The notes below the pieces were generated by a model. The model was not told where the DNA came from. It worked only from the letters and a program-made list of their open reading frames with translations, and ran no database searches. Positions 1-64,000 of a stretch of 64,000 nt of DNA are shown here, in pieces. Every line of letters starts with the position of its first letter. Positions within the stretch are counted from its first letter, which is position 1. Source of the stretch: Lujinxingiaceae bacterium (GTDB lineage Bacteria > Myxococcota_A > Bradymonadia > Bradymonadales > Bradymonadaceae); assembly GCA_013697635.1 (NCBI GenBank), contig JACCWM010000213.1, positions 1 through 64,000 on the forward strand, in the 5' to 3' direction. The translations under genes and the position numbers were made by a program.

Positions 1-228
1 CTTGCACTGCTGGCGCTTGGCCAGTGCGAGCAAAGCAAGGGGCGCGATGCTGTGGCGCTTCGCAGCTGGCAAAGGATCGCCAAAGATGAGCAGGCACCTC
101 ACGCGGCGCGCGCGATGGCGTGGATGGGCATCGCCGCGATCGAAGAGGCGCAAGGCGATGGGCCAGGCCTCGAGCGGGCGCGCCAGGCGTTGGCAAAGCT
201 CGGTGAGCCGCCGGGTTTGCTCACTTAA
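1..228 (+). CDS. C-terminal fragment of a TPR-like protein (5' end outside window)
   Basis: An open frame runs from the first base to TAA at 226-228, giving 75 residues without a start codon. The peptide is helical with the alternating Ala/Leu/Arg spacing of tetratricopeptide-like repeats (for example WQRIAKDEQAPHAARAMAWM), then ends GEPPGLLT. The next gene starts 21 bp downstream on the same strand, so the two are probably cotranscribed. Function cannot be stated from this piece. Confidence rests on reading-frame continuity and composition like the next protein. Confidence 0.55.
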   Translation, partial: LALLALGQCEQSKGRDAVALRSWQRIAKDEQAPHAARAMAWMGIAAIEEAQGDGPGLERARQALAKLGEPPGLLT

Positions 229-249
229 AGTCTCTTGTTCAAGGGCTCC

Positions 250-3200
250 ATGGAAGTCTCGCAAGCTGCGAATAGCAACCCCTTAGGCCTGAGCCTGGAC
301 TTCATGTTCGGGCGCGGCTACCTGTGGGCTCAGCGCCAGCGCCTCTCGGACTGGATCGCGCTGGAATCGTTGCGCATGGAGATCCCGGATCTGAAGTTTC
401 CCTTCGATGCCAGAACCGGCCTCGATCGCTTTCGCCACACGCGCTGTCTGGTGCGCGAGGTCGAGTTCGCCATCAGCGAGGTCGGACTGGGCGACCTGCT
501 CAGCGAGGCGGCCTCTCAGCTCGACGGCTTCCAGGATCTGCAGGTTCGTTTTTTGGAGGATGCAGCCCACATCAGCCTGCGCGTTCGCGCCTTCGGGGCG
601 AACACCCATATCAGCTTTCGAGCCGCGCTGATTCCCCCCGAGCCGGCGCGCGCCGACGAGATCCACCTCTCGCTCTACGACTACCGCGCCTATGGCCCGC
701 TGCCGTATCCGGCGAGGCTTCTGGCCTTCGAGTTGATGACGAGCCTGCTCAACACGCCGACCTTGCGCGCGCCCGGTCGCGGCCACTCCTTTACCGTGGG
801 CATTGCCGGCGACATCTTGAGCTTTCGCCCGCTCAAGTTGTTGTTCTTGCACATCTTTCCTCGCGTCGGCTGGAAGCTGCCCAACTTGTCGAACATCACG
901 CTCGAGAGCGCGCGCATTCGCCCCGGCGTGCTCACGATTCGCGGCGTCTCGCACGACGACCTGATGCCCAAGAGCCGCCCCGGCGCAGGCTACCATCTGG
1001 CAGCAACGCTCGAAGGTGCGCGGGCGCTGGCGGCCTACGAGGCCAAAGATTTGTTTGCCCACGCCGATCAGGCGCTTTTTGACGGCCAGATACGCCAGGC
1101 GCTCAACATGCTGGCGAGCTACCGAGACATCTACGGGCTGCACCCGGAGCTGGTCTCGCGCCTGCTCGGCTGTCTTGTGGCCGACCCCTCGCCATCGAAT
1201 CTGGCCGAGGCCGAGTCGATCTGTCGCGAGCTCGGCGCCGACGACGCGCGCGATCTGCAGGCGCTTTATGCGCGCCCGATGATCGCGCTGGCCAACGCCC
1301 GAGGTGAGGAGGTCGCCCAGGCCTTCGAGAAGCTCTCGGCCGAGCTGCGCGCGCGCTCAGAGACGGCCGACTGGATTTTGTGCGAGCTCGCTGCCGCGGC
1401 CTATTTGCGCGCGCAGGCACCCGAGGCGGCCGCTTCGCGCCTTCGCGAAGTGCTCAAGGTCGCGCCCCGAAACCGCGTCGCGCTCGAGGAGCTCGGCGCG
1501 CTCTATGAGCGCCTGGGCGAGAATTCCGGCCTCGAGGAGACGCTCAAACGCCTGACCGGCGTCTACACCGATCGCGACACGCTCAAGACCACGTACCTGA
1601 CGCTCGCGCGCCACCTGATGAATCGCTCCGGCGATCTGGGCGAGGCGCGCATGTACCTGGAAAAAGTGCTGCGCCTCGATCCCTCCGAGCTCGAGGCGCT
1701 CAACACCCTGGGCGAGAGCTACGTGCTGGGCGGCGAGCCGCTTCGCGCGCTCAAGGCGTTTGGCTCGGCGGCGCGCGCGGCCGAGTCCAACGCTCTGGAG
1801 CGCCAGGCGAGCAGGCTGCATTTCCGCGTCGCCGAGCTGTGGTTCACCGAGCTGCAGGACCCAAGCCAGGCGCTCTTGAGCTGTCGGCGCGCGCTCTCGC
1901 TTGCTCCGCTCGAAGGCCGCGAGCTGGCCGACATTCAGGAGCGCGCGCGGCTGTTGCGCTTTGCAGCCGAGCTGTGCGAGGCCCGCAGCCGCCACGACGA
2001 GTCGGTGGAGTATTGGACGGAGTTGCTGACGCTGCTCGAGCGCTCCCGCGAGCTGGCCCACGGTGGAGCCGCAAGCCCGGCCTTTGGCACCGAGGAGGAC
2101 GCCGGCCTCGAGATGCGCATCTTCGATGAGCTCGTCGAGGCCAACGAACATCTTGCCAGACTCTACGAGACCCGAGAGCGACCCCACGCAGCGGCCAGCC
2201 ATTGGCGCCGCGTGCTCGAGCTTGCGCCGTCCTCGGGCGTCGCGCTCGAGCATCTCGAGGATTATCTGCGCCAGGCCGGGCGGCCCGAGCAGCTCATCGA
2301 GCTGTACAACGATCTGCTGCGAGGCGCCGAGAGCGCGGCGCGCGCCGTCGCTCTGCACGAAAAATTGGCCGAGATCTACGTGGGCCTGGGCCTGGTCGAC
2401 GACGCTCAGCAAGCGTTTCGTCTGGCCCTTGACGCCGATCCGATCGCGGTTCGACCGCGCCAGGCGCTGATTGGCCTTTTGCGCGAGAATGGGCGCTTCG
2501 AGACGCTTCGCGACGCCTTGAACAGCCTGCTCGTGCGCATGCGCGATCGCGACGTGCGCTGGGAGCTGCTCGTCGAGCTCGGCGACGTGCTCGAGCGCAA
2601 CCTGGCACAGCCCGCCGCTGCTGCACGCGCCTATGTCGAGGCGATGCAGCTCAAGCCCTCGGAGCGCATCGCGCTCGAAGGCGCCTGCCGTGTGCTCGAA
2701 GCCCTCGTCGCCCAGAGCGGGCCGAGCGCGCGCGCGCCCGTCGGCACCCAGGAGCTTGGAAAGCTGCTCGAGCACATGCTCATTCGCATGGCCGAGATCG
2801 CCCCGTCTGCGGCCCAACAGCGCGAGGCGCTGATCAAGCTCGCCCTGTTGTGCGAAGAGCGCGGTGATGCAGCCGCCGGGGCCGAAGCCCGCAACCGCGC
2901 CCAGGCGCTTGTGGCAAGCAGCGAGGGTGAGACCGACTTTGTCAACGTGGACAGCCGCCTCGACGCCATGCTCCTGGGTGATGGCGATGATGGCGATGCC
3001 ATCGACGACTTGCCCGAGGAGGACGATGAAGCCGCCAGCCCGTCGGCGGAGCACCTCGACCCAGCGGCGGGGCTCGAGACCTTTCGCGACAAGTTTCAGG
3101 CCATGCTCAAGCGGCCCGCCAACCTGCCCGAGCGCGCCACGCTCGATCCGGACTCAGCGCTCGGGCGCGTGATCGGTGCGAGCGCGCACCCCGCCGGCCA

Positions 3201-4482
3201 ACAAGCAGCCGCCCAACAAGACGGCGCGCCGCCGGCGGTTGATGCGCCCATGGCCGCACTCGAGCGCGCGCGCCAGGTGGGCAATCCCGAGGCGATCGTC
3301 GCCTGCTTGAAGACCGTGCTCGATGACGACGCCACAGATATCGTCTTCTTTGAGGGCCAGCGCCTGGGCCTCGAGCGCGAGCTGGGCGAGCTGCTCTACT
3401 ACGAGCTCGAAGACGCCGAAGCCGCGCTGCCCTATCTCGAGGCGGTGCACCGGGCCGAGCCCGAAGGCGCCGGCGGCGCAGCCTCGGTGGTCAACGCGCT
3501 CGAGTCGATCTACGAGGAGCAAGGCCGCCTGGGTGCGCGCGTCAAGCTGCTCGAGGCGCGCCTCAAGGCCGCCGAGACAGCCGAGATGGATCTGACCTAC
3601 CGCCTGCTGCTAGCCCAGCTGGTCTGGGACCGCGGCGCCGACGCGGCGGCCGCGCGCGGCTGGCTGGGCGGGGTGATCGAGCGCGACCGCCAAAACGAGG
3701 CCGCCCATCGCCTGCTCGCCGAGATCGCCAGCGCCGAGGGTGACTTTGAGCGCGCGGCAACCCACATGAAGACCGTGCTCGTCGTCGCCGGCGGTGGCCT
3801 CGACGCCGTCGAGGTCGAGCGCGAGCTGGCCGATATGTTGCTCAACCGTCTGGGCGACCCGGCGCGCGCGCGCCCCCACTATGAGAGCGTGCTCACCGCG
3901 GCGCCGGGCGACTCGCTAGCCCTCGAGGGCATCAAGCAGTGCCAGGCCGCCGCCGATGACTGGGCCGGCTATGTCGCCAGCCTTGGCCGCGAGCTCGGCC
4001 TGCTCACAGGAAAACCCGGCGGACTGAGCCTCGTGCAGATGACCGAGGTCAAAGCCGATCAGGTCCCCTCGGTGTTGCGCGTTGCGGCCAGCCAGATCAT
4101 CTCCGACGCCGCCCAGATCGTCGAACACGATCTGGGCGAGCTCGAGCAAGCCCGGCGGCTGTGGGGCCTGGCCTTTGAGCTCTGGCCCGAGCATGTCGAG
4201 GCGCTCGAGCGGCGAATAGAACTTGACCGCGGCCTTCAAGCCAACGACGATCTCGCCGGTGACCTGGAAGCCTATTCGGCGATGCTGCTCGATCCCCGCG
4301 CGCGCTTCGAGGCGCTCATCGAGTGCGCGAAGCTGCACGCCGAGGTCTTGGGCAATGTGGACGCCGCACGACCGCTGTACGCCGAGGCCATCGCCATGGT
4401 TCATGACGAGGAGAACCCACCCGATGGCTTCGACGAGGCGCGACGCGCCCTGAAATCTCTGCAACCCGGTGACGATCGCTAG
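250..4482 (+). CDS. Large cytoplasmic TPR-repeat protein (1,410 aa)
   Basis: No signal peptide or membrane segment is visible, so it is probably cytoplasmic. Residues about 1-260 form a beta-rich N-terminal domain that I cannot name. From about 280 to 910 there are successive helical pairs of TPR type, with recurrent patterns such as ALEELGALYERLGE and ALNTLGESYVLGGEPLRALKAF. An acidic linker rich in D and E lies at about 912-930, and a second TPR block runs from about 1000 to 1400. ATG 250 is chosen because AAGGG lies just upstream; TTG 235 in the same frame would add five residues. TPR arrays are protein-interaction scaffolds. Its position before an OmpA-family protein and a propeller lipoprotein suggests an envelope-linked assembly, but that is inference. 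Confidence 0.85.
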   Translation: MEVSQAANSNPLGLSLDFMFGRGYLWAQRQRLSDWIALESLRMEIPDLKFPFDARTGLDRFRHTRCLVREVEFAISEVGLGDLLSEAASQLDGFQDLQVRFLEDAAHISLRVRAFGANTHISFRAALIPPEPARADEIHLSLYDYRAYGPLPYPARLLAFELMTSLLNTPTLRAPGRGHSFTVGIAGDILSFRPLKLLFLHIFPRVGWKLPNLSNITLESARIRPGVLTIRGVSHDDLMPKSRPGAGYHLAATLEGARALAAYEAKDLFAHADQALFDGQIRQALNMLASYRDIYGLHPELVSRLLGCLVADPSPSNLAEAESICRELGADDARDLQALYARPMIALANARGEEVAQAFEKLSAELRARSETADWILCELAAAAYLRAQAPEAAASRLREVLKVAPRNRVALEELGALYERLGENSGLEETLKRLTGVYTDRDTLKTTYLTLARHLMNRSGDLGEARMYLEKVLRLDPSELEALNTLGESYVLGGEPLRALKAFGSAARAAESNALERQASRLHFRVAELWFTELQDPSQALLSCRRALSLAPLEGRELADIQERARLLRFAAELCEARSRHDESVEYWTELLTLLERSRELAHGGAASPAFGTEEDAGLEMRIFDELVEANEHLARLYETRERPHAAASHWRRVLELAPSSGVALEHLEDYLRQAGRPEQLIELYNDLLRGAESAARAVALHEKLAEIYVGLGLVDDAQQAFRLALDADPIAVRPRQALIGLLRENGRFETLRDALNSLLVRMRDRDVRWELLVELGDVLERNLAQPAAAARAYVEAMQLKPSERIALEGACRVLEALVAQSGPSARAPVGTQELGKLLEHMLIRMAEIAPSAAQQREALIKLALLCEERGDAAAGAEARNRAQALVASSEGETDFVNVDSRLDAMLLGDGDDGDAIDDLPEEDDEAASPSAEHLDPAAGLETFRDKFQAMLKRPANLPERATLDPDSALGRVIGASAHPAGQQAAAQQDGAPPAVDAPMAALERARQVGNPEAIVACLKTVLDDDATDIVFFEGQRLGLERELGELLYYELEDAEAALPYLEAVHRAEPEGAGGAASVVNALESIYEEQGRLGARVKLLEARLKAAETAEMDLTYRLLLAQLVWDRGADAAAARGWLGGVIERDRQNEAAHRLLAEIASAEGDFERAATHMKTVLVVAGGGLDAVEVERELADMLLNRLGDPARARPHYESVLTAAPGDSLALEGIKQCQAAADDWAGYVASLGRELGLLTGKPGGLSLVQMTEVKADQVPSVLRVAASQIISDAAQIVEHDLGELEQARRLWGLAFELWPEHVEALERRIELDRGLQANDDLAGDLEAYSAMLLDPRARFEALIECAKLHAEVLGNVDAARPLYAEAIAMVHDEENPPDGFDEARRALKSLQPGDDR

Positions 4483-4534
4483 ACGTCGATGCAAACAGCG
4501 GATTCGGTACACCCGTTTTCCAAGGACGACCCTG

Positions 4535-6097
4535 ATGACAAAACGCATCCGATATATCCTCTTGTTCTCGATCCTCGCGACCTCGTTCGTGCTCGCCGAT
4601 GTGGCCATGGCCCAGACGCGCGCACCCTTGCCGCCGGTACAGCTGCAGCGCTTTCGCCCCGCTCCTGGCCCCGGCGACTATCTGACGGTCTTCGGCTCGC
4701 CCGTCGCCCCCCATCTCGACTGGCATGTGGGCGCCTTTGTCGACTACGCCAACGATCCCATGCAGATCGCCACCTTCGGCGCGCCCTACCAGCGCACCGT
4801 CGACAACCAGAGCCATCTGGGCCTGTATGCGGGCTTGGGACTGCTCGACGTCCTCGAGATTGGGCTGTGGGTGCCGGCGATCTTCTGGCAAAGCAGTGAA
4901 GAGCTGCAGCCGATTCTGCCCGAAAACGCGTTCAGCTCGACCGAGTTGAGCAAGGTTGCGCTCAGCGATTGGCGACTGTCGGCAAAGTACCGCATCCTCG
5001 ATCTGGCTGAGTTCCCGCTGGGCTTGGCCTTTATCACCGCGCTGAGCATCCCGGTGGGCGACGAAGATGCCTTTGGCAGCGACGGCGGCGTGGGCGCCGA
5101 GGCGCTGGTTGCAGCCGACTATATCCTGGGACGCGCGATTCGAACCGGCGCAAACCTTGGCTTTCGCTACCGGCCGGGACAGCGCCTGTTGCGAAGCGCC
5201 ACGATCGGAAACGAGCTGACCTGGGGGCTGGCCGCCCAGATCCCCTTCTTTACGCCCAACATCGACACGATCTTCGAGCTCAACGGCGCCATCGGTCTGG
5301 CCACAAAGACCGAGGGCGTGCGCGGCATTGTCGCAGGCGAGGTGCCCGTCGAGCTCAAGGGCGCGCTTCGCTACCGCATGCGCGAGAACATGGCCTTTAC
5401 CGCCGGCATGGGTGCCGGGCTGACCGACGGCATTGGCGCGCCTGACTACCGCGTCTTTGTTGGCTTTGGTGGCCAGTGGGTCACCGGTGGCTGGCTCAAC
5501 ACCGATTATGCCAGCCCGACCTTTCGCGGCCGGCTTCAAAGCTGCCCGGAGGGTGATTTTGCCCCCGATGCGATGCTCGACGCCTGGGGCTGCCCCACGC
5601 CTGAGCGCGTGATCGCTGCCGTGCCCGAGGATCGCACGGTCGACACCATGCTCAACGTGCCCCCCCAGAAGGTCGTGCCACGCCCGCCTGTCGAGCCGCC
5701 CAAGCGCACCGTTCCCGAACGCGTGATCGTCACCGACAAGAGCATCATCATCACCGAGCAGGTCCACTTTGCCGTGGGCAAGGAGGACATCTTGCCCCAG
5801 AGCTTCCCGATCCTCGACGACATCGCCCGCGTCATGGAACGAAATCCGCAGATCGATTTGTTGCGTATCGAGGGCCACACCGACAGCGTTGGTCGCGATC
5901 AGTCCAACCTGGAGTTGAGCCAGCGTCGCGCCGACAGCGTCAAGCGCTACCTCACTGAGCACAATGTCGCCGCGCGCCGCCTGGAATCGGTCGGTTATGG
6001 GCGCGTGAAGCCTATCGCCGACAACGCCACCAAGGAAGGCCGCGCCAAGAATCGCCGCGTCGAGTTCAATATCTTGCGCACCACCGAACGCAGATAA
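4535..6097 (+). CDS. OmpA-family outer-membrane protein with N-terminal beta-barrel
   Basis: The protein has 520 residues. ATG 4535 follows AAGGA at 4522-4526 and begins a signal peptide of 26 residues ending AMA before Gln27. Residues about 40-330 look like an outer-membrane barrel of alternating beta strands (GANLGFRYRPG, GNELTWGLA). Residues about 400-516 are an OmpA C-terminal peptidoglycan-binding domain, with VHFAVGKEDILP, EGHTDSVG near residue 445, LSQRRADSVKRYL and KNRRVEFNI. It probably links the outer membrane to the cell wall. The same barrel family recurs in the C-terminal half of the fusion protein at 58277, where GANLGYRVRS and GNELTYGLA match closely. It lies 52 bp after the TPR gene and 47 bp before the next gene, consistent with an operon. 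Confidence 0.93.
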   Translation: MTKRIRYILLFSILATSFVLADVAMAQTRAPLPPVQLQRFRPAPGPGDYLTVFGSPVAPHLDWHVGAFVDYANDPMQIATFGAPYQRTVDNQSHLGLYAGLGLLDVLEIGLWVPAIFWQSSEELQPILPENAFSSTELSKVALSDWRLSAKYRILDLAEFPLGLAFITALSIPVGDEDAFGSDGGVGAEALVAADYILGRAIRTGANLGFRYRPGQRLLRSATIGNELTWGLAAQIPFFTPNIDTIFELNGAIGLATKTEGVRGIVAGEVPVELKGALRYRMRENMAFTAGMGAGLTDGIGAPDYRVFVGFGGQWVTGGWLNTDYASPTFRGRLQSCPEGDFAPDAMLDAWGCPTPERVIAAVPEDRTVDTMLNVPPQKVVPRPPVEPPKRTVPERVIVTDKSIIITEQVHFAVGKEDILPQSFPILDDIARVMERNPQIDLLRIEGHTDSVGRDQSNLELSQRRADSVKRYLTEHNVAARRLESVGYGRVKPIADNATKEGRAKNRRVEFNILRTTERR

Positions 6098-6144
6098 GCA
6101 TTTTGTGCATCGGCCCAAAAGACCTTCAGCCCAGGAAGTCACGC

Positions 6145-8466
6145 TTGTTTTCGACTGCGTCAGCAGCGCGCCGGCTGTCTCGACAACGACGGCCGCGCCG
6201 CCGACAAGTCTTTGGCTTGTTGGCTCTACTCTTGACCGTGGGTTGTGCCGAGCAGGCCACGCGCCTGGAGCTGACGAGCGTGCCCCGCCCGGAAGGCGGC
6301 AATCTTGCGAGCATCGTCGCCATCGAGCACGGCGAGCAGGTCACCGTGGTCGTGCCCGCCGGTCGCAAGGTCTATCAGCGCACAGCCGACGAAGGGAGTT
6401 GGAAGCGAACTTTGGTCTACTGGCCGGCCGGCATGGGTGAGACCGGTGCCAACCTCTTCGACGGTCTCAGCCAGCAGGAAGCGAGCTTCAATTTTCCAAG
6501 TGATCAACTCTTCGTCACCCGCGCAAGCGAGCTGTGGACGATCGCCACACCCTCGTTCAAGCACAAGTCATACTTGCTCGTGAGCACCGACGCCGGGCTC
6601 ACCTTTAGCGAGGTGGCCTTGCCGACCTCGCTTGCCGAGGTCCAAGCTTCTCCCCGAGGCGACCAGCCGGCCGGCGCAGCATCGCGGCTTCGCATCCTCA
6701 AGTCGGCCGACGATCGCCTCTTCATCACCGATTCGCGGCGCATCTGGCAGCTCGAGGCCGAAGATGCTACGGCCATCGAGGCCGAGAGCTGGCGCAGGCT
6801 CTCGATCGAGGGCATCGACTTCGATTCCACGGCGCGCACCACCCAACTGCCGGCGGTGCTTCGCAACTATTTGCCGGCCACCGAGCAGCGCCCCTTCGAG
6901 TTGCTCACCGTGCTTCAGGACCAACTGCTGGTCTACCGGCGCGCAAAGGGCGCCACCGAGTGGGTGCTCACCTCGAGCTTGCTCACCGTGGACCGTCACC
7001 TGCTCGAGGCACCGGGCACCAGCACGGTCTATCTGCTCGCCCCCGAGGCGGTCTATCGAAGCGATGCCGACGGCGAGCGCTGGGACCGGGTTCAGGCCAG
7101 CGGCCATGGGCCCCAGCCGCCCTACAATACGAGCCTTGTGGCCTTGGCAGCGTCCGAGGAGCCCGCCGGCCACATCCTGCTCTTGGGTAGCCATGACGGC
7201 GGCATCTGGCGCAGCGTCGACGGCGGCGCCGCCTGGCAGGAGGTGCACTTGCGCGATCCCGATCTGCGCTCGATCACGGGCTTTGCCATCAACGATCGCC
7301 TCGGCAGGATCTGGGCCTCGACCGGCGGCAGCGGCGTGCTCACCTCGCGCGATCGCGGCCTGAGTTGGCAGCCCGACAACCAGGGCCTCTACGCCACGCG
7401 CGCCTTCGACATGGCCCGCGGCCCCAACGGCGAGCTGTTGCTTGGCACCGACGCCGGCCTGTTTCGCTTGACGGGCGAGCCGCGCGCCGGCCACTGGGAT
7501 CGCCTGCATGCGCGCGCCACCAGCGCGCTCTACGTGCATCCCGACAACATGCGCATCTTCAGTGGCACCTTTGGCGGCAGCATCGTCGTACTTCGCCCCG
7601 ACGGCCAGCAAAACCTCAGCGAAGCGGCGCCGCTGGGTGAGGTCGACACCGTGCTCTTTCAACCCGCTCAATTGCAAAGCTCGCGGCTGCCGGCCTCGGC
7701 GATCGTCGACATACGTCCGCGCCCGGCAAGCCAACAGATGTTCGCCTGGTCGCACCAGCAGGGACCGTTGAGCTCCAACGACGCCGGCGCCTCCTGGCGG
7801 CGCATGAAGCTGAGCGAGGCGCTCACCACGGCCTTGCAGGGCCAGGTCATCACCAACTTTGCCACCGATCAGGACCAGCGCCTTTTCGTGGTCAGCCGCT
7901 CCATGGATCACGCCCAGCCCTCCCAGCTTTGGCGCTCCCAGAACAATGGCGAGAGCTGGCACGCGATCTACTATTTCATGGAGACCGACGCGGACAGCCC
8001 GCTGCGCGTCGAGCGGGAGCTGCATCATCTGCCCGAGGTGCTCTTCATGGTGCACGGCAGCCGGCTGGCCTACTCGCTCGACCAGGGCACGGCCTGGACC
8101 ACGCTCGCTGGCCCCTGGCAAAAGGGCCACATCGCCGCCTTTGGCCTCTTTGATGAGCAGGCGATCGTCGTCGCCAACATGCCCCACGCAAGCGAGATAT
8201 TCTTGATCGAGCGGCCCGAGAGCAACGGGCCGCTCCTCGCTCACTACACGCTCGACTGGCCGCTCGACCAGCGTTTTCGACAAGAGCGCGTGCTCGACGT
8301 GGTCTCCCACGAACGCTACATCTACCTGAGCGACGTCGACTTCGTATTCGTCGGTACGCTGCCGCGACAGCGCACGCGCCTGCCCCAGGGTATCGCGATC
8401 TTTTTGACGATCGGCGGCCTGCTGATCCTCACCGGCGCAAGCTTCGCCTTTCTTCGCCAGCGCTGA
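6145..8466 (+). CDS. Asp-box (BNR/sortilin-like) beta-propeller lipoprotein with C-terminal membrane helix
   Basis: TTG 6145 is preferred because AGGAAG at 6133-6138 sits six bases upstream; TTG 6103 would extend the protein. The resulting 773-residue protein has an Arg-rich N-terminus, a hydrophobic stretch and a modest lipobox ending at Cys34 (LTVGC). Several Asp-box motifs of the S/D-x-D-x-G-x-x-W type occur, including SHDGGIWRSVDGGAAW near 349, SRDRGLSWQ near 402, DAGASWRR near 546 and NNGESWHA near 601. These indicate a beta-propeller of the BNR/Vps10/YCF48 kind. A hydrophobic helix at about 748-768 followed by RQR ends the protein. The exact role is unknown; it is probably an envelope-exposed binding or stability factor working with the upstream OmpA-family protein. 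Confidence 0.8.
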   Translation: MFSTASAARRLSRQRRPRRRQVFGLLALLLTVGCAEQATRLELTSVPRPEGGNLASIVAIEHGEQVTVVVPAGRKVYQRTADEGSWKRTLVYWPAGMGETGANLFDGLSQQEASFNFPSDQLFVTRASELWTIATPSFKHKSYLLVSTDAGLTFSEVALPTSLAEVQASPRGDQPAGAASRLRILKSADDRLFITDSRRIWQLEAEDATAIEAESWRRLSIEGIDFDSTARTTQLPAVLRNYLPATEQRPFELLTVLQDQLLVYRRAKGATEWVLTSSLLTVDRHLLEAPGTSTVYLLAPEAVYRSDADGERWDRVQASGHGPQPPYNTSLVALAASEEPAGHILLLGSHDGGIWRSVDGGAAWQEVHLRDPDLRSITGFAINDRLGRIWASTGGSGVLTSRDRGLSWQPDNQGLYATRAFDMARGPNGELLLGTDAGLFRLTGEPRAGHWDRLHARATSALYVHPDNMRIFSGTFGGSIVVLRPDGQQNLSEAAPLGEVDTVLFQPAQLQSSRLPASAIVDIRPRPASQQMFAWSHQQGPLSSNDAGASWRRMKLSEALTTALQGQVITNFATDQDQRLFVVSRSMDHAQPSQLWRSQNNGESWHAIYYFMETDADSPLRVERELHHLPEVLFMVHGSRLAYSLDQGTAWTTLAGPWQKGHIAAFGLFDEQAIVVANMPHASEIFLIERPESNGPLLAHYTLDWPLDQRFRQERVLDVVSHERYIYLSDVDFVFVGTLPRQRTRLPQGIAIFLTIGGLLILTGASFAFLRQR

Positions 8467-8475
8467 GCGCGTGCT

Positions 8476-9444
8476 TTAGTCGACGTGCTTGACGGACTGG
8501 CCGGCCACGCGCTCGCTGTCGGCCGTACCTTCGGGCATGCCCAAAGCAACGGGCTTGGCGTCGGCCTCGTAGCTCGAAAAACGAAGCGGCAGGCTCTCGG
8601 AGAATGGAAACTTCAAGGAGTTTTGAAGGTGCACGTGCACATGGGGCTCGACCGAGCGCCCGGAGTTGCCGCACTCGCCAATTTTCTGGCCGCGCTCGAC
8701 CTGCTCGCCCTTTTTGACGGGCACGGCGTTTTGGCGCAGATGCGAGAAGAAGAGGTACTCGCCCGGGCCCACCTCGATCACCACATGATTGCCCAGCACG
8801 GCCGTCGCCGTGGGCTCGCCGGGTTTGTTGTCGGCCTCGAAGTCGACGGCGGTGACGACCTTTCCGGGCGCCGAGGCCAGCACCGGTTGGCCAAAACAGT
8901 GGTGCTCCTCGAGGCGCGCTCCCGTGCCGGTGAAGCGGCGCCCCTCGCGCATCAGCGCGAAGTCGTAGCCCCAGCGAAAGGTGGCCGTCGTGGCGTGGTA
9001 GTTGGTCGCCCGGCTCGGACCGCCAGCGAGCGTCGTCCACTCGCCGTCGAAGGGCAGCCGATAGGCATGCTCGCTGACCCAGTTCTGCGTCGACAGCGGC
9101 GGCGCGATCAGCGGCACGTTGCCCAAAACGCCCACCACGATCAGCGCACCAAAGCCCACCGTGCGCGAGCGGCGAAGGGCCGGCGGATTGAACAGCGTCT
9201 TGACCAGCCCCCAGAGCACCACCGGCAGCGTCAAGGTGCCCAACAGCGAGATGCCCAGCGCATGTGCGTAGACGCTGGCAACGCCCAGCTTGAGAAAGAC
9301 CATCAGCCAGGCCACGAGCTGCAAGGCCAGCATCACCAGGCCAACCTTGGCCCAGAGCTCCCACTTGTCTTCGCCCTCAAACTGGCGCGAGAAGAAACTC
9401 TGCGTGCTGGCAGCGGCCGATTGCCCTCTTGTGTCGTCTTCCAT
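8476..9444 (-). CDS. Membrane-anchored M23 (LytM-like) peptidase domain protein
   Basis: The 322-residue protein starts at ATG 9444. Three hydrophobic segments (about 33-51, 58-82 and 97-115) precede a LytM/M23 domain at about 125-280. The domain keeps Asp161 in RWGYD, His235 in FFSHL and the HxH motif in PHVHVHL (268-272). The first zinc ligand of the usual HxxxD motif appears to be Arg157, with His150 nearby, so activity is uncertain. M23 enzymes cut peptidoglycan cross-bridges; degenerate ones act as activators or structural proteins. The gene converges on the propeller lipoprotein gene with nine bases between them. It is divergent from the kinase gene, with a 241-bp shared upstream region in which I see no clear promoter. 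Confidence 0.82.
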   Translation of the reverse strand: MEDDTRGQSAAASTQSFFSRQFEGEDKWELWAKVGLVMLALQLVAWLMVFLKLGVASVYAHALGISLLGTLTLPVVLWGLVKTLFNPPALRRSRTVGFGALIVVGVLGNVPLIAPPLSTQNWVSEHAYRLPFDGEWTTLAGGPSRATNYHATTATFRWGYDFALMREGRRFTGTGARLEEHHCFGQPVLASAPGKVVTAVDFEADNKPGEPTATAVLGNHVVIEVGPGEYLFFSHLRQNAVPVKKGEQVERGQKIGECGNSGRSVEPHVHVHLQNSLKFPFSESLPLRFSSYEADAKPVALGMPEGTADSERVAGQSVKHVD

Positions 9445-9685
9445 CGTATCACTACCTTTTCAACGAGCTTTGATGTTCGCCCGCGCGCGCTGCGGTGAAG
9501 CGAAAACAACCACTCCTGGCGGGCGCCGTCAACTCTATTCGAGCGCTCCTAGACGACCGACACCGCACTTGCTTGCGCACTTCAAGTGGGCGACAATCAA
9601 GAACATAGGTTGGTATATTGTTGTGCTGTAGATGCTCTATTGCTATGTTAGCGCACCGGTGGCGGCCAAGTGATGAGCCAATAGA

Positions 9686-11371
<1,686 letters not shown>

Positions 11372-11380
11372 GATTTTCAA

Positions 11381-12235
11381 TTGTTCATGACCACCCGACA
11401 GAATTCATCGTGCGCCCAAAAGCTCGTCGCCTCCCTGCTGGCTCTGGGGTTGTCCTTGCCGTCGGCGATTGCGCTTGCCGACCCGGCGCGGGCGGCCGAG
11501 TACTACCGCGAGGCGTCGGACGCCTATCAGCGTGGTGACTTTCTGGAGGCCACCGAGCTGCTCGAGCGCGCCTTCGCCCAGGATCACAACCTGGTCTACA
11601 AGTACAACCAGATTCTGGCCTTTCAGGGCATGCGCAACTTCAGCGAAGCGCTGCGTATCCTGGACATCTACGCCAATCCGATGAAGTCCGACGGGCGCTT
11701 CGACGATGTCGATGACATCCGCAGCCAACTCGAGAGTTCGATAGCCCAGGCCGAACAGGCCGCCGAGCAAGATCGCCTCGCAAAACAACAGCAGGACGCC
11801 GCCATCAAGGAGCCCGTCGGGCCCGCCGATGGTGGGGCGCCCAACTATGTCGCCTGGTCGCTGATCGGCGCCGGCGGCGTTGCGCTGCTGGCCAGCGCAG
11901 TGACCGGCTCGACCATCTTGATCTCCGACGAGTTCGATCGCGTCGAGCGCGCCAACGAACAGGGCTACGACGCGGTTTACGCCAGCGGCCGCTTCAACTC
12001 ACGCGAAGACTACCAGAGCGTTGAAAACCACCAGATCATGACCGTGGTCTTTCTGGTCAGCGGCATCCTGCTCGCGGGCACCGGCGCCACACTCTGGTAT
12101 CTGGGTATCCCCGCATCGACGAGCGCAGGCGCCCAGTCGCCAGCCAGCCTCGATGAGCCGAGCGCGCTGCGCTTTGATTTCTTGCCCCAAGTCTCCGCTC
12201 AGAGCGCCGGCGCGAGCATGCGACTAACCTTTTAG
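11381..12235 (+). CDS. Exported TPR protein with two C-terminal hydrophobic segments, kinase-linked
   Basis: TTG 11381 is chosen because AGGA lies seven bases upstream; ATG 11387 is the alternative. The 284-residue product has a signal peptide ending SAIALA before Asp, then a short TPR region (AAEYYREASDAYQRGDFLEATELLERAF). A coiled Gln/Glu-rich stretch and two hydrophobic segments (starting YVAWSLIGAGGVALLAS and TVVFLVSGILLAGTGAT) follow, with a short C-terminal domain. It starts only nine bases after the kinase stop, so it is probably translated with it. Small TPR plus membrane proteins next to Hanks-type kinases are frequent in Myxococcota; their role is not established. Confidence 0.8.
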   Translation: MFMTTRQNSSCAQKLVASLLALGLSLPSAIALADPARAAEYYREASDAYQRGDFLEATELLERAFAQDHNLVYKYNQILAFQGMRNFSEALRILDIYANPMKSDGRFDDVDDIRSQLESSIAQAEQAAEQDRLAKQQQDAAIKEPVGPADGGAPNYVAWSLIGAGGVALLASAVTGSTILISDEFDRVERANEQGYDAVYASGRFNSREDYQSVENHQIMTVVFLVSGILLAGTGATLWYLGIPASTSAGAQSPASLDEPSALRFDFLPQVSAQSAGASMRLTF

Positions 12236-12272
12236 CGATCGCCCATCCGAAGCGGGCGACAAGTCGAATCGG

Positions 12273-13424
12273 ATGGCAAGCCCTCACCCACAGCGCACCG
12301 CCGAGCAGATCCTTCAGGAGCTGTTGCCGGGCTTTGGCCTCGAGCCGGCCTCGAGCGCGGACTGGATGCGCGCGCTCGAGGCGGCGATCGACGAGCAGCT
12401 CAGCGACTATGGCCGCCTGCTCTTACCCAGCCTGGGCCTTGGCGAGCGCACCGAGCTTGGCGATCGCCGCTTTCGCCTGGGCGAGCGTCTGTGGAGCCAG
12501 CCCGAAGGCGAGCTGTGGTATTTTGATGGGCGCTACCCTCAAAGCTGGATTCAGGCCGCGCTGCTTCACCCCTTCGAGAAGCTCGACAACTGGCTCGCGC
12601 TCGTGCCCCGCGCGGCTCTGAGCACCCAGATCGCCCGCGCGATCAGCCCCCCGCTCATCCCTCGCCTTGGCCCCACGCTGTGCGCGCTCGATTGGGTCGT
12701 CGCCGACTTTGGCGGCCACGAAGGCGGCCGCCTCAAGCGCGAGGAATTCTTTGTCCTGCTCGGCGACCATCCCTGGTTTCGTGTCGAGCACTACGCCGAT
12801 CGCCAGGTCGTGCACCTGCAACAGTGGCAGGGCCGCCAGATCGTCGAGCGCTGGCGCTGCAACATCGAGGAGACCTTTGGCTGCGCACTGCCCGAGGAGG
12901 ACACACTGAGCGCGCCCGGCCCGCTCGCCTTGCCCCAGGGGCTGCTGCTCGATGTCGGCTCGAGGCCGCTCGAGGCCGCCGTGCTGCTCGACGTGCTAGG
13001 CGATCCCTACGCCACCTTGCGCCGCTACGTCTGGCAGCGCTTCGCCCTCGATCTCGAGCAGCTCGGCCCGCAACTGCTCTGGCGCGACTTCCCCGACGAG
13101 CTCTTCGAGTTCGACGACCGCCATGAGAGCAGCGTCGCCGACATCAGCTTCACCGTCGCCGACGAGCTCGCGCTCGACGCCGAGCGTGTGCGCCCCGTGC
13201 TCGAAGCCTGGTTTGCGCTGATCGCAGAGGCCACCCCGATCGAGCTGCCCGTGATCGGCACGCTGCACAGCACCGTGATTCCCGAGCTCTCGTTGAACTC
13301 CCCGCTGGCCAGCGAAGACGGCGCCCCCCAGAGCATCGGCGGGCGGCGCATGCACGTCGCCTCGGCCAGGCCGGCCCACCTGTGGTTTCAGGACATTACG
13401 ATTTTGGGGCGTGTTGGTCGATGA
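12273..13424 (+). CDS. Unknown cytoplasmic protein with possible HU-like C-terminal domain
   Basis: The 383-residue protein has no signal peptide or membrane helix. I do not recognise residues 1-290, which include Trp/Asp-rich stretches and a Cys pair. Residues about 293-345 (VADELALDAERVRPVLEAW then PIELPVIGTLHSTV) follow the HU/IHF pattern: two helices, then the turn before the beta arm where HU proteins read GFGTF. This suggests a degenerate HU-type fold, which would imply DNA or carbohydrate binding. It starts 37 bp after the TPR gene on the same strand. Its last 29 bases overlap the end of the convergent gene at 13396. Confidence 0.7.
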   Translation: MASPHPQRTAEQILQELLPGFGLEPASSADWMRALEAAIDEQLSDYGRLLLPSLGLGERTELGDRRFRLGERLWSQPEGELWYFDGRYPQSWIQAALLHPFEKLDNWLALVPRAALSTQIARAISPPLIPRLGPTLCALDWVVADFGGHEGGRLKREEFFVLLGDHPWFRVEHYADRQVVHLQQWQGRQIVERWRCNIEETFGCALPEEDTLSAPGPLALPQGLLLDVGSRPLEAAVLLDVLGDPYATLRRYVWQRFALDLEQLGPQLLWRDFPDELFEFDDRHESSVADISFTVADELALDAERVRPVLEAWFALIAEATPIELPVIGTLHSTVIPELSLNSPLASEDGAPQSIGGRRMHVASARPAHLWFQDITILGRVGR

Positions 13425-13845
13425 GCCGACCCAGACCCGGAAGCGCCTCGAGCACATGCTTTTCAGCCTGGCCGCGCAGCTTCTGATAGGTCGACTTGAG
13501 CACCTTGTTGTCCGAGCGCTTCGCCCGCTCGTCGGTGATGCTCAACAGATCGTTGGCCGCCCGGCTGTCATGGCGCTTGATGTAGTGCTCAAAGGAATTA
13601 ACCGACTCCTGAGCGACATAGTCTTCGTAGAGCGGGCTGAGCGCTTCGCTGAACTGGTCGAGCAGGTGATCGATCGCCTCCTCGATAAACCCAGGCTTGA
13701 TCGTCTTGACCACCTTGTAGCCACCCTTGAGGGCCAGCCCGGAGAGTCCCGACTTGTGGGCGACCTCCTCATCGATGAGCTTTGCCGAATCGGCGACCAA
13801 TACTTTGCGATCCACTTCTTTCATGCGTTCCGTCAACATTGCCAT
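13396..13845 (-). CDS. Conserved small protein, DUF6918-like
   Basis: The preferred start is ATG 13845, preceded by GAGG eight bases upstream; the longest frame begins at 14028 but adds a basic, low-quality N-terminus. The 149-residue protein is helical with the segment LIDEEVAHKSGLSGLALKGGYKVVKTIKP followed by a stretch of acidic helices and FSEALSPLYEDY. This pattern resembles, from memory, the small DUF6918 family found mostly in Actinobacteria. No function is known. Its 3' end overlaps the convergent upstream gene by 29 bp, and it is divergent from recO. Confidence 0.75.
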   Translation of the reverse strand: MAMLTERMKEVDRKVLVADSAKLIDEEVAHKSGLSGLALKGGYKVVKTIKPGFIEEAIDHLLDQFSEALSPLYEDYVAQESVNSFEHYIKRHDSRAANDLLSITDERAKRSDNKVLKSTYQKLRGQAEKHVLEALPGLGRLIDQHAPKS

Positions 13846-14066
13846 GTGCAATACCCTCAGACCCTGGTCAAACAACAAAGACGCACCAACCACGACCTTG
13901 TAGTGCGTTCCAACTGTAGTGTCCAGGTAATCGCGGTCAATGGTTGACCTACTTTGCGGTGGGGGTCTTTGACTCGCCCTGGCCACGGCGAAACCCCTTG
14001 TAAAATCAGCGCTAATCAGCGAAAACAACCCTTCACTTGGGTTCCCCTCACGCCCTCGATCAAACT

Positions 14067-14831
14067 ATGAAGCATTTGCAGACCAGGGCCTTCGTTCTTC
14101 GCACCGTCGACTACGGTGAGCGCGACACGATCGTGACCTTGCTCGGTCGCGACTGCGGACGCTTCTCGGCCATCGCACGCTCGGCCAAGACCAGCCGGCG
14201 CCGCTTTGGCGGCGGCCTGCAGCCGCTGCGTTGCCTTCAGGCCTCCTACACCACCCGCCCCCAGCGCGAGCTTGCTACGTTGACCGAGGTCAAGGTCGTC
14301 GTCGACTACCCCGGAATCGAGACCGATCTCGAAAAAATTGCCCTGGCCTGCTACGCCACCGAGCTCGTGCGCGAGGTGTGCCGCGAGGGCGACGAGGCCA
14401 GCGCCACCTTCGATCTGCTCGAGGACTTCTATGGCCACCTCTCGCGCGAGAGCGCGCTGGCCCAGGCCGAGGTCACGCTTCGCCACTTCGAGCTGCGCCT
14501 GCTCGAGATCCACGGCGCCGCCCCCTCGCTGGCCGGCTGCGCGCGCTGCGGGCTCTCGACGCAGGCGGGCGACAAGTACATGTGCAGCCGCGTGGGCGAC
14601 GGGTTGATCTGCTCGGGCTGTCGCCATCAGGGCGAGGCCGTCGGCGTGCTCGAGCCCAACGCCTTGTATCTGTTGCGCGGCTATTTGACCCTCGAGCCGC
14701 TGGCAGCGGCGCTCTTGGCCGATGCCAGCGCGCGCATGCAGGCTCGCCGCGTCATCGAGGCGAGCCTGGCGCAAATCATCGAACGCGAGCTGCGAAGCCG
14801 CGCGATGTTGACGACGCTTGGCCTTGCCTGA
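14067..14831 (+). CDS. recO: DNA repair protein RecO
   Basis: RecO helps load RecA on SSB-coated single-stranded DNA in the RecFOR pathway of recombinational repair. The 254-residue protein has the typical N-terminal OB fold beginning TRAFVLRTVDYGERDTIVTLL, the basic segment following GRFSAIARSAKTSRRRFGG, and a zinc module made of CARC near 158 and CSGC near 183. Length fits the family. ATG 14067 matches the family start; a TTG at 14037 would add ten residues. No clear Shine-Dalgarno sequence precedes it. The upstream neighbour is divergent and the 5'-nucleotidase follows 58 bp downstream. Confidence 0.93.
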   Translation: MKHLQTRAFVLRTVDYGERDTIVTLLGRDCGRFSAIARSAKTSRRRFGGGLQPLRCLQASYTTRPQRELATLTEVKVVVDYPGIETDLEKIALACYATELVREVCREGDEASATFDLLEDFYGHLSRESALAQAEVTLRHFELRLLEIHGAAPSLAGCARCGLSTQAGDKYMCSRVGDGLICSGCRHQGEAVGVLEPNALYLLRGYLTLEPLAAALLADASARMQARRVIEASLAQIIERELRSRAMLTTLGLA

Positions 14832-14889
14832 TAGCTAGGTGATGAATAAACGATTTTCGTCTTGTTCGACCCACTTTGAGGATTGGTCC

Positions 14890-16590
14890 ATGCTCTCGAC
14901 TCGCCGCTTTGTTATCGCGCTACTCGCCACATTGACGTTGGTCGCCTGCTCGAGCGGGCCTGAGGTGGTGGCTGAGGTTGAAGAACCCACGCCGCCGCCA
15001 CCGGCTCCGGTGCAAGTCTCGCTGCTGGCCTTCAACGACTTTCACGGCCACATCGAAGGCCCCTCGGGCACGGTGACCGTGGACGGCGAGAAGGTCAACG
15101 CCGGCGGCGCAGCCTATCTGGCCGCCCACATCGCCGCCTTCAAGGCCGAGAATCGCAACACGGTGGTCGTCGCCGCAGGCGATCTCGTCGGCGCAAGCCC
15201 GCTGGCCTCCGCGCTGTTCAACGACGAGCCCACGATCGAGGCGCTCGGCATGGCCGGCCTGGAGATCGCGGCGGTCGGCAATCACGAGTTCGATCACGGC
15301 GTCGACGAGCTCTTGCGCCTGCAAAATGGCGGCTGCCATCCCACCCGAGGCTGCACCGAGGGGCGCAGCTTCGCCGGAGCCTCGTTTCGCTACCTGGCGG
15401 CCAACGTCACCTACAAGGAGTCCGGCCAGACCATGTTTCCGGCCGTCGAAATCCGCGAGTTCGACGGCGTCAAGATTGCCTTCATCGGCCTGACACTGGA
15501 GAAGACCCCGGACATCGTCGTGCCCACCGGCATCACCACGGTCGATTTTGCCAACGAGATCACCACGATCAACGCCCTCGTGCCCGGCCTTCGAGCCCAG
15601 GGCATCGAGGCGATCGTCGTGCTCATCCACGAGGGCGGCTTTCCCACCGTCGGCGCCGACGACATCAACGGCTGCCCGGATATCAGCGGCCCGATCGTCG
15701 CGATCGCCAAGGGCGTCGACGACGCCGTCGACGTGATCGTCAGCGGCCACACCCACCAGCCCTACATCTGCGAGATCGGCGGCAAGCTCGTCACCAGCAG
15801 CCAGTCCTACGGACGCTTGCTCACCCACATCGCCCTGGTGCTCGATCCGACGACCGGCGATGTCGTCAAACGCAGCGCAAAACAGCAGGTCATCCACCAC
15901 GACATCACCGAGAACGCCAGACTGGCCGAGCACGTCGCGACCTACGTCGAGCTCAGCGCACCGCTGGCCAGCCGCCCGGTGGCCAAGATCAAGGCCGACC
16001 TCTTGCGCCAGAATAACGAGGCCGGCGAGTCCGTGCTCGGGCGCATCATCGCCGACGCCCAGCTCGCCGCAACGGCACCGGCCGATCGCGGCCGCGCCGT
16101 GATCGCCTTCATGAATCCCGGTGGCATCCGCGAGGCCCTGCTCTTTGCACCGCCCAACGCCGAAAAGGGCATCGTGACCTACTCGCAGATGTATACCGTG
16201 CAGCCTTTTGGAAACAACCTGATCACCATGACGCTTACCGGCGCCCAGATCCACCGCCTGCTCGAGCAGCAGTGGCAGGAGCAGGACCGCGTGCGCATCC
16301 TGCAGGTCTCCAAGGGCTTCACCTATAACTGGAATCCCGACAAGGAAGCCGGCGAGCGCGTCGACCCCAAGAGCATCAAGCTCGCCGGCAAGGTGCTCGA
16401 CCCGGCCAAGGACTACCGCGTCACGGTCAACAACTTCTTGGCCAACGGCGGCGACGCCTTCACCGTGCTCACCGAGGGCACAAACCTGCTCGGCGGCCCG
16501 CTCGACCTCGATGTGCTCGTGACCTATTTTCAGAAAAACTCGCCGGTCAAAGCGCCCGCCGAAGCCCGCGTCAAAATCTCCAAGAAGTGA
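14890..16590 (+). CDS. 5'-nucleotidase / metallophosphoesterase lipoprotein (UshA-like)
   Basis: ATG 14890 follows GAGGA at 14878-14882 with seven bases between them, and starts a lipoprotein signal ending LVAC at Cys20. A Pro-rich linker precedes the calcineurin-type phosphoesterase domain: FNDFHGH (Asp50, His52), GDLVGASP, GNHEFDHG and SGHTHQPY. The C-terminal half carries a 5'-nucleotidase specificity domain with NPGGIR and NNFLANGGDAF. Such enzymes release nucleosides and phosphate from extracellular nucleotides; the lipid anchor places it on the periplasmic side of a membrane. The length of 566 residues is normal. The precise substrate is not determined by sequence. Confidence 0.92.
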   Translation: MLSTRRFVIALLATLTLVACSSGPEVVAEVEEPTPPPPAPVQVSLLAFNDFHGHIEGPSGTVTVDGEKVNAGGAAYLAAHIAAFKAENRNTVVVAAGDLVGASPLASALFNDEPTIEALGMAGLEIAAVGNHEFDHGVDELLRLQNGGCHPTRGCTEGRSFAGASFRYLAANVTYKESGQTMFPAVEIREFDGVKIAFIGLTLEKTPDIVVPTGITTVDFANEITTINALVPGLRAQGIEAIVVLIHEGGFPTVGADDINGCPDISGPIVAIAKGVDDAVDVIVSGHTHQPYICEIGGKLVTSSQSYGRLLTHIALVLDPTTGDVVKRSAKQQVIHHDITENARLAEHVATYVELSAPLASRPVAKIKADLLRQNNEAGESVLGRIIADAQLAATAPADRGRAVIAFMNPGGIREALLFAPPNAEKGIVTYSQMYTVQPFGNNLITMTLTGAQIHRLLEQQWQEQDRVRILQVSKGFTYNWNPDKEAGERVDPKSIKLAGKVLDPAKDYRVTVNNFLANGGDAFTVLTEGTNLLGGPLDLDVLVTYFQKNSPVKAPAEARVKISKK

Positions 16591-16736
16591 ATGGCGATCC
16601 CGGTTGCCATTTACCGGGCTCTGGCCTAAATCCCAGGGCTGCAATTAAATGAATCAAGTTGAGTTTGTGGCACACTGCTATTAAGCTCAACAAAACCTTG
16701 GCATCACTTCGTTATGCCCCGTCGCCGAATGATCGC

Positions 16737-18452
16737 ATGTTTCGCATAAAAACAGACATTCGCCAGTACAAGTGTGAGACCCAGGACAAAGTTGAGAAGT
16801 TAATTCGCAACTGGGTTATCCGTCCGACGGATCTCATCTACAGCACGGACGAGTCGCGATGGGATCCCATCGGCGATCATCCGGCATTTGTCCCGCTGTT
16901 CAGCCTGCTTGACGAGCAGATTCGAAACGAGCCCGACACCGTCGTCACCCGCGAGCCGCTCAACCCCCACGAGGTGATCAACGGCGCAACCAGCGCGCCT
17001 GAGAGCGCGCAGCCCCCCGTCAATGGTCTGGAAGGCGCCGCAGCCGCCGTCGCGATCGACGAGGCCCCCGACGAGGTGACCAACATTCGCGAGCGGCCCG
17101 AAGACCCCGTCGAAGCGACTCAAGTCGAAGAGCCCAGCGACGATCTTGCCGAGCCCAGCGACGCCACCGGCATCGTGATCATCGACGCGCCGATCGAAGC
17201 TGGCGTACAAGGCGCAGCCGAGCCTGAAGGCGCAGCCGAGCCTGAAGCCGCGGCTCCACCGGTTCCAATCGCCCCGGATGACCTCGAACTCTCGCTTCGC
17301 CGCTCCGACGAAATCACCAAGATGACCGAGCGCACCCTCGATCTGCTCGGGCCACCCGAGCCCGAGGCCGAGAGCGCCGCCAGCTCCGAAGCCAGCCCCG
17401 AGGCCGGCCCCGAAGCCAGCCCTGACAGCGCTAAAGCCGACGCACTGTCCGATGACGCGACCAACAAAGACGACGACGACGACGACAAGCCTCGCCGCAT
17501 CGGGCGCCACGATCTCCCCGAGGAGTTCTTCGCCACCGCCGAGCTTGGCGCGCCGGTTCTTCGCGACAGCATCTCCCCGCTGATCGACGATCTCTCCGAG
17601 CTCGGCGACGAGGCCAGCGACGAGTCATCGTCGTCCGCCGCGCGCCCCTCGCGCTGGCGCATCCACATGGGCGACGCGCCCAAAGCCGACGCCCAAACCG
17701 CTCCCGATGCCGATGCCGACGCCGCTGCTGAGCCCGCCGCTGAGCCCGACGCCCCCATCGTCGCCGCTGAGCCCGCCGCTGAGCCCGCTGAGCCCGACGA
17801 CGGCGACGACGATCTGCGCACGACCAACGAGCTCACCACCAACGACCTCCAAGGCATCGCCGCCGTTCGAAAAGAGATCCGCGACGCCGAGGCGGCCGCC
17901 GCCGCCGCAGCCGAGCCCGAAGATGCCACCGCCAGCCTCGAGGAGGACGACGACGACCTCGTCGTCGCCCAGGCCGTTACACCGGCCACCGAGACCGACC
18001 AAGACGCCACACCCCCCAAAGACGCCGCCCCCGAAGGGGCCAAAGCCAAAACCCCCAATTTCCACGCCGAGCACAGCCTCGGTCTCGAGGAAGTCACCAC
18101 CCCGCGCGAATGGGACGAAAGCGAAGCCGACCTCGAAGAGATCTCCGAGATCGAAGTCGTCGCCCTCGCCACGCCCGCATCCGACGAGCCCTTTGTCTCC
18201 GAGGGATACAGCGTCAAGCTCCCCCCAATCGGCCCCACCGACGACCACATCAAGGCCGGCCTTCGCCGCTCCACCGCGACGCGCGCCGAAAAAGATCGGG
18301 CCTATCCCATCCCGGTCCCAAAGGCCCTCAAAGTGGTCACGAGTCATACCTTCGACCTCGACCCACCCCTGCCCAAAGACAGCTCCTATCTGGTCGTCGC
18401 CGCGCTGCTCGGGCTGCTTGTGCTGGTCGTCACCCTCGCTATGACCTGCTGA
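16737..18452 (+). CDS. Acidic low-complexity protein with GYF-like N-terminus and C-terminal tail anchor
   Basis: The start ATG 16737 gives 571 residues; TTG 16659 would extend it, and neither has a good ribosome-binding site. Residues about 1-60 (YKCETQDKVEKLIRNWVIRPTDLIYS then WDPIGDHPAFVPLF) resemble GYF-2-type modules that sit at the N-terminus of many delta-proteobacterial regulatory proteins. The middle 430 residues are an Asp/Glu/Ala/Pro-rich, probably disordered region. A single hydrophobic helix at about 551-570 ends the protein, so the bulk should face the cytoplasm. The function is unknown; the architecture suggests a membrane-tethered adaptor. Confidence 0.8.
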   Translation: MFRIKTDIRQYKCETQDKVEKLIRNWVIRPTDLIYSTDESRWDPIGDHPAFVPLFSLLDEQIRNEPDTVVTREPLNPHEVINGATSAPESAQPPVNGLEGAAAAVAIDEAPDEVTNIRERPEDPVEATQVEEPSDDLAEPSDATGIVIIDAPIEAGVQGAAEPEGAAEPEAAAPPVPIAPDDLELSLRRSDEITKMTERTLDLLGPPEPEAESAASSEASPEAGPEASPDSAKADALSDDATNKDDDDDDKPRRIGRHDLPEEFFATAELGAPVLRDSISPLIDDLSELGDEASDESSSSAARPSRWRIHMGDAPKADAQTAPDADADAAAEPAAEPDAPIVAAEPAAEPAEPDDGDDDLRTTNELTTNDLQGIAAVRKEIRDAEAAAAAAAEPEDATASLEEDDDDLVVAQAVTPATETDQDATPPKDAAPEGAKAKTPNFHAEHSLGLEEVTTPREWDESEADLEEISEIEVVALATPASDEPFVSEGYSVKLPPIGPTDDHIKAGLRRSTATRAEKDRAYPIPVPKALKVVTSHTFDLDPPLPKDSSYLVVAALLGLLVLVVTLAMTC

Positions 18453-18552
18453 AATCATTGGCGGCCCTGGTAGCCGACGCCCCATGTCTTCCAAGAAATC
18501 ACGATCGTGAATAGCTTTAGCCAGCGGTGCAAACCCCTGCTGGCCTGAAGCC

Positions 18553-19830
18553 ATGACCCAAGTGACAGCGAAGACCAACAAGATTGTCTTGAGCACGGCC
18601 GGCACCTGGGGCGACGTGTTGCCCTTTATCGGCCTTGGCCGGGCTTTGTGCGCGCGCGGCCGCCACGTGGAGCTCGTGGCCAACGCCAATTTTGCCCACG
18701 CAGCGCGCGCACAAGGCGTGCCCTTTGTGCCGCTGGGCAGCGCCCGGGACTACCAGCGGGCGGTGCGAAACCCACGGCTTTGGCACCCTCGCCACGGGCT
18801 CAAGCACCTGATCGATCTGCTCCTGCCCGATCCGCTCATGGCCTTTGAACGCCTGATGGAGCGCGTCGAGCTCGCCCACACCACGCTCGTCGCCCATCCC
18901 CTGAGCTTCGCCGCGCGCCTGGTCCAGGAGAAGCACGCTGTGGCCTGCATCTCCCTGGTGCTCTCCCCATGTTGGTTTCGCAGCCGCTACCGCGTTCCGG
19001 TGATGGTCGGCGCCCAGGATATGAGCGCGATGGCCCGACCGTTGAAGTCCTTGATGTGGCGCCTTGCCGACTGGCTACACGTCGATCCGGCCGTCACGCC
19101 CGGCCTGAACAAAGCGCGGCGCGCGCTGGGCCTGCGCCCGATCCGGCGACCCTTCGATCGCTGGATCTACTCCCCACAACTGACGCTGGGCCTCTTTCCC
19201 GACTGGTTTGCACCCGCCCAACCGGATTGGCCCACCCAGCTTCGCCTGACCGGCTTTGCGCCCTCCAAGTCGTTTGTGCCCGTGCCCGAGCCCGTCGAAG
19301 CCTTCTTGGCTGCCGGCTCGGCCCCCGTGGTCTTCGCACCCGGAACCGGCGTGGCCGACACCGACGCCTTCTTCGAGACCGCACAACAAGCATGCCGGCG
19401 CATCGGCCGGCGCGGCCTGCTCCTCTCGATGCAGAACAAGCAGCCGCCCCCAACCCACGACACCGACCAGTTTCTCCACGCTCCCTTTGCCCCGCTCGAC
19501 GCCATCTTAGCCCGCTGCGCCGCGCTCGTTCACCACGGCGGCATCGGCACCACCGCCCAGGCACTTGCGGCCGGGATCCCCCAGGTCGTGCGCCCGCTCA
19601 CCTACGACCAACCCGACAACGCCGCCTGCGTCCAACGCCTCGGCATCGGCACCCGCATCCTCCCCAAGCACTTCACCCCCTCCACCCTGGCCCTCGCGCT
19701 CGACCATCTGCTCACCGATCCGACCACCGCCCAACGAAACCTCGCACTCGCCAGCACCATCGACCCCACCCAAACCCTCGAGACCATCTGCGCGCTCCTC
19801 GATGACGAAAAATCGGGGCAACAAGGCTAG
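18553..19830 (+). CDS. GT1-family (UDP-glycosyltransferase/MGT-like) glycosyltransferase
   Basis: The 425-residue protein has the GT-B layout of family 1 glycosyltransferases. The N-terminal acceptor domain starts IVLSTAGTWGDVLPFIGLGRAL. The C-terminal donor domain contains the nucleotide-sugar signature HHGGIGTTAQALAAGIPQVV near residue 326, followed by DQPDNAACVQRLGIG. These enzymes add a sugar from a nucleotide donor to lipids, sterols or secondary metabolites. The acceptor cannot be inferred here because no lipid or natural-product genes flank it. It is 100 bp after the acidic protein gene, and a strong intrinsic terminator lies 53 bp after its stop. Confidence 0.92.
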   Translation: MTQVTAKTNKIVLSTAGTWGDVLPFIGLGRALCARGRHVELVANANFAHAARAQGVPFVPLGSARDYQRAVRNPRLWHPRHGLKHLIDLLLPDPLMAFERLMERVELAHTTLVAHPLSFAARLVQEKHAVACISLVLSPCWFRSRYRVPVMVGAQDMSAMARPLKSLMWRLADWLHVDPAVTPGLNKARRALGLRPIRRPFDRWIYSPQLTLGLFPDWFAPAQPDWPTQLRLTGFAPSKSFVPVPEPVEAFLAAGSAPVVFAPGTGVADTDAFFETAQQACRRIGRRGLLLSMQNKQPPPTHDTDQFLHAPFAPLDAILARCAALVHHGGIGTTAQALAAGIPQVVRPLTYDQPDNAACVQRLGIGTRILPKHFTPSTLALALDHLLTDPTTAQRNLALASTIDPTQTLETICALLDDEKSGQQG

Positions 19831-19880
19831 AACGACCAGCATCTGCCGGCATTTCCGGCGTTGCAAGCCTGGCTGCTCGG
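19830..19880 (+). repeat. Single copy of dispersed palindromic element (AGCC-N-GGCT family)
   Basis: About 50 bp just after the glycosyltransferase stop match the segment at about 49437-49490 with few differences. Shared blocks include CCAG-ATCTGC, TTTCCGGCG and AGCCTGGCTGC. The core AGCC-T-GGCT (19866-19874) is palindromic around one base. The same core, in the opposite orientation, builds the array at 61861-62565. It abuts the terminator, whose left arm also uses CCTGGCTGC. Confidence 0.7.
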
Positions 19881-19882
19881 GC

Positions 19883-19915
19883 CCTGGCTGCTCGGGCCCG
19901 GGCCAGGATTTTTTT
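19883..19915 (+). terminator. Rho-independent terminator after the glycosyltransferase gene
   Basis: CCTGGC (19883-19888) pairs with GCCAGG (19902-19907). The loop can itself pair through CGGGCCCG. The right arm is followed by A and seven T residues (19909-19915). It ends plus-strand transcription of the glycosyltransferase gene. Confidence 0.85.
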
Positions 19916-20013
19916 GCGTCAGACACGCGCCGACGGCGTTCGGGGTGCGTTTGAGGATTCTCAGAGGCGCCCCGGCCGGGCCGGCGGTCCTATACGCCGT
20001 GAGGCGCACCTTG

Positions 20014-20679
20014 TTAGCGCGACAGGTACTTCGAGCCGGCAACGGTGTAGCGCCAGGGCCAGTCGTGGGCTTCGCCGCAGGTTTTGGGGTTGAGGCCGAT
20101 GCGGGGGCTGGTGGCAAGCTGGGTGTCGTCGATCGGGGTGTGGGCGATCAGGCACAGCGTGGGGCTGTCGAGGGGCAGGGCGTTGAGGTGTTTGTCGATG
20201 GCCATGGCCTGGCAGAGTTTGCCAGGGCCGCTGGCGATCTTGCGGGTTTGGGCGACGGTGAGCTCGCCCGTGGGGGAGGCGATGAGGGCGCGGCGAGTGG
20301 CCATGTGGGCGATGCTGGCGAGGGGTTCGAGCGCGCGAATCAAGATCGCCGCGGGGTGGCCCTCGGGCTCGGCGACGATGTTGAGGCAGTCGTACATGCC
20401 GTAGATTTTGTAGATGTAGGCGGTGCCGGGCGGGCCGAACATGGGCCGGTTGCGGGCCGTCGGCTTGCCGGTGCGGGCGTGGCTGGCGAGGTCGCCGGGG
20501 CCGGTGTAGACCTCCACCTCGACGATGCGACCAGCGAGCAGCTGGGCGTCGTCGTCGTGGCGCACGAGCACGCAGCCGAGCAGGGCGCAGGCAAGGGCGT
20601 GGACCTCTTGCTCGTAGAAGTCGGCAGCGAGGATTTCGCCGGGGACAAAGCTGAAGGGCTCGGTGGGCTGGTCGGTCAT
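20014..20679 (-). CDS. 3-methyladenine DNA glycosylase (AAG/MPG family)
   Basis: The 221-residue protein belongs to the AAG/MPG fold, which excises alkylated purines and hypoxanthine to begin base-excision repair. Diagnostic features are LLGCVLV near the N-terminus, GRIVEVEVYTGPGDLASHA (with the catalytic Glu position), GPPGTAYIYKIYGMYDCLNIV, and the GPGKLCQAM segment that lines the active site. Length fits bacterial members. The start ATG lies 12 bp from the 3' end of the tRNA-Arg gene on the same strand, so the mRNA may be released by tRNA processing. Two further glycosylase-related genes (SMUG1 and EVE) occur at 33-34.5 kb. Confidence 0.95.
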   Translation of the reverse strand: MTDQPTEPFSFVPGEILAADFYEQEVHALACALLGCVLVRHDDDAQLLAGRIVEVEVYTGPGDLASHARTGKPTARNRPMFGPPGTAYIYKIYGMYDCLNIVAEPEGHPAAILIRALEPLASIAHMATRRALIASPTGELTVAQTRKIASGPGKLCQAMAIDKHLNALPLDSPTLCLIAHTPIDDTQLATSPRIGLNPKTCGEAHDWPWRYTVAGSKYLSR

Positions 20680-20691
20680 GTCTTTTGAAAA

Positions 20692-20765
20692 TGCGCAGGG
20701 CGGGGTTCGAACCCGCGACCTTTGGATTCGGAATCCAACACTCTATCCAGCTGAGCTACCCGCGC
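20692..20765 (-). tRNA. tRNA-Arg, anticodon CCG
   Basis: The minus strand folds as a complete cloverleaf. The acceptor arms are GCGCGGG and CCTGCGC with one G-T pair. The D arm is GCTC/GAGT, and the anticodon stem TTGGA/TCCAA holds the 7-nt loop TTCCGAA. The T arm is GCGGG/CCCGC with loop TTCGAAC. The discriminator base is A and CCA is not encoded. The anticodon CCG reads CGG arginine codons. Confidence 0.97.
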
Positions 20766-20870
20766 GTGAAAGGGTACGATTTGCCGATTTACTCTCTTGC
20801 GGGGCCGGGTGCAAGGCCAAAGAGGCCGTGGCACCCATCACAAATCAAGGCGCGGGACGGGCGAAATCTT

Positions 20871-20895
20871 CCCCTCCCCACAAAGTGGGGAGGGG
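20871..20895. terminator. Perfect 11-bp GC-rich hairpin after the HEAT-repeat gene
   Basis: CCCCTCCCCAC (20871-20881) pairs perfectly with GTGGGGAGGGG (20885-20895) around a 3-nt loop, one base beyond the stop codon of the minus-strand gene ending at 20897. No T-run follows on the minus strand, so it may protect or attenuate the transcript rather than act as a classical intrinsic terminator. Confidence 0.55.
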
Positions 20896-20896
20896 T

Positions 20897-22183
20897 CTAG
20901 CGGTTGGCCTTGTTCATCTGCTTTAAGATCTCGTCGGCGACCTCGCGCACGCGCCAGGATTCGCCGGAGTCGTTGACCAGGCGTTGGATCCAGTCGCGGT
21001 GGTCGAAGGGGTTGGTGTTGGCGACGATCTTGAGCAGCTTGATGCGCACGGTCTCGCCCCAGACGATGTAGTGCAGGGTGCCTTCGCGGTCGTCCCAGGT
21101 GACCATCTGGCAGTCGAGCTCGGGGCTGACGCGTTGGAATTCGCGGCGAGCCCAGACGGTGTCTTCGGCGTTTGCGACCATCTTGAAGGCGTCGAGGGTG
21201 GCGCATTGGGTGACGCCGGTGGGCTCGGTGTCGAGCAGTTCCTTGACGACTTTGCGAGAGGAGGGGTGGCGGATGCGGCCGAGTGCCCAGAGGGCGTGGA
21301 GCATGACGGGCTCGTCTGTGGAGGCGCTGTGGCGAGCGAGCGTGGAGACGGTCAGTGGGGAGGCCATCAGGCCGAGGGCGCGAAGGCAGCCCACCTGCAA
21401 ATCGCTGTCGGTGGTGCGCTCAAGGACGGCCTCGATCGTGCGGCGCGCGGCGGTGTCGTCGCCGAGCTTGCCCAGTGCGACGGCGGCCTCGGCGCGCACG
21501 CCGGGGTCTTCGTCGTCGCGCTCGAGGAGCGCGAGGATCTGGGGGCGCGCGGGCTGGATTTTCATGCGGCCGGCGTTCCAGAGGGCGCGCTTTCTTACTT
21601 CGAGGTCGACGTCGCCAAAGCGGGCGACGACGGCGTCTTGCAGGCCGGGGCGCTCCCAGATCTCGTTGTTGATCGGGTCGGCCATGTCCTCGAGCGCGGC
21701 GATGCGCTCGCTGGCGCTGTCGGCGCGTAGCCGGACCTGAAAAAAGCCTTCGTTGTGGTAGAAGTCGAGGAAGCCGCCGGCGGCGACGTTGAGGGCGAAG
21801 GCGTTGGCGATCACGAGCAGCAGCAAGGCGATGACAAACTCGGCGTTGCGGTCCTCGACGGCCACGGGGTCGATCTCGCCATCGGGCACCTTGAGGCCCA
21901 AGAATACGCGCTCGCGCCAGGGTCCGGCGAAAAACAAATCAGCGATGAGCACGGTCTGCAAGAAGGCTGCGACGAGCATCATCATCATGTTCGCCGTGAT
22001 CACGACCAGGTTGAAGGCCACCGACGCGCTCTGGTTGAGCACGTAGTCCGCGCTCCAAAGGCCAAAGGCTACGGTGGCCGCCGCCATCAAGAGCGCGAAG
22101 CCGATAAGACGCGGGCGCGTCTGGGCTGGCCACTTGAGCAGCCCCCACTTGGACACATCGGTTACGAGCTGAATTCGCGCCAT
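20897..22183 (-). CDS. HEAT-repeat protein with N-terminal membrane segments
   Basis: ATG 22183 gives 428 residues; the open frame extends upstream to 22345 but that part overlaps the SDR gene. Hydrophobic segments at about 25-45, 55-80 and 115-140 place the N-terminus in the inner membrane. Residues about 160-370 carry helical HEAT/PBS-type repeats (VRKRALWNAGRM, VRAEAAVALGKLGDD, MLHALWALGRIR), which form a curved solenoid for protein binding. The start is two bases after the SDR stop, so translation is probably coupled. The binding partner is unknown. A strong hairpin follows the stop. Confidence 0.83.
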   Translation of the reverse strand: MARIQLVTDVSKWGLLKWPAQTRPRLIGFALLMAAATVAFGLWSADYVLNQSASVAFNLVVITANMMMMLVAAFLQTVLIADLFFAGPWRERVFLGLKVPDGEIDPVAVEDRNAEFVIALLLLVIANAFALNVAAGGFLDFYHNEGFFQVRLRADSASERIAALEDMADPINNEIWERPGLQDAVVARFGDVDLEVRKRALWNAGRMKIQPARPQILALLERDDEDPGVRAEAAVALGKLGDDTAARRTIEAVLERTTDSDLQVGCLRALGLMASPLTVSTLARHSASTDEPVMLHALWALGRIRHPSSRKVVKELLDTEPTGVTQCATLDAFKMVANAEDTVWARREFQRVSPELDCQMVTWDDREGTLHYIVWGETVRIKLLKIVANTNPFDHRDWIQRLVNDSGESWRVREVADEILKQMNKANR

Positions 22184-22185
22184 AT

Positions 22186-22950
22186 TTAACGGTAGGTCTT
22201 CTCGCTGGCCCAGATGGCGAGGCTGCGCGGTACGAGGCCGCTGAGCACGCCGAAGGTCTTGGTGGTGGCGCCGTAGATCGAGTTGAGCCGGCCCTTTCGT
22301 CCGTCGGCTATCGCCCGGGCGACGACCTCGGGGGCCTCGGCCCACATGAACTCGGGAGTATCCATCGTGGTCCCGCTGTTTGTCGCAAGCTCTTGGAACT
22401 CGGTGCGTACCGGGCCGGGACAGACGGCGGTGACGCTGATACCGCGGCTCTTGAGCTCCTGGGACAAGGCGTTGGAGAAGTTGACCACGTAGGCCTTGGT
22501 GGCGGCGTAGACGGCAAAGTTGGTCAGGGGCAGCCAGCCTGCGGAGCTTGCGATCTGCAGGATTTTACTGCCTTTGGCGCAGTAGGGCAGGGCGCGCTGG
22601 GTGATCTCGGTGAGCGAGCGCACGTTGAGGTCGATCATGTTGAGGTTGGTGTCGACGTCGAACGAATCAAAGGCGCCAACCTTTCCAAAACCGGCATTAT
22701 TGATCAGCCAGCTGATCGTGGGCTTGCCCTCTTCGAGGGCATCGAAGAGTTGGCGAAGCTGCTCGGGATTGGTCAAATCGATGGCAAACGTGCGCGCCGG
22801 GGTTTTTTTGAGCTCGGCTGCGAGCTCATCGAGCTTGTCCTGGCGTCGGGCGACGAGCCACAGCTCGTCGATCTCGTCGCTGCCATCGAGCTGACGCGCA
22901 AACTCCCAACCCAAACCGGCCGAAGCACCTGTAATAATTGCAATTTTCAT
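22186..22950 (-). CDS. Short-chain dehydrogenase/reductase (SDR)
   Basis: ATG 22950 is preceded by AGGGA seven bases upstream. The 254-residue protein has the classical SDR features: TGASAGLG for NAD(P) binding at the N-terminus, NNAG in the middle, the catalytic Ser in SSAGW, YAATK for the Tyr/Lys pair, and PGPVRTEF after it. The classical SDR family acts on many alcohols, ketones and lipids, so the substrate cannot be given. It is the first gene of a two-gene unit with the HEAT-repeat protein. Confidence 0.93.
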   Translation of the reverse strand: MKIAIITGASAGLGWEFARQLDGSDEIDELWLVARRQDKLDELAAELKKTPARTFAIDLTNPEQLRQLFDALEEGKPTISWLINNAGFGKVGAFDSFDVDTNLNMIDLNVRSLTEITQRALPYCAKGSKILQIASSAGWLPLTNFAVYAATKAYVVNFSNALSQELKSRGISVTAVCPGPVRTEFQELATNSGTTMDTPEFMWAEAPEVVARAIADGRKGRLNSIYGATTKTFGVLSGLVPRSLAIWASEKTYR

Positions 22951-23169
22951 CGTTTTTCCCTGTGGTTTAATCGCGCAATTTGACATGAATACTCAATTCG
23001 TCGGGCAGTGTATCCGTTGGTTGCGCCGCTGTCGAACGGGCGTTTATCGCATGCAAGCGCGTGCGGGATGCCCGGTGGACAGATCGGCGCCTCGCGCGTA
23101 GGATGCCAACCCGCGACAGGGCAATTAAATGCCGGTCGTGCGTGGTTAGACCACGCCCTGAGGAGTTTT

Positions 23170-25179
23170 GTGGCCCCATTTCCTGAAATAGTTTTTCCCT
23201 TCACCGACCCGGTCTTGATCGTCGCCACCGTGATGGCGATCATCTTGTTTGCGCCGCAGCTCTTTGCGCGCTTTCGCATCCCGGGGATCGTCGGTTTGAT
23301 CTTTGCCGGTGCCGCCGTCGGGCCGTCGGCCTTGAACATGCTCCAGCGCGACAGCACGATGGTGCTGCTGGGCACGATTGGGCTGCTCTACCTGATGTTC
23401 GGCGCGGGCATCTCGCTCGATCTCAACCGCTTCAGCAAGTACCGAACGCGCAGCATCGTCTTTGGCCTGGCCTCGTTTCTGATCCCCCAGATCATCACGG
23501 TAGGCTTTACCCTGCTCGTCTTGGAATTCTCGCTGCCCGCGGCGCTGCTGTTGGGCTCGATCGTCGGCTCGCACACCCTGGTCGCCTTTCCGATCGCCGC
23601 GCGCCTGGGCCTCAATAAGAACACGGCCGTGACCATGACCGTGGGCGGCACGATCGTCACCGACAGTCTCTCGTTGGCGATCCTCGCCGGCGTGATCGCA
23701 ACGCTTGGCCAGGCGCCCACCGTGGGCTACTGGGTAAGCTTTGGTAGCATGGTCGCCGTCTTCGTGGCGATCGTGTTGATCGGGCTGCCCAAGCTGGGCT
23801 TCTGGTTCTTTCGCACCGTTCGCAACAAGCCCGAGGTGGAGTTCGCCTTCTTGATGACGGTGCTCTTCGCGACGTCTTTTGCCGCCCAGTATGTCGGCCT
23901 GGCGCCGATCATCGGCGCATTCTTGGCTGGTCTGGCGGTCAACCGCCTGATCCCCGAGCAGAGCACGCTGATGTCGCGCATTCGCTTTACCGGCGACGCG
24001 CTGTTCATTCCGTTTTTTCTGATTTCGGTGGGCTTGCTCGTCGATTTTCGCGAGCTCGTCAAGAGCCTCGAGATCTGGTTTTTGGCCGGTGTGCTGATCA
24101 CCCTGGTATGCGCCGGAAAGCTGCTGGCCGCAAAGCTCGCCGAGCGTGCTTTCGGTTACAGCTCGGCGGAGGGCTGGCTGATCTTCGGGCTCTCGGTGCC
24201 CCAGGCTGCCGCCACCCTGGCGGTCACGCTGATTGGTTTTGAGGTCGGGCTCTTTTCGACGGCGATGGTCAACGCCGTGGTCGTCATGATCCTCTTTACC
24301 TGCGTGCTCGGGCCCTTTTTAGTCGAAAAGTTTGGCCGCCAGATCGCGCGCGACGAGGAGGCCGAGCCGATCGAGCCTTCCAGCGCGCCGGAGCGCATTT
24401 TGGTGCCCCTGGCCAACCCCAAGACCTCGGATTACCTGATCGACATGGCGCTCTTTATCCACGAGCCGACCAGCGAGCAGCCGATTTATCCGCTGATGGT
24501 CGTCTCCGAGGGCAGCAACGTTGAGGAGCGCCTGATCGCCAAGCAGGAGAAGCTCAAGCACGCCGTCACGCGCATCACCGACGCCCAGGTCAACGCCGTC
24601 CCCCTGACGCGCATCGACCCGAACACGGCCCACGGTATCGCGCGCGCGGTGCGCGAGGAGGGCATCTCGATGATCGTGATCGGCTGGAACGGCGAGGTTT
24701 CCACGCGCGAGCGCATCTTTGGCACGGTGCTCGACCAGCTGCTTGACGAGACCACCCAGATGGTCTTCGTCAACAAGCTCGATCATCCGCTCAACACCAC
24801 GGCGCGCGTGGTGCTTGCCATACCGCCGTTTGCCGAGCGCGGGCCGGGCTTTTTCGAGGCCGTGCACGCCGTCAAGCTGATCGCCGCGCGCGTGGACGCC
24901 GGGCTCAAGGTCATCTGCGAGAAGCGCCACATCGAGCACGACCGCGAGCTGATCAGCCGCACCAAGCCCGACGTGCCAACGCACTACTCGCCGGTCGAGA
25001 ACTGGTCGGACGTCAAGGGCGCGTTCGACAAGGCGGTCGCCGAGCACACGCACGTGATCGTCTTGAGCGCGCGCCGAGGCAGCGCGCCCTGGTTTGCCGA
25101 GCTCGACAACCTGCCGCGGATCATCGCCGAGAACTACAGCGGCGTCTCTTTTTCGATCGTCTATCTGGCCGAGGCGTAG
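23170..25179 (+). CDS. CPA2-type cation:proton antiporter with C-terminal USP-like domains
   Basis: GTG 23170 is chosen because GAGGAG ends about five bases upstream; the longer frame from 23008 adds a non-membrane leader. The 669-residue protein has roughly 12 membrane helices in residues 10-400 with CPA2 features (FARFRIPGIVGLIFAGAAVGPSALNML, LFGAGISLDLNRF and FFLISVGLLVDF). The C-terminal 270 residues are soluble, with two universal-stress-like folds (RILVPLANPKTSDYLIDMAL, ISMIVIGWNGE). Most relatives exchange Na+ or K+ for H+; USP domains may bind ATP. The 3' end overlaps the convergent gene by 19 bp. Confidence 0.9.
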   Translation: MAPFPEIVFPFTDPVLIVATVMAIILFAPQLFARFRIPGIVGLIFAGAAVGPSALNMLQRDSTMVLLGTIGLLYLMFGAGISLDLNRFSKYRTRSIVFGLASFLIPQIITVGFTLLVLEFSLPAALLLGSIVGSHTLVAFPIAARLGLNKNTAVTMTVGGTIVTDSLSLAILAGVIATLGQAPTVGYWVSFGSMVAVFVAIVLIGLPKLGFWFFRTVRNKPEVEFAFLMTVLFATSFAAQYVGLAPIIGAFLAGLAVNRLIPEQSTLMSRIRFTGDALFIPFFLISVGLLVDFRELVKSLEIWFLAGVLITLVCAGKLLAAKLAERAFGYSSAEGWLIFGLSVPQAAATLAVTLIGFEVGLFSTAMVNAVVVMILFTCVLGPFLVEKFGRQIARDEEAEPIEPSSAPERILVPLANPKTSDYLIDMALFIHEPTSEQPIYPLMVVSEGSNVEERLIAKQEKLKHAVTRITDAQVNAVPLTRIDPNTAHGIARAVREEGISMIVIGWNGEVSTRERIFGTVLDQLLDETTQMVFVNKLDHPLNTTARVVLAIPPFAERGPGFFEAVHAVKLIAARVDAGLKVICEKRHIEHDRELISRTKPDVPTHYSPVENWSDVKGAFDKAVAEHTHVIVLSARRGSAPWFAELDNLPRIIAENYSGVSFSIVYLAEA

Positions 25180-27041
25180 GCTGCCTGGTCGCCGGCGACG
25201 ACCAGCGTCACGCTGGCCTCGTCCTGGGCGCAGCCTGGCTCGAGCAGCTCGTCGAGGCGCGCCTCCAGCATGGCGCGAAGCCGCACCGACTGTGAGGTCG
25301 ACTGGCTGAGCAGCATGAGCAGCGCCTCGAGCTCGGCGTCGGCCACAAATTCAACAACCACAGCCGTGCCTCGCTCGCCAAGCCTGGCGAGCAGCCCGCT
25401 TTGAGCGGCCGGCTCGTCGAGGCTCTCAAAGATCGCGTCCAATGGTTGGCGGGCGAGCAGGCGGCCAAGGATACGCGGATTGAGGCTACCGCCTGCGGAG
25501 TCGCGGTACCAGGCGCCCATCCGGCGCAGATCGAGCCAGAAGGGCCGGCTTGCGTCGACGCCGGCGAGGTCGCGCGCAGCGCACAAGCCGATCGAGAGCA
25601 CCTTGAGCGCGTCGGCCGGCTCGAGCGCCTCGAGCAGCTCGGCGCCCAGGATCTGACAGCCTCGCACCAGCGCGACGAGCGACGCGCAGGCGGCCGGCGC
25701 GCGGCCCTCGAACAAATCGGCGACAAGCGCGCTGCACTGCGCGATGGCCGCCTCGTCCAGGCGTGCCGGCGCGCCGACGGGCCCCGGACGCGTGCCCTTT
25801 CGCCACGAGCCGCCCAGGCGCGCGAATCGGTCGGCCAGATAGGCGGCGTCGCCACTGCCCATCCAACGCGCCCGGTCAAAGCGCTCCAGGCTGACCTGTG
25901 CATCGCGCATGCCCTCGCATTGGCCGACGAGCGCGTACTCCTTGAGTTCGTCCTCGACGTCCATCAGGGCGCGCCTGGTGGACTCGTTGAGCGCGCGCAC
26001 ACCACGCTCGCCGAGATCGCACAGGTTGACCAGGTGCAAACAGTAGTGCGCAAAGCTCGTCGCTTCGCGCAGCGTGATGCCGCGCGATTCGGCGAGCTCG
26101 AGGCAGCCGTTTCGAAGGTAGCTAACCCAGGGCGTGAGCGATTCCAGCGGCAGCGCGCCGGCCAGATGGTCGATGCAGCGCCCACGCACCTCGATCAGCG
26201 CTGCGGCCAGCGCTTCGAGCGCGGAGTCAGCGCGAAAGACCGCCAGGGTGCGAAGGTCCACAGGCTTTGCCACCGGCTCGGTGTTCACCGAGCCAAAGGC
26301 CAGGGCGGCGCGCACCACGTCGAGCAACTCGTGGCGGTGCATGTTGCACGCGAGGCTGAGCTCAAAGCGCCGGGAGCGCTCCGAGAGCTGCAACAAGGCC
26401 GTGGGCACACGTTCGAAGCCGCCATCCTCGAACTCGGCAAGCGTGCCCATCGCCCGCGCCGAGGCCGCGCTGGCCACAATCGCGGTGTGCGCGTTGAGGC
26501 GCGCGGCCCCAGCATTGGGCACGGCCTGCGCGCACAGCTCGATCGCTGCACACAGCAAGGCCGAGTCGGCGAACAAGCCCTCGATTAAGTCCTCGTCCTC
26601 GCGCGCCAGCAGCGCGCCCAGACGCTCATCGAGGCGGCGAATTTTGACCAGCGTCTCGAGCTCACGGTCGCGAAGCTCGCCCAGGGCGCTGGGCACGCGG
26701 CTTAGCACGCTGTCTGCGACCTGGCCGTCGACCTGCTCGAGGCGGCGCACGACGCCCGCAACACCGAGGTGGCGCACCAGACCGCTCGAAACCAGCGCCA
26801 AGCCAAGCTCCTTGGAGATCAGCTCGCCCTCGGTCCAGCGACGAAACAGGCCCAGCCAGGGCAGCAGCGCGACGGCGCGCTCGAGCGCATCGTCGCCCTT
26901 CTCCCAGGCGAGATTGAGCGCGGCGTGGCTGAGCAGGCGAAGCGCGACGGCTTCGTCGTCGCCTTGAGGCCGGCTCTGGGCGTCATGGGTGAGTTGGTAC
27001 AAAAGGAGGGAGGAGCGCTCGCGCACGCTGGAATCGCGCAT
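25161..27041 (-). CDS. Unknown alpha-helical cytoplasmic protein (626 aa)
   Basis: The most likely start is ATG 27041 (peptide MRDSSVRERSSLLL), but no strong ribosome-binding site is visible and an upstream start at 27131 is possible. The protein is almost entirely helical, Leu/Ala/Arg-rich, without signal peptide, membrane segment or a motif I recognise. Conserved-looking points include CNMHRHELLDVVRAAL and AHYCLHLVNLCDLGERGVRAL. Its codon use fits its neighbours. It follows the copper monooxygenase gene by about 130 bp and overlaps the antiporter gene tail-to-tail by 19 bp. Confidence 0.7.
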   Translation of the reverse strand: MRDSSVRERSSLLLYQLTHDAQSRPQGDDEAVALRLLSHAALNLAWEKGDDALERAVALLPWLGLFRRWTEGELISKELGLALVSSGLVRHLGVAGVVRRLEQVDGQVADSVLSRVPSALGELRDRELETLVKIRRLDERLGALLAREDEDLIEGLFADSALLCAAIELCAQAVPNAGAARLNAHTAIVASAASARAMGTLAEFEDGGFERVPTALLQLSERSRRFELSLACNMHRHELLDVVRAALAFGSVNTEPVAKPVDLRTLAVFRADSALEALAAALIEVRGRCIDHLAGALPLESLTPWVSYLRNGCLELAESRGITLREATSFAHYCLHLVNLCDLGERGVRALNESTRRALMDVEDELKEYALVGQCEGMRDAQVSLERFDRARWMGSGDAAYLADRFARLGGSWRKGTRPGPVGAPARLDEAAIAQCSALVADLFEGRAPAACASLVALVRGCQILGAELLEALEPADALKVLSIGLCAARDLAGVDASRPFWLDLRRMGAWYRDSAGGSLNPRILGRLLARQPLDAIFESLDEPAAQSGLLARLGERGTAVVVEFVADAELEALLMLLSQSTSQSVRLRAMLEARLDELLEPGCAQDEASVTLVVAGDQAAYASAR

Positions 27042-27169
27042 CTTGACACCGTCCGTGGTCGTCTGATTGGGCGGCTTCGGTGAGGATTCATCCTTGAATC
27101 CACGAATTAACCCGAAAACCAATGGGATCACGGTATGTCAAACGATCCGGGCGTGCAAGGGGGGCGTAC

Positions 27170-28594
27170 TCAGTCGCCGAAGCTCACCAAAAAGATGCCC
27201 AGGCACATCTCGTCGGTGGTGCGATCGCCCCAGACGACGTCCTGGGCTTCGCGGCGCACGCCGTCGACCATGGGCTGATTGGCGGCGCTGTTGTCCCAGT
27301 GGCATTTGAGCATGAGCTTGTCGCCGGCCTGCATGCGCTTGGGTTGATCGAAGAGGTAGCCAAACTGCCAGCCAAAGTCCCAGCGTGGCACGTCGAGCAG
27401 GCAGACGTCGTCGTCGCCGGCGCGGTCGAGCCACAGCCGGCCTTTGGTGCCGAGCATGTGCATGTGAAGGCTCGCGGAGTAGATCGTCACGGGTCGGCCG
27501 ACCAACGAGGCGATGTCAAAGCCAAATTGGTGGCTGGCATCAGAGTCGCCGGCCTCCAAGAGCATCGGCTGGGAGTTGTTCACCCAGCCTGGATTGGCCC
27601 AGGGCATAAAGATTGCGGCCTTCTCGACGCTGTCCTCGAGCTTGAGTTGAATGGCGCTGCGATCGCTTTGAGCGGCCGAGCCCACGACGTTGTAGTGTAT
27701 CTGCAAGACCACCTTGGAGCCGGGCTCGACTCGGATGCCGGTGCCGGGCGGCAGGTCGGCGCCCTTGCCGCCGGGCGCCCACGAGCCCAGCCAACCGACG
27801 CGCTCCGTGGCTGCAAAGTTGGCGTCGTCACCGACGCCGGCGCTGCCAAAGCAGGAGTAGCCGGGCTCGCCGTCGGCCGCCTCGAGCGCGTCGACCTCGG
27901 CCACATAGGAGGGCGGGATCCCGTAGGCGATGACGTGGTGAACGATCTGGGCATTGCCAGCGATGACGTTGAAACCGGTGACGTATTTGGTGGTCTGCTC
28001 GGGCCAGTCGACCGCAAAGCAGCGGTATTCGTCCGGCTTGAGCTTGGGCTCGTAGGTGACCGGCATCTCCAGGGTCAGATCGACGCGCGTGAGTCCGCCG
28101 CCGTGCGGGGGCAAGCCAGAGCCCCCATTGGACGCATCGCCTTCGGGCATGCCCTGGTCGACCCAGGAGCTGATCGCCGTGATCTGCTCGTCGGTCAAAG
28201 AGACGTCGTGCTTGTATTCGGCGCAATCCTTACCGGCCAGCCATGGAGGCATCTGGCGCGCCTGGACCGAGGCCTTGAGCAGCAGACCGATCGAGGCGAC
28301 CTCGGCGTAGCTCGTCAGCGCGAAGGGGCCCACGCCGCCGTAAAAGTGGCAGCTCGTGCAGCGCGCGTCGATGATCGGCTTGATGTCCTCGTGAAAGCCA
28401 TAGGTGCGTGCCACGACGTCGGGATCAAAGGTCGCGTCCTCGTTGAGCGCGGCGTCCGATCCACTGGCATCGCTGCGGTCGATCTCCTTGTCGGTGTCCG
28501 GTGAGGTGTCGGGCAGGTTCGTGCCCGGGTTTTCATTGGCCGAGCAGCCAGCCAGCAAAAGCACAACACAGGCAACCGCGATCTTGATTCTCAT
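27170..28594 (-). CDS. PHM-like copper monooxygenase lipoprotein with N-terminal haem-c site
   Basis: ATG 28594 starts a lipoprotein signal ending LLAGC at Cys17. After an Asp/Ser-rich linker comes a c-type haem motif, CTSCH at 79-83. The rest matches the two-domain fold of peptidylglycine/dopamine-type copper monooxygenases. VHHVIAYG gives His219/His220 and QIHYN gives His300, the first copper site. HMHMLG (His377/His379) and Met463 in DEMC give the second site, so all six expected ligands are present. Such enzymes hydroxylate C-H bonds using reductant and O2; the fused haem could deliver electrons. The physiological substrate is unknown. The gene is 25 bp after the nucleotidyltransferase gene. 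Confidence 0.9.
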   Translation of the reverse strand: MRIKIAVACVVLLLAGCSANENPGTNLPDTSPDTDKEIDRSDASGSDAALNEDATFDPDVVARTYGFHEDIKPIIDARCTSCHFYGGVGPFALTSYAEVASIGLLLKASVQARQMPPWLAGKDCAEYKHDVSLTDEQITAISSWVDQGMPEGDASNGGSGLPPHGGGLTRVDLTLEMPVTYEPKLKPDEYRCFAVDWPEQTTKYVTGFNVIAGNAQIVHHVIAYGIPPSYVAEVDALEAADGEPGYSCFGSAGVGDDANFAATERVGWLGSWAPGGKGADLPPGTGIRVEPGSKVVLQIHYNVVGSAAQSDRSAIQLKLEDSVEKAAIFMPWANPGWVNNSQPMLLEAGDSDASHQFGFDIASLVGRPVTIYSASLHMHMLGTKGRLWLDRAGDDDVCLLDVPRWDFGWQFGYLFDQPKRMQAGDKLMLKCHWDNSAANQPMVDGVRREAQDVVWGDRTTDEMCLGIFLVSFGD

Positions 28595-28619
28595 GGTGAT
28601 TCTCAATTTAATCAGTGAC

Positions 28620-29366
28620 TTAGCGTGTCTCCAAGCGAAGGCGGATGAGCAGGTTGTGCAGGGCCAACTTGTCGCGCGGCTCGTCGGGCAAAGAGCTCGA
28701 CATGCGTGCGTCCTCGAGCTGGCGGCTGAGGCGGCGGTACTCTTTTTCATGGAAGTTGAGGTTGACGTCCTCGAGCAGCGTCGTCTCCGAGCCCTGCAAC
28801 TTCAACGAAATCAGATCGCCCAGATAAGGCAGGCGAAAGCCATGGTTGAGGCGCATGAGGTTCGCCTCGATCTTGGCGCTCTCCATCAAGTGGATGCCCG
28901 TCAAGAGCGCGCGGTAGCAGTAGAGCAGCGGCTTGAGCCGGCGCTGCTTCTCGAAGAGATCCCACTGTTTTTGGGCGAAATTGCGGTAGTGGTAGGCGTG
29001 ATTGCGCGTGATGCAATCGACGGCGATCTCGCGAAGCTCCTCGAAGGCCGGGCTGGTGTGGTAGATCAGCGGCGAGAAGATTTGTTCGAGCACGTAGCCA
29101 TTGCGCTTGAGCAGCAGCGTGAAGTATTTCTTGATGTCATGGGTGACCAGGTCGATCTCGATGCCCGAATCAAAGGTCGTCGTCTCGAGCGTTTCATCCT
29201 CCGGATACATGCCGACCACGCTCTCCAGCGGCAGGATATGGGCGCCGCGCAGGTCGTAGTCGGAGTCGTCGGAGGGAAAGCCGTAGAGATGGGCACCGTT
29301 GAGCGTGGCGAACATCAGCGGGAAGCGTTGCTGGGCTAGAAACGACTTCAACAGATCATCATGCAT
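28620..29366 (-). CDS. RlaP-like DNA polymerase beta superfamily nucleotidyltransferase (COG3541 type)
   Basis: The 248-residue protein shows the signature of the RlaP/COG3541 nucleotidyltransferase group near the N-terminus: GAHLYGFPSDDSDYDLRGAHI, with Gly-x-x-x-Tyr-Gly, Ser-Asp and Asp-x-Asp arrangement for metal and nucleotide binding. The remainder is helical with EIDLVTHDIKKYFTLLLK and NYAQ-like segments. Members sit in RNA-repair operons or act alone; no RNA ligase is in this window. AGGAG precedes the start by nine bases. It sits between an SRPBCC gene and the copper monooxygenase gene, all on the minus strand. Confidence 0.85.
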   Translation of the reverse strand: MHDDLLKSFLAQQRFPLMFATLNGAHLYGFPSDDSDYDLRGAHILPLESVVGMYPEDETLETTTFDSGIEIDLVTHDIKKYFTLLLKRNGYVLEQIFSPLIYHTSPAFEELREIAVDCITRNHAYHYRNFAQKQWDLFEKQRRLKPLLYCYRALLTGIHLMESAKIEANLMRLNHGFRLPYLGDLISLKLQGSETTLLEDVNLNFHEKEYRRLSRQLEDARMSSSLPDEPRDKLALHNLLIRLRLETR

Positions 29367-29419
29367 GTGCGGAGTCTCCTGAGATCACGTTACGCTTGGC
29401 ACGATGGCAGCTCCACAGC

Positions 29420-29950
29420 TCATTTCTTGACCAGGTATTGCTCGACACCGCGATTGACCTGGGTGAGGTTGGGCGTGATCAGGCGAACGACGAATTTCTC
29501 CACGGCGTCGCCCACGCGGCCGGCCACAATGCGCGGCACGCCGGGGATCTTGGAGGCGTCGACCTTGAGCTCGCCGTCCATCACGATCTCGGTCTTGCCA
29601 CCCTTGTCGAGATAGGTCGTGGTGCCCTTGCAGCTGATCGCCTCGCGCAAGAAGCCCACCTGCATGACCCACTCGCAGCTGTGCGAGTCGTCGTGCCAGG
29701 TCGCATGATCGTGCCATTGCAGCATCTCGGGCTTGATGAAGGCCTGGGCCATGGCGGGCACCTCCTCGCCTTTGGCCTTCCACAGGTTGACGACCTTGAC
29801 GGTGTTCTCGTTGGCCTGATCGCGCTTCTCGACCGTGATGCTCTCGATATTGGGCAGGTAGGGTACGAGTTCCTTGAGATTGTCGCGAAAAGTCTCATAG
29901 ACCAGCGTACGGTCGTGGGCGACGGCGTCCTTGATGTTGATCTTGGCCAT
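29420..29950 (-). CDS. SRPBCC/START-like protein (DUF2505-like)
   Basis: The 176-residue soluble protein has alternating beta strands and a long C-terminal helix, as expected for the SRPBCC lipid- or ligand-binding fold. The N-terminus DRTLVYETFRDNLKELVPYLPNIESITVEKR fits helix-turn-strand of that fold. GKTTTYLDK-type strands and the C-terminal helix GRVGDAVEKFVVRLITPNL follow. The assignment to DUF2505 is from pattern only. AAGGAG lies about ten bases upstream of ATG 29950. It is the first gene of the RlaP/monooxygenase side of the cluster, and three 10-bp repeats lie 70 bp upstream. Confidence 0.75.
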   Translation of the reverse strand: MAKINIKDAVAHDRTLVYETFRDNLKELVPYLPNIESITVEKRDQANENTVKVVNLWKAKGEEVPAMAQAFIKPEMLQWHDHATWHDDSHSCEWVMQVGFLREAISCKGTTTYLDKGGKTEIVMDGELKVDASKIPGVPRIVAGRVGDAVEKFVVRLITPNLTQVNRGVEQYLVKK

Positions 29951-30020
29951 GCTCGCTTGACTCCTTGGAGCTGCAACAAATCCATGCAGCGATCAGCAAA
30001 ACAAAATGCTTCAATATTTC

Positions 30021-30050
30021 AACGCTATGAAACGCTATGAAACGCTATAA
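30021..30050. repeat. Three tandem 10-bp direct repeats (AACGCTATGA)
   Basis: AACGCTATGA occurs twice in a row, followed by AACGCTATAA, with one helical turn per unit. The block lies between the ferredoxin stop and the SRPBCC start, about 70 bp upstream of the latter. It could be an operator for a protein binding on one face of DNA, or a slippage product. Confidence 0.75.
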
Positions 30051-30067
30051 ACAGGCAATGGCCAGGC

Positions 30068-30361
30068 CTATTTCTGGAAGTAGGCGGCGTTCTTCTCGGT
30101 AAACTCGACCCACTTCTGGGGCACGTCGTCCTCCTCGAAGATCGCCTCGACCGGGCACTCCGGCTCGCAGGCGCCGCAGTCGATGCAGATGTCCGGATCG
30201 ATGAAGAGCTGAATGCTGGCGTATTTGGTCTTCTGTCCGGCTTCTTTGTATTCGTTGATCTCGTCAACGGAGAGCGGGCCGTGGATACAATCGACCGGGC
30301 AAACTTCGACGCATGACGTGTCACAGTAGCCGATACAAGGTTCAGTGATGATAAAAGCCAT
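30068..30361 (-). CDS. Bacterial ferredoxin with two iron-sulfur cluster motifs (7Fe/8Fe type)
   Basis: The 97-residue protein has an N-terminal half with Cys9, Cys13, Cys17, Cys21 and Cys25 (CIGYCDTSCVEVCPVDC) and a C-terminal half with CIDCGACEPECP. The second matches a [4Fe-4S] motif; the first has the irregular spacing typical of [3Fe-4S]/[4Fe-4S] seven-iron ferredoxins. It is a small electron carrier in the cytoplasm. AAGGAG stands seven bases before ATG. Its redox partner is not visible; the haem-copper enzyme downstream is exported, so a direct link is unlikely. Confidence 0.95.
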   Translation of the reverse strand: MAFIITEPCIGYCDTSCVEVCPVDCIHGPLSVDEINEYKEAGQKTKYASIQLFIDPDICIDCGACEPECPVEAIFEEDDVPQKWVEFTEKNAAYFQK

Positions 30362-30488
30362 TCAAAACTCCTTGGATTGATGCAATTAAGAGCCGCGGAT
30401 ACATAAAAATCGGGGCCCAGGGCAGCTCCTATCATTTACACTATGCGGTTCAGGTCAACCAGCATTTTTAAACACAGAGCGCGCTCGC

Positions 30489-31673
30489 TCAGCCAAAAAC
30501 CACCCCGGTCAGCGAGTGGTTCATGTGCATCGAAGTAAATTGCTCACCATAGGTATTGAAGCCGCAAACCGGGGCTTGATGAATCGCTTCGAACAACTCG
30601 CCGACCATGCCCTGGGCCTTGGCTTCGAAATAGCGCCCCAGGCAATTGAACAGCAACAGGGCCTGGGGCTGGCGGCCCGGCGTTTGCTGCTCGAGTTGGC
30701 CGATCGCCTCTTCGATCGCGCGCGCGCTCTGGTCCGTCAGATCCTGGGGCATCAAGATGTTGAGGCGCTCGCCGACTTGCACCGAGTGGGCCATGCCAAA
30801 GCTGCCATCGTCGCGGGTCTGCATTATTGAGTACGGAAACGGTCGTCCGCGAAAGCGATAGCCCAGCGGATAGCGCCCGGTCAGCCCGGTGGTCACCTGG
30901 TGAGGTGAAACTCCCATCGCGTGGGCAAAGGCCAAGTGGGCTGGCATGCCGTCGAGCATCTCGATGACGCGGCCGCCCTCAGAGACGCGTGTCACGGTCA
31001 GCCAGTGCTCGCTAAAGACCAGGTGCGTGTGGTGAATCGGCTGAAAGCCATAGGGATATTCGAGCAAGACGACGGCCGCCGCGTCCGAGTAAACGCGGCC
31101 GTGGTGCACCAAAAATACCTGGCAAAAGTGTTCGCCGTCGCTCAAGGAGCCCCCGATCAAGGGCACACGGCGCGCCGCCTGCACGAAGAAGGGCACGAAC
31201 AGATCCTCTTTGCCACTGAGGCCGTCGATCAGCGAAATCCACATGTGGCGATCGGCCGAGAGCTCGTCGAGCGAGCGACCGATGCCTTCGGCCAATTTGT
31301 GGGGCAGACTGACCAGCGGCACAAGGGAGAGACGTCTCAGCTGTGCGACGATCTCCACCGAGGCGCGCACGTCCTCGCCGTGCAAGCTCATGGCAGTAAT
31401 GCTTCCTGTGCGAAAGCCGGCGTTGGAGATCTCACCGGCCGTCGTGCCGCCGATGCCGCGCTCCTGAGTGCGCCGATCGAGCACGCGCGCGATGATCTCG
31501 GCGTCATAACAGCGATCGAAGAAGACAAAGGTCAAGGCCGCCGCTTCGGCCTCCAGGGCGTCGAGCACCTCCTCGATTGCCGCCGCGGTATCAACCAGGG
31601 TCGACGAGGCGACCACAACACGGTGCGTAGGCTTTTGCTCCCCATTGAGCTTGTGAATGTCGAGCTTGGTCAT
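30489..31673 (-). CDS. FIST-domain sensory protein
   Basis: ATG 31673 gives 394 residues; the open frame continues upstream to 31772 but that part is Trp/Cys-rich and unlikely. The protein follows the FIST N-terminal plus C-terminal layout: RGIGGTTAGEISNAG and SVEIVAQLRR, then PLIGGSLSDGEHFCQ, and finally LLFNCLGRYF and APVCGFNTYGEQF in the C-terminal half. FIST proteins bind small ligands and are often placed near signalling genes or fused to cyclases or kinases. Here it stands alone, so it may act as a soluble ligand-binding sensor. The 138 bp upstream have no clear promoter. Confidence 0.88.
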   Translation of the reverse strand: MTKLDIHKLNGEQKPTHRVVVASSTLVDTAAAIEEVLDALEAEAAALTFVFFDRCYDAEIIARVLDRRTQERGIGGTTAGEISNAGFRTGSITAMSLHGEDVRASVEIVAQLRRLSLVPLVSLPHKLAEGIGRSLDELSADRHMWISLIDGLSGKEDLFVPFFVQAARRVPLIGGSLSDGEHFCQVFLVHHGRVYSDAAAVVLLEYPYGFQPIHHTHLVFSEHWLTVTRVSEGGRVIEMLDGMPAHLAFAHAMGVSPHQVTTGLTGRYPLGYRFRGRPFPYSIMQTRDDGSFGMAHSVQVGERLNILMPQDLTDQSARAIEEAIGQLEQQTPGRQPQALLLFNCLGRYFEAKAQGMVGELFEAIHQAPVCGFNTYGEQFTSMHMNHSLTGVVFG

Positions 31674-31811
31674 GATCGCTTCACGGTGTCGTTGGATGCT
31701 CGGCCGCCTGGCATGATCGGCCGTCTGGCAACACCACCACCACACGGCCAAGTCAGGCGGATACGTGAGCATGCAGTTCGTGCTAGGATAAGAACAATTG
31801 CCTGGGTAGCT

Positions 31812-33221
31812 TTATTTTCCAGATCGGCGGCGACGGCTGCGCCAGAGGAGCAGTCCGGCCAGCGCCAGCGACCACGGCGCAAGGCCTTCACGCGGCGCAC
31901 CTTGGAGGGCTGAAATCGCGCACACGCCCGCGTCGTCGCGACGCTTCTTGGCCTCGGGACCAGTAACGGCGTCGGCTTCGCGGGCATCTTCGTCACCACC
32001 GCCGATGTCGGGCACGTCGTCGAAGTCGATGACCGGGCAGCCCTCGTCAACCTGGCCATTGCAGTTTTCATCGACGCGGTTGCCGCAGGTCTCCTCGGCT
32101 GGCAATACCTGGTTGTTGCACATGCCGCTCCACTGTGCACCCACGCAGCGCTCGGTGCCCGGCTTGCATTGGCCCACGCCCTCGGTGCCAAAAGGGCCCG
32201 TATAGCAGTGGCGCGTCTGGCCCTGCTCGCAGGGCTGGCCGCTTGGCGAGCAGCTGTCGGCCGGGCGGCTCGCAGCATACAGGGGGCAGTCGCCGGCATC
32301 GCCCACAGCAACACCGAGGCTACCCGTCGAGGGATAGACGTGATCGTCGCCGTTGCCGTCGGTGAAATGAAAGTAATAGCGGTGGCATCCAGGCTCGAGG
32401 TTCACGGTCTTCTCGAAGGCGCCGTGCTCGGGCTGACCGTAGGCCAACGCCAGGTCGTGGCAGACGCCATTGACGATCACGAGCGCCGTGCGCGGTCCGC
32501 CGTTTCCGAGCTGGAAATAGGTGGTGGCAAAGGTGTGGCTCGAGCCGCTCGAGAAGTGAATGCCGTCCTCGATCACGGGGCGCAGGCGCCCGTCTCGGCC
32601 AAAGACCTGGACCCAACCCCCTTGCCACTGGCCGGGGCCGAGCAAGGTGTGCGAGGACTCGTTGATGTTCGCCCAGTGGCCCGGCGAGAAGATCCAGCCA
32701 TCGAGCACTGCGTGCGGGGTCGGATAACCCATCGCGGCGTTCTCGCCGGAGTACTGCGTCGACCAGAAGGCCACGCGCGCGCCCACGCTGGTCGCGCTGC
32801 AGCCGGTGACCGCGCCCATGCACTGCATCTCGTCGCCCACGCGCCCGATTTCACAGCACGAGGAGTGGTCCTCGCACCAGCAAGGGCCCTGGATGATGTG
32901 CTGGGCTTGCCAGCGCGATGCTTTCGCTAGTTGGGTGTCGAAGCGAAGCGGCGGCGTCGGCAGGTAGGTCGGCTCGGGATTGAACGCCGAGGGCTCGCTG
33001 CGGGCACGGTTGGTCAAGTACAAAACCACGCGCTCGGCGTAGTTGGGATAGCCTTCGACAGGCTCGCCGACGGCCTGGCGCACGATGCGCACTCCCTCGT
33101 CGGCCTCGTCGGTGAGCTCGGCGACGACGCTCTCTCCGCAGGAAAGTGGGGTCAAGCCCACGAGCAGGCCCAGAAACAGCGTGCGGCGATTGAAAGCGAA
33201 GGTCTGATCGAACATGGGCAT
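31812..33221 (-). CDS. CAP/SCP-domain secreted protein with MopE motif and MYXO-CTERM-like tail
   Basis: The 469-residue protein has a signal with the twin-arginine-like run NRRTLFLGL and a Cys at 28, so Tat export or lipidation is possible. The CAP domain follows: FDTQLAKASRWQAQH and SGENAAMGYPTPHAVLDGWIFSPGHWANI carry its conserved His/Glu arrangement. A Cys-rich region ends with CGNRVDENCNGQVDEGC, the MopE-type putative metal-binding motif common in Myxococcota. The C-terminus, Cys then a hydrophobic stretch then RSRRRR, matches a MYXO-CTERM sorting tail, suggesting lipid anchoring after cleavage. The function of bacterial CAP proteins is unclear. Confidence 0.85.
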   Translation of the reverse strand: MPMFDQTFAFNRRTLFLGLLVGLTPLSCGESVVAELTDEADEGVRIVRQAVGEPVEGYPNYAERVVLYLTNRARSEPSAFNPEPTYLPTPPLRFDTQLAKASRWQAQHIIQGPCWCEDHSSCCEIGRVGDEMQCMGAVTGCSATSVGARVAFWSTQYSGENAAMGYPTPHAVLDGWIFSPGHWANINESSHTLLGPGQWQGGWVQVFGRDGRLRPVIEDGIHFSSGSSHTFATTYFQLGNGGPRTALVIVNGVCHDLALAYGQPEHGAFEKTVNLEPGCHRYYFHFTDGNGDDHVYPSTGSLGVAVGDAGDCPLYAASRPADSCSPSGQPCEQGQTRHCYTGPFGTEGVGQCKPGTERCVGAQWSGMCNNQVLPAEETCGNRVDENCNGQVDEGCPVIDFDDVPDIGGGDEDAREADAVTGPEAKKRRDDAGVCAISALQGAPREGLAPWSLALAGLLLWRSRRRRSGK

Positions 33222-33347
33222 CTACTTGGCGTCAATTCAATAAAAAGTCCGTCCAACGCCGTGCAGTCTAGCGAATTAGCGGGGGCGGGTACAGCCATAA
33301 GCTCGACCAACTCGATTGCCCCGAGCGAGCAGCGGGCGGCGGCGCGC

Positions 33348-34064
33348 TCAAAGCTCGACGCCCAGCCCCTGCATTTCGGCTTCGGCCGATGCCGCCCAAC
33401 CTCGGTTGGCTGCCGGATTGGCCGGGCTCGGGTGGAGAATTCGGCCGACCGTGGCCGGGCAATGCTCGCCCAGAGCGGCGCGGATACGCTCCTCGGCCCA
33501 GGCGCCTACGCCCAGGACAAAGCGCGGCTCGAGATAGGCGACGATGTCGCGAAGCGCTTGATCGCAGGGAGCCAGCACCTGCTCGCGCTCGGCTTTGCGA
33601 AGCTGCGGCGGCGTGCGGTTGCTGCCGTTCTCGTTCAAGAAGAGCAGCGGGCAGTAATTGGTCACAAAGAAGCGCTCGAAGAAGCGCTCAGCGCTGCCAT
33701 AGCGCCCGGCGGCCCAACTCCAAAGCCGCGAGCCGCTGACCTCGCTGCGCGTGCAACCAAAGCCTTCGATCGGGCGAGCGGGGTGCATTGGGGCCGGCTG
33801 GCCGACCTCGGCCTCAATGCCCATCCAATCGCGCACGTAGTTGACCTCGCCAAAGGGCACGCCCGTTTGCGCCATGCCCCAGGGGCCTGGGTTCATACCG
33901 ACGAGCAAGACCTCGCGCGGCACGCGCTGGCCGTATTTCTCCAAAAAAGCCACATGCGGCGCGCGCGCATAGTCCAGGGGCTGGTAGGTGAAGGCAACGG
34001 GCGCGCCGAATTCTATGTCAGCAAGGTCATCGACGAGCTGGTCGCTGATTTCCACGAGCCTCAT
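33348..34064 (-). CDS. SMUG1-type uracil-DNA glycosylase
   Basis: The 238-residue protein has the two SMUG1 signatures: GMNPGPWGMAQTGVPFG in the first third and HPSPANPAANRGW near the C-terminus. SMUG1 enzymes remove uracil, 5-hydroxymethyluracil and oxidised pyrimidines from DNA in base-excision repair. Length and order of motifs fit the family. The start ATG overlaps the stop of the EVE-domain gene by 4 bp (34061-34064), so the two are probably translationally coupled. No Shine-Dalgarno sequence is needed in that arrangement. Confidence 0.95.
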   Translation of the reverse strand: MRLVEISDQLVDDLADIEFGAPVAFTYQPLDYARAPHVAFLEKYGQRVPREVLLVGMNPGPWGMAQTGVPFGEVNYVRDWMGIEAEVGQPAPMHPARPIEGFGCTRSEVSGSRLWSWAAGRYGSAERFFERFFVTNYCPLLFLNENGSNRTPPQLRKAEREQVLAPCDQALRDIVAYLEPRFVLGVGAWAEERIRAALGEHCPATVGRILHPSPANPAANRGWAASAEAEMQGLGVEL

Positions 34065-34525
34065 GGCTGCTCCTCGTCAGCCATTCTCAAAATCTCATCG
34101 AACTCTTCGGGTTTGACCGGACAAACCGACAGGCGCGAGCGCTTGAGCAAGGCCATCTCGGCCAAAGACGCGTTTGCTTTGATCTCGGAGAGCGCCACGG
34201 GGCGCGCGAGGTGGCGAACGTAGGCGACCTCGATCATGTGCCAGCGCGGCTTAGCGCATGTGGCCTTGGCGTCGTAGTAGTCGCTGCTCTCGTCGAATTG
34301 GGTGGGATCGGGGTAAGGATCGCTGCCGACCTCGGCGATCCCCACGACGGCCGACGGGCTGGCGTTGGAGTGATAAAAGAGCACGGCATCGCCCGGGCGC
34401 ATCGCATCACGCATGAAGTTGCGCGCCTCGTAGTTGCGCACGCCGTCCCAGGGCTCGCGGCCGCGCTCTTTGAGATCGTCGATCGAAAAAACGTCGGGCT
34501 CGGTCTTCATCAACCAGTAGTTCAT
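34061..34525 (-). CDS. EVE-domain protein
   Basis: The start ATG 34525 is preferred over 34531 because AGGA lies six bases upstream. The 154-residue protein is a complete EVE domain: MNYWLMKTEPDVFSIDDLKERG, WDGVRNYEARNFMRDAMRPGDAVLFYHSN and VGIAEVG. EVE folds are relatives of PUA/ASCH that bind nucleic acids; some bacterial ones recognise modified cytosine, and THYN1 in animals has the same fold. It lies between a Cys-rich lipoprotein gene (12 bp upstream) and the overlapping SMUG1 gene, so the pair may jointly read and repair modified bases. That is inference. Confidence 0.95.
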   Translation of the reverse strand: MNYWLMKTEPDVFSIDDLKERGREPWDGVRNYEARNFMRDAMRPGDAVLFYHSNASPSAVVGIAEVGSDPYPDPTQFDESSDYYDAKATCAKPRWHMIEVAYVRHLARPVALSEIKANASLAEMALLKRSRLSVCPVKPEEFDEILRMADEEQP

Positions 34526-34537
34526 GGGCATTCCTGT

Positions 34538-36739
34538 TCAGATTTCTTCGCATTCTCCGGCAACGCACACCTCGTCGACCTTGCATACGTTGGCGCAAGA
34601 ACCGCAATTGTCGTCGTCTTCGCTCAGATCGAGCTCGCAACCGGTGGCGACGTCGTCGTCGCAGTTGCCAAAGCCTTGGGCACAACGGATCGTGCACGCG
34701 CCGCCATCACAGACGCCCTGGGCATTGATCGCGCCATCACAGGCCTGGTCACAGGCATTGCAGTGATCGGGATCGGACTGCAGGTCGCGACAGATACGGT
34801 CGCAAACGGTCAAGCCCGCACCGCAATACGAGGTGCATACGCCGGCAAAGCAGGCCTGGCCAGGGTCACAAGCCATGCCGCGCTCGGCAGGCTCTTTGCA
34901 CTCAAACGCAGCGCCGCAGTAGTCCGGGTCGTGGCCGGGATCGATGCACTTACCGTCGCACTTGATCAGGTCGCCAGGGCAGTCAAAGCGGCAGGCGCCC
35001 TCGACGCAGACCTCCTCGCCTGTGCACACCGAGCCGGCGTTGGCGTTGGTGCAGGTGCCACTTGCTCCACAGAAGTTGGGGTTGTTCTGGGCATCGACGC
35101 ACGCGTTGCCGCACTTGACCAGGCTGCCCGGGCAGAGCAGCTGGCACTGGCTGGCCACACAGACCGTGTCGCCAGTGCACACCGAGCCTGCGCTTGCGCC
35201 GGTGCAGGTGCCGCTTGCTCCACAGAAGTTGGGGTTGTTGACCGGATCGACGCAGCTGTTGCCGCACTTGACCAGGCTGCCCGGGCAGTTCAGCGCGCAG
35301 GCGCCCTGCACGCAAACCGCGTCGTTGAGGCAGACCTCGCCATCGTTGGGGCCGGAGCAGTCCGCGCTGGCGCCGCAAAAGAGCGGGTTGTTGAGCGGAT
35401 CGACGCAGGCGTTGCCGCACTTGACCGTGCCCGTCGGGCAGAGCAGCTGGCAGGCGCCAAGGTGGCAGACCTGGTCGCCGCTGCAGACGGTGCCGTCGTT
35501 GGCACCCGCACAATCCAAGCTTGCACCGCAAAAAGCGCGGTTGATCTGCGGGTCGATGCAGCTCGCGCCGCACTTCACCAACGTGCCCTGACAGGAGAGC
35601 TGGCAGGCTCCATTGCTGCATACAAAGCCGTCTGCGCAAGCCTCGCCGCCTTCGCCGCCAAGGCAGCTCCCCTCGGCACCGCAGAATTCGCGGCTAAGAT
35701 TGGGGTTGATACACACGCCATCGCACTCGACGAGACCGGGGCCACAGGATACCTCGCAGTCGCCGTTGGTGCATACTTGGCCAATCTGGCAGGCTCGGCC
35801 GCAGCTGCCGCAATTGGCAGGATCGAAGTCGTAATCGGTGCACGAATTATTGCAGGTTTCGAGGCCTGCCGGACACGAAACCTCACACTCTCCCGCCAAG
35901 CAAATTTGGCCATTGTTGCAGGCTTGATCGCACTCGCCGCAGTGGGCACGGTCGGTTTCCAGGTCGCGGCAGACGCCGCCACAGATCTCGAGTCCGCCGC
36001 CACAAGAGAGGGCGCAATCGCCGTCGACGCAAACCTCGCCATCGCCGCAGCCCTTGTCGCACTCGCCGCAGTGGGCGCGGTCACTGTCGAGGTCACGGCA
36101 GATGCCAGCGCACTGCTCGAGTCCGCCACCACAAGATAGCGCGCATTCGCGTTGGCTGCAGACCTCGCCAGGCTCACAGGCGTTCTCACAGGTGCCACAG
36201 TGCAGCGGATCGACCTGGGTGTCGCGGCAGACGCCGTTGCAGATCTCTTGGCCGGCGCTGCATGTGGCCGTGCACTCGCCGGCGCTGCAGGCCTGGCCGC
36301 CATCGCAGCTGTTGCCGCATTGGCCGCAGTGCTGTGTCGAGGCCTGCGTATCAAAGCAGCCACCCTGGCACTCACGCTGGGTTCCTGGACAGACCAACGC
36401 GCAGCTGCCGGCCGAGCAGACATCGGGGGCGCTGCAGGCATTGGAACACTCGCCGCAGTGGCGCGGATCGACCAGAGGATCGATGCAGCGGCCATTGCAC
36501 TCGAGCTCGGATGCTGTGCAGCCCGGATCGGTGTCGTTGGTGACATCAGTGTGGGAGCCCTCGTCGACGCAGTAGCCCGAGACGCATACGGCCTCACCAC
36601 GGCAGTCGGCATCCGTGCGACATCCCACCCCGCCCAAGACGCTTTCGTAGTGGCAGGCGGGAAGCATGACTGCAAGGCAGAGGAAAAATACCGCAGCGAT
36701 CAAGATCCCAAACGTTGACTTAGAAGAGCGGTGGGACAT
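34538..36739 (-). CDS. Large Cys-rich repeat lipoprotein
   Basis: ATG 36739, with GGAG six bases before it, starts a lipoprotein signal ending LPAC at Cys29. After an Asp-rich linker, residues about 90-730 form a long series of Cys-rich modules of about 40-55 residues, each with a C-x-C-x-DP-x-HCG pattern (for example CRDLDSDRAHCGECD) and later a longer form with NPNFCGASGTC. The spacing is like Stigma/VWC-like Cys-rich repeats found in Myxococcota cell-surface proteins. Disulfide-linked modules on the outside of the outer membrane are likely. The next gene begins 12 bp downstream. Confidence 0.85.
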   Translation of the reverse strand: MSHRSSKSTFGILIAAVFFLCLAVMLPACHYESVLGGVGCRTDADCRGEAVCVSGYCVDEGSHTDVTNDTDPGCTASELECNGRCIDPLVDPRHCGECSNACSAPDVCSAGSCALVCPGTQRECQGGCFDTQASTQHCGQCGNSCDGGQACSAGECTATCSAGQEICNGVCRDTQVDPLHCGTCENACEPGEVCSQRECALSCGGGLEQCAGICRDLDSDRAHCGECDKGCGDGEVCVDGDCALSCGGGLEICGGVCRDLETDRAHCGECDQACNNGQICLAGECEVSCPAGLETCNNSCTDYDFDPANCGSCGRACQIGQVCTNGDCEVSCGPGLVECDGVCINPNLSREFCGAEGSCLGGEGGEACADGFVCSNGACQLSCQGTLVKCGASCIDPQINRAFCGASLDCAGANDGTVCSGDQVCHLGACQLLCPTGTVKCGNACVDPLNNPLFCGASADCSGPNDGEVCLNDAVCVQGACALNCPGSLVKCGNSCVDPVNNPNFCGASGTCTGASAGSVCTGDTVCVASQCQLLCPGSLVKCGNACVDAQNNPNFCGASGTCTNANAGSVCTGEEVCVEGACRFDCPGDLIKCDGKCIDPGHDPDYCGAAFECKEPAERGMACDPGQACFAGVCTSYCGAGLTVCDRICRDLQSDPDHCNACDQACDGAINAQGVCDGGACTIRCAQGFGNCDDDVATGCELDLSEDDDNCGSCANVCKVDEVCVAGECEEI

Positions 36740-37227
36740 AGCGACTCCAAACTCGGTGAGCAAACATCGTGTCGATCGACAAGTGCCTGCATGGTGTCTC
36801 AATCAGCTCGGGCAACGATGCCACATAGACTCGTCGGCCACAACCTTTGCCATGCATGAGAATTCGCTCCGGTCGTAACGCAGCGGCGAATTGACACAGG
36901 CTTTTCACTAGGGTTACTTTACCCGCCGCGGCGAGACCTTCGTTGGGATAACCATACTGAAGTGGTGAGGCTTGGAAGTCCACCGTCAGGGTGTAGTTTT
37001 AGTAGAGCTGGAAATTGCATTGGTTTGGGTAGCGTTTTCTTTTGAGTAAGTGTGATAGCCGCGGTTGACCCCGTGGAGCAGCAATTCAGACATTGCCCCC
37101 CGGACCACGCGTCCCTAGCTTAGCGGCAGGCGGGACGTGGCCAACGAAATCGGCGTTGAACCATGATTGTGAGAAGGCTTTGTGTCTCTCATAAGTCTTG
37201 GCCTAAGAGTGTTTGCAGGAGGGTGTC
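36740..37227. other. Gene-less divergent region, 488 bp
   Basis: This stretch separates the Cys-rich lipoprotein gene (minus) and the receiver-XRE gene (plus). I see no convincing gene. An 87-codon minus-strand frame across 36720-36983 overlaps the lipoprotein start and has no coding signature. An imperfect inverted repeat occurs at 37105-37115 and 37132-37140 (CCACGCGTCCC / GGGACGTGG). It should hold the two divergent promoters. Composition is more AT-rich than the genes. Confidence 0.5.
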
Positions 37228-37824
37228 TTGCGCAAAATCAAAATTCTCATCATCGATGACGACAAAGACATCTGTGAATACATGCACTTGTTGCTGACGC
37301 AAAGTGGCTACGAGGTGACCACGGAGACCAGTCCGCGAAAGGCCCTCGAGACCTTGCGTGAGGAGGAATACCATGTGGTGATCCTCGACATCATGATGCC
37401 CGAGCTCAATGGCATGGAAGTTCTCGAAGAGATTCGCCGCTTCGACAGCGACATCGCGATCATCATCTTCACCGGCTATCCCTCGGTCGATACGGCCGTC
37501 ATGTCGATGAAGTACAATGTCTCCGACTACATCAAGAAGCCCTTCGACGTCGACGAGTTCAACAAGACGCTCGAGAACATTTTGCGTGATAAGGGCTTGC
37601 TCATCGATCCCGAGGAGCAGCTTCTCTTGACGATCGGTCGCAACATCCGCATGGCGCGAAAAAACCGCAGCCTGACGCTCAAGCAGATGTCGCGGCGAAC
37701 AGGCCTGTCGGTAAGCTTGCTCTCGCAGATCGAGCGCGCCGAGTCGAGCGCCTCGGTTTCCAGCCTGTTCAAGCTCGCCCGCGCATTGGACTGTCCGCTG
37801 ACGGCGTTCTTCGGCGAGTACTGA
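37228..37824 (+). CDS. Response regulator: receiver domain fused to XRE-type HTH
   Basis: TTG 37228 is chosen because AGGAGGG (37217-37223) lies five bases upstream. The 198-residue protein has a CheY-like receiver (IIDDDKDICEYM with Asp10-Asp12, phosphoacceptor Asp54 in LDIMMP, FTGYPS and IKKPF). A C-terminal helix-turn-helix domain of the XRE type (MARKNRSLTLKQMSRRTGLSVSLLSQIERAESSASVSSLFKLA) follows. Receiver plus XRE is an uncommon output; usual outputs are OmpR, NarL or Fis types. No histidine kinase gene is in the window, so it is an orphan. It should be a phosphorylation-controlled DNA-binding protein. Confidence 0.93.
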   Translation: MRKIKILIIDDDKDICEYMHLLLTQSGYEVTTETSPRKALETLREEEYHVVILDIMMPELNGMEVLEEIRRFDSDIAIIIFTGYPSVDTAVMSMKYNVSDYIKKPFDVDEFNKTLENILRDKGLLIDPEEQLLLTIGRNIRMARKNRSLTLKQMSRRTGLSVSLLSQIERAESSASVSSLFKLARALDCPLTAFFGEY

Positions 37825-37924
37825 GCGCTCCAGGCCACAAACTGGCGTGCACTCTTGCAAAGTCTACATTTAGCAGGTGAGGGCTCGGCCGAGCCCGTGG
37901 TCAACCTGTGATCGGACGTAGCCC

Positions 37925-38431
37925 ATGACGTATCCATCGGACTTTAGCTTCGAAGAGTTAACGGTCGAAGACGTTCTTCCGCTTCGCACCCGGGTGTTGC
38001 GCCCGCATTTCGTGCCGGGTCGCATGGCACACTTTCTCGAAGATCGCCTCCCTATCACCTGTCATTTCGGCATCGTCGACTCCCAAGGCGAGGTGCTCGC
38101 TGTGGCCACGTTTTTCAAACACGACAGCCCTGTCCACCCGGGCATGCCAGCGCTCAAGTTGCGCGGCATGGCCGTCGATCCAGGCCATCAGGGGCTGGGC
38201 CTGGGCACGCGCATGCTCGACTCCGCGCTGGTTCGCCTGGCGCTTCGCTTTCCCGAGTGCGCGATCATTTGGTGTTATGCGCGCGTGGCCGTCACCCATT
38301 TCTATGAGCGCAGCGGCTTCTCGATCTGGGGTGAGGAGATCATCCTCGGTGAGATCGGGCCGCACTTCATCATGTGGCGTCCGATGCCCGAGCTGGTTGT
38401 CGAGGATGTCTACCCGGCGCAACTGACCTGA
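37925..38431 (+). CDS. GNAT-family N-acetyltransferase
   Basis: The 168-residue protein has the GNAT fold: VLAVATFFKHD strand, LKLRGMAVDPGHQGLGLGTRML (the acetyl-CoA-binding R/Q-x-x-G-x-G/A type motif) and WCYARVAVTHFYERSGF, the usual helix near the C-terminus. The substrate is not predictable. It starts 100 bp after the regulator gene on the same strand, and its 3' end overlaps the convergent apaH gene by 22 bp. No clear ribosome-binding site is seen. Confidence 0.9.
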   Translation: MTYPSDFSFEELTVEDVLPLRTRVLRPHFVPGRMAHFLEDRLPITCHFGIVDSQGEVLAVATFFKHDSPVHPGMPALKLRGMAVDPGHQGLGLGTRMLDSALVRLALRFPECAIIWCYARVAVTHFYERSGFSIWGEEIILGEIGPHFIMWRPMPELVVEDVYPAQLT

Positions 38432-39213
38432 AAAATGGCCCGGTCCTCGAGGCGCACAGCCGTCAGTTGGCGGCCCCAGACACAGCCCGAGTCCAGCGCC
38501 AACAAATCCGGGCGAATCTTGACCCCGAGCGCCGACCAGTGGCCGCAGATCACGGTCACCCCGGCGTAGCGTCGCTCCGGCGCATCGAACCATGCCATCT
38601 GGCGCTTGGAGATGTTGGAGTACTCGCCTTTGAAGGCGAAATCCAAGTTGCCGCGTTTGCTCAAAACCCGCATGCGGGTCATGGCGTTGACGCCCAGGCG
38701 AAGGCGCCCCATCCCGTCGATACCCTCGCGCCATTTGCGCGGCGAATTGCCATACATCTTGCGCAAGAATTTGGGGAAGGCGTCGCCCTGCAGGCGGATC
38801 TCGATGTCACGCGCGAGCTGCTCGGCCTGTTCGACGCTCCACTGCGGCATCAGTCCGGCATGCACCATCAAGTGCTCGCCCTCGCGGTGAATCATCGGTC
38901 GGTGGCGCAGCCAATTGAGCAATTCTGGGCCGTCCGGCGCTTCGAAGACCGACTGGAATGTATCTTTGGAGCGCATCGTTTGAGCACCAGCGGCGACTGC
39001 CAGCATATGCAGATCGTGGTTGCCCAACACCACCGACGTCAGCGCGTCACGCTCACGCACCCAGCGCAATACCTCCAAGGTGTCCGGTCCGCCATTGACA
39101 AGGTCGCCCACAAACCAGAGCCGGTCATTGTGGGAATCAAACGCGATCGTGTCCAAAAGCCTCTTTAAAGGCTCCATATTGCCGTGAAGATCACCGATGG
39201 CGTAGGTCGACAT
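38410..39213 (-). CDS. apaH: Symmetrical bis(5'-nucleosyl)-tetraphosphatase (ApaH)
   Basis: The 267-residue protein is a PPP-family phosphatase of ApaH type, which splits Ap4A to ADP and also removes Np4 caps from RNA. Metal-binding motifs are GDLHGN near the N-terminus, GDLVNGGPD and GNHDLHML, then MVHAGL and CGHWSALG near the C-terminus. Length is close to the family's usual 270-280. The gene is divergent from the cystathionine beta-synthase gene by 222 bp and overlaps the GNAT gene at its end. Confidence 0.95.
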   Translation of the reverse strand: MSTYAIGDLHGNMEPLKRLLDTIAFDSHNDRLWFVGDLVNGGPDTLEVLRWVRERDALTSVVLGNHDLHMLAVAAGAQTMRSKDTFQSVFEAPDGPELLNWLRHRPMIHREGEHLMVHAGLMPQWSVEQAEQLARDIEIRLQGDAFPKFLRKMYGNSPRKWREGIDGMGRLRLGVNAMTRMRVLSKRGNLDFAFKGEYSNISKRQMAWFDAPERRYAGVTVICGHWSALGVKIRPDLLALDSGCVWGRQLTAVRLEDRAIFQVSCAG

Positions 39214-39435
39214 CCCAAATACCTTTTACGTCGTAACAATCCGCGTTCAACGAACCGAGACCACATTACTCGATTGAAGCGATCAAACAAACCGCTTGGG
39301 CCTGTTCATGTCGCCAAGCTGCCACTTGGGACGCCGAGCGCTGTGCTGATTGCTGACTGCCTGCGAAAGTGTTACCAATTTTGCAACGGACCATGAAACT
39401 TCTTGTGAGCAAACGCACACGCACCGGAGAGAGCA

Positions 39436-40797
39436 ATGAAAGCGGCCGAGAACATACTCGAGGTGATCGGAAATACACCCCTGGTAAGGAGCCATTCACT
39501 TGCCAAGCATGTCAAGGCTAACGTCTACCTCAAGCTCGAGTATCTCAATCCGGGCTCGAGCGTCAAAGATCGGCCAGCGCTGCAGATCATCGAAGACGCC
39601 GAGGCCAGCGGCCAACTTCTGCCCGGCGGCACGATCGTCGAGGCCACCAGCGGCAACACGGGCATGGGCCTGGCGCTGGGCGCGGCGGTCAAAGGCTACA
39701 AGTGCATCTTCGTGATGCCCGACAAGATGAGCGACGAGAAGATCAAGGCGCTGCGCGCCTTTGGAGCGCGCGTGGTGGTCTGTCCCACCGCCGTCGAGCC
39801 CGATGATCCGCGCAGTTACTACTCGGTGGCCGCGCGGCTCGCTCAAGAGACGCCCGGTGCCTTTTTGGCCAACCAGTACCACAACCCATCCAATCCCAAG
39901 GCTCACTACCTCAAGACTGGCCCGGAGTTGTGGGAGCAGACCGACGGCGAGATCGATGTCTTCGTCTCGACCATGGGCACCGGTGGCACGATCAGCGGCA
40001 CGGCGCGCTATCTCAAGGAGAAGAACCCCAACATCAAGATCGTCGGAATCGATCCGGTCGGCTCGATCTACTACGATTTCTTCAAAACCGGAAAGATGAC
40101 CGAGGCGAACTCGTATTTGGTCGAAGGCTTTGGCGAGGACATCTTGCCCTCGACGATGAACTTCGAATTCGTCGACGAGGTGGTGCGCGTCACCGACCGG
40201 GAATGTTTCCTGGCAACGCGCCGGTTGGTTCGTGAAGAGGGCATCTTCGCGGGTGGCTCCTCCGGTGGCGCGGTCGCCGGTGCGATCAAGTACGCCGAGC
40301 GCATCGATCGCAAGCTCAACATCGTAGTCTTGCTGCCCGACTCGGCGGCGCGCTACCTCTCTAAAATCTTCGACGACGACTGGATGCGTGAGAATGGCTT
40401 TCTCGATGAGGACTGGGGCGGCGGCACGGTGGCTACTTTGTTGACCAAAAAGCCCAAGCGCATCTTCAGCACCGAGCTTGGCGCCAAGGTCAGCGACGTG
40501 ATCAGCCTGATGAAGGATCACGGGATCAGCCAGCTTCCCGTGCTCGACGAAGGGCGCGTCGTGGGCATCATCAACGAAACCGACGTGCTCAACCATCTGC
40601 TCGAAAACGGTGGGCGTGACGAGAAAATCGACGATCTGGTCGAGACTCAGTTCGCCATCGTCGAGCCGTCCAACCGGATCGGATTGATCGGCCAGTTCTT
40701 TCGCCAAAACAAGATTGTCATCGTCATCGATGGCAAGAAGCTGGTCGGCATCATCACCAAGATCGATTTCATCGATTATGTGAGCAACCAAATATGA
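39436..40797 (+). CDS. cbs: Cystathionine beta-synthase with C-terminal CBS-domain pair
   Basis: The 453-residue protein has a PLP-dependent fold type II catalytic domain: NTPLVR, the PLP lysine Lys44 in SSVKDRPA, SGNTGMGLALG (72-81) and GTGGTISGTARYLK. Residues about 340-453 are two CBS motifs (VSDVISLMKDHGISQLPVLDEGRVVGIINETDVLNHL and its partner ending KLVGIITKIDFIDYV), which sense adenosyl ligands in animal enzymes. It forms cystathionine or cysteine from serine/O-acetylserine in sulphur metabolism; cysteine synthase activity is an alternative. GGAGAGAG precedes ATG. The next gene overlaps by 4 bp. Confidence 0.93.
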   Translation: MKAAENILEVIGNTPLVRSHSLAKHVKANVYLKLEYLNPGSSVKDRPALQIIEDAEASGQLLPGGTIVEATSGNTGMGLALGAAVKGYKCIFVMPDKMSDEKIKALRAFGARVVVCPTAVEPDDPRSYYSVAARLAQETPGAFLANQYHNPSNPKAHYLKTGPELWEQTDGEIDVFVSTMGTGGTISGTARYLKEKNPNIKIVGIDPVGSIYYDFFKTGKMTEANSYLVEGFGEDILPSTMNFEFVDEVVRVTDRECFLATRRLVREEGIFAGGSSGGAVAGAIKYAERIDRKLNIVVLLPDSAARYLSKIFDDDWMRENGFLDEDWGGGTVATLLTKKPKRIFSTELGAKVSDVISLMKDHGISQLPVLDEGRVVGIINETDVLNHLLENGGRDEKIDDLVETQFAIVEPSNRIGLIGQFFRQNKIVIVIDGKKLVGIITKIDFIDYVSNQI

Positions 40798-41732
40798 TCT
40801 TCGCGTCGTACCGGCAATCGCGCCCAGGCCACCTTAAGGTGGTGGTCTTGGCTGCACTCTTGGCGAGTCTTGGCGGCGTACTGCTGCCGGCGGCCTCGGC
40901 TCAAGCTCAGGCTCAGTCCAAGCCACGCAGCTCCAACGAGGTGGTCCTCAAGCTGCTCATCCCTCGGCCCGAGGGCGCCAACGCCGAGATACGCCGCCTC
41001 AAGCACACGGAAATGGCCCGCATGGCCTCCGAGCGCATCGAGCGGCGCCTCTCGCACGCCGGGGTCAAAGACTTTCGTGTCGAGGTCGAGCCTCACGGCA
41101 TACTGCGCGTCACCGCCCACAGCTCAATGGATTCCGACACGATTGCCGGCATCGTCATTCCGCGTGGCCAGATGGAGCTTCGCCCCCTGGTGGCCACAGG
41201 CAGCGACTGGACGAGCATCGCAGACGCGATTCCCTCCGACATCGAATTGCGCCAGGACATCGATAGCCTCGATGCCCAAAACGCCTACTTGTGGAGCAAC
41301 CGCCGCGAGGTGCTCGAGTCCTTTGTCAACCGCATCTCCCTGGGCGAGGCACAGGTCTTCGTCTATCCCGACGAGGGTGGCTGGCGCTCGTTAACCCTGG
41401 GGCCCTCCCTGGCCAATCACAACGACCTTCAGCAAGTGCATCGAAAGACCACGCCCTCGGGCGTTCCTTTCGTCTTGCTCGAGCTTCGCGACGATGTCGC
41501 CCATCGCATGCGTCAATCGCTGCAAATCAGCGAGAGTTCCCATCTGGCCGTCGTGCTCGACGGCGAGATCGTGGCCACGCTGCGCTTTAGCGCCGAGCGC
41601 ATCTCCAGCCACCTGGAGCTCTCCTGTCCGCCCCACCTGCGCAACAGCCGCGCCCAAAACACCTGGGTTACACAGGTCGCCGGCCGGCTCGCCGCACCGA
41701 TCCCGATCGTTTTGGCTGAACTCAAGGAGTGA
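40794..41732 (+). CDS. Exported SecD-P1-head-like protein
   Basis: The start ATG overlaps the cbs stop (ATGA), implying translational coupling. A long signal peptide ends near residue 36 (ASAQ). The mature 275 residues resemble the periplasmic P1 region of SecD. ERIERRLSHAGVKDFRVEVEPHGILRV matches the ferredoxin-like P1 base with its IEIIRRR-V pattern. SSHLAVVLDGEIVATLRFSAERISSHLELS matches the P1 head's AIVLDGKV-type strand. No membrane channel segment follows, so it is not a SecD translocase itself. An envelope chaperone or an adaptor for SecDF is possible. Confidence 0.75.
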   Translation: MIFASYRQSRPGHLKVVVLAALLASLGGVLLPAASAQAQAQSKPRSSNEVVLKLLIPRPEGANAEIRRLKHTEMARMASERIERRLSHAGVKDFRVEVEPHGILRVTAHSSMDSDTIAGIVIPRGQMELRPLVATGSDWTSIADAIPSDIELRQDIDSLDAQNAYLWSNRREVLESFVNRISLGEAQVFVYPDEGGWRSLTLGPSLANHNDLQQVHRKTTPSGVPFVLLELRDDVAHRMRQSLQISESSHLAVVLDGEIVATLRFSAERISSHLELSCPPHLRNSRAQNTWVTQVAGRLAAPIPIVLAELKE

Positions 41733-41736
41733 TCTC

Positions 41737-42405
41737 ATGGCGCAAAGGCCGCTTCCCGAAGCGATCCGCGGTTGTTGGTACTATCTAACCGACGCAACAC
41801 CACCGGCTCAGGCTCGCCTCAAGCCTTTGCAATTGTTGAAGTTTCGTGTTGATGGCTCTTTTGCGCGCTTTCAACTCAAAGATCACGTCAAAAAGGAGCT
41901 CGAGGCGGGCACCTATACCTTCGACGGCCAGTTTCTGATCTTGCGCGGCCGCAATACCGACACCTTTCGTGTCTACCCCAAGACGTTTTGGAAGTGGGGC
42001 CTCGAGGGTCGCAAGGACGACCAGGCCCTGGTACGTGGTCTGGTCACCGAGGAGGAGTTCGTTGAGCTCGCGAGCGAGGACCAAAAGGAGATCCGAATTC
42101 TACCGATCCGCGTCACCGTACGCGGGGAGAGCGGCGCCGGCGAGGGCATCTACGAGCTGGTCTACCAGCCCTTGGACCGTGAACTGGTCTCGATTGGCTC
42201 GTTTTTTGTCGAGCGTCACGACGACGATCGCCTGTGGATCGGCCTCTCGCCCTACGTCAGCGGCATCGAGGCCAAGACCTGGGAGCGTATCGTGCGCGAC
42301 TCCTACCTGGACATCTTCCTGAGCAAGCCCAAAGACGTGGCCGTAGTCACCGTGCGCCTGCTCGACTCCAACGACTCACGCGTCTTCAACTACCAGAATA
42401 GCTGA
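41737..42405 (+). CDS. Unknown soluble protein (222 aa)
   Basis: ATG 41737 is preceded by AAGGAG at 41724-41729 with seven bases between them, a strong start only four bases after the upstream stop. The 222-residue protein has no signal peptide; it looks like a beta-sheet-rich domain beginning IRGCWYYLTDATPPAQARLKPLQLLKFR with later strands VRGESGAGEGIYELVYQ and VAVVTVRLLD. I do not recognise the family. It ends the cbs operon. Confidence 0.8.
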   Translation: MAQRPLPEAIRGCWYYLTDATPPAQARLKPLQLLKFRVDGSFARFQLKDHVKKELEAGTYTFDGQFLILRGRNTDTFRVYPKTFWKWGLEGRKDDQALVRGLVTEEEFVELASEDQKEIRILPIRVTVRGESGAGEGIYELVYQPLDRELVSIGSFFVERHDDDRLWIGLSPYVSGIEAKTWERIVRDSYLDIFLSKPKDVAVVTVRLLDSNDSRVFNYQNS

Positions 42406-42426
42406 GTAAGTCGCCGCCGAACGCAC

Positions 42427-44262
42427 TCAGGGTACCCCATCACAAAGAACCGAAGCACCTGTGAGGGTACAGCAATATTTGCTGCTTATCAGGCGGCAAT
42501 TACCGGTCGTGCACGTATTCTTGGTGCAATTGACCGTGCGCGTCTCGCCGCAGTTGTCGACCACCGTATTATCCCCGCATTTACTCGTCTGGCGGCCGCA
42601 TAAGGATGAGTCGGACTCTGGAGTGCAGCCGCAAACATTGGTCGTCCCTCCTCCTCCACAAGTCTGGGGGCCCGTGCAGTTGTTCGGGCAGCTTCCTTGG
42701 CAGCCGTCCGCACCACCGCACTTGTTCGTGCAATTGGGCGTGCAGCTGCATTGGTGGCTAGGCCCTCCCGCACAGGTCAGGGGGGCGACGCAATTGTTGG
42801 GGCAGGTCCCACCACAACCATCGCCGCCGGAGCATTTATTTGTGCAATTGGGCGTGCAGCCGCAAACATTGGTCGTCCCTCCTCCTCCACAGGTCTGAGG
42901 CGCGGTGCAGTTGTTCGGACAGGTGCCGCCGCAGCCGTCGGAGCCTCCGCACTTGCCGGTGCAGTTGGCCGTGCAGCCACAGACGTTGGCCATTGTGCCT
43001 CCGCCGCAGGTTTGAGGTAGGGTGCAGTTGTCCGGGCAAGTGCCGCCGCAGTCGTCGGAGCCGCCGCACTTGCCGGTGCAGTTAGGCGTGCAGCCGCACA
43101 CATCGGCCGTTGTGCCTCCGCCGCAGGTTTGAGGCAGGGTGCAGTTGGCCGGGCAGCTTCCTCCGCAGCCGTCATTACCTGCGCACTTGCCCGTGCAATT
43201 GGCCGTGCAGCCGCACACATTAGTCGTAGTGCCTCCGCCGCAGGTTTGAGGCAGGGTACAAGAGCCTGTGCATGTGCCGCCACAGCCATCCGGCCCGGAG
43301 CACTTGCCGGTGCAATTGGCCGTGCAGCCGCAGACGTTGTCCATGTTTCCCCCACCACAGCTTTGCGGCGCGGTGCATGTCGCGGGCGTGCCGCAGGTGA
43401 TCGTGCGTGCCCGGTTGCAGGCGTCGGTGATCGCTCGCGAGCCACAGGTCAAGCCCATCGTTGAGCAAATCGTCGCGTCGCTGCGAAGATCGGTGCACTG
43501 ACAAATGTTGTCGACGCAGGCCGTGTTGTCAGGGCAGCCCTCACAATTGACTTCGCGATCGAGCCCACAGACGTCCTTGACAAGCTTGGTGTCGCATTCG
43601 AGCAGGAGCGCGGCGCAGACCGTGAGGTCAGCGCGCTGGTCCTCACAAACACAGAGGTTGTTGTCGCAGCGCTGGTTTTCTTCCTCACATGTGCCGCATT
43701 TGACATTCCGTGTTTCACCGCAGGCATCGAGCAGTCCGTTGGCGTCGCCGCACTCACGAGCATTGGCCGCGCACAACTCCGTGATCGACTCGCCGGCGCA
43801 TCCGCAGCGATTGTCATCATGGCAGACCAGCGGGTCGACACACGCACCGCAGGGCACGTCTTGGCGTGGTACACCACAGTTGTCGTCGTCGCTGACCAGG
43901 CCACAGTCCGAATTGAGCCGTTCACAAAAGCTCTCGGTCGACTCCGGCACACAGGGGGTGACGTCGGGCTCCACGTCGGGCGCCACGTCCACCGCCACGT
44001 CGCCGGTGCCCAGGTCAATGGGCACGACCACGTCGTCGTTGGCGTCCACGATCACGGTGTCCGACAGCCCCAGATCGATCAACTGATCGTCGACCCAGAA
44101 TCCACCAAGACACACCCGATTACCTGTGCGGCTTCCTTCCGTGGAACAGTTGACGCCGCGCAAGGAGTCAGACTCGAACGTGCAGCCCGCAGGAAGAAGA
44201 GCTGCGCCGAGCAGCACGAGCAAAAGAGTGATTAGCCAGCAAAGCGGGCGTGAACGGTTCAT
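42427..44262 (-). CDS. Cys-rich repeat lipoprotein with short CTxNCTxKC modules
   Basis: ATG 44262 starts a lipoprotein signal ending LPAGC at Cys27. Residues up to about 290 are varied Cys-rich segments. The rest is a tandem array of about seven near-identical 35-40-residue modules (CGCTANCTGKCGGSDGCGGTCPNNCT, PQTCGGG) with high Gly/Cys/Thr content, then a short Cys-rich end. The nucleotide repeats are clearly related, so recent duplication is likely. It resembles the larger Cys-rich lipoprotein at 34538 in design, but with different modules. Probable outer-membrane surface protein. Confidence 0.83.
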   Translation of the reverse strand: MNRSRPLCWLITLLLVLLGAALLPAGCTFESDSLRGVNCSTEGSRTGNRVCLGGFWVDDQLIDLGLSDTVIVDANDDVVVPIDLGTGDVAVDVAPDVEPDVTPCVPESTESFCERLNSDCGLVSDDDNCGVPRQDVPCGACVDPLVCHDDNRCGCAGESITELCAANARECGDANGLLDACGETRNVKCGTCEEENQRCDNNLCVCEDQRADLTVCAALLLECDTKLVKDVCGLDREVNCEGCPDNTACVDNICQCTDLRSDATICSTMGLTCGSRAITDACNRARTITCGTPATCTAPQSCGGGNMDNVCGCTANCTGKCSGPDGCGGTCTGSCTLPQTCGGGTTTNVCGCTANCTGKCAGNDGCGGSCPANCTLPQTCGGGTTADVCGCTPNCTGKCGGSDDCGGTCPDNCTLPQTCGGGTMANVCGCTANCTGKCGGSDGCGGTCPNNCTAPQTCGGGGTTNVCGCTPNCTNKCSGGDGCGGTCPNNCVAPLTCAGGPSHQCSCTPNCTNKCGGADGCQGSCPNNCTGPQTCGGGGTTNVCGCTPESDSSLCGRQTSKCGDNTVVDNCGETRTVNCTKNTCTTGNCRLISSKYCCTLTGASVLCDGVP

Positions 44263-44360
44263 CAAAACAAATCTCCACTGAGGATGAGTATCGTCAGGCA
44301 ATCCCGGCCATCATACGAGGTATTGGGCCTGTGATCCAACTTCCAACGAACAAGGCCGCC

Positions 44361-46061
44361 TCAAAGCAAGCATCCGACAGGTACGACGATGAAGGCCCCA
44401 AAGCGTGGAAATGTGCTCGCCTCGACGGGCTGGTCGCGCCCGATCGGGTTGGCCACACTCCAGGTGTTCATTGGGACCGTGAACGGCAGGCCATCGTAGG
44501 TACCGTTGATCGACTCGTTGAAGTAGTTCTGGGCGTTTCGAAGCTCAAAGTGCTCGCCGATGCGAAGCCCGGACGTCGAGAGATCGACCTGCACGCTGTC
44601 ATGCTCGGGCCAATTGTAGATGATCAGATGAGCGCGACCGGCTTCATAGGCGTTCGGTCGAACGATGACCTCCGGCTCGCTGGGGAGCGCTGCGATGGTG
44701 CTGGCAGCGTCAAAGCCCGTCGCGCTCTTCCAGGCGCCAAAGCTCATCTGGCCTGTGCCCTGGACCTCGAAGGAGGCGTCAGCGCTCGAGAAATAGGCGT
44801 TTTGATTCCAGGCATGCGAGGTCACGGTGTAGGGATGGCGAAACCATGCCACGCGCGTGCCGCCGTAGATGCGATTGCCGCTCACCTCGACGCTCTGCCA
44901 GCGCTGAACGTGCAAGGGCGCGGTCGAGGCGTGCGCGATGTAGTTGTCCCGCACGACCATGTTGAGCTCTTCGGGATTGTTGAAGCCCATGCGAATGCGC
45001 GAGTTGTAGGTGTAGTTGTTACGAATTGTGATGTCCTGAGCGACGTTGCCCGATTCGCCGCCAACGAGAAACTCGTCGTTGAAGTGAACATTGCCCTCGA
45101 AGAGGTATCCTTGCACAAAGGCCGTACCCGAGCCGTAGGCCTGCACGCCGCGGCCAAAAGCGTTGAACATGACGTTGTCGAGCACACGCTTGGTGCCGTT
45201 CTGATTCTGGGTGTAGAGCGAGTGTCCGTGGCCGCGATCGGGGCCAATCCAGCCGCCATTGAAGGTAATATTGCCGTAAATCTCCGCATCGACAGCGTTC
45301 TTCCAAAGGCCAATTGCACCGGATCCGTTGTGGATGACGCTGTTGATAAGCTTGGTGTTGGCGCCATGGATGGTGACACCCCGGCCACGATGCCCCATAT
45401 CCTCAGGCGCCGATCCGGAAAACGTGGTGGTGCGCTTGGTATCGGAGCTCATCACCTCGAGATCGCGATAGATCGCCCATCGGCCTTCGATGGTCAGCGA
45501 TCCATCGATGATCGGGCGCTCATTGGGGTAGGCGCGCAAGGTCACGAAGTTGTTTTCAACGCCGATCAGGCGCGCCGTGGCGTCCTGTGCGTAGACCCCG
45601 CCGCGCATCCAGATCGTGTCACCGGGCTTGACTGCGCCGGGATGGGCAACGGCGGTCGTGAGATCCCAGGGCTGCTCGATGCTGCCATTACCCTGGGCGC
45701 TGCCATTGGGCGCGACGTAGTAGCCCTCAATCTCGAGCGTGCGGGGCTGGCAGACCGACTCGGAGGTATCGTCGTTGGAGGCGGCATCGTTGGAGGTGGC
45801 ATCGTTGGAGGTGGCATCGTTGGAGGCGGCATCCGGGCCGTCAGCGTCGGGCAGTTGCGTGTCGTCAACTCTGGCATCGGCGTCGCCGCCCGAGGTTGCA
45901 TCAGGCTGCGAAGAGGGCACGTCGTGTTCGTGATCGACATCGCTCTTGCTGACGTCGTTCGCCGGAAGGGCGATTGGGCTCTCGTCATCCGAGCAGGCAA
46001 CAAGTCCGATGGCCAACAATGTGACCGAGGCCAGCAACGCCGCGGTGCGCTTCGTCTTCAT
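44361..46061 (-). CDS. Parallel beta-helix lipoprotein (pectate-lyase-like)
   Basis: ATG 46061 is chosen since GAGGAG lies eight bases upstream; ATG 46067 would sit too close. The lipoprotein signal ends LVAC at Cys23. A Ser/Asn/Asp/Thr-rich linker carries four SNDAT-like repeats, then a right-handed parallel beta-helix with YYVAPNGSAQGNGS, QPWDLTTAV, GDTIWMRGGVY, many N-x-[IV]-x-x-N turns (GNITFNGGWIG, NNYTYNSRIRMGF, DNYIAHAS) and a C-terminal sandwich. This architecture is usual for polysaccharide lyases and surface carbohydrate-binding proteins; a catalytic set is not recognised. Confidence 0.85.
   Translation of the reverse strand: MKTKRTAALLASVTLLAIGLVACSDDESPIALPANDVSKSDVDHEHDVPSSQPDATSGGDADARVDDTQLPDADGPDAASNDATSNDATSNDAASNDDTSESVCQPRTLEIEGYYVAPNGSAQGNGSIEQPWDLTTAVAHPGAVKPGDTIWMRGGVYAQDATARLIGVENNFVTLRAYPNERPIIDGSLTIEGRWAIYRDLEVMSSDTKRTTTFSGSAPEDMGHRGRGVTIHGANTKLINSVIHNGSGAIGLWKNAVDAEIYGNITFNGGWIGPDRGHGHSLYTQNQNGTKRVLDNVMFNAFGRGVQAYGSGTAFVQGYLFEGNVHFNDEFLVGGESGNVAQDITIRNNYTYNSRIRMGFNNPEELNMVVRDNYIAHASTAPLHVQRWQSVEVSGNRIYGGTRVAWFRHPYTVTSHAWNQNAYFSSADASFEVQGTGQMSFGAWKSATGFDAASTIAALPSEPEVIVRPNAYEAGRAHLIIYNWPEHDSVQVDLSTSGLRIGEHFELRNAQNYFNESINGTYDGLPFTVPMNTWSVANPIGRDQPVEASTFPRFGAFIVVPVGCLL
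45772..45831 (-). repeat. Four 15-bp in-frame repeats in the beta-helix lipoprotein linker
   Basis: The plus strand reads TCGTTGGAGGYGGCA four times in a row (45772, 45787, 45802, 45817). On the minus strand each encodes SNDAT/A/D-like pentapeptides in the linker after the lipobox. Perfect units suggest recent slippage, so linker length may vary between strains. Confidence 0.85.
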
Positions 46062-46270
46062 TTTCATATCTCCTCGGTAGCTCCAAAAATTCATGTCCAC
46101 TGGGCCGAAACCTAGCACAAAGATTCGCAGAAGAGCCAGAGTCGATAGCGCATGCAACCACTTGTTGCTTTGCAAGCGCAAGCTGGCCTGAGTAGACTCG
46201 CCATCAGTTTGATGTGGCCGATGACGATCAGAGCGCTTGTGGATTTATGAGCCCGTGTGGACCCAAATGT

Positions 46271-46852
46271 ATGGTTATTGGCCGTGGTGTGAGGCTGTGC
46301 CTGCTGTTGTTCGCCATTGCGCTGTTGGTGGGCTGTCGCGCCAAGACGGCCAGTGAACCGCTCGTCGCCGAGCCCGATGGCGGCTGTGCTCATGCACCGA
46401 TGACGCGCTTTGACATGCCTTTTTCGGGCATGGAGGTCGATTTCATACGCGGATCGAGCGTCGAAACTCTCAGCGAGCGGCTCGCCGAGGCGTTCGCCGC
46501 CCATGAACCGGGCCCGCTCGAGGCCAAAGACGCGATCGTTGCCACTGCGCTTCTGGCGCGCGCCAATCAGAGCCCGCTTTGGATCGGCATCGTGCGCAGC
46601 ACCGTGGTCGCCGAGGCCCAGGCAAGCTGTGAGCGCGAGGTCACCATGCTCTTTGCGATCGAGGCCGAGACGGCCACGATCTACGAGCTCGACGGGGCTC
46701 AAGGCTGTGACGGGGCGATGACCGATGTGCGCGTGGTCGAGGGCGCCGGCCGCGGTGAACAGATCGTGCTCTCCAAGCATCGTCGCTTGGACGACGGACA
46801 GCAAAAGCTGCGTGTGGTCTTCGATGCCGCGCTGTGCCGCCAACCCGGCTAG
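46271..46852 (+). CDS. Small lipoprotein of unknown function
   Basis: ATG 46271 begins a compact lipoprotein signal (VIGRGVRLCLLLFAIALLVGC) ending at Cys22; GTG 46214 and ATG 46247 are in frame upstream but would give an overlong leader. The mature 170 residues contain several Cys (CAHAP, ASCERE, GCDGAM, LCRQPG) and alternating strands. I do not recognise the family. It is divergent from the beta-helix lipoprotein gene; the shared 209 bp hold no obvious promoter. Confidence 0.7.
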   Translation: MVIGRGVRLCLLLFAIALLVGCRAKTASEPLVAEPDGGCAHAPMTRFDMPFSGMEVDFIRGSSVETLSERLAEAFAAHEPGPLEAKDAIVATALLARANQSPLWIGIVRSTVVAEAQASCEREVTMLFAIEAETATIYELDGAQGCDGAMTDVRVVEGAGRGEQIVLSKHRRLDDGQQKLRVVFDAALCRQPG

Positions 46853-46968
46853 TCAAGGCTCGCCTGAGTGGTTTGCAACGTGGAAGCTGCGTTTAGCTTC
46901 AACCTGCATTGTCGACGGCGCATTTGCTGGCCGCTCGTGTTGCCATCACCACTGCATGCGAGGTTGTA

Positions 46969-47520
46969 ATGTCGACCACGAAGATCGCCGTCGTTTTTGC
47001 GACGGCAGACGGCCAAACCCACAAGATTGCCGAAAACATCGCTGCGCTGCTGCGTGAGCGCGGTGCCATCGCCGACGTCACCGACGGCCACCTGATGCCC
47101 GACGATTTTCCCTTTCATGAATACGACGGCGCGATCGTCGGCGGCTCGATTCACATGGGTAAAAATACGCCGTTTATGGAGGAGCTGATCGTGACCCACA
47201 GCCAGGCGTTGGTGCACATGCCGACGGCCTTTTTTGCGATCAGCCTGTCGAGCACGGGCATTGCCGCTGAAGAGGACGAAGACGAGGCTGACGAGCACAT
47301 CAGCGCGCTGCTCGACCATACCCATTGGCGTCCGCGGCTGGTCGGCCTCTTCGCCGGTGGGCTGCGCTACACCCAATACGGCTTCGTCAAACGCCAGGTC
47401 GCAAGCGACGTCTACGAGCGTCTCAACTGGGTCTCGATCGATCGTTTCACCTATGCCTATTTACACATCGTCACAGAGCGCAAGGAGCGCCACGACCAGC
47501 AAATCGGTGGGGCCGGTTGA
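46969..47520 (+). CDS. Flavodoxin-fold protein, HemG-like protoporphyrinogen dehydrogenase
   Basis: ATG 46969 is preceded by GAGG. The 183-residue protein starts KIAVVFATADGQTHKIAENIAALL, the FMN-binding loop of flavodoxins, followed by YDGAIVGGSIHMGK and the typical HemG C-terminal helices (DWVSIDRFTYAYLHIV equivalents). HemG oxidises protoporphyrinogen IX using menaquinone in haem synthesis. No other haem-synthesis gene is in the window, so a related flavodoxin-like oxidoreductase role remains possible. Confidence 0.85.
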   Translation: MSTTKIAVVFATADGQTHKIAENIAALLRERGAIADVTDGHLMPDDFPFHEYDGAIVGGSIHMGKNTPFMEELIVTHSQALVHMPTAFFAISLSSTGIAAEEDEDEADEHISALLDHTHWRPRLVGLFAGGLRYTQYGFVKRQVASDVYERLNWVSIDRFTYAYLHIVTERKERHDQQIGGAG

Positions 47521-47611
47521 TGAGCGCATGGCGTGTGGGCCGATAACTAACTTCACGAGTATGTGCGCTGATATTTGAGCGTGGCGCACGTATTTCGAGG
47601 GAGGTTCACCC

Positions 47612-49387
47612 ATGGCGACAAGCGAAGTGCCCAGGCTCGAGAGTGAGGATGTGCGCGCCATTGTTGGTGATGTCTATGCTCGGCGAGGCCATGCTTACTT
47701 TGAGCGCGGGCATCTGTTTCATGCGCGCCTTGGACGTGGACAGATCCGGGCATTTTGCGCCGGTGGACGCCCGGAGCCTTACCGCGTCAAAGTCTTCTTT
47801 GAGCAGGGCCGCGTACACGATTCGCGCTGTACGTGCCCGATCGGGCGTGCCTGCAAGCATGTCGCCGCATTGCTCTATGCCTGGGCCCAGACGCCCGAGA
47901 TCTTCAGGCAAGCCGATGGCTGGGAGGAGCGACTTGGTGGCTTGAGCAAAGAGCAGCTTTTGGCCGTGGTCTTAAGCCTGGTCGAGCACGATCCGCTCAT
48001 CGAGGAGACCTTCAGCGTGGCCGTGCGTGCTTTTGAAACGCCAGCCCATGGCCATGTCGATTCGGGGCCGTTTCGTGCGCAAGCCGAACGCATCCTGAGT
48101 GACGCGATATTTGGTTTTCGCCCCGTCGAGGAATTCATCGACGGGCTCACACGCCTGACCGACATGGCCCAGATCCAACGCCAGATGGGCCATGTCGAGC
48201 GCGCCGCGGCGATCTACCGAGGACTGCTGGACGCGCTGAGCGAGCACGGGCTTGCACCCGAGGGCTTCGACGGACCGCTGGCAGGCTTTGAGGCCGAGGT
48301 GGCAGCCGAGCTGGCCGATTGCTTTGCCCGGCTGCCCGCCGGTGAGAGCCGGCGATTGTCGCTGCATGCGCTGGTCGACGTTTATGTCGGAAGCGTTGCC
48401 TCGGGGCGCCTTCATCTCGACCAGCTCGTCGAAGAGTCGATCATCGCACAGGCGACGGACGAAGAACGCTCCGCGGTGGCCCAACGCCTGCGCCGCAGCC
48501 TGGCCGCGCACGACGATCTTCGTGCAAACCAGTCGCTCGATGCCGGCCTCGGTACACGCCGCGGCTACGAGGCCTTCTTGAGTATTCTCGAGGCAGGCCC
48601 GCTCGACAGCGATGCGCTGCTCGACTTCTTTCGGCGCACGGACCGCTGGGCGGAGCTGGTCGGCCGACTCTTGGCCGTGGGCCAGTTTGACGAGGCCGTC
48701 AGCGAGGTGCGCCATGCCCCGCTCTGGGAGATCCCCCGGCTGGCCAACCTGCTCGTCGAACACGGTGAACCGCAGTACGCCTTGATGCTCGTGCGCGAGC
48801 GCCTCGGCGAAGAGCGCGCGGGCGCACTCCTCTCCTGGCTCATCGACTTCTACGATGCCCGCGGCCAGTTTGACGAGGCCATGGACTGGGCGAGACGGCG
48901 CTTTGAGCACACTCCCAACGCCGATCACTACCATGTCGTGCGCCGATTTGCCCAAAAACTCGGTGTATGGCAGGCGATCCGCCCGGTGATGCTCACCACG
49001 CTCGAGCGCACCTCGCTCGACGAGTTCGTCAGAGCGCTGCTTGTCGAGGGGCAATTCGATCGTGCCGTCGCGCTTTGGCAAGAGGCGCTCGAGCATGGCG
49101 CGGGCCTGGCGAGCTCCACCCAACTGCGTTTGGCCGAGGCCGCCGAGGCCGTGCGACCCGCTCTTGCGCTTCGCATCTACATCGCATTTGTCGAGGCGCT
49201 CATCGAGCGTCGCACAAGGCCCCAGTATCGCATGGCCGCGCGCTACCTTTCCCGTATCCAACGCCTCTACGAAGAGGCTGGCCAGGAGCATAGCTGGCAC
49301 GCCCTGCTCGCAAACCTCGTCGAAGAATACCGTCGCCGCTGGGCGTTGATCGACGAGCTTCAGCGCGCGAACCTGCTCGAGGACTAG
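47612..49387 (+). CDS. SWIM zinc-finger protein with helical repeats
   Basis: ATG 47612 follows a strong GAGGGAGG site. The 591-residue protein has an N-terminal SWIM zinc finger, Cys73-x-Cys75 and Cys81-x-His83 in CTCPIGRACKH, then an entirely helical region to the C-terminus with TPR-like pairs (YALMLVRERLGEERAGALLSWL, QFDEAMDWARRRFEHTPNADHYH). SWIM domains bind DNA or proteins and usually accompany SWI2/SNF2 helicases. No such helicase gene is in this window, so the partner is unknown. Intergenic palindromes of the AGCC-N-GGCT family follow its stop. Confidence 0.88.
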   Translation: MATSEVPRLESEDVRAIVGDVYARRGHAYFERGHLFHARLGRGQIRAFCAGGRPEPYRVKVFFEQGRVHDSRCTCPIGRACKHVAALLYAWAQTPEIFRQADGWEERLGGLSKEQLLAVVLSLVEHDPLIEETFSVAVRAFETPAHGHVDSGPFRAQAERILSDAIFGFRPVEEFIDGLTRLTDMAQIQRQMGHVERAAAIYRGLLDALSEHGLAPEGFDGPLAGFEAEVAAELADCFARLPAGESRRLSLHALVDVYVGSVASGRLHLDQLVEESIIAQATDEERSAVAQRLRRSLAAHDDLRANQSLDAGLGTRRGYEAFLSILEAGPLDSDALLDFFRRTDRWAELVGRLLAVGQFDEAVSEVRHAPLWEIPRLANLLVEHGEPQYALMLVRERLGEERAGALLSWLIDFYDARGQFDEAMDWARRRFEHTPNADHYHVVRRFAQKLGVWQAIRPVMLTTLERTSLDEFVRALLVEGQFDRAVALWQEALEHGAGLASSTQLRLAEAAEAVRPALALRIYIAFVEALIERRTRPQYRMAARYLSRIQRLYEEAGQEHSWHALLANLVEEYRRRWALIDELQRANLLED

Positions 49388-49436
49388 GCGCGCTTCACTG
49401 CCGGTACCCTTTGCGAAATCGGGGGTGCTCAGGCCG

Positions 49437-49546
49437 AACGGCCAGTATCTGCGAGGGTTTCCGGCGCTGGCAGCCTGGCTGCCCATCGCCCGGCGCTGGC
49501 AGCCTGGCTGCCCATCGCCGGCTGCCCATCGCATGGCTGCCATCGC
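49437..49546. repeat. Tandem 29-bp repeat carrying the AGCC-N-GGCT palindrome
   Basis: Two perfect 29-bp units lie at 49462-49490 and 49491-49519. Each contains the palindrome GGCAGCC-T-GGCTGCC (49469-49483 and 49498-49512). Partial units (GGCTGCCCATCGC) follow to 49546. The left flank from about 49437 matches the single copy at 19830-19880. It lies between the SWIM gene and a lipoprotein gene, both on the plus strand. No coding potential is evident. Confidence 0.8.
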
Positions 49547-49675
49547 GAACTACGGAGTCAGCTCTCGACAGGGCCAGCACCGATGAGGTAAACACGGCCA
49601 TGTCCGGCGCGACAGCGGACCCGTCTTATCCGGTCGTTTAAACCATCGAAGTCAACCTTCGCTCTCGAGAACTTT

Positions 49676-50644
49676 ATGAACCTTATCAAACCCGCGATTT
49701 TTCTGACTTGTTTGCTGCTGGCAGCACCCATGGGTTGCAAGAAGGCCGAGCCTGCGGCTGAGGCCGAGGTGCCCTTCGTGCCGGCCGAGGTCGTCGAACC
49801 CGAGCCTGTCAACCCGCTCGTCGTCAAGTTTGCTGGCGAGCAGCGCCTGGCCGCCTTTGAAAGCCGCGATTTCAAGCAAGTTTCGCAGGTCGTGCTCATG
49901 GAGACCCTGGAGATGCAAGGGACGGGCGAAGCAGGAGAGGACGACGACGCCTTTCGCAGCCACGGCGTCAGCAGCAAGGTGGCCAGCGCCACTCAGCTCT
50001 TGGATCCTGCCTACGTGATCCGGGTCACGGATACACTGGTGCGCAGGCTGCCAAACCAGTGCGAAGAGCGCACCGTGCGCGAGCGGTACAACTGCATCAA
50101 TGAATTCTTCGCGGCGAAGTTGAAGGGCGCGCTTTTTCTCGATGATGCACGCGTCGACCCCAAGCGCCTCGAGATCGTGCTCGCTGCGCTCGATACCGCC
50201 AGCGATGCAACGGTGCTCGGTCAACCCGCGTCGAGGGCCTATCAGCACTTCGGGGCGGTGGCCGTCGACTATGCGTTTATCTACAACAAAATGCTCGAGC
50301 TGCGCGGCCGCGACCAGCTCTTGGACGACTACCGGGCGGCTTACGCCAAAAATGGAGATAGCGATGGCAAGATGGTGGGCTGGTATGTCGAATATAACGA
50401 CAAGAACTTTGCAAAGGCCCTGCAGCCCCACGAGTTCGATGCGAGCTGTGAGGCGGGCTGCGACAAGATGATCGTTCGCCAGCACTCCAGCCAGCATTTT
50501 GTTGCCGTCGGTTTCTGGCTTCGGCGCATGGCCGATGGCACCGACAAGCAGCTCTATGACTACCTCGAGCGCCACATCGCGCGCTTTGACGCTGAGCGCC
50601 ACGCAGCCTTCTTTGCCAACGCCAAGCCGGTCACGCAGCACTGA
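49676..50644 (+). CDS. Lipoprotein of unknown function (322 aa)
   Basis: ATG 49676 starts a lipoprotein signal ending APMGC at Cys21, followed by Lys-Lys, a Pro/Glu-rich linker and a mature helical domain. The mature part holds Cys residues in pairs (NQCEERTVRERYNC and CEAGCDK) that may form disulfides. I do not recognise the family. The gene converges on the CapA-like gene with four bases between the stop codons. Confidence 0.82.
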   Translation: MNLIKPAIFLTCLLLAAPMGCKKAEPAAEAEVPFVPAEVVEPEPVNPLVVKFAGEQRLAAFESRDFKQVSQVVLMETLEMQGTGEAGEDDDAFRSHGVSSKVASATQLLDPAYVIRVTDTLVRRLPNQCEERTVRERYNCINEFFAAKLKGALFLDDARVDPKRLEIVLAALDTASDATVLGQPASRAYQHFGAVAVDYAFIYNKMLELRGRDQLLDDYRAAYAKNGDSDGKMVGWYVEYNDKNFAKALQPHEFDASCEAGCDKMIVRQHSSQHFVAVGFWLRRMADGTDKQLYDYLERHIARFDAERHAAFFANAKPVTQH

Positions 50645-50648
50645 ACGC

Positions 50649-51995
50649 TCACCAGTTCAGCGAAACGGGCTCGGGCGCAGGCCGGATACGGATGAAGCCC
50701 ACGTCCCCGATGCGCTCGACCGGCGTTGCGCCGGCCTGCATGGTCCAGTCGTCCAGATCCTCGAAGAACTGATCGGCGAACGCTCCGGTCAAAATCTGGG
50801 GCACGAAATTGGCGTTGGGCATGACTTGGCCATCGTCGAGCCTCCAATCCTCGGAGTTATTGACCCAGGTTGGCACGATCTGCGCGCCGCGCAGCTTGCC
50901 ATCTTCGATCACGATGCGCGTGAGCATGCCGTAAAGGCGCGCACCCATCTTGCGGTGGCGCACGGTGCGCGATGAAAAGACGTAGTTGCCCAGGCTGTAG
51001 AAGATCAATCCTTGCTTGTACTGCTCGACGGGCTGCACGCAGTGCGTGTGGTGGCCGACGACCAGGTCGGCGCCGGCATCGATCCAGCTGCGAAAGCGCG
51101 TTTGCATGTCGGGGTCGGGCACATGCTGGTACTCGCGCCCGGCGTGCACGGAGACAAAGACGATGTCGGCCTTCTCACGCGCCTCGGCGATGTACTCGGG
51201 CAAGCGCTCGTCCCAGAAGCGCCCGACGTTGGGGCTTCTCGAAAAGCCGACCGAGAAGAACGCCACAGTGACGTCCTTGCCCTCGAGGCGGATGTAGCGC
51301 GCAGCGATCGCGTCCTCGGGGCTAGCACCGGCGCCCGCATGCCAGACCGATGTCTGCAATTTTTCGGCGTAGAGCTCGACGTTTCGAACCGTGTCAACGA
51401 TGCCCTCCTCGCCGGAGTCGGCAATGTGGTTGTTGGCAAGGCTGAACATGTTGAAGCCCGCCCTGATGTACCACTCCAGGCGCTCGGGCGGCGAGTTGAA
51501 GGCGTAGGTCTTCTTGGCCACCGGCTTGATGTGCGTCATCGGATTTTCAAGGTTCATGAAGGCCAACTCACCGCTCTCGATGAGCTTGGCCGTGGGCCCA
51601 AACACGGCGCCAGCGAGCGCCTCGGTGGCCTCGACCCACTGTGTGGCGGGTTGGGAGACGTCACCAACAGCCACGATCACCAGATCGCGCGCGCTGCGGT
51701 GCTCGCGCTCGTCGAGCATCAAGAATGGCTCCATGGCAAAGCGCTGGGCGTGGCTCTCGAGCTCTTGAGGCTCGGCCGCCTCAACCACAGGCTCATTGTC
51801 GTCGCCATGCGGTAGCTGGCGCGATTGTGCTTGATCGAGCGCCCCAACGCTGGCTGCGCCTGCTTCGACCAGGGCGTCGCTCTCAGTGCCGCGCTGTGCA
51901 AGACTATTTGACGAGCAGCTCGCCGCAAGCAGTAGGACAAACAAGACATAGACAAAGCCAGTCTTAGAGCGAATATCGAACACGTAAAGCCTCAT
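50649..51995 (-). CDS. CapA-family lipoprotein (poly-gamma-glutamate/capsule metallophosphatase fold)
   Basis: ATG 51995 gives 448 residues with a lipoprotein signal ending LAASC at Cys27; the open frame extends to 52109. The second half is the CapA/PgsA-type metallophosphoesterase fold: VIVAVGDVSQP, AFMNLENPMT, FSLANNHIADSGEEGIVDT, VFVSVHAGREYQHVPD, LVVGHHTHCVQPVE and FYSLGNYVF. In capsule systems such proteins help poly-gamma-glutamate synthesis, but lone lipoprotein homologues have no known substrate. No capsule synthase is present here. Confidence 0.93.
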   Translation of the reverse strand: MRLYVFDIRSKTGFVYVLFVLLLAASCSSNSLAQRGTESDALVEAGAASVGALDQAQSRQLPHGDDNEPVVEAAEPQELESHAQRFAMEPFLMLDEREHRSARDLVIVAVGDVSQPATQWVEATEALAGAVFGPTAKLIESGELAFMNLENPMTHIKPVAKKTYAFNSPPERLEWYIRAGFNMFSLANNHIADSGEEGIVDTVRNVELYAEKLQTSVWHAGAGASPEDAIAARYIRLEGKDVTVAFFSVGFSRSPNVGRFWDERLPEYIAEAREKADIVFVSVHAGREYQHVPDPDMQTRFRSWIDAGADLVVGHHTHCVQPVEQYKQGLIFYSLGNYVFSSRTVRHRKMGARLYGMLTRIVIEDGKLRGAQIVPTWVNNSEDWRLDDGQVMPNANFVPQILTGAFADQFFEDLDDWTMQAGATPVERIGDVGFIRIRPAPEPVSLNW

Positions 51996-52332
51996 CAACT
52001 CAGGATATGAAAGCAAGCGCGCGGGCAGATTCAAAGGGCGCGATACCACAAGGGGCATGTTCAATAATGCCACACGCAGCGAGCGCCGGCAAGATAGTGG
52101 CCGTTCCATAGGTGTGTGAAATGTCTTTTAGTTTCGACAGGTTATTCGGTTTTTATTCCCAATCTTGGCCGCTTCCGTGTGGCAATGGCCGATCCATGGC
52201 CTGCTTGAAGGCGGCAAATGTTTGCGCTAGGCTGCCCTCTACTTTCTTGGCTCAACCGGCGTCTTGGAACGACGCCTTGGACGCACCGAGCGTGGTGATC
52301 GTCAACGGCCAATCACAGACGAAGGTTAAGAC
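51996..52332. other. Gene-less divergent region, 337 bp
   Basis: This stretch holds the divergent promoters of the CapA-like lipoprotein (minus) and paraoxonase-like (plus) genes. A 74-codon plus-strand frame at 52112-52336 has no ribosome-binding site or recognisable composition and overlaps the esterase start, so I do not call it. No repeat or hairpin stands out. Confidence 0.5.
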
Positions 52333-53388
52333 TTGAAGAGAAAGATTCGACGCATCGTACTCGTCGCCATCAGCGCCCTGGTTGCGCTTGGCGTGCTCCA
52401 TACGCTCTATCTTGGAGGCATGTTCCGAACGATTGAGCCGCACGCACCTGGGGCCTGCGTCGCGATTGAGGGCATCGTCGGCGGCGAGGATCTCGAGTGG
52501 CGAGCCAACGGTCGCGAGATCTTTGTCTCGTCCGATGACCGGCGCAATATGGCGACGACGCAGGGAGCAATATTTCTCGTCGAGCCGGGCGCCAGCAATC
52601 CGCAGCCGATCAATGTCACGCCCGCGCTCGATTTTGACTTTCACCCGCATGGCATCAGTCTTTTTATCGACGAGACGGGCAAGGAGCGCCTCTTTGTCGT
52701 CAATCACGCCTCGCACACCGAGCACAGCATCGAGCTCTTTGATGTCAACGAAGACGGGCGCCTTTTGCACGTTCGCACGATCACCGACAGCGCGCTCATC
52801 TCGCCAAACGATATCGCCGCGATCGATGGCGAGCGCTTTTACGTCACCAACGATCACGGTTGGCGCCATCCGCTGGCCAAGACGGTAGAAGACTTCTTGC
52901 AACTCGCGCTGGGTAACGTGCTCTTCTACGACGGGCAGGGATTTGAAGAGGTGTATGGCGCCACACGCTACGCCAACGGAATCAATACCAGCCTGGACCA
53001 TCGTCGCGTCTATGTGGCGGAAACGATCGGCCGCGTCGTGCACAGCTTTGCACGTGACGCTCGGACCAACCGGCTGACGCTCGAAGAGAGCTTCGATGCC
53101 CACACCGGCGTGGACAACATCGATGTTGCCGCCGATGGCAGCCTCTGGATCGCCGCTCACCCCCGGATGCTCATGTTCTTGCCGCATTCAAAACGGGGCA
53201 GTGTGCGTTCGCCATCGCAGGTGATCCGCCTCGAGCATGGCGAGGGCGGCGCGCTGGCCATGAAAGAGATCTATCTCAACAACGGCGATCCAATCTCCGC
53301 GTCGGCTACGGCCACGGCGCGCGACGGTTTGATGATCATCGGCCCGGTCTTCGATCCCTTCCTGCTCGTCTGCAGGCTCGATCGTTGA
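52333..53388 (+). CDS. Paraoxonase-like arylesterase/lactonase
   Basis: TTG 52333 follows GAAGG by seven bases. The 351-residue protein has one N-terminal membrane helix, then a six-bladed propeller of the PON family. Equivalents of the calcium ligands of PON1 are visible: Glu52/Asp53 in GGEDLEW, Asn159 in SPNDI, Asn215 in YANGIN, and Asp261/Asn262 in GVDNID. The catalytic His pair corresponds to His106 in FHPHGIS and His125 in VNHAS. The family hydrolyses lactones and aryl esters, so quorum-lactone breakdown is one possible activity. It would be anchored with the propeller outside the cytoplasm. Confidence 0.92.
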   Translation: MKRKIRRIVLVAISALVALGVLHTLYLGGMFRTIEPHAPGACVAIEGIVGGEDLEWRANGREIFVSSDDRRNMATTQGAIFLVEPGASNPQPINVTPALDFDFHPHGISLFIDETGKERLFVVNHASHTEHSIELFDVNEDGRLLHVRTITDSALISPNDIAAIDGERFYVTNDHGWRHPLAKTVEDFLQLALGNVLFYDGQGFEEVYGATRYANGINTSLDHRRVYVAETIGRVVHSFARDARTNRLTLEESFDAHTGVDNIDVAADGSLWIAAHPRMLMFLPHSKRGSVRSPSQVIRLEHGEGGALAMKEIYLNNGDPISASATATARDGLMIIGPVFDPFLLVCRLDR

Positions 53389-53396
53389 CCCTTCGC

Positions 53397-54905
53397 TCAG
53401 TCCTCGAGCAGCAAGAACAAATACTCGCCCGAGTGCACGGTGCCGCCCGCTGAGACGAAGGTATCCAGCGAGAAGTGGTAGGTGCCCGCTGCGAGCTCAC
53501 GCACGATTTCGCGGTGGTTGCGCTCGATGCAGCCCTCGGCCGTCGCGCTGTGGTCGAGCAGGTGAAGATCGATGTCAGCCGGCGCCCGGTCGATGATCAG
53601 AGCGCGAATGCGCACGGTGCGATCCGTCACGAATCGGTAGATGAACTCCTTGCCCGATTCGTCCTGAGTGGCGTTACAGCCCGTGTAGCGGTCGATTACG
53701 CCGCGGCCCCCAAGCGATGTGTCGCGAGCATCGACAAAAGGCAGCGAGGTGATCAGGAAGGGGTCGGAGCGCGAGCCATCGCCGTGTACGGGCTCGGTCG
53801 GAGCGTCGGGCGCCGCGGCCTCGTCGAGGACTTGGCGCAGCCTATCGAGCAGCTCGATGGTGCGAAGGTTTCGAATGTTGTGGCCAAAGCCGAGCCCGGC
53901 CTCGGTCAGGATGCAGCCGCGCTGATAGGTGTTGAGGTGCACGCCGTCACTGATCAGGCCACGCGCGGGGATGTCGAGCCACTCCTGCCAGGTGTTGATG
54001 AAGGGCACCTGACGCGCTTGCGCTACGGCACGCTGCACGGCGTTGTAGCGGGGCACGGCCGCGTCGGCCTCGGCGCTGTCGCCGCGCGATGGGATTGACG
54101 TAAAGACCGGAATTGTACCGTTGGCGATGAGCACATCGGCGATCGTGAGCAGGTTTGCACCGTACTCAAAGATGTTGCGTCGGCCGATGTCGTTGGTGCC
54201 AAACATCACCAGCGCATAGCGCGGCGAGATTTCGGCGAGCTCACGCGCGAGCGGGCTGGGGCTGCCGGACAATGCTGCGCCCGCGCTCCAACCCACCGTC
54301 GCTGCAAGGCTCGTTCGCACATAGGGATCTGTGGCGCCGGCCAGGCCTGCACGAAAGTGGGCGATGGTCTGCTCGAGGCCGTCGCGCCCGTCGAGATCTA
54401 CGCGCTCGGGGTCGGAGAAGCACTGAATGAAATTCGTGTTGACCGTGTTCGAGGCGCCGACTTTGGCAAAGACGTCGTCGTTCAATTCGGGGTTTTGGCC
54501 GGCAATTGCCCGCAAATTGGCCGCAACGAAGGGCGTGATCGGCGAATGAATCTGGCCATGGCCATAGACGGCGGGCAGGTTCTCAAATGGGACTTCGATG
54601 GGCTGTCCGATGTCGCCGCCAGCATCGAACACGTCGGCCACAGCGGCATCGAGCATGCCCGTATCGGCCGTGGCCCGAGCGTCCTCAAGGATATCCTTGC
54701 CGCCTGCGACGTCGCTGACGTCGCTGACGTCGCTGACCGTGGTCGAATCGGATGCCAGGTAGGCGTCTTCGCTCCACGAATCGCCCTCGACGACAACGCC
54801 CGATCCACAAGCCTGGATAGCGATTAAAAGTGCAATAATTCCAACAGCTTGAGGGCTGCTTGGCTTGCGTCGGCGAGTTGTGGCGATTTGGGTGTTGGGT
54901 TGCAT
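53397..54905 (-). CDS. SGNH/GDSL-type hydrolase lipoprotein with C-terminal beta-sandwich
   Basis: ATG 54905 starts a basic n-region and a lipoprotein signal ending IQAC at Cys33. An Asp/Ser/Val-rich linker carries three 9-bp repeats (SDV, 54708-54734 on the plus strand). The SGNH-like domain has a candidate block-I segment AKVGASNT near 150, GTNDIG near 236 (block III) and SDGVHLN with Asp320 and His323. A C-terminal sandwich of about 120 residues (FIYRFVTDRTVRIRALIIDR, LAAGTYHFSLDTFV) resembles a pre-peptidase C-terminal domain. An esterase or carbohydrate deacetylase role is likely. Confidence 0.87.
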   Translation of the reverse strand: MQPNTQIATTRRRKPSSPQAVGIIALLIAIQACGSGVVVEGDSWSEDAYLASDSTTVSDVSDVSDVAGGKDILEDARATADTGMLDAAVADVFDAGGDIGQPIEVPFENLPAVYGHGQIHSPITPFVAANLRAIAGQNPELNDDVFAKVGASNTVNTNFIQCFSDPERVDLDGRDGLEQTIAHFRAGLAGATDPYVRTSLAATVGWSAGAALSGSPSPLARELAEISPRYALVMFGTNDIGRRNIFEYGANLLTIADVLIANGTIPVFTSIPSRGDSAEADAAVPRYNAVQRAVAQARQVPFINTWQEWLDIPARGLISDGVHLNTYQRGCILTEAGLGFGHNIRNLRTIELLDRLRQVLDEAAAPDAPTEPVHGDGSRSDPFLITSLPFVDARDTSLGGRGVIDRYTGCNATQDESGKEFIYRFVTDRTVRIRALIIDRAPADIDLHLLDHSATAEGCIERNHREIVRELAAGTYHFSLDTFVSAGGTVHSGEYLFLLLED

Positions 54906-55101
54906 GGCAATGTCCAGAAGATTCAAGGTTGCCCACTGCATGTGTTTCGAGCGCCCAACTAACCAGATTTTGCATCATCTTGCAAATTGAGCCCTGCCAG
55001 GCTTTGTTGCGCGCGTTGCCCTGCGGCATTGATGTGATAATCTTCGCCTTTGCAATCGAGACGCAAATCGCAGCCAGGTCAGCATACGTCGTCGGAGTAA
55101 G

Positions 55102-56589
55102 TTGCTCGTGGATCCAAGCCCGCTCAACGCACAAACCCGAGCCATGGCGCCGGCCTCCGATGAGCTCATCGCCGGCCACCGAGTCAAAGGCCGCTACGAG
55201 ATCCGCGGCGTGCTGGGGCGCGGTGGTTTCGGCCGTGTTTACCGCGCCATGGATGTCGAACTCGAGCGAGAAGTCGCCATCAAGGTGCTCGAGCTGACGG
55301 GGGTGGCCGACAAGGCCGAAGCGCTGGAAGCATTGCTCGCTCGCTTTCGACGCGAGGCCATGCTGGCCGCACGCATCCATCATCCGAGCGTGGTCAGGGT
55401 CTATGATGTCGGTGTGCTCGAGGGCAAAGCGGGTCAGCCATTTATCGTCATGGAGCTGCTCGATGGCCAGGATCTCGAGGCGTTGCTGCGTGAGGGCGGG
55501 CCACTTGAGCCTGCGCGCGCCTTGTCGTTGTTTTGCGGTGCGCTCGATGCGTTGGCAGAGGCGCACCAGGTGGGCATCGTTCACAAGGACCTCAAGCCGT
55601 CGAACCTCTTTATCTCCACGCCGGGCACGCCTGGTGAGCGCATCAAGATCGTCGATTTTGGGATCGCACACATCGGAGACGCGAGCCAGGGACGCCTGAC
55701 CCAGACCGGCCACATGTTGGGCACGCCGCAGTACATGGCGCCCGAGTACTTCGAGAGCCAAGACGTCACACCGGCGCTCGATGTCTACCAGATGGGGCTG
55801 ATCTTGGTGGAGATGATGTGGGGCCGGCCCGTGGTCGATCAGGACACGCCGATCAAGTGCATCATGGCCCATGTTCGCGGTGAGCTTGCGGTGCCATCGG
55901 CGTTGCTCGAAGGGCCGCTCGGCGTGGCGATTACCCGTGCGCTCGCGGTCGATCCCGGCGCGCGCTTTTTGAACGCGGGCCAGTTCGCCGAGGCCTTGCG
56001 ACACGTTGATACGGCACGGCTGCTGGCCATTGCGCCCCACGATAGTGGGCGTCGGCCGTCCGGCGAAGCGGTCTCGGCGCATGCCGCGACGATCGAGATG
56101 CCGGCGTCGATCGTGGCCAACGTGGTCAAAGCCACAGTCACCGCTCAACCGTCGGTGCGCCCTGCTGATACGATGTTGGCGCCAACTGGCCAATCCCATC
56201 GCTTGGCCTATGCGCTGGGGGCCGCGCTTTTGGCGGCTTTGCTCGCGCTTGCAGCCACTGTTGGCCTGCTCGTGGTCAGCTCGATGCAGGTCGCACCGGC
56301 CAGCGAGAGTTTGATGCTCGCCAGTCCCGTCCGGGCCGCGGCCGGCCCGGGCGCACAGGGCATTCACATCGACAGCGTCCCGCCGGGCGCTCGGATCTAT
56401 CGTGGCAAGGACGAGCTTGGCGCTGCACCGGTGTTCATCGACCAGACCGAGCTCTCCAAGCGCAGAGGACGAGGCAAAGACAAAGGGCTCAAGCTGACCG
56501 CTCGCCATCGAGGCTATGAGGACAGCGAGATCGAGCTCAAAGCCGAGTCCAGCGTCGATCTCGTGATCCGGCTGCGCCCTGAAAAGTGA
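55102..56589 (+). CDS. Hanks-type Ser/Thr kinase with TM segment and PEGA domain
   Basis: TTG 55102 and GTG 55108 are both near GGAG at 55094-55097; TTG gives 495 residues. The kinase domain (about 30-290) has GRGGFGRVYRA, Lys61, a catalytic loop with HKD rather than HRD (Asp163, HKDLKPSN), DFG at 185 and APE in MAPEY. A transmembrane helix at about 373-395 leads to an extracytoplasmic PEGA domain at about 425-495 (IHIDSVPPGARIYRGKDELGAAPVF). Hanks-type kinases with PEGA domains are frequent in Myxococcota; the HKD change is seen in active kinases too. The substrate is unknown. Confidence 0.92.
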   Translation: MLVDPSPLNAQTRAMAPASDELIAGHRVKGRYEIRGVLGRGGFGRVYRAMDVELEREVAIKVLELTGVADKAEALEALLARFRREAMLAARIHHPSVVRVYDVGVLEGKAGQPFIVMELLDGQDLEALLREGGPLEPARALSLFCGALDALAEAHQVGIVHKDLKPSNLFISTPGTPGERIKIVDFGIAHIGDASQGRLTQTGHMLGTPQYMAPEYFESQDVTPALDVYQMGLILVEMMWGRPVVDQDTPIKCIMAHVRGELAVPSALLEGPLGVAITRALAVDPGARFLNAGQFAEALRHVDTARLLAIAPHDSGRRPSGEAVSAHAATIEMPASIVANVVKATVTAQPSVRPADTMLAPTGQSHRLAYALGAALLAALLALAATVGLLVVSSMQVAPASESLMLASPVRAAAGPGAQGIHIDSVPPGARIYRGKDELGAAPVFIDQTELSKRRGRGKDKGLKLTARHRGYEDSEIELKAESSVDLVIRLRPEK

Positions 56590-56595
56590 CTGGTC

Positions 56596-57834
56596 TCAGG
56601 CGCGCTCACAATCGAGGTCCAGCGCCAGAAACTGCGTGCGCAGGGCGTGGATGTCTTCGATGTGTCCCAGCCGGCGCTGCCCATTTTGCAAAGCCTCGAC
56701 GAGCGCGGCCGCATCGCGCACAAGCGGTGATTGATGCTCGCGCGCGATCGAGATGCAGTGGCGAAGCTGGGCATCGCGATTGAAGAAAAACAGCCGCCAG
56801 AGCCAATACAGGGGCGTAGGTGTCGTCGTGGTCAGGTAGTTGCTCGTGAGCGTGTTCTCAAACGCATACTGGCGCTGAAGCTGGTCGATGAAGACCTCGC
56901 CCACGCTTTGGACCTCGAAGCTTGCGGGGTCACAGCACAAGAGTTTGGTGATCCACAACGAGCGATAGTAGAGGGTGTCGGCGTTGAAGCGCCAGGCGTA
57001 CTCAAAGTCGTCCTCGATCAGCGCATCGAGCGCATGAAAGGGTGCAGCGAGCGTTACGCGGTCGAGCAGCAGCTCCAAGTCGTCGCAGATCGTGTCCACA
57101 CCGCGCGCACCGCTGGTGAGATCCTCAAATAGACGATTCAAAAAGGCCAGCGAAGAGAGCGAATCGGCGATCGCAAAGGGCAAATCATGCGTGGCGCGCT
57201 CCCAGAAGAAGATTTCGGTGTTATCGGGATCGACGGCGTCGATCTGAGCAAAGAAGCGATCGCCCTCGTGCGTACTGCCCAGTGGCACCAGACTCACCAT
57301 GTATTCGAGAATGGCCGTCGCGTCACCGGCGCTCTGGCTGCGCCAGATGAGTTGCTCGAAGAGGTTTCCTTGCGCCTGGCGAGGCAGCCATAGCTCGTCG
57401 GACAACACCCACTGGCCAAGCTGAGCCTCATGGATAACAAAGGTATCGCGCGCGGCGATAAAGATGCGCAGTTCGGGCGGCAGCTCCACCCCGTGGTAGC
57501 GCTCGAGCAGGGCAAGCTCGTCGCTACCACCTCTGGCGCGCGGTGTCGCCAGGCCGAGGTCGTCGAAGAACTGAGTGTCGAAATAGTCCGCGATCGGCAA
57601 ATCTTGCAGGAAGCGCTCGTCGGGTGGCAACATCTCGAAGTAGCCCTGGGCCAGGCGCTCGATCGCCATACGCTCGGCCGCTTCCTGAGCCAACTCACTG
57701 CTGGCAAAATTGAACATCTCTTCGATGCCCACGCCGCCGACCGGGCCCTGCGCCACGGTGCAGCATGTCTTATCGGCCGTCACGCGCCAGAATCTGCGCG
57801 CACAGTGATCGCGTGTCTCCAGGTAATACTCCAT
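56596..57834 (-). CDS. WGR-like domain protein with possible SUKH region
   Basis: ATG 57834 follows GGAGG by six bases; the longer frame to 57981 adds an unlikely leader. The 412-residue protein begins with a WGR-like module (RRFWRVTADKTCCTVAQGPVGGVG, then FASSELAQEAAERMAIERLAQGYFEM). A segment near 110-150 (LALLERYHGVELPPELRIFI) resembles SMI1/KNR4 (SUKH) patterns. The rest is helical with many Trp/Tyr. WGR modules bind DNA or PARP-like partners; SUKH proteins often act as immunity proteins to toxins. No toxin gene is adjacent. Confidence 0.8.
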   Translation of the reverse strand: MEYYLETRDHCARRFWRVTADKTCCTVAQGPVGGVGIEEMFNFASSELAQEAAERMAIERLAQGYFEMLPPDERFLQDLPIADYFDTQFFDDLGLATPRARGGSDELALLERYHGVELPPELRIFIAARDTFVIHEAQLGQWVLSDELWLPRQAQGNLFEQLIWRSQSAGDATAILEYMVSLVPLGSTHEGDRFFAQIDAVDPDNTEIFFWERATHDLPFAIADSLSSLAFLNRLFEDLTSGARGVDTICDDLELLLDRVTLAAPFHALDALIEDDFEYAWRFNADTLYYRSLWITKLLCCDPASFEVQSVGEVFIDQLQRQYAFENTLTSNYLTTTTPTPLYWLWRLFFFNRDAQLRHCISIAREHQSPLVRDAAALVEALQNGQRRLGHIEDIHALRTQFLALDLDCERA

Positions 57835-58276
57835 TGCTACCTCCAAAGTGGTAGGTCCGCAGACCAAGACGAACAATCCGACCCTATTGTGCAGGTCAGT
57901 TTTCGGTTGCTTTGCATGGGGGGTGGCCCAGTTCAGGCGTCGCCTCCTCAGTATCTGCTCTAACTGCGCGCGATTTCCCATTCATACACGAGCCGGGCTT
58001 AAAGGTCCAATCGGACCCGGTCTGTGATCGATTGTGAACAGTGAGAATAATAGACCAGCCTGTTGAAGTGCGGATCCTGCTGATTAAGTTTCACCTCAGC
58101 TCATCTCGCCTTTGAGAACTTACGGCGGTCAGGTCCACCTCGAATTGAGGATTGGACTGACCTGCAATGTGCCTTTGTGCGCAGGGCAGGGAACAGCCCC
58201 CTTGCCCGAAGAGGTGTGGGAGCGGGCGTGTCATTGGAAATTAGTGACTGAAGGATCGAGCCCATGGGAGGCTGTG
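57835..58276. other. Gene-less divergent region, 442 bp
   Basis: Between the WGR-like gene (minus) and the fusion lipoprotein gene (plus). The part from about 58061 to 58276 is a diverged copy of 60661-60884, upstream of the paralogous lipoprotein: GAAGTG-GGATCC, TTTCAC, CGCCTTTGAGA, ACGGCGG/ACGACGG, and the GGAACAGC and GCGGGCGTGT blocks recur in order. So the promoter and leader were duplicated with the gene. No small gene is visible. Confidence 0.7.
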
Positions 58277-60598
58277 ATGGATAAGAGACATCTACTTAAT
58301 GGATTTATGGCTGGCGCTGTCGTGCTGGCAATGTGCGCCTGTGCGCCAGAGCCGCCGGACGCGACGCCGACTCGCTCGTCCGGCGTCGCGCTGGCCATAG
58401 GCTTGAGTTCGCATTCTGATACGTCGAAGCTTCGTTTCGACGTTTCGAGCTGTGAGGGCCAGGCTGTCTTCTCCTCGATCAAGAGGATTGAGGAGCTCAG
58501 GTTTCCCGGTGGCGCGCTGTCGTTGGCCAATCGCTCGTTTGATGCCCCAGGCACTCATATCTTTTTGGACCATTTCTTGAGCGTGCCGCAGGGCTGTTAC
58601 GACCTCGCTGTCGTACCGCTTCAGGCAGACGAGACGCCCTCGTTCAGCTGTGAGAAGACGGGGCTTGAGAATATTTTGGTAAGCCGCGGCCAGAGCACCG
58701 AGCTTTTGTTGACGAGCCGCTGCGACGAAAAGGCCGAGTCCACGGTCAATGCCCTTGGCGCGCTCAACTATCCGCCGCATATCGAGGCGCTGGTCTACGA
58801 TCCCTCAAAGTTTTTGTTGTGCCCGGCCAAGGGCCCGGTGCATTTGACGCTTTGCGCCACGGCCCGCGATCCGGATCACGATCTGGTCGAGTTTGTCTGG
58901 ACGCAGCTCAGCGGCATGGAGCTCGATGCTGGACCGGTCGTCGTCGAGGAACACTTCGCCGGCGACAAGCGCGTGCAGTGCGTGTCGATCAGCTTTGCGC
59001 GCGCAGCCCACGTCTACAACTTCGAGCTGATGGTCTACGATCTTCTCGACCATGCAAAGCAGCCCACGCGCATCGAAGACTGGTTGCAGGCCAATGGCTA
59101 TCCTGAGGCCACCTCACATGCCAGGCTCACCTTTCCCGTCTACGTCAGCTGCACAGACGAAACCCCAGACGCGGGCTTTGAAGACGATTCCGGCGGCAAG
59201 TTCTATCCGGACACGGGCCACAAAGAATGTCCAGACTCGGGTGAGAAGAGCTACCCGGACACGGGCGACAAAGAATATCCAGATACGGGTGACAAAGAAT
59301 ATCCGGACACCGGTGAGCAAAAGGGCGATCACGACGCCGGTGAGCAAAAGGGCGATCACGACGCCGACGAGCAAAAGGGCGATCACGACGCCGACGAGCA
59401 AAAGGGCGATCACGATGCCGACGAGCAAAAGGGCGATCACGACGTTGGCATCGACGCCCATGGTCCTCTCGAGCCCGATACAACCGACCAGCCAACAAAG
59501 GGCAAAGACGACTACCTGGCCTCGGGCGGTGGCCTGAGCTGTGCCACGGGGAGCACTTCGGCTCCGAGCCCGGCCAGCGCCTTGTTTTTGCTTGGACTGC
59601 TCGCGATGTTCGGACTGAGGCGCTGGCGAGGCCTCTCACGCGCCGGACTTGGCCTGCTCGCCATTGGCCTGTGCATGACGTGGTCGAGCACGGCATTTAC
59701 TCAAAACGAGGTCAAGGGCAGCGTTCCTGGCCAACAGTTCGAACCGCTGCCCGGGGGCGACGCAAACTTCGCTGCCGTGGGTGGGACCGGCGTCCACGAT
59801 CACCTGCAGATCTCGGCCGGTCTGTATCTGGGGTATGCTCACCGCTCGTTGATGTTGCGCTCGCGCTATCGCAACGATCGCGTCGAGCTCATTCGCCACC
59901 ATCTTTCGGCCGACCTGGTCGCGGCCATCGGGCTCTTCGATCGCTTCGAGCTGGGATTGGCCATGCCGCTGACCTTATATCAGGAGGCCGGCGCCTCCTC
60001 GACGTTGCCGACCGTGCGTTTGATGAGTGCAGCCGCAGGTGATCTGCGTCTGTATCCGCGCGTCAACCTTCTCAGCGCATCCGAGGGGGTCGGCCTTGCG
60101 CTGCTGGCGATCACGACCCTGCCCACCGGCGACGAGCTCAGTTTTCAGGGCAACGGCGGCGCGACCTTCGAGCCGCGCCTGCTCGCTGAATATCGCTTCG
60201 AGGAGGCCGGTCGCCTGGGAGCAAACCTTGGCTATAGGGTGCGCTCGAACCGTCAGTTTCTCAACATCGCCGTCGGCAACGAACTCACCTATGGTTTGGC
60301 CTACGAGCATACCATCGTGCCCGATCGGTGGAGCTTGATGGGCGAGCTCTATGGAAGGCTTGCCCTCGACCGTGAGGTTCCCGTGATGGTCGAAAACTCA
60401 CCGCTCGAGCTGATCTTCGGCACCCGTTTGCACCTCGCTGGCAACCATGCCCTGACCGCCGCCGGTGGCCCTGGCCTCACGGCCGGCTACGCAACGCCGC
60501 TGTGGCGCACCTACCTGGGTTACGTCTTTACACACAATCCAGGTGTGGACTCGCAAGTAGAGGGGCAGACCCCGGCGCCCGGCAAAGCCAGCGATTGA
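58277..60598 (+). CDS. MYXO-CTERM lipoprotein fused in frame to an outer-membrane beta-barrel
   Basis: ATG 58277, after GGGAGG, starts a lipoprotein signal with Cys20/Cys22. Residues up to about 300 form an extracytoplasmic domain. In-frame repeats follow: 24-bp units (YPDTG-like) and five 27-bp units (EQKGDHDAD). Then a MYXO-CTERM-like tail appears: GGGLSC (Cys422), a hydrophobic stretch and RRWRG. Instead of stopping, the frame continues through a second signal-like hydrophobic segment (AGLGLLAIGLC) and into a barrel at about 475-760. That barrel is related to the OmpA-family porin at 4535 (GANLGYR, GNELTYGLA). ATG 59606 could be an internal start. A real fusion, or an old stop-codon loss, is possible. 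Confidence 0.85.
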   Translation: MDKRHLLNGFMAGAVVLAMCACAPEPPDATPTRSSGVALAIGLSSHSDTSKLRFDVSSCEGQAVFSSIKRIEELRFPGGALSLANRSFDAPGTHIFLDHFLSVPQGCYDLAVVPLQADETPSFSCEKTGLENILVSRGQSTELLLTSRCDEKAESTVNALGALNYPPHIEALVYDPSKFLLCPAKGPVHLTLCATARDPDHDLVEFVWTQLSGMELDAGPVVVEEHFAGDKRVQCVSISFARAAHVYNFELMVYDLLDHAKQPTRIEDWLQANGYPEATSHARLTFPVYVSCTDETPDAGFEDDSGGKFYPDTGHKECPDSGEKSYPDTGDKEYPDTGDKEYPDTGEQKGDHDAGEQKGDHDADEQKGDHDADEQKGDHDADEQKGDHDVGIDAHGPLEPDTTDQPTKGKDDYLASGGGLSCATGSTSAPSPASALFLLGLLAMFGLRRWRGLSRAGLGLLAIGLCMTWSSTAFTQNEVKGSVPGQQFEPLPGGDANFAAVGGTGVHDHLQISAGLYLGYAHRSLMLRSRYRNDRVELIRHHLSADLVAAIGLFDRFELGLAMPLTLYQEAGASSTLPTVRLMSAAAGDLRLYPRVNLLSASEGVGLALLAITTLPTGDELSFQGNGGATFEPRLLAEYRFEEAGRLGANLGYRVRSNRQFLNIAVGNELTYGLAYEHTIVPDRWSLMGELYGRLALDREVPVMVENSPLELIFGTRLHLAGNHALTAAGGPGLTAGYATPLWRTYLGYVFTHNPGVDSQVEGQTPAPGKASD
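59204..59449 (+). repeat. In-frame 24-bp and 27-bp tandem repeats in the fusion lipoprotein
   Basis: Four and a half 24-bp units lie at 59204-59314 (YPDTGDKE-type peptides). Five 27-bp units with starts at 59315, 59342, 59369, 59396 and 59423 follow, each encoding EQKGDHDA plus one variable residue. They form an acidic flexible linker between the lipoprotein domain and the MYXO-CTERM tail. The paralogue at 60885 has fewer and shorter versions. Confidence 0.9.
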
Positions 60599-60884
60599 AG
60601 CCTTCGCCGGTGGCTGACATCGACATCTCAAAGTTGAGAATTGTGTGATTGTCTGTCAGTGGCATTGAAGTGTGGATCCGTTGGCGTACATTTCACTTTA
60701 GCTCGACACGCCTTTGAGAGCTCACGACGGCAATGCCGACCCCTTGAAATGGTCGGTGATGGTTTGTTTGTATGCTATCGTGCGTAGTTTGGAACAGCGC
60801 TTCGGCCCCTGGGGGAGCTGGGGCGGCGGGCGTGTTTTCTGGGATTAAAGTGATTGTTGGTTCGATCCTCATTGGAGATCTTCA
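60599..60884. other. Upstream region duplicated with the lipoprotein pair
   Basis: The 286 bp between the two paralogous lipoprotein genes contain the 60661-60884 segment, a diverged copy of the region upstream of 58277 (see that entry). Conserved blocks suggest promoter or leader elements, but none matches a sigma factor consensus clearly. Nothing else is visible. Confidence 0.6.
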
Positions 60885-61844
60885 ATGAAAAAGAGACGCC
60901 CATTATATTCCTTGTTAACAGGACTCGGCCTGGTTTTTACGCTGACGGCCTGTGTGTCCGAAGCACCCGTCGAGGTGCCCCACAACCCCCCTCAAATTGT
61001 CCAATTGAGCTGGAGTGATCATAACACCGGCGCAGTTGAACTCGTGGCCCCATTCTACTCCGTGGCGAGGCACGTGGAATGTGATCCAAACATCAAAGAT
61101 CCAGTTTACATGGAATTTCGCGCTCTTGCCCAACGCAGCGAACGCGTGCCCAAGCGCTCATGGGGTACTCCACTTCCCTGGATGCAGTTCCAGTGGGAGC
61201 AGATCGGTCAGGATCTCGTCGCAGTTCACCACGGTGTGATCTGCGACGAGATTAACTCCCAAGAGCACATCCAATGCATAGCTCGGAGCTTTGAACGCCG
61301 GACTCGAGACTACACATTTCAACTCACAGTCTACGACCTGGTCAACTCCGAGCCATACGATCCGAGCTCCGAGCTTGTTCGCAAGGAAGATTGGCTGCGC
61401 GAGAACGGCTTCCCCGACGCCACCTCACACACCACGCTCAACTTCACAGTTCAAATCATCTGCGACGACAAGACCTATCCCGACGCCGGCGACAAGAATT
61501 ATCCCGACGCCGACGACAAGATCTATCCCGACGCCGACGACAAGACCAATGACGATGCCGGCGACAAGACCTATGACGATGCCGGCATCGGTGGAGGCCC
61601 GCAAGACATTGATCAAAAGGGCGACCACGATGCCGACGATCAAAAGGGCGACCACGATGTCGAGAACCCTCTTGACCCCATTGACCTCGATCGGCCTCAG
61701 CCGAAGGCTCTCGACGACCATACGGCATCGGGAGGTGGATTGAGCTGTGCGGCGGCTGGTTCTGCATCGTCGAGTACAACCAGCGCCTGGTTCCTGTTAG
61801 CTGCACTCGCTGTCTTCGCCCTTAGGCGACGACGGCGAATTTAG
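60885..61844 (+). CDS. MYXO-CTERM lipoprotein, paralogue of the N-terminal half of the gene at 58277
   Basis: The start ATG lies seven bases after GGAG. The 319-residue protein has a lipoprotein signal ending LTAC at Cys23 and a domain with the same order as its neighbour (QLTVYDLV, EDWLRENGFPDATSHT). It carries 24-bp repeats at 61476-61586 and two DQKGDHDAD-type units. The C-terminal sorting tail has Cys288 in GGGLSC, a hydrophobic stretch and RRRRR. Here the frame stops right after the Arg cluster, as usual for MYXO-CTERM proteins. Function unknown; the pair is likely cell-surface exposed. Confidence 0.9.
   Translation: MKKRRPLYSLLTGLGLVFTLTACVSEAPVEVPHNPPQIVQLSWSDHNTGAVELVAPFYSVARHVECDPNIKDPVYMEFRALAQRSERVPKRSWGTPLPWMQFQWEQIGQDLVAVHHGVICDEINSQEHIQCIARSFERRTRDYTFQLTVYDLVNSEPYDPSSELVRKEDWLRENGFPDATSHTTLNFTVQIICDDKTYPDAGDKNYPDADDKIYPDADDKTNDDAGDKTYDDAGIGGGPQDIDQKGDHDADDQKGDHDVENPLDPIDLDRPQPKALDDHTASGGGLSCAAAGSASSSTTSAWFLLAALAVFALRRRRRI
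61476..61586 (+). repeat. 24-bp in-frame repeats in the second MYXO-CTERM lipoprotein
   Basis: Four 24-bp units start at 61476, 61500, 61524 and 61548, with a partial fifth to 61586. They encode YPDADDK/N-type octapeptides, related to the 24-bp units of the neighbouring paralogue. Confidence 0.85.
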
Positions 61845-62152
61845 CCCTCGCTGCGCACCGCAAGCCCGTTGCTGCAAGCCCATGTTGCTGCAAGCCAGGC
61901 TTGCAATGTTGCTGCAAGCCAGGCTTGCAATGCTGGAAGTCCGCATCACAATGTTGCTGCAAGCCAATGTTGCTGCAAGCCAGGCTTGCAATGCTGGAAG
62001 TCCGCATCAAGACTAGACGATCGAGCTGTCTACCCCCGGTTTTGCATGTTGCTGCAAGCCAGGCTTGCAATGCTGGAAGTCCGTGCATGTTGCTGCAAGC
62101 CAGGCTTGCAATGCTGGAAGTCCGCATCAAGACTAGACGATCGAGCTGTCTA

Positions 62153-62183
62153 CCCCCGGTTTTGTGCGGGGGGGCCCGCTTTT
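62153..62183 (+). terminator. Hairpin copy in the array (first complete)
   Basis: CCCCCG (62153-62158) pairs with CGGGGG (62167-62172) around GTTTTGTG, followed by GGCCCGC and TTTT. This may stop plus-strand transcription from the lipoprotein gene. An earlier copy at 62032 lacks the right arm. Confidence 0.45.
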
Positions 62184-62340
62184 AGAAGCATGTTGCTGCA
62201 AGCCAGGCTTGAGCATGTTGCTGCAAGCCAGGCTTGCAATGCTGGAAGTCCGCATCACATGTTGCTGCAAGCCCATGTTGCTGCAAGCCAGGCTTGCAAT
62301 GCTGGAAGTCCGCATCAAGACTAGACGATCGAGCTGTCTA

Positions 62341-62370
62341 CCCCCGGTTTTGTGCGGGGGGCCCGCTTTT
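62341..62370 (+). terminator. Hairpin copy in the array (second complete)
   Basis: CCCCCG (62341-62346) pairs with CGGGGG (62355-62360), then GCCCGC and TTTT. It sits immediately before the duplicated gene tail. Confidence 0.45.
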
Positions 62371-62426
62371 AGAAGAGGGTCGCAAAGCCAGCGCCGACGC
62401 TGGCAGGCACGCGAAATGTGATGCCG
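62369..62426 (-). pseudogene. Duplicated 3' end of the lipoprotein gene at 62566
   Basis: From 62371 to 62426 the sequence equals 62568-62623 base for base over 56 bp, the last codons of the minus-strand gene. The stop TTA on the plus strand (62369-62371) is also kept. Downstream the two diverge at once. The offset is 197 bp, matching a duplication of array plus gene tail. It encodes FRVPASVGAGFATLF again, with no gene body. Confidence 0.9.
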
Positions 62427-62536
62427 TGTTGCTGCAAGCCATGTTGCTGCAAGCCAGGCTTGCAATGCGGGTGTTGCTGCAAGCCAGGCTTGCAATGCGG
62501 GAAGTCCGCATCAAGACTAGACGAGCGAGCAGTCCA

Positions 62537-62567
62537 CCCCCGGTTTTGTGCGGGGGGGCCCGTTTTT
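62537..62567 (+). terminator. Hairpin at the 3' end of the outer-membrane lipoprotein gene
   Basis: CCCCCG (62537-62542) pairs with CGGGGG (62551-62556), followed by GGCCCG and TTTTT. The last T residues overlap the stop codon of the minus-strand gene, so the hairpin could serve both directions. Confidence 0.45.
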
Positions 62568-63297
62568 AGAAGAGGGTCGCAAAGCCAGCGCCGACGCTGG
62601 CAGGCACGCGAAATGTGATGCCGAAGAGTAGCATCGTGGCCTCGCGCTCGCCGAGCCAGGCATGGCCGAGCTCGGTGAATAGACCGATGCCGGCCTCGCC
62701 GTACATCAGGCCGGCGCCGCAGACCAGCGTTGCCGGTTGGACCAGATCTTCGGTGAAGGGGTTGGGTTTGCCTGGCTCGCCAGGAGGGTAGATGGTTGGT
62801 TCTGCGACCGTGCATGAACTCAGGGGGCCCGAGGTGAAATTGACCGACTCGAAGCCCAGTCGAAGGGCGGCGCCGGGGCCAACACCGGCGCCGCCTTGGT
62901 GCGAGAAGTGATAGTAGCCGCGAGCACCTAGCTGCAGGCGCAGGGAGGAGGAGTTCCCGGTGCTTTCATTGGGTAGAATACCAACCAGCCTCGAGAAGCC
63001 GAGATCGAGATAAGGGCCGTGGTGGTAGCTGGCAAAGATCAGGCCCTCGAAGTGATAGCCGGCTCCAAACTCGACGGCGCGACCGACTTGCTCGGCTGCG
63101 AGCTGCATTGGATAGAAGCCTACGCCAAGGGGCACGACCAGATCCAGTCGCGAGCCGTTGACGCCATGGCGCGCGCCAGCGCCAATCTCAACCTGCACCG
63201 GCGGCAACACCCAGGCCAGCGGCATGCATCCTGCCAGCAGCAGCGAAGCGAGAACGGCCAACGTTACAAGTGGGCCTGATTGCTTGTCCTTTGTCAC
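62566..63297 (-). CDS. Outer-membrane-like lipoprotein (243 aa)
   Basis: GTG 63297 is preceded by GGAGG six bases upstream. The lipoprotein signal ends LLAGC at Cys24. The mature part alternates Gly/aromatic strands (FEGLIFASYHHGPYLDLGF, RLQLGARGYYHFSHQGGAGVGPG, AGIGLFTELGHAWLG) and ends in Phe, as outer-membrane barrels do. Two Cys pairs may bond. Function unknown. The array has copied its last codons; the nearby hairpin repeats also overlap the stop. Confidence 0.82.
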   Translation of the reverse strand: MTKDKQSGPLVTLAVLASLLLAGCMPLAWVLPPVQVEIGAGARHGVNGSRLDLVVPLGVGFYPMQLAAEQVGRAVEFGAGYHFEGLIFASYHHGPYLDLGFSRLVGILPNESTGNSSSLRLQLGARGYYHFSHQGGAGVGPGAALRLGFESVNFTSGPLSSCTVAEPTIYPPGEPGKPNPFTEDLVQPATLVCGAGLMYGEAGIGLFTELGHAWLGEREATMLLFGITFRVPASVGAGFATLF

Positions 63298-63480
63298 TCA
63301 CAGCCTCCTCGCACAATCCGCGACCATTGTACGCGCTCGGGGCGTGGGATCCATGCAAAAAGCGGCGCGACGTCCCGCGTGAGTTCGGCCCGCTCGGCCT
63401 CGGTCACAGGCGCAGTGTTGGCGACACTGAGACGCCCGCATCGGCCGGACCCGTGCCTCATTAGACCCTGGGCGAAATCT

Positions 63481-64000
63481 CTAGCGGCATGAGGGGGGGA
63501 TCTTTGCGTCCAGGCCAGCAAGTGCGCTGGTCGCGCGCTGAGCCTCGTAGACTTCGCGAAGTACAGGCCAGGCCTCACACAGAAGCGGATCGAGCGCGAT
63601 CGCCTGCTCGAGGGCTTGACGGGCCGATGATCGATAGCGGCGCTTTTTGCCGAAATGGTAGCGGCCTTCAGCCACGAGCAGCTCCGCATAACTGTTGCCG
63701 GCCTGTTCGCGCGACGCCTCCAAGTGTTGCGCGACGCGGGGATGATCCCAGTTGAAGCGGGCCTGCCAGACGAGCGCAAGTTCGAGTTCGACGTGGGCCA
63801 AGACCTGGGGTGCGACGATCTGGGAGTCAAGACGCTCCCTGGCGCGTGTGAGATTCGTCGTCGCGTCGGGCAAGCGGCCCTGGCGCCGGCGCAGCTCGCC
63901 CAGCGCAAGCCAGGCATGCGCGCCCCAGCGGGGCGCAGCGAGCAGGGTGCGCAAGAGCTCGTCGGCCTCGTCATTGCGCTCGAGGCGCACCAGCGCAGCG
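63481..64000 (-). CDS. C-terminal part of a TPR protein (5' end outside window)
   Basis: The frame ends with TAG at 63481-63483 and stays open to the window edge; GTG 63990 is only a possible internal start. The 173 residues are TPR-like helices (ARQALEQAIALDPLLCEAWPVLREVYEAQ) with the typical W-L-G-Y-A-L-F-A-P spacing. A 183-bp space without a visible promoter separates it from the lipoprotein gene upstream in the window. The family cannot be narrowed. Confidence 0.8.
   Translation of the reverse strand, partial: AALVRLERNDEADELLRTLLAAPRWGAHAWLALGELRRRQGRLPDATTNLTRARERLDSQIVAPQVLAHVELELALVWQARFNWDHPRVAQHLEASREQAGNSYAELLVAEGRYHFGKKRRYRSSARQALEQAIALDPLLCEAWPVLREVYEAQRATSALAGLDAKIPPSCR

What the first reader, a model, noticed from the sequence alone, without database searches (positions are those of the whole stretch)
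61861..62565. Array of a palindromic intergenic repeat family that looks undescribed
Ten GCAAGCC-A-GGCTTGC cores (nine perfect) and several half units, interleaved with a second conserved block and a GC hairpin, fill about 0.7 kb between two lipoprotein genes. Each core has 7-bp arms around one base. Spacing is not constant and there are no unique spacers, so this is not CRISPR. It looks like a REP/BIME-like element that grows by tandem duplication, perhaps a structured RNA, a nuclease- or recombinase-recognised site, or a domesticated mobile element.
Basis: seen in the sequence. Interest (0 to 1): 0.75.

Follow-up and report, generated by a model that had tools for sequence, protein, structure and literature searches.

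The report
REP-like mobile repeat, tandemly expanded
The 0.7-kb array is one locally expanded copy of a scattered 62-nucleotide DNA element that sits beside, and is probably mobilised by, single-strand-cutting (HUH) transposase genes in the same genome; it looks like a new branch of the known REP/RAYT repeats, with an unusual habit of growing by tandem duplication from one fixed edge.

Summary
In detail: 14 units, ten palindrome cores (nine perfect), between convergent lipoprotein genes. The exact core occurs nowhere else in the genome, but profile searches show that the unit belongs to a diverged, dispersed family: 56 matches of a ~62-nt element (NAGCCNGGCTTNCA...GGGAAATCC...CTGG...CACCCCCG) at E<=3.6e-6, and 42 copies align without a gap. 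Copies are mostly intergenic, with convergent gaps over-represented. No RNA fold is conserved and no frame is open. The genome carries four paralogous 360-377-aa Y1/HUH transposases (best NCBIfam hit: REP-associated tyrosine transposase). Each has an element starting 258-283 nt upstream of its ATG, in the gene's orientation (one is weak). A second genus with related transposases has its own version of the element, next to the genes and dispersed. Oddity: 16 of 52 copies outside the array show exact tandem duplications starting about 7-13 nt 5' of the element and ending at variable points, often the hairpin tip; the window array is the extreme case. Transposition, and any transposase role in the duplications, are inferred.

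The parts
61867..62565 (+). Array of 14 head-to-tail units; each is a prefix of flank plus element, cut at a different 3' point
61977..62038 (+). Full 62-nt element copy in the array
   Evidence: R1/R2 match
62097..62158 (+). Full 62-nt element copy in the array
   Evidence: R1/R2 match
62285..62346 (+). Full 62-nt element copy in the array (151-nt unit, which also carries the end of the downstream gene)
   Evidence: R1/R2 match; the repeat finder D5
62481..62542 (+). Last full 62-nt element copy, next to the downstream gene; differs at several bases from the other array copies
   Evidence: R1/R2 match; sequence
49420..49481 (-). Dispersed copy of the same family elsewhere in the window, with a 29-bp exact tandem duplication at its left edge
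19814..19875 (-). Dispersed copy of the same family elsewhere in the window, with a 15-bp exact tandem duplication at its left edge
60885..61844 (+). Flanking gene: MYXO-CTERM lipoprotein-like protein, convergent with the next
62566..63297 (-). Flanking gene: lipobox-bearing protein; its 3' end is partly duplicated into the array

Best explanation
The array is one local expansion of a dispersed, non-autonomous REP-like element. The element is a fixed-length ~62-nt block: a left hairpin (AAGCC-N-GGCTT here), a conserved internal box and a right-end C-tract (CACCCCCG). It is most likely recognised as folded single-stranded DNA by Y1/HUH transposases encoded in the same genome, each of which has a copy starting 258-283 nt before its start codon, and is spread by them. 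SHOWN: the family, its fixed length, mostly intergenic location, linkage to four transposase paralogues, linkage in a second genus, and exact tandem duplications sharing a left boundary about 7-13 nt outside the element. INFERRED: that the transposase cuts or moves the element, and that a recurrent nick or stall beside the hairpin, followed by fill-in and rejoining with little or no microhomology, makes the tandem duplications. In the window about a dozen such events piled up at one copy, giving the 0.7-kb array with its many truncated units. I see no sign that the array itself does anything for the flanking genes.
For: R1, built from three loci, finds about 40 dispersed copies in this genome and none in 57 relatives, best E 0.026; R2: 56 matches at E<=3.6e-6. 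42 copies align over 92 columns with no gap. Four paralogous Y1/HUH proteins, best NCBIfam NF047646 REP_Tyr_transpos. An element upstream in the gene's orientation at all four, starting 283, 280, 263 and 258 nt before the ATG; a random point has a copy within 1 kb with probability about 0.017. Related transposases in genus G011 are preceded by tandem elements of the same plan, with further dispersed copies; none at E<=0.1 in three genomes lacking the gene. 16 of 52 copies outside the array carry an exact tandem duplication across the element start, against 0.056 arrays per kb elsewhere.
Against: No GTAG/GGAG guide motif and no class-2 Y---NP motif. No empty site is available, so transposition is not shown. 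NF047646 is hit below its curated cut-off. The C200 upstream copy is weak (15 bits). G003 has a related transposase but no recognisable element. No common dinucleotide is evident at the duplication boundaries, unlike the CT/CA cuts of studied TnpA-REP enzymes, so the link between enzyme and duplications is unproven.
Confidence: 0.75

Rival explanations
1. The dispersed element is REP-like, but the tandem growth is ordinary replication slippage or template switching at a hairpin, with no part played by the transposase.
For: The right boundary often falls at the hairpin tip; the left boundary is set by distance, not by sequence. Truncated copies share the private mutations of their own locus, as any local copying would give. 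Hairpins are known to cause such events (general knowledge; e.g. the review PMC7999016).
Against: Junctions show 0-3 nt of slide, about what chance gives, whereas slippage usually uses longer homology (inference). The shared left edge 7-13 nt outside the element, across loci with unrelated flanks, asks for something that measures distance.
Confidence: 0.4
2. A one-off minisatellite: the array is a local accident and the profile matches are chance or convergent GC-rich sequence.
For: The exact core and the whole unit are unique in the genome.
Against: R1 gives E down to 1.6e-14 at loci not used to build it, against 0.026 in relatives; gap-free alignment; linkage to transposases in two genera.
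Confidence: 0.03
3. A short protein-coding motif (KPGF..GK....HPR frame) that recurs through the genome.
For: Ungapped alignment; only 5 of 42 copies have a stop in that frame; synonymous-looking changes among the first three loci.
Against: Stops occur in every frame; variable columns show no clear codon periodicity (10, 7, 12); at C76 the real gene runs in another frame.
Confidence: 0.03
4. A structured non-coding RNA or bidirectional terminator family.
For: Preference for gene ends and convergent gaps; hairpins in single copies.
Against: No conserved pairs on 42 copies; no Rfam match over the array; no terminator-like site found in the region.
Confidence: 0.05

Closest known systems
REP sequences / REPtrons with TnpA-REP (RAYT) transposases (PMC2817692, PMC6006769, PMC8266576)
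   Same: Short palindrome-bearing repeats, dispersed between genes, linked to a single-domain-core HUH/Tyr transposase that lies beside copies of the repeat.
   Different: 62-nt fixed-length element with a conserved right end instead of a 20-40-nt hairpin; no GTAG/GGAG guide; transposase with Y---NR instead of Y---NP and a long C-terminal part; copy number about 50.
TIRtrons / TIRYT (PMC3733652)
   Same: Tyr transposases flanked by longer non-GTAG repeats that can form moderately abundant families, sometimes clustered; some lie at similar distances from the gene.
   Different: The GGGGWSAS motif fits only 2 of 42 copies; an inverted downstream copy was seen at only one of four loci here (C102) and at G011 C285.
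TnpAY1 subclass 2.3 (PMC6006769)
   Same: Long proteins (median 325 aa) with NHYH/WE motifs, an insertion in the core and a long C-terminal domain.
   Different: Subclass 2.3 has YVDLNP and was reported without REP-like partners; the proteins here have Y[IV]E[ANT]NR and do have a partner repeat. No direct sequence comparison was made.
BIMEs / REPINs (PMC2817692, PMC3116915)
   Same: Local clusters of REP-type repeats.
   Different: Copies here are mostly single or head-to-tail nested truncations, not regular inverted pairs; one head-to-head pair lies at C102:26149-26316.

Membership tests
REP/RAYT (REPtron) | Multi-copy, mostly intergenic repeat with a palindrome | tested here: met
   56 matches; 40 of 53 intergenic by a simple gene finder
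REP/RAYT (REPtron) | Y1/HUH transposase gene flanked by copies of the repeat | tested here: met
   Four of four paralogues have an upstream copy, one of them weak
REP/RAYT (REPtron) | GT[AG]G guide tetranucleotide at the hairpin foot | tested here: not met
   Columns 5-9 of the 42-copy alignment
REP/RAYT (REPtron) | Class-2 Y---NP motif of the transposase | tested here: not met
   Y[IV]E[ANT]NR in all six proteins examined
REP/RAYT (REPtron) | Transposase cuts single-stranded repeat DNA | not testable with these tools
   Needs biochemistry
TIRtron/TIRYT | GGGGWSAS motif in the flanking repeats | tested here: not met
   2 of 42 copies; in the source paper the motif is shared by some TIRs, not all
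TIRtron/TIRYT | Inverted copies on both sides of the transposase gene | tested here: inconclusive
   Seen at C102 and at G011 C285; not at C170; C138 and C200 unclear
CRISPR array | Regular repeats separated by unique spacers | tested here: not met
   Units abut, lengths 15-151 nt, no unique spacers
Structured RNA family | Conserved base pairing across copies | tested here: not met
   RNAalifold 0 pairs on 42 copies; no Rfam match over the array

The most novel reading that the evidence does not exclude
The shared left boundary 7-13 nt outside the element is the scar of in-vivo cutting by a new subclass of HUH transposase (Y---NR), and this enzyme produces nested tandem duplications as a product: a one-sided, distance-measured tandem-duplication activity not known to me for REP or IS200/IS605 systems.
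Probability: 0.3. Interest if true: 0.75.

Novelty: new variant of a known kind. Interest (0 to 1): 0.55.

Why it matters
REP repeats are widespread, yet how they spread is still described as poorly understood (PMC8266576). This family offers a longer element with two conserved ends, a distinct kind of transposase, a second genus with a diverged but matching pair, and over a dozen loci that preserve duplication scars at base-pair precision. Those scars give a directly testable prediction of where the enzyme, or the replication fork, breaks the DNA.

Tried and rejected
Exact-core and 106-nt DNA searches suggested a one-off minisatellite; misleading, because copies are only about 63-75% identical. 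Pattern scans of GTDB and viral contigs gave one isolated hit each, regarded as chance. Plasmid and phage DNA searches found nothing; plasmid tblastn of the peptide and of the transposase found nothing useful. Coding reading: rejected on stops and lack of periodicity. RNA structure: rejected. Target-primed reverse transcription (fixed 3' end, variable 5' truncation) was considered; locus-private mutations in the truncated copies favour local duplication over new insertions. Homologues of the flanking genes in relatives are too distant (best 31-41% identity) for a synteny comparison. A PDB profile search with the transposase alignment found no Y1 structure by sequence. Structure prediction was not attempted, because its stated rule does not cover proteins from genome-search loci. 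G003's transposase flanks show no recognisable element.

Full report
CHECK OF THE OBSERVATION. The window holds ten GCAAGCCNGGCTTGC cores between 61890 and 62493, nine of them perfect, against 0.78 expected by chance in the whole window. Fourteen units, all opening with TGTTGCTGCAAGC (the first with CGTTGC), fill about 61867-62565 between two convergent genes. Each unit is a prefix of one full unit, cut at a different 3' point, and the longest carries part of the neighbouring gene. Seven perfect two-copy duplications with periods 15, 16, 16, 24, 25, 30 and 41 can be read directly; five show 0 nt of slide at the junction and two show 2-3 nt.

A MISLEADING FIRST ANSWER. The exact core exists nowhere else in the 6.21-Mb genome, and the 106-nt unit gave only one weak extra hit, 75% over 63 bp. 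That hit lies at the facing 3' ends of two genes and aligns without gaps from the palindrome to a CTGTCTACCCCCGG block. A short pattern gave a third locus with the same skeleton. A sequence-only profile of these loci (R1) found about 40 dispersed copies in the genome and none in 57 relatives, best E 0.026. A profile of 42 copies (R2) gave 56 matches at E<=3.6e-6; 52 of these lie outside the array, two of them elsewhere in the window. Most of the 56 are copies that built R2, so the independent support is the R1 search.

WHAT THE ELEMENT IS. The 42 copies align over 92 columns without a single gap. Conservation is concentrated in a left box (GNAGCCNGGCTTNCA...GGGAAA..C), a weak CTGG box and the right end (ACCCCCG); it fades outside, apart from a C six bases before the element. 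There is no conserved RNA pairing, and stops occur in every frame. Forty of 53 copies are intergenic in a sample where about 89% of the DNA is called coding, and convergent gaps are over-represented, 15 of 35 against 18 of 157 (my own simple gene finder, so approximate).

THE TRANSPOSASE. The genome has eight Y1_Tnp matches. Four belong to one family of 360-377-aa proteins, 42-72% identical to the first, with NH[FL]H, W[ED]G and Y[IV]E[AT]NR. Two of them were scanned against NCBIfam; the best match is the REP-associated tyrosine transposase, below its curated cut-off. In all four loci an element lies upstream in the gene's orientation, starting 283, 280, 263 and 258 nt before the ATG; the one at C200 is weak. 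Copies also lie downstream, at C102 (inverted) and, further off, at C170. With about 52 copies, a random point has one within 1 kb with probability about 0.017.

A SECOND GENUS. Of 57 relatives only G011 and G003 have related transposases. Both G011 genes are preceded by tandem 62-63-nt elements with the same plan (AAGNNNNNCTT ... ACCCC) but a different hairpin. A mixed profile (R3), built in part from these G011 copies, finds about nine further dispersed candidates in G011, E 8.5e-6 to 0.07; they are mostly weak singly, but nearly all have AAG just before and a CCCCG right end. It finds none at E<=0.1 in three genomes of the family that lack the gene, two marginal hits in a genome of another family, and none in G003. 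The element therefore seems to diverge together with its transposase, with G003 as an unexplained exception.

FIXED-EDGE DUPLICATION. Sixteen of 52 copies outside the array carry an exact tandem duplication spanning the element start, against 0.056 such arrays per kb in 550 kb of other DNA from the genome. In 13 of the 14 uniquely placed cases the left boundary can lie within or next to the range 7-13 nt 5' of the element, with different flanking sequence at each locus (some neighbouring copies are not independent). The right boundary varies but is most often the hairpin tip. The window array has the same left boundary. One G011 pair also starts 12 nt out. Truncated copies share the private mutations of their own locus, so they arise locally.

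HOW IT PROBABLY WORKS. By analogy with characterised systems (PMC8266576, PMC6006769), the hairpin would be recognised as single-stranded DNA and the strand cut at a set distance. Repair of such an anchored nick would give tandem duplications without homology. This is inference. The TnpA-REP enzymes studied cut at CT or CA, and no such dinucleotide is evident at the boundaries here. Hairpin-induced slippage remains a serious rival for the duplication step (0.4), though not for the existence of the element family.

COMPARISON. It works like a REPtron or TIRtron, but two features that mark REP/RAYT systems were tested and not met: the GTAG guide and the Y---NP motif. The GGGGWSAS motif of many TIRtrons is also missing. 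Long TnpAY1 proteins of subclass 2.3 were reported without REP partners (PMC6006769), but I made no direct sequence comparison with them. I therefore file it as a new variant of the REP/RAYT kind, not as a member of a described subclass. The literature check was limited to the open library held here.

Noticed in passing
window 59204-59444 and 61466-61663: The two neighbouring MYXO-CTERM-type genes both carry in-frame 24- and 27-bp tandem repeats (GDKEYPDT-like and EQKGDHDA-like), so the whole locus has seen repeat expansion.
   Followed up: no
window 58112-60598: One long ORF matches MYXO-CTERM in its first half and the outer-membrane exchange protein TraB model (E 1.2e-30, below cut-off) in its second half; probably two genes read in one frame.
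   Followed up: no
L195 ~1348-1405 and L198 ~1345-1401 (C170 and C102): A second conserved stretch (GATCTCTCGATAACAAGTAG-like) lies between the element and the transposase start, with similar sequence at C138 and C200; perhaps a promoter or another transposon-end feature.
   Followed up: partly
L122 around 2900-3400 (C176): A further repeat, GCGCAATCGACGGCC-like, occurs several times around the C176 element copy.
   Followed up: no
L147 (C173:5000-11000) and L139 (C14:20001-25500): Simple 18-bp and 12-bp (C173) and 12-bp (C14) tandem arrays lie just upstream of two element copies.
   Followed up: no
C191:16843-17184, C73:319-669, C5:6126-6320, C32:131272-131472: Four further Y1_Tnp matches of other types in the same genome; two look IS200-like and two are 333-351-aa frames with a Y---NP-like motif. 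Partner repeats were not looked for.
   Followed up: no
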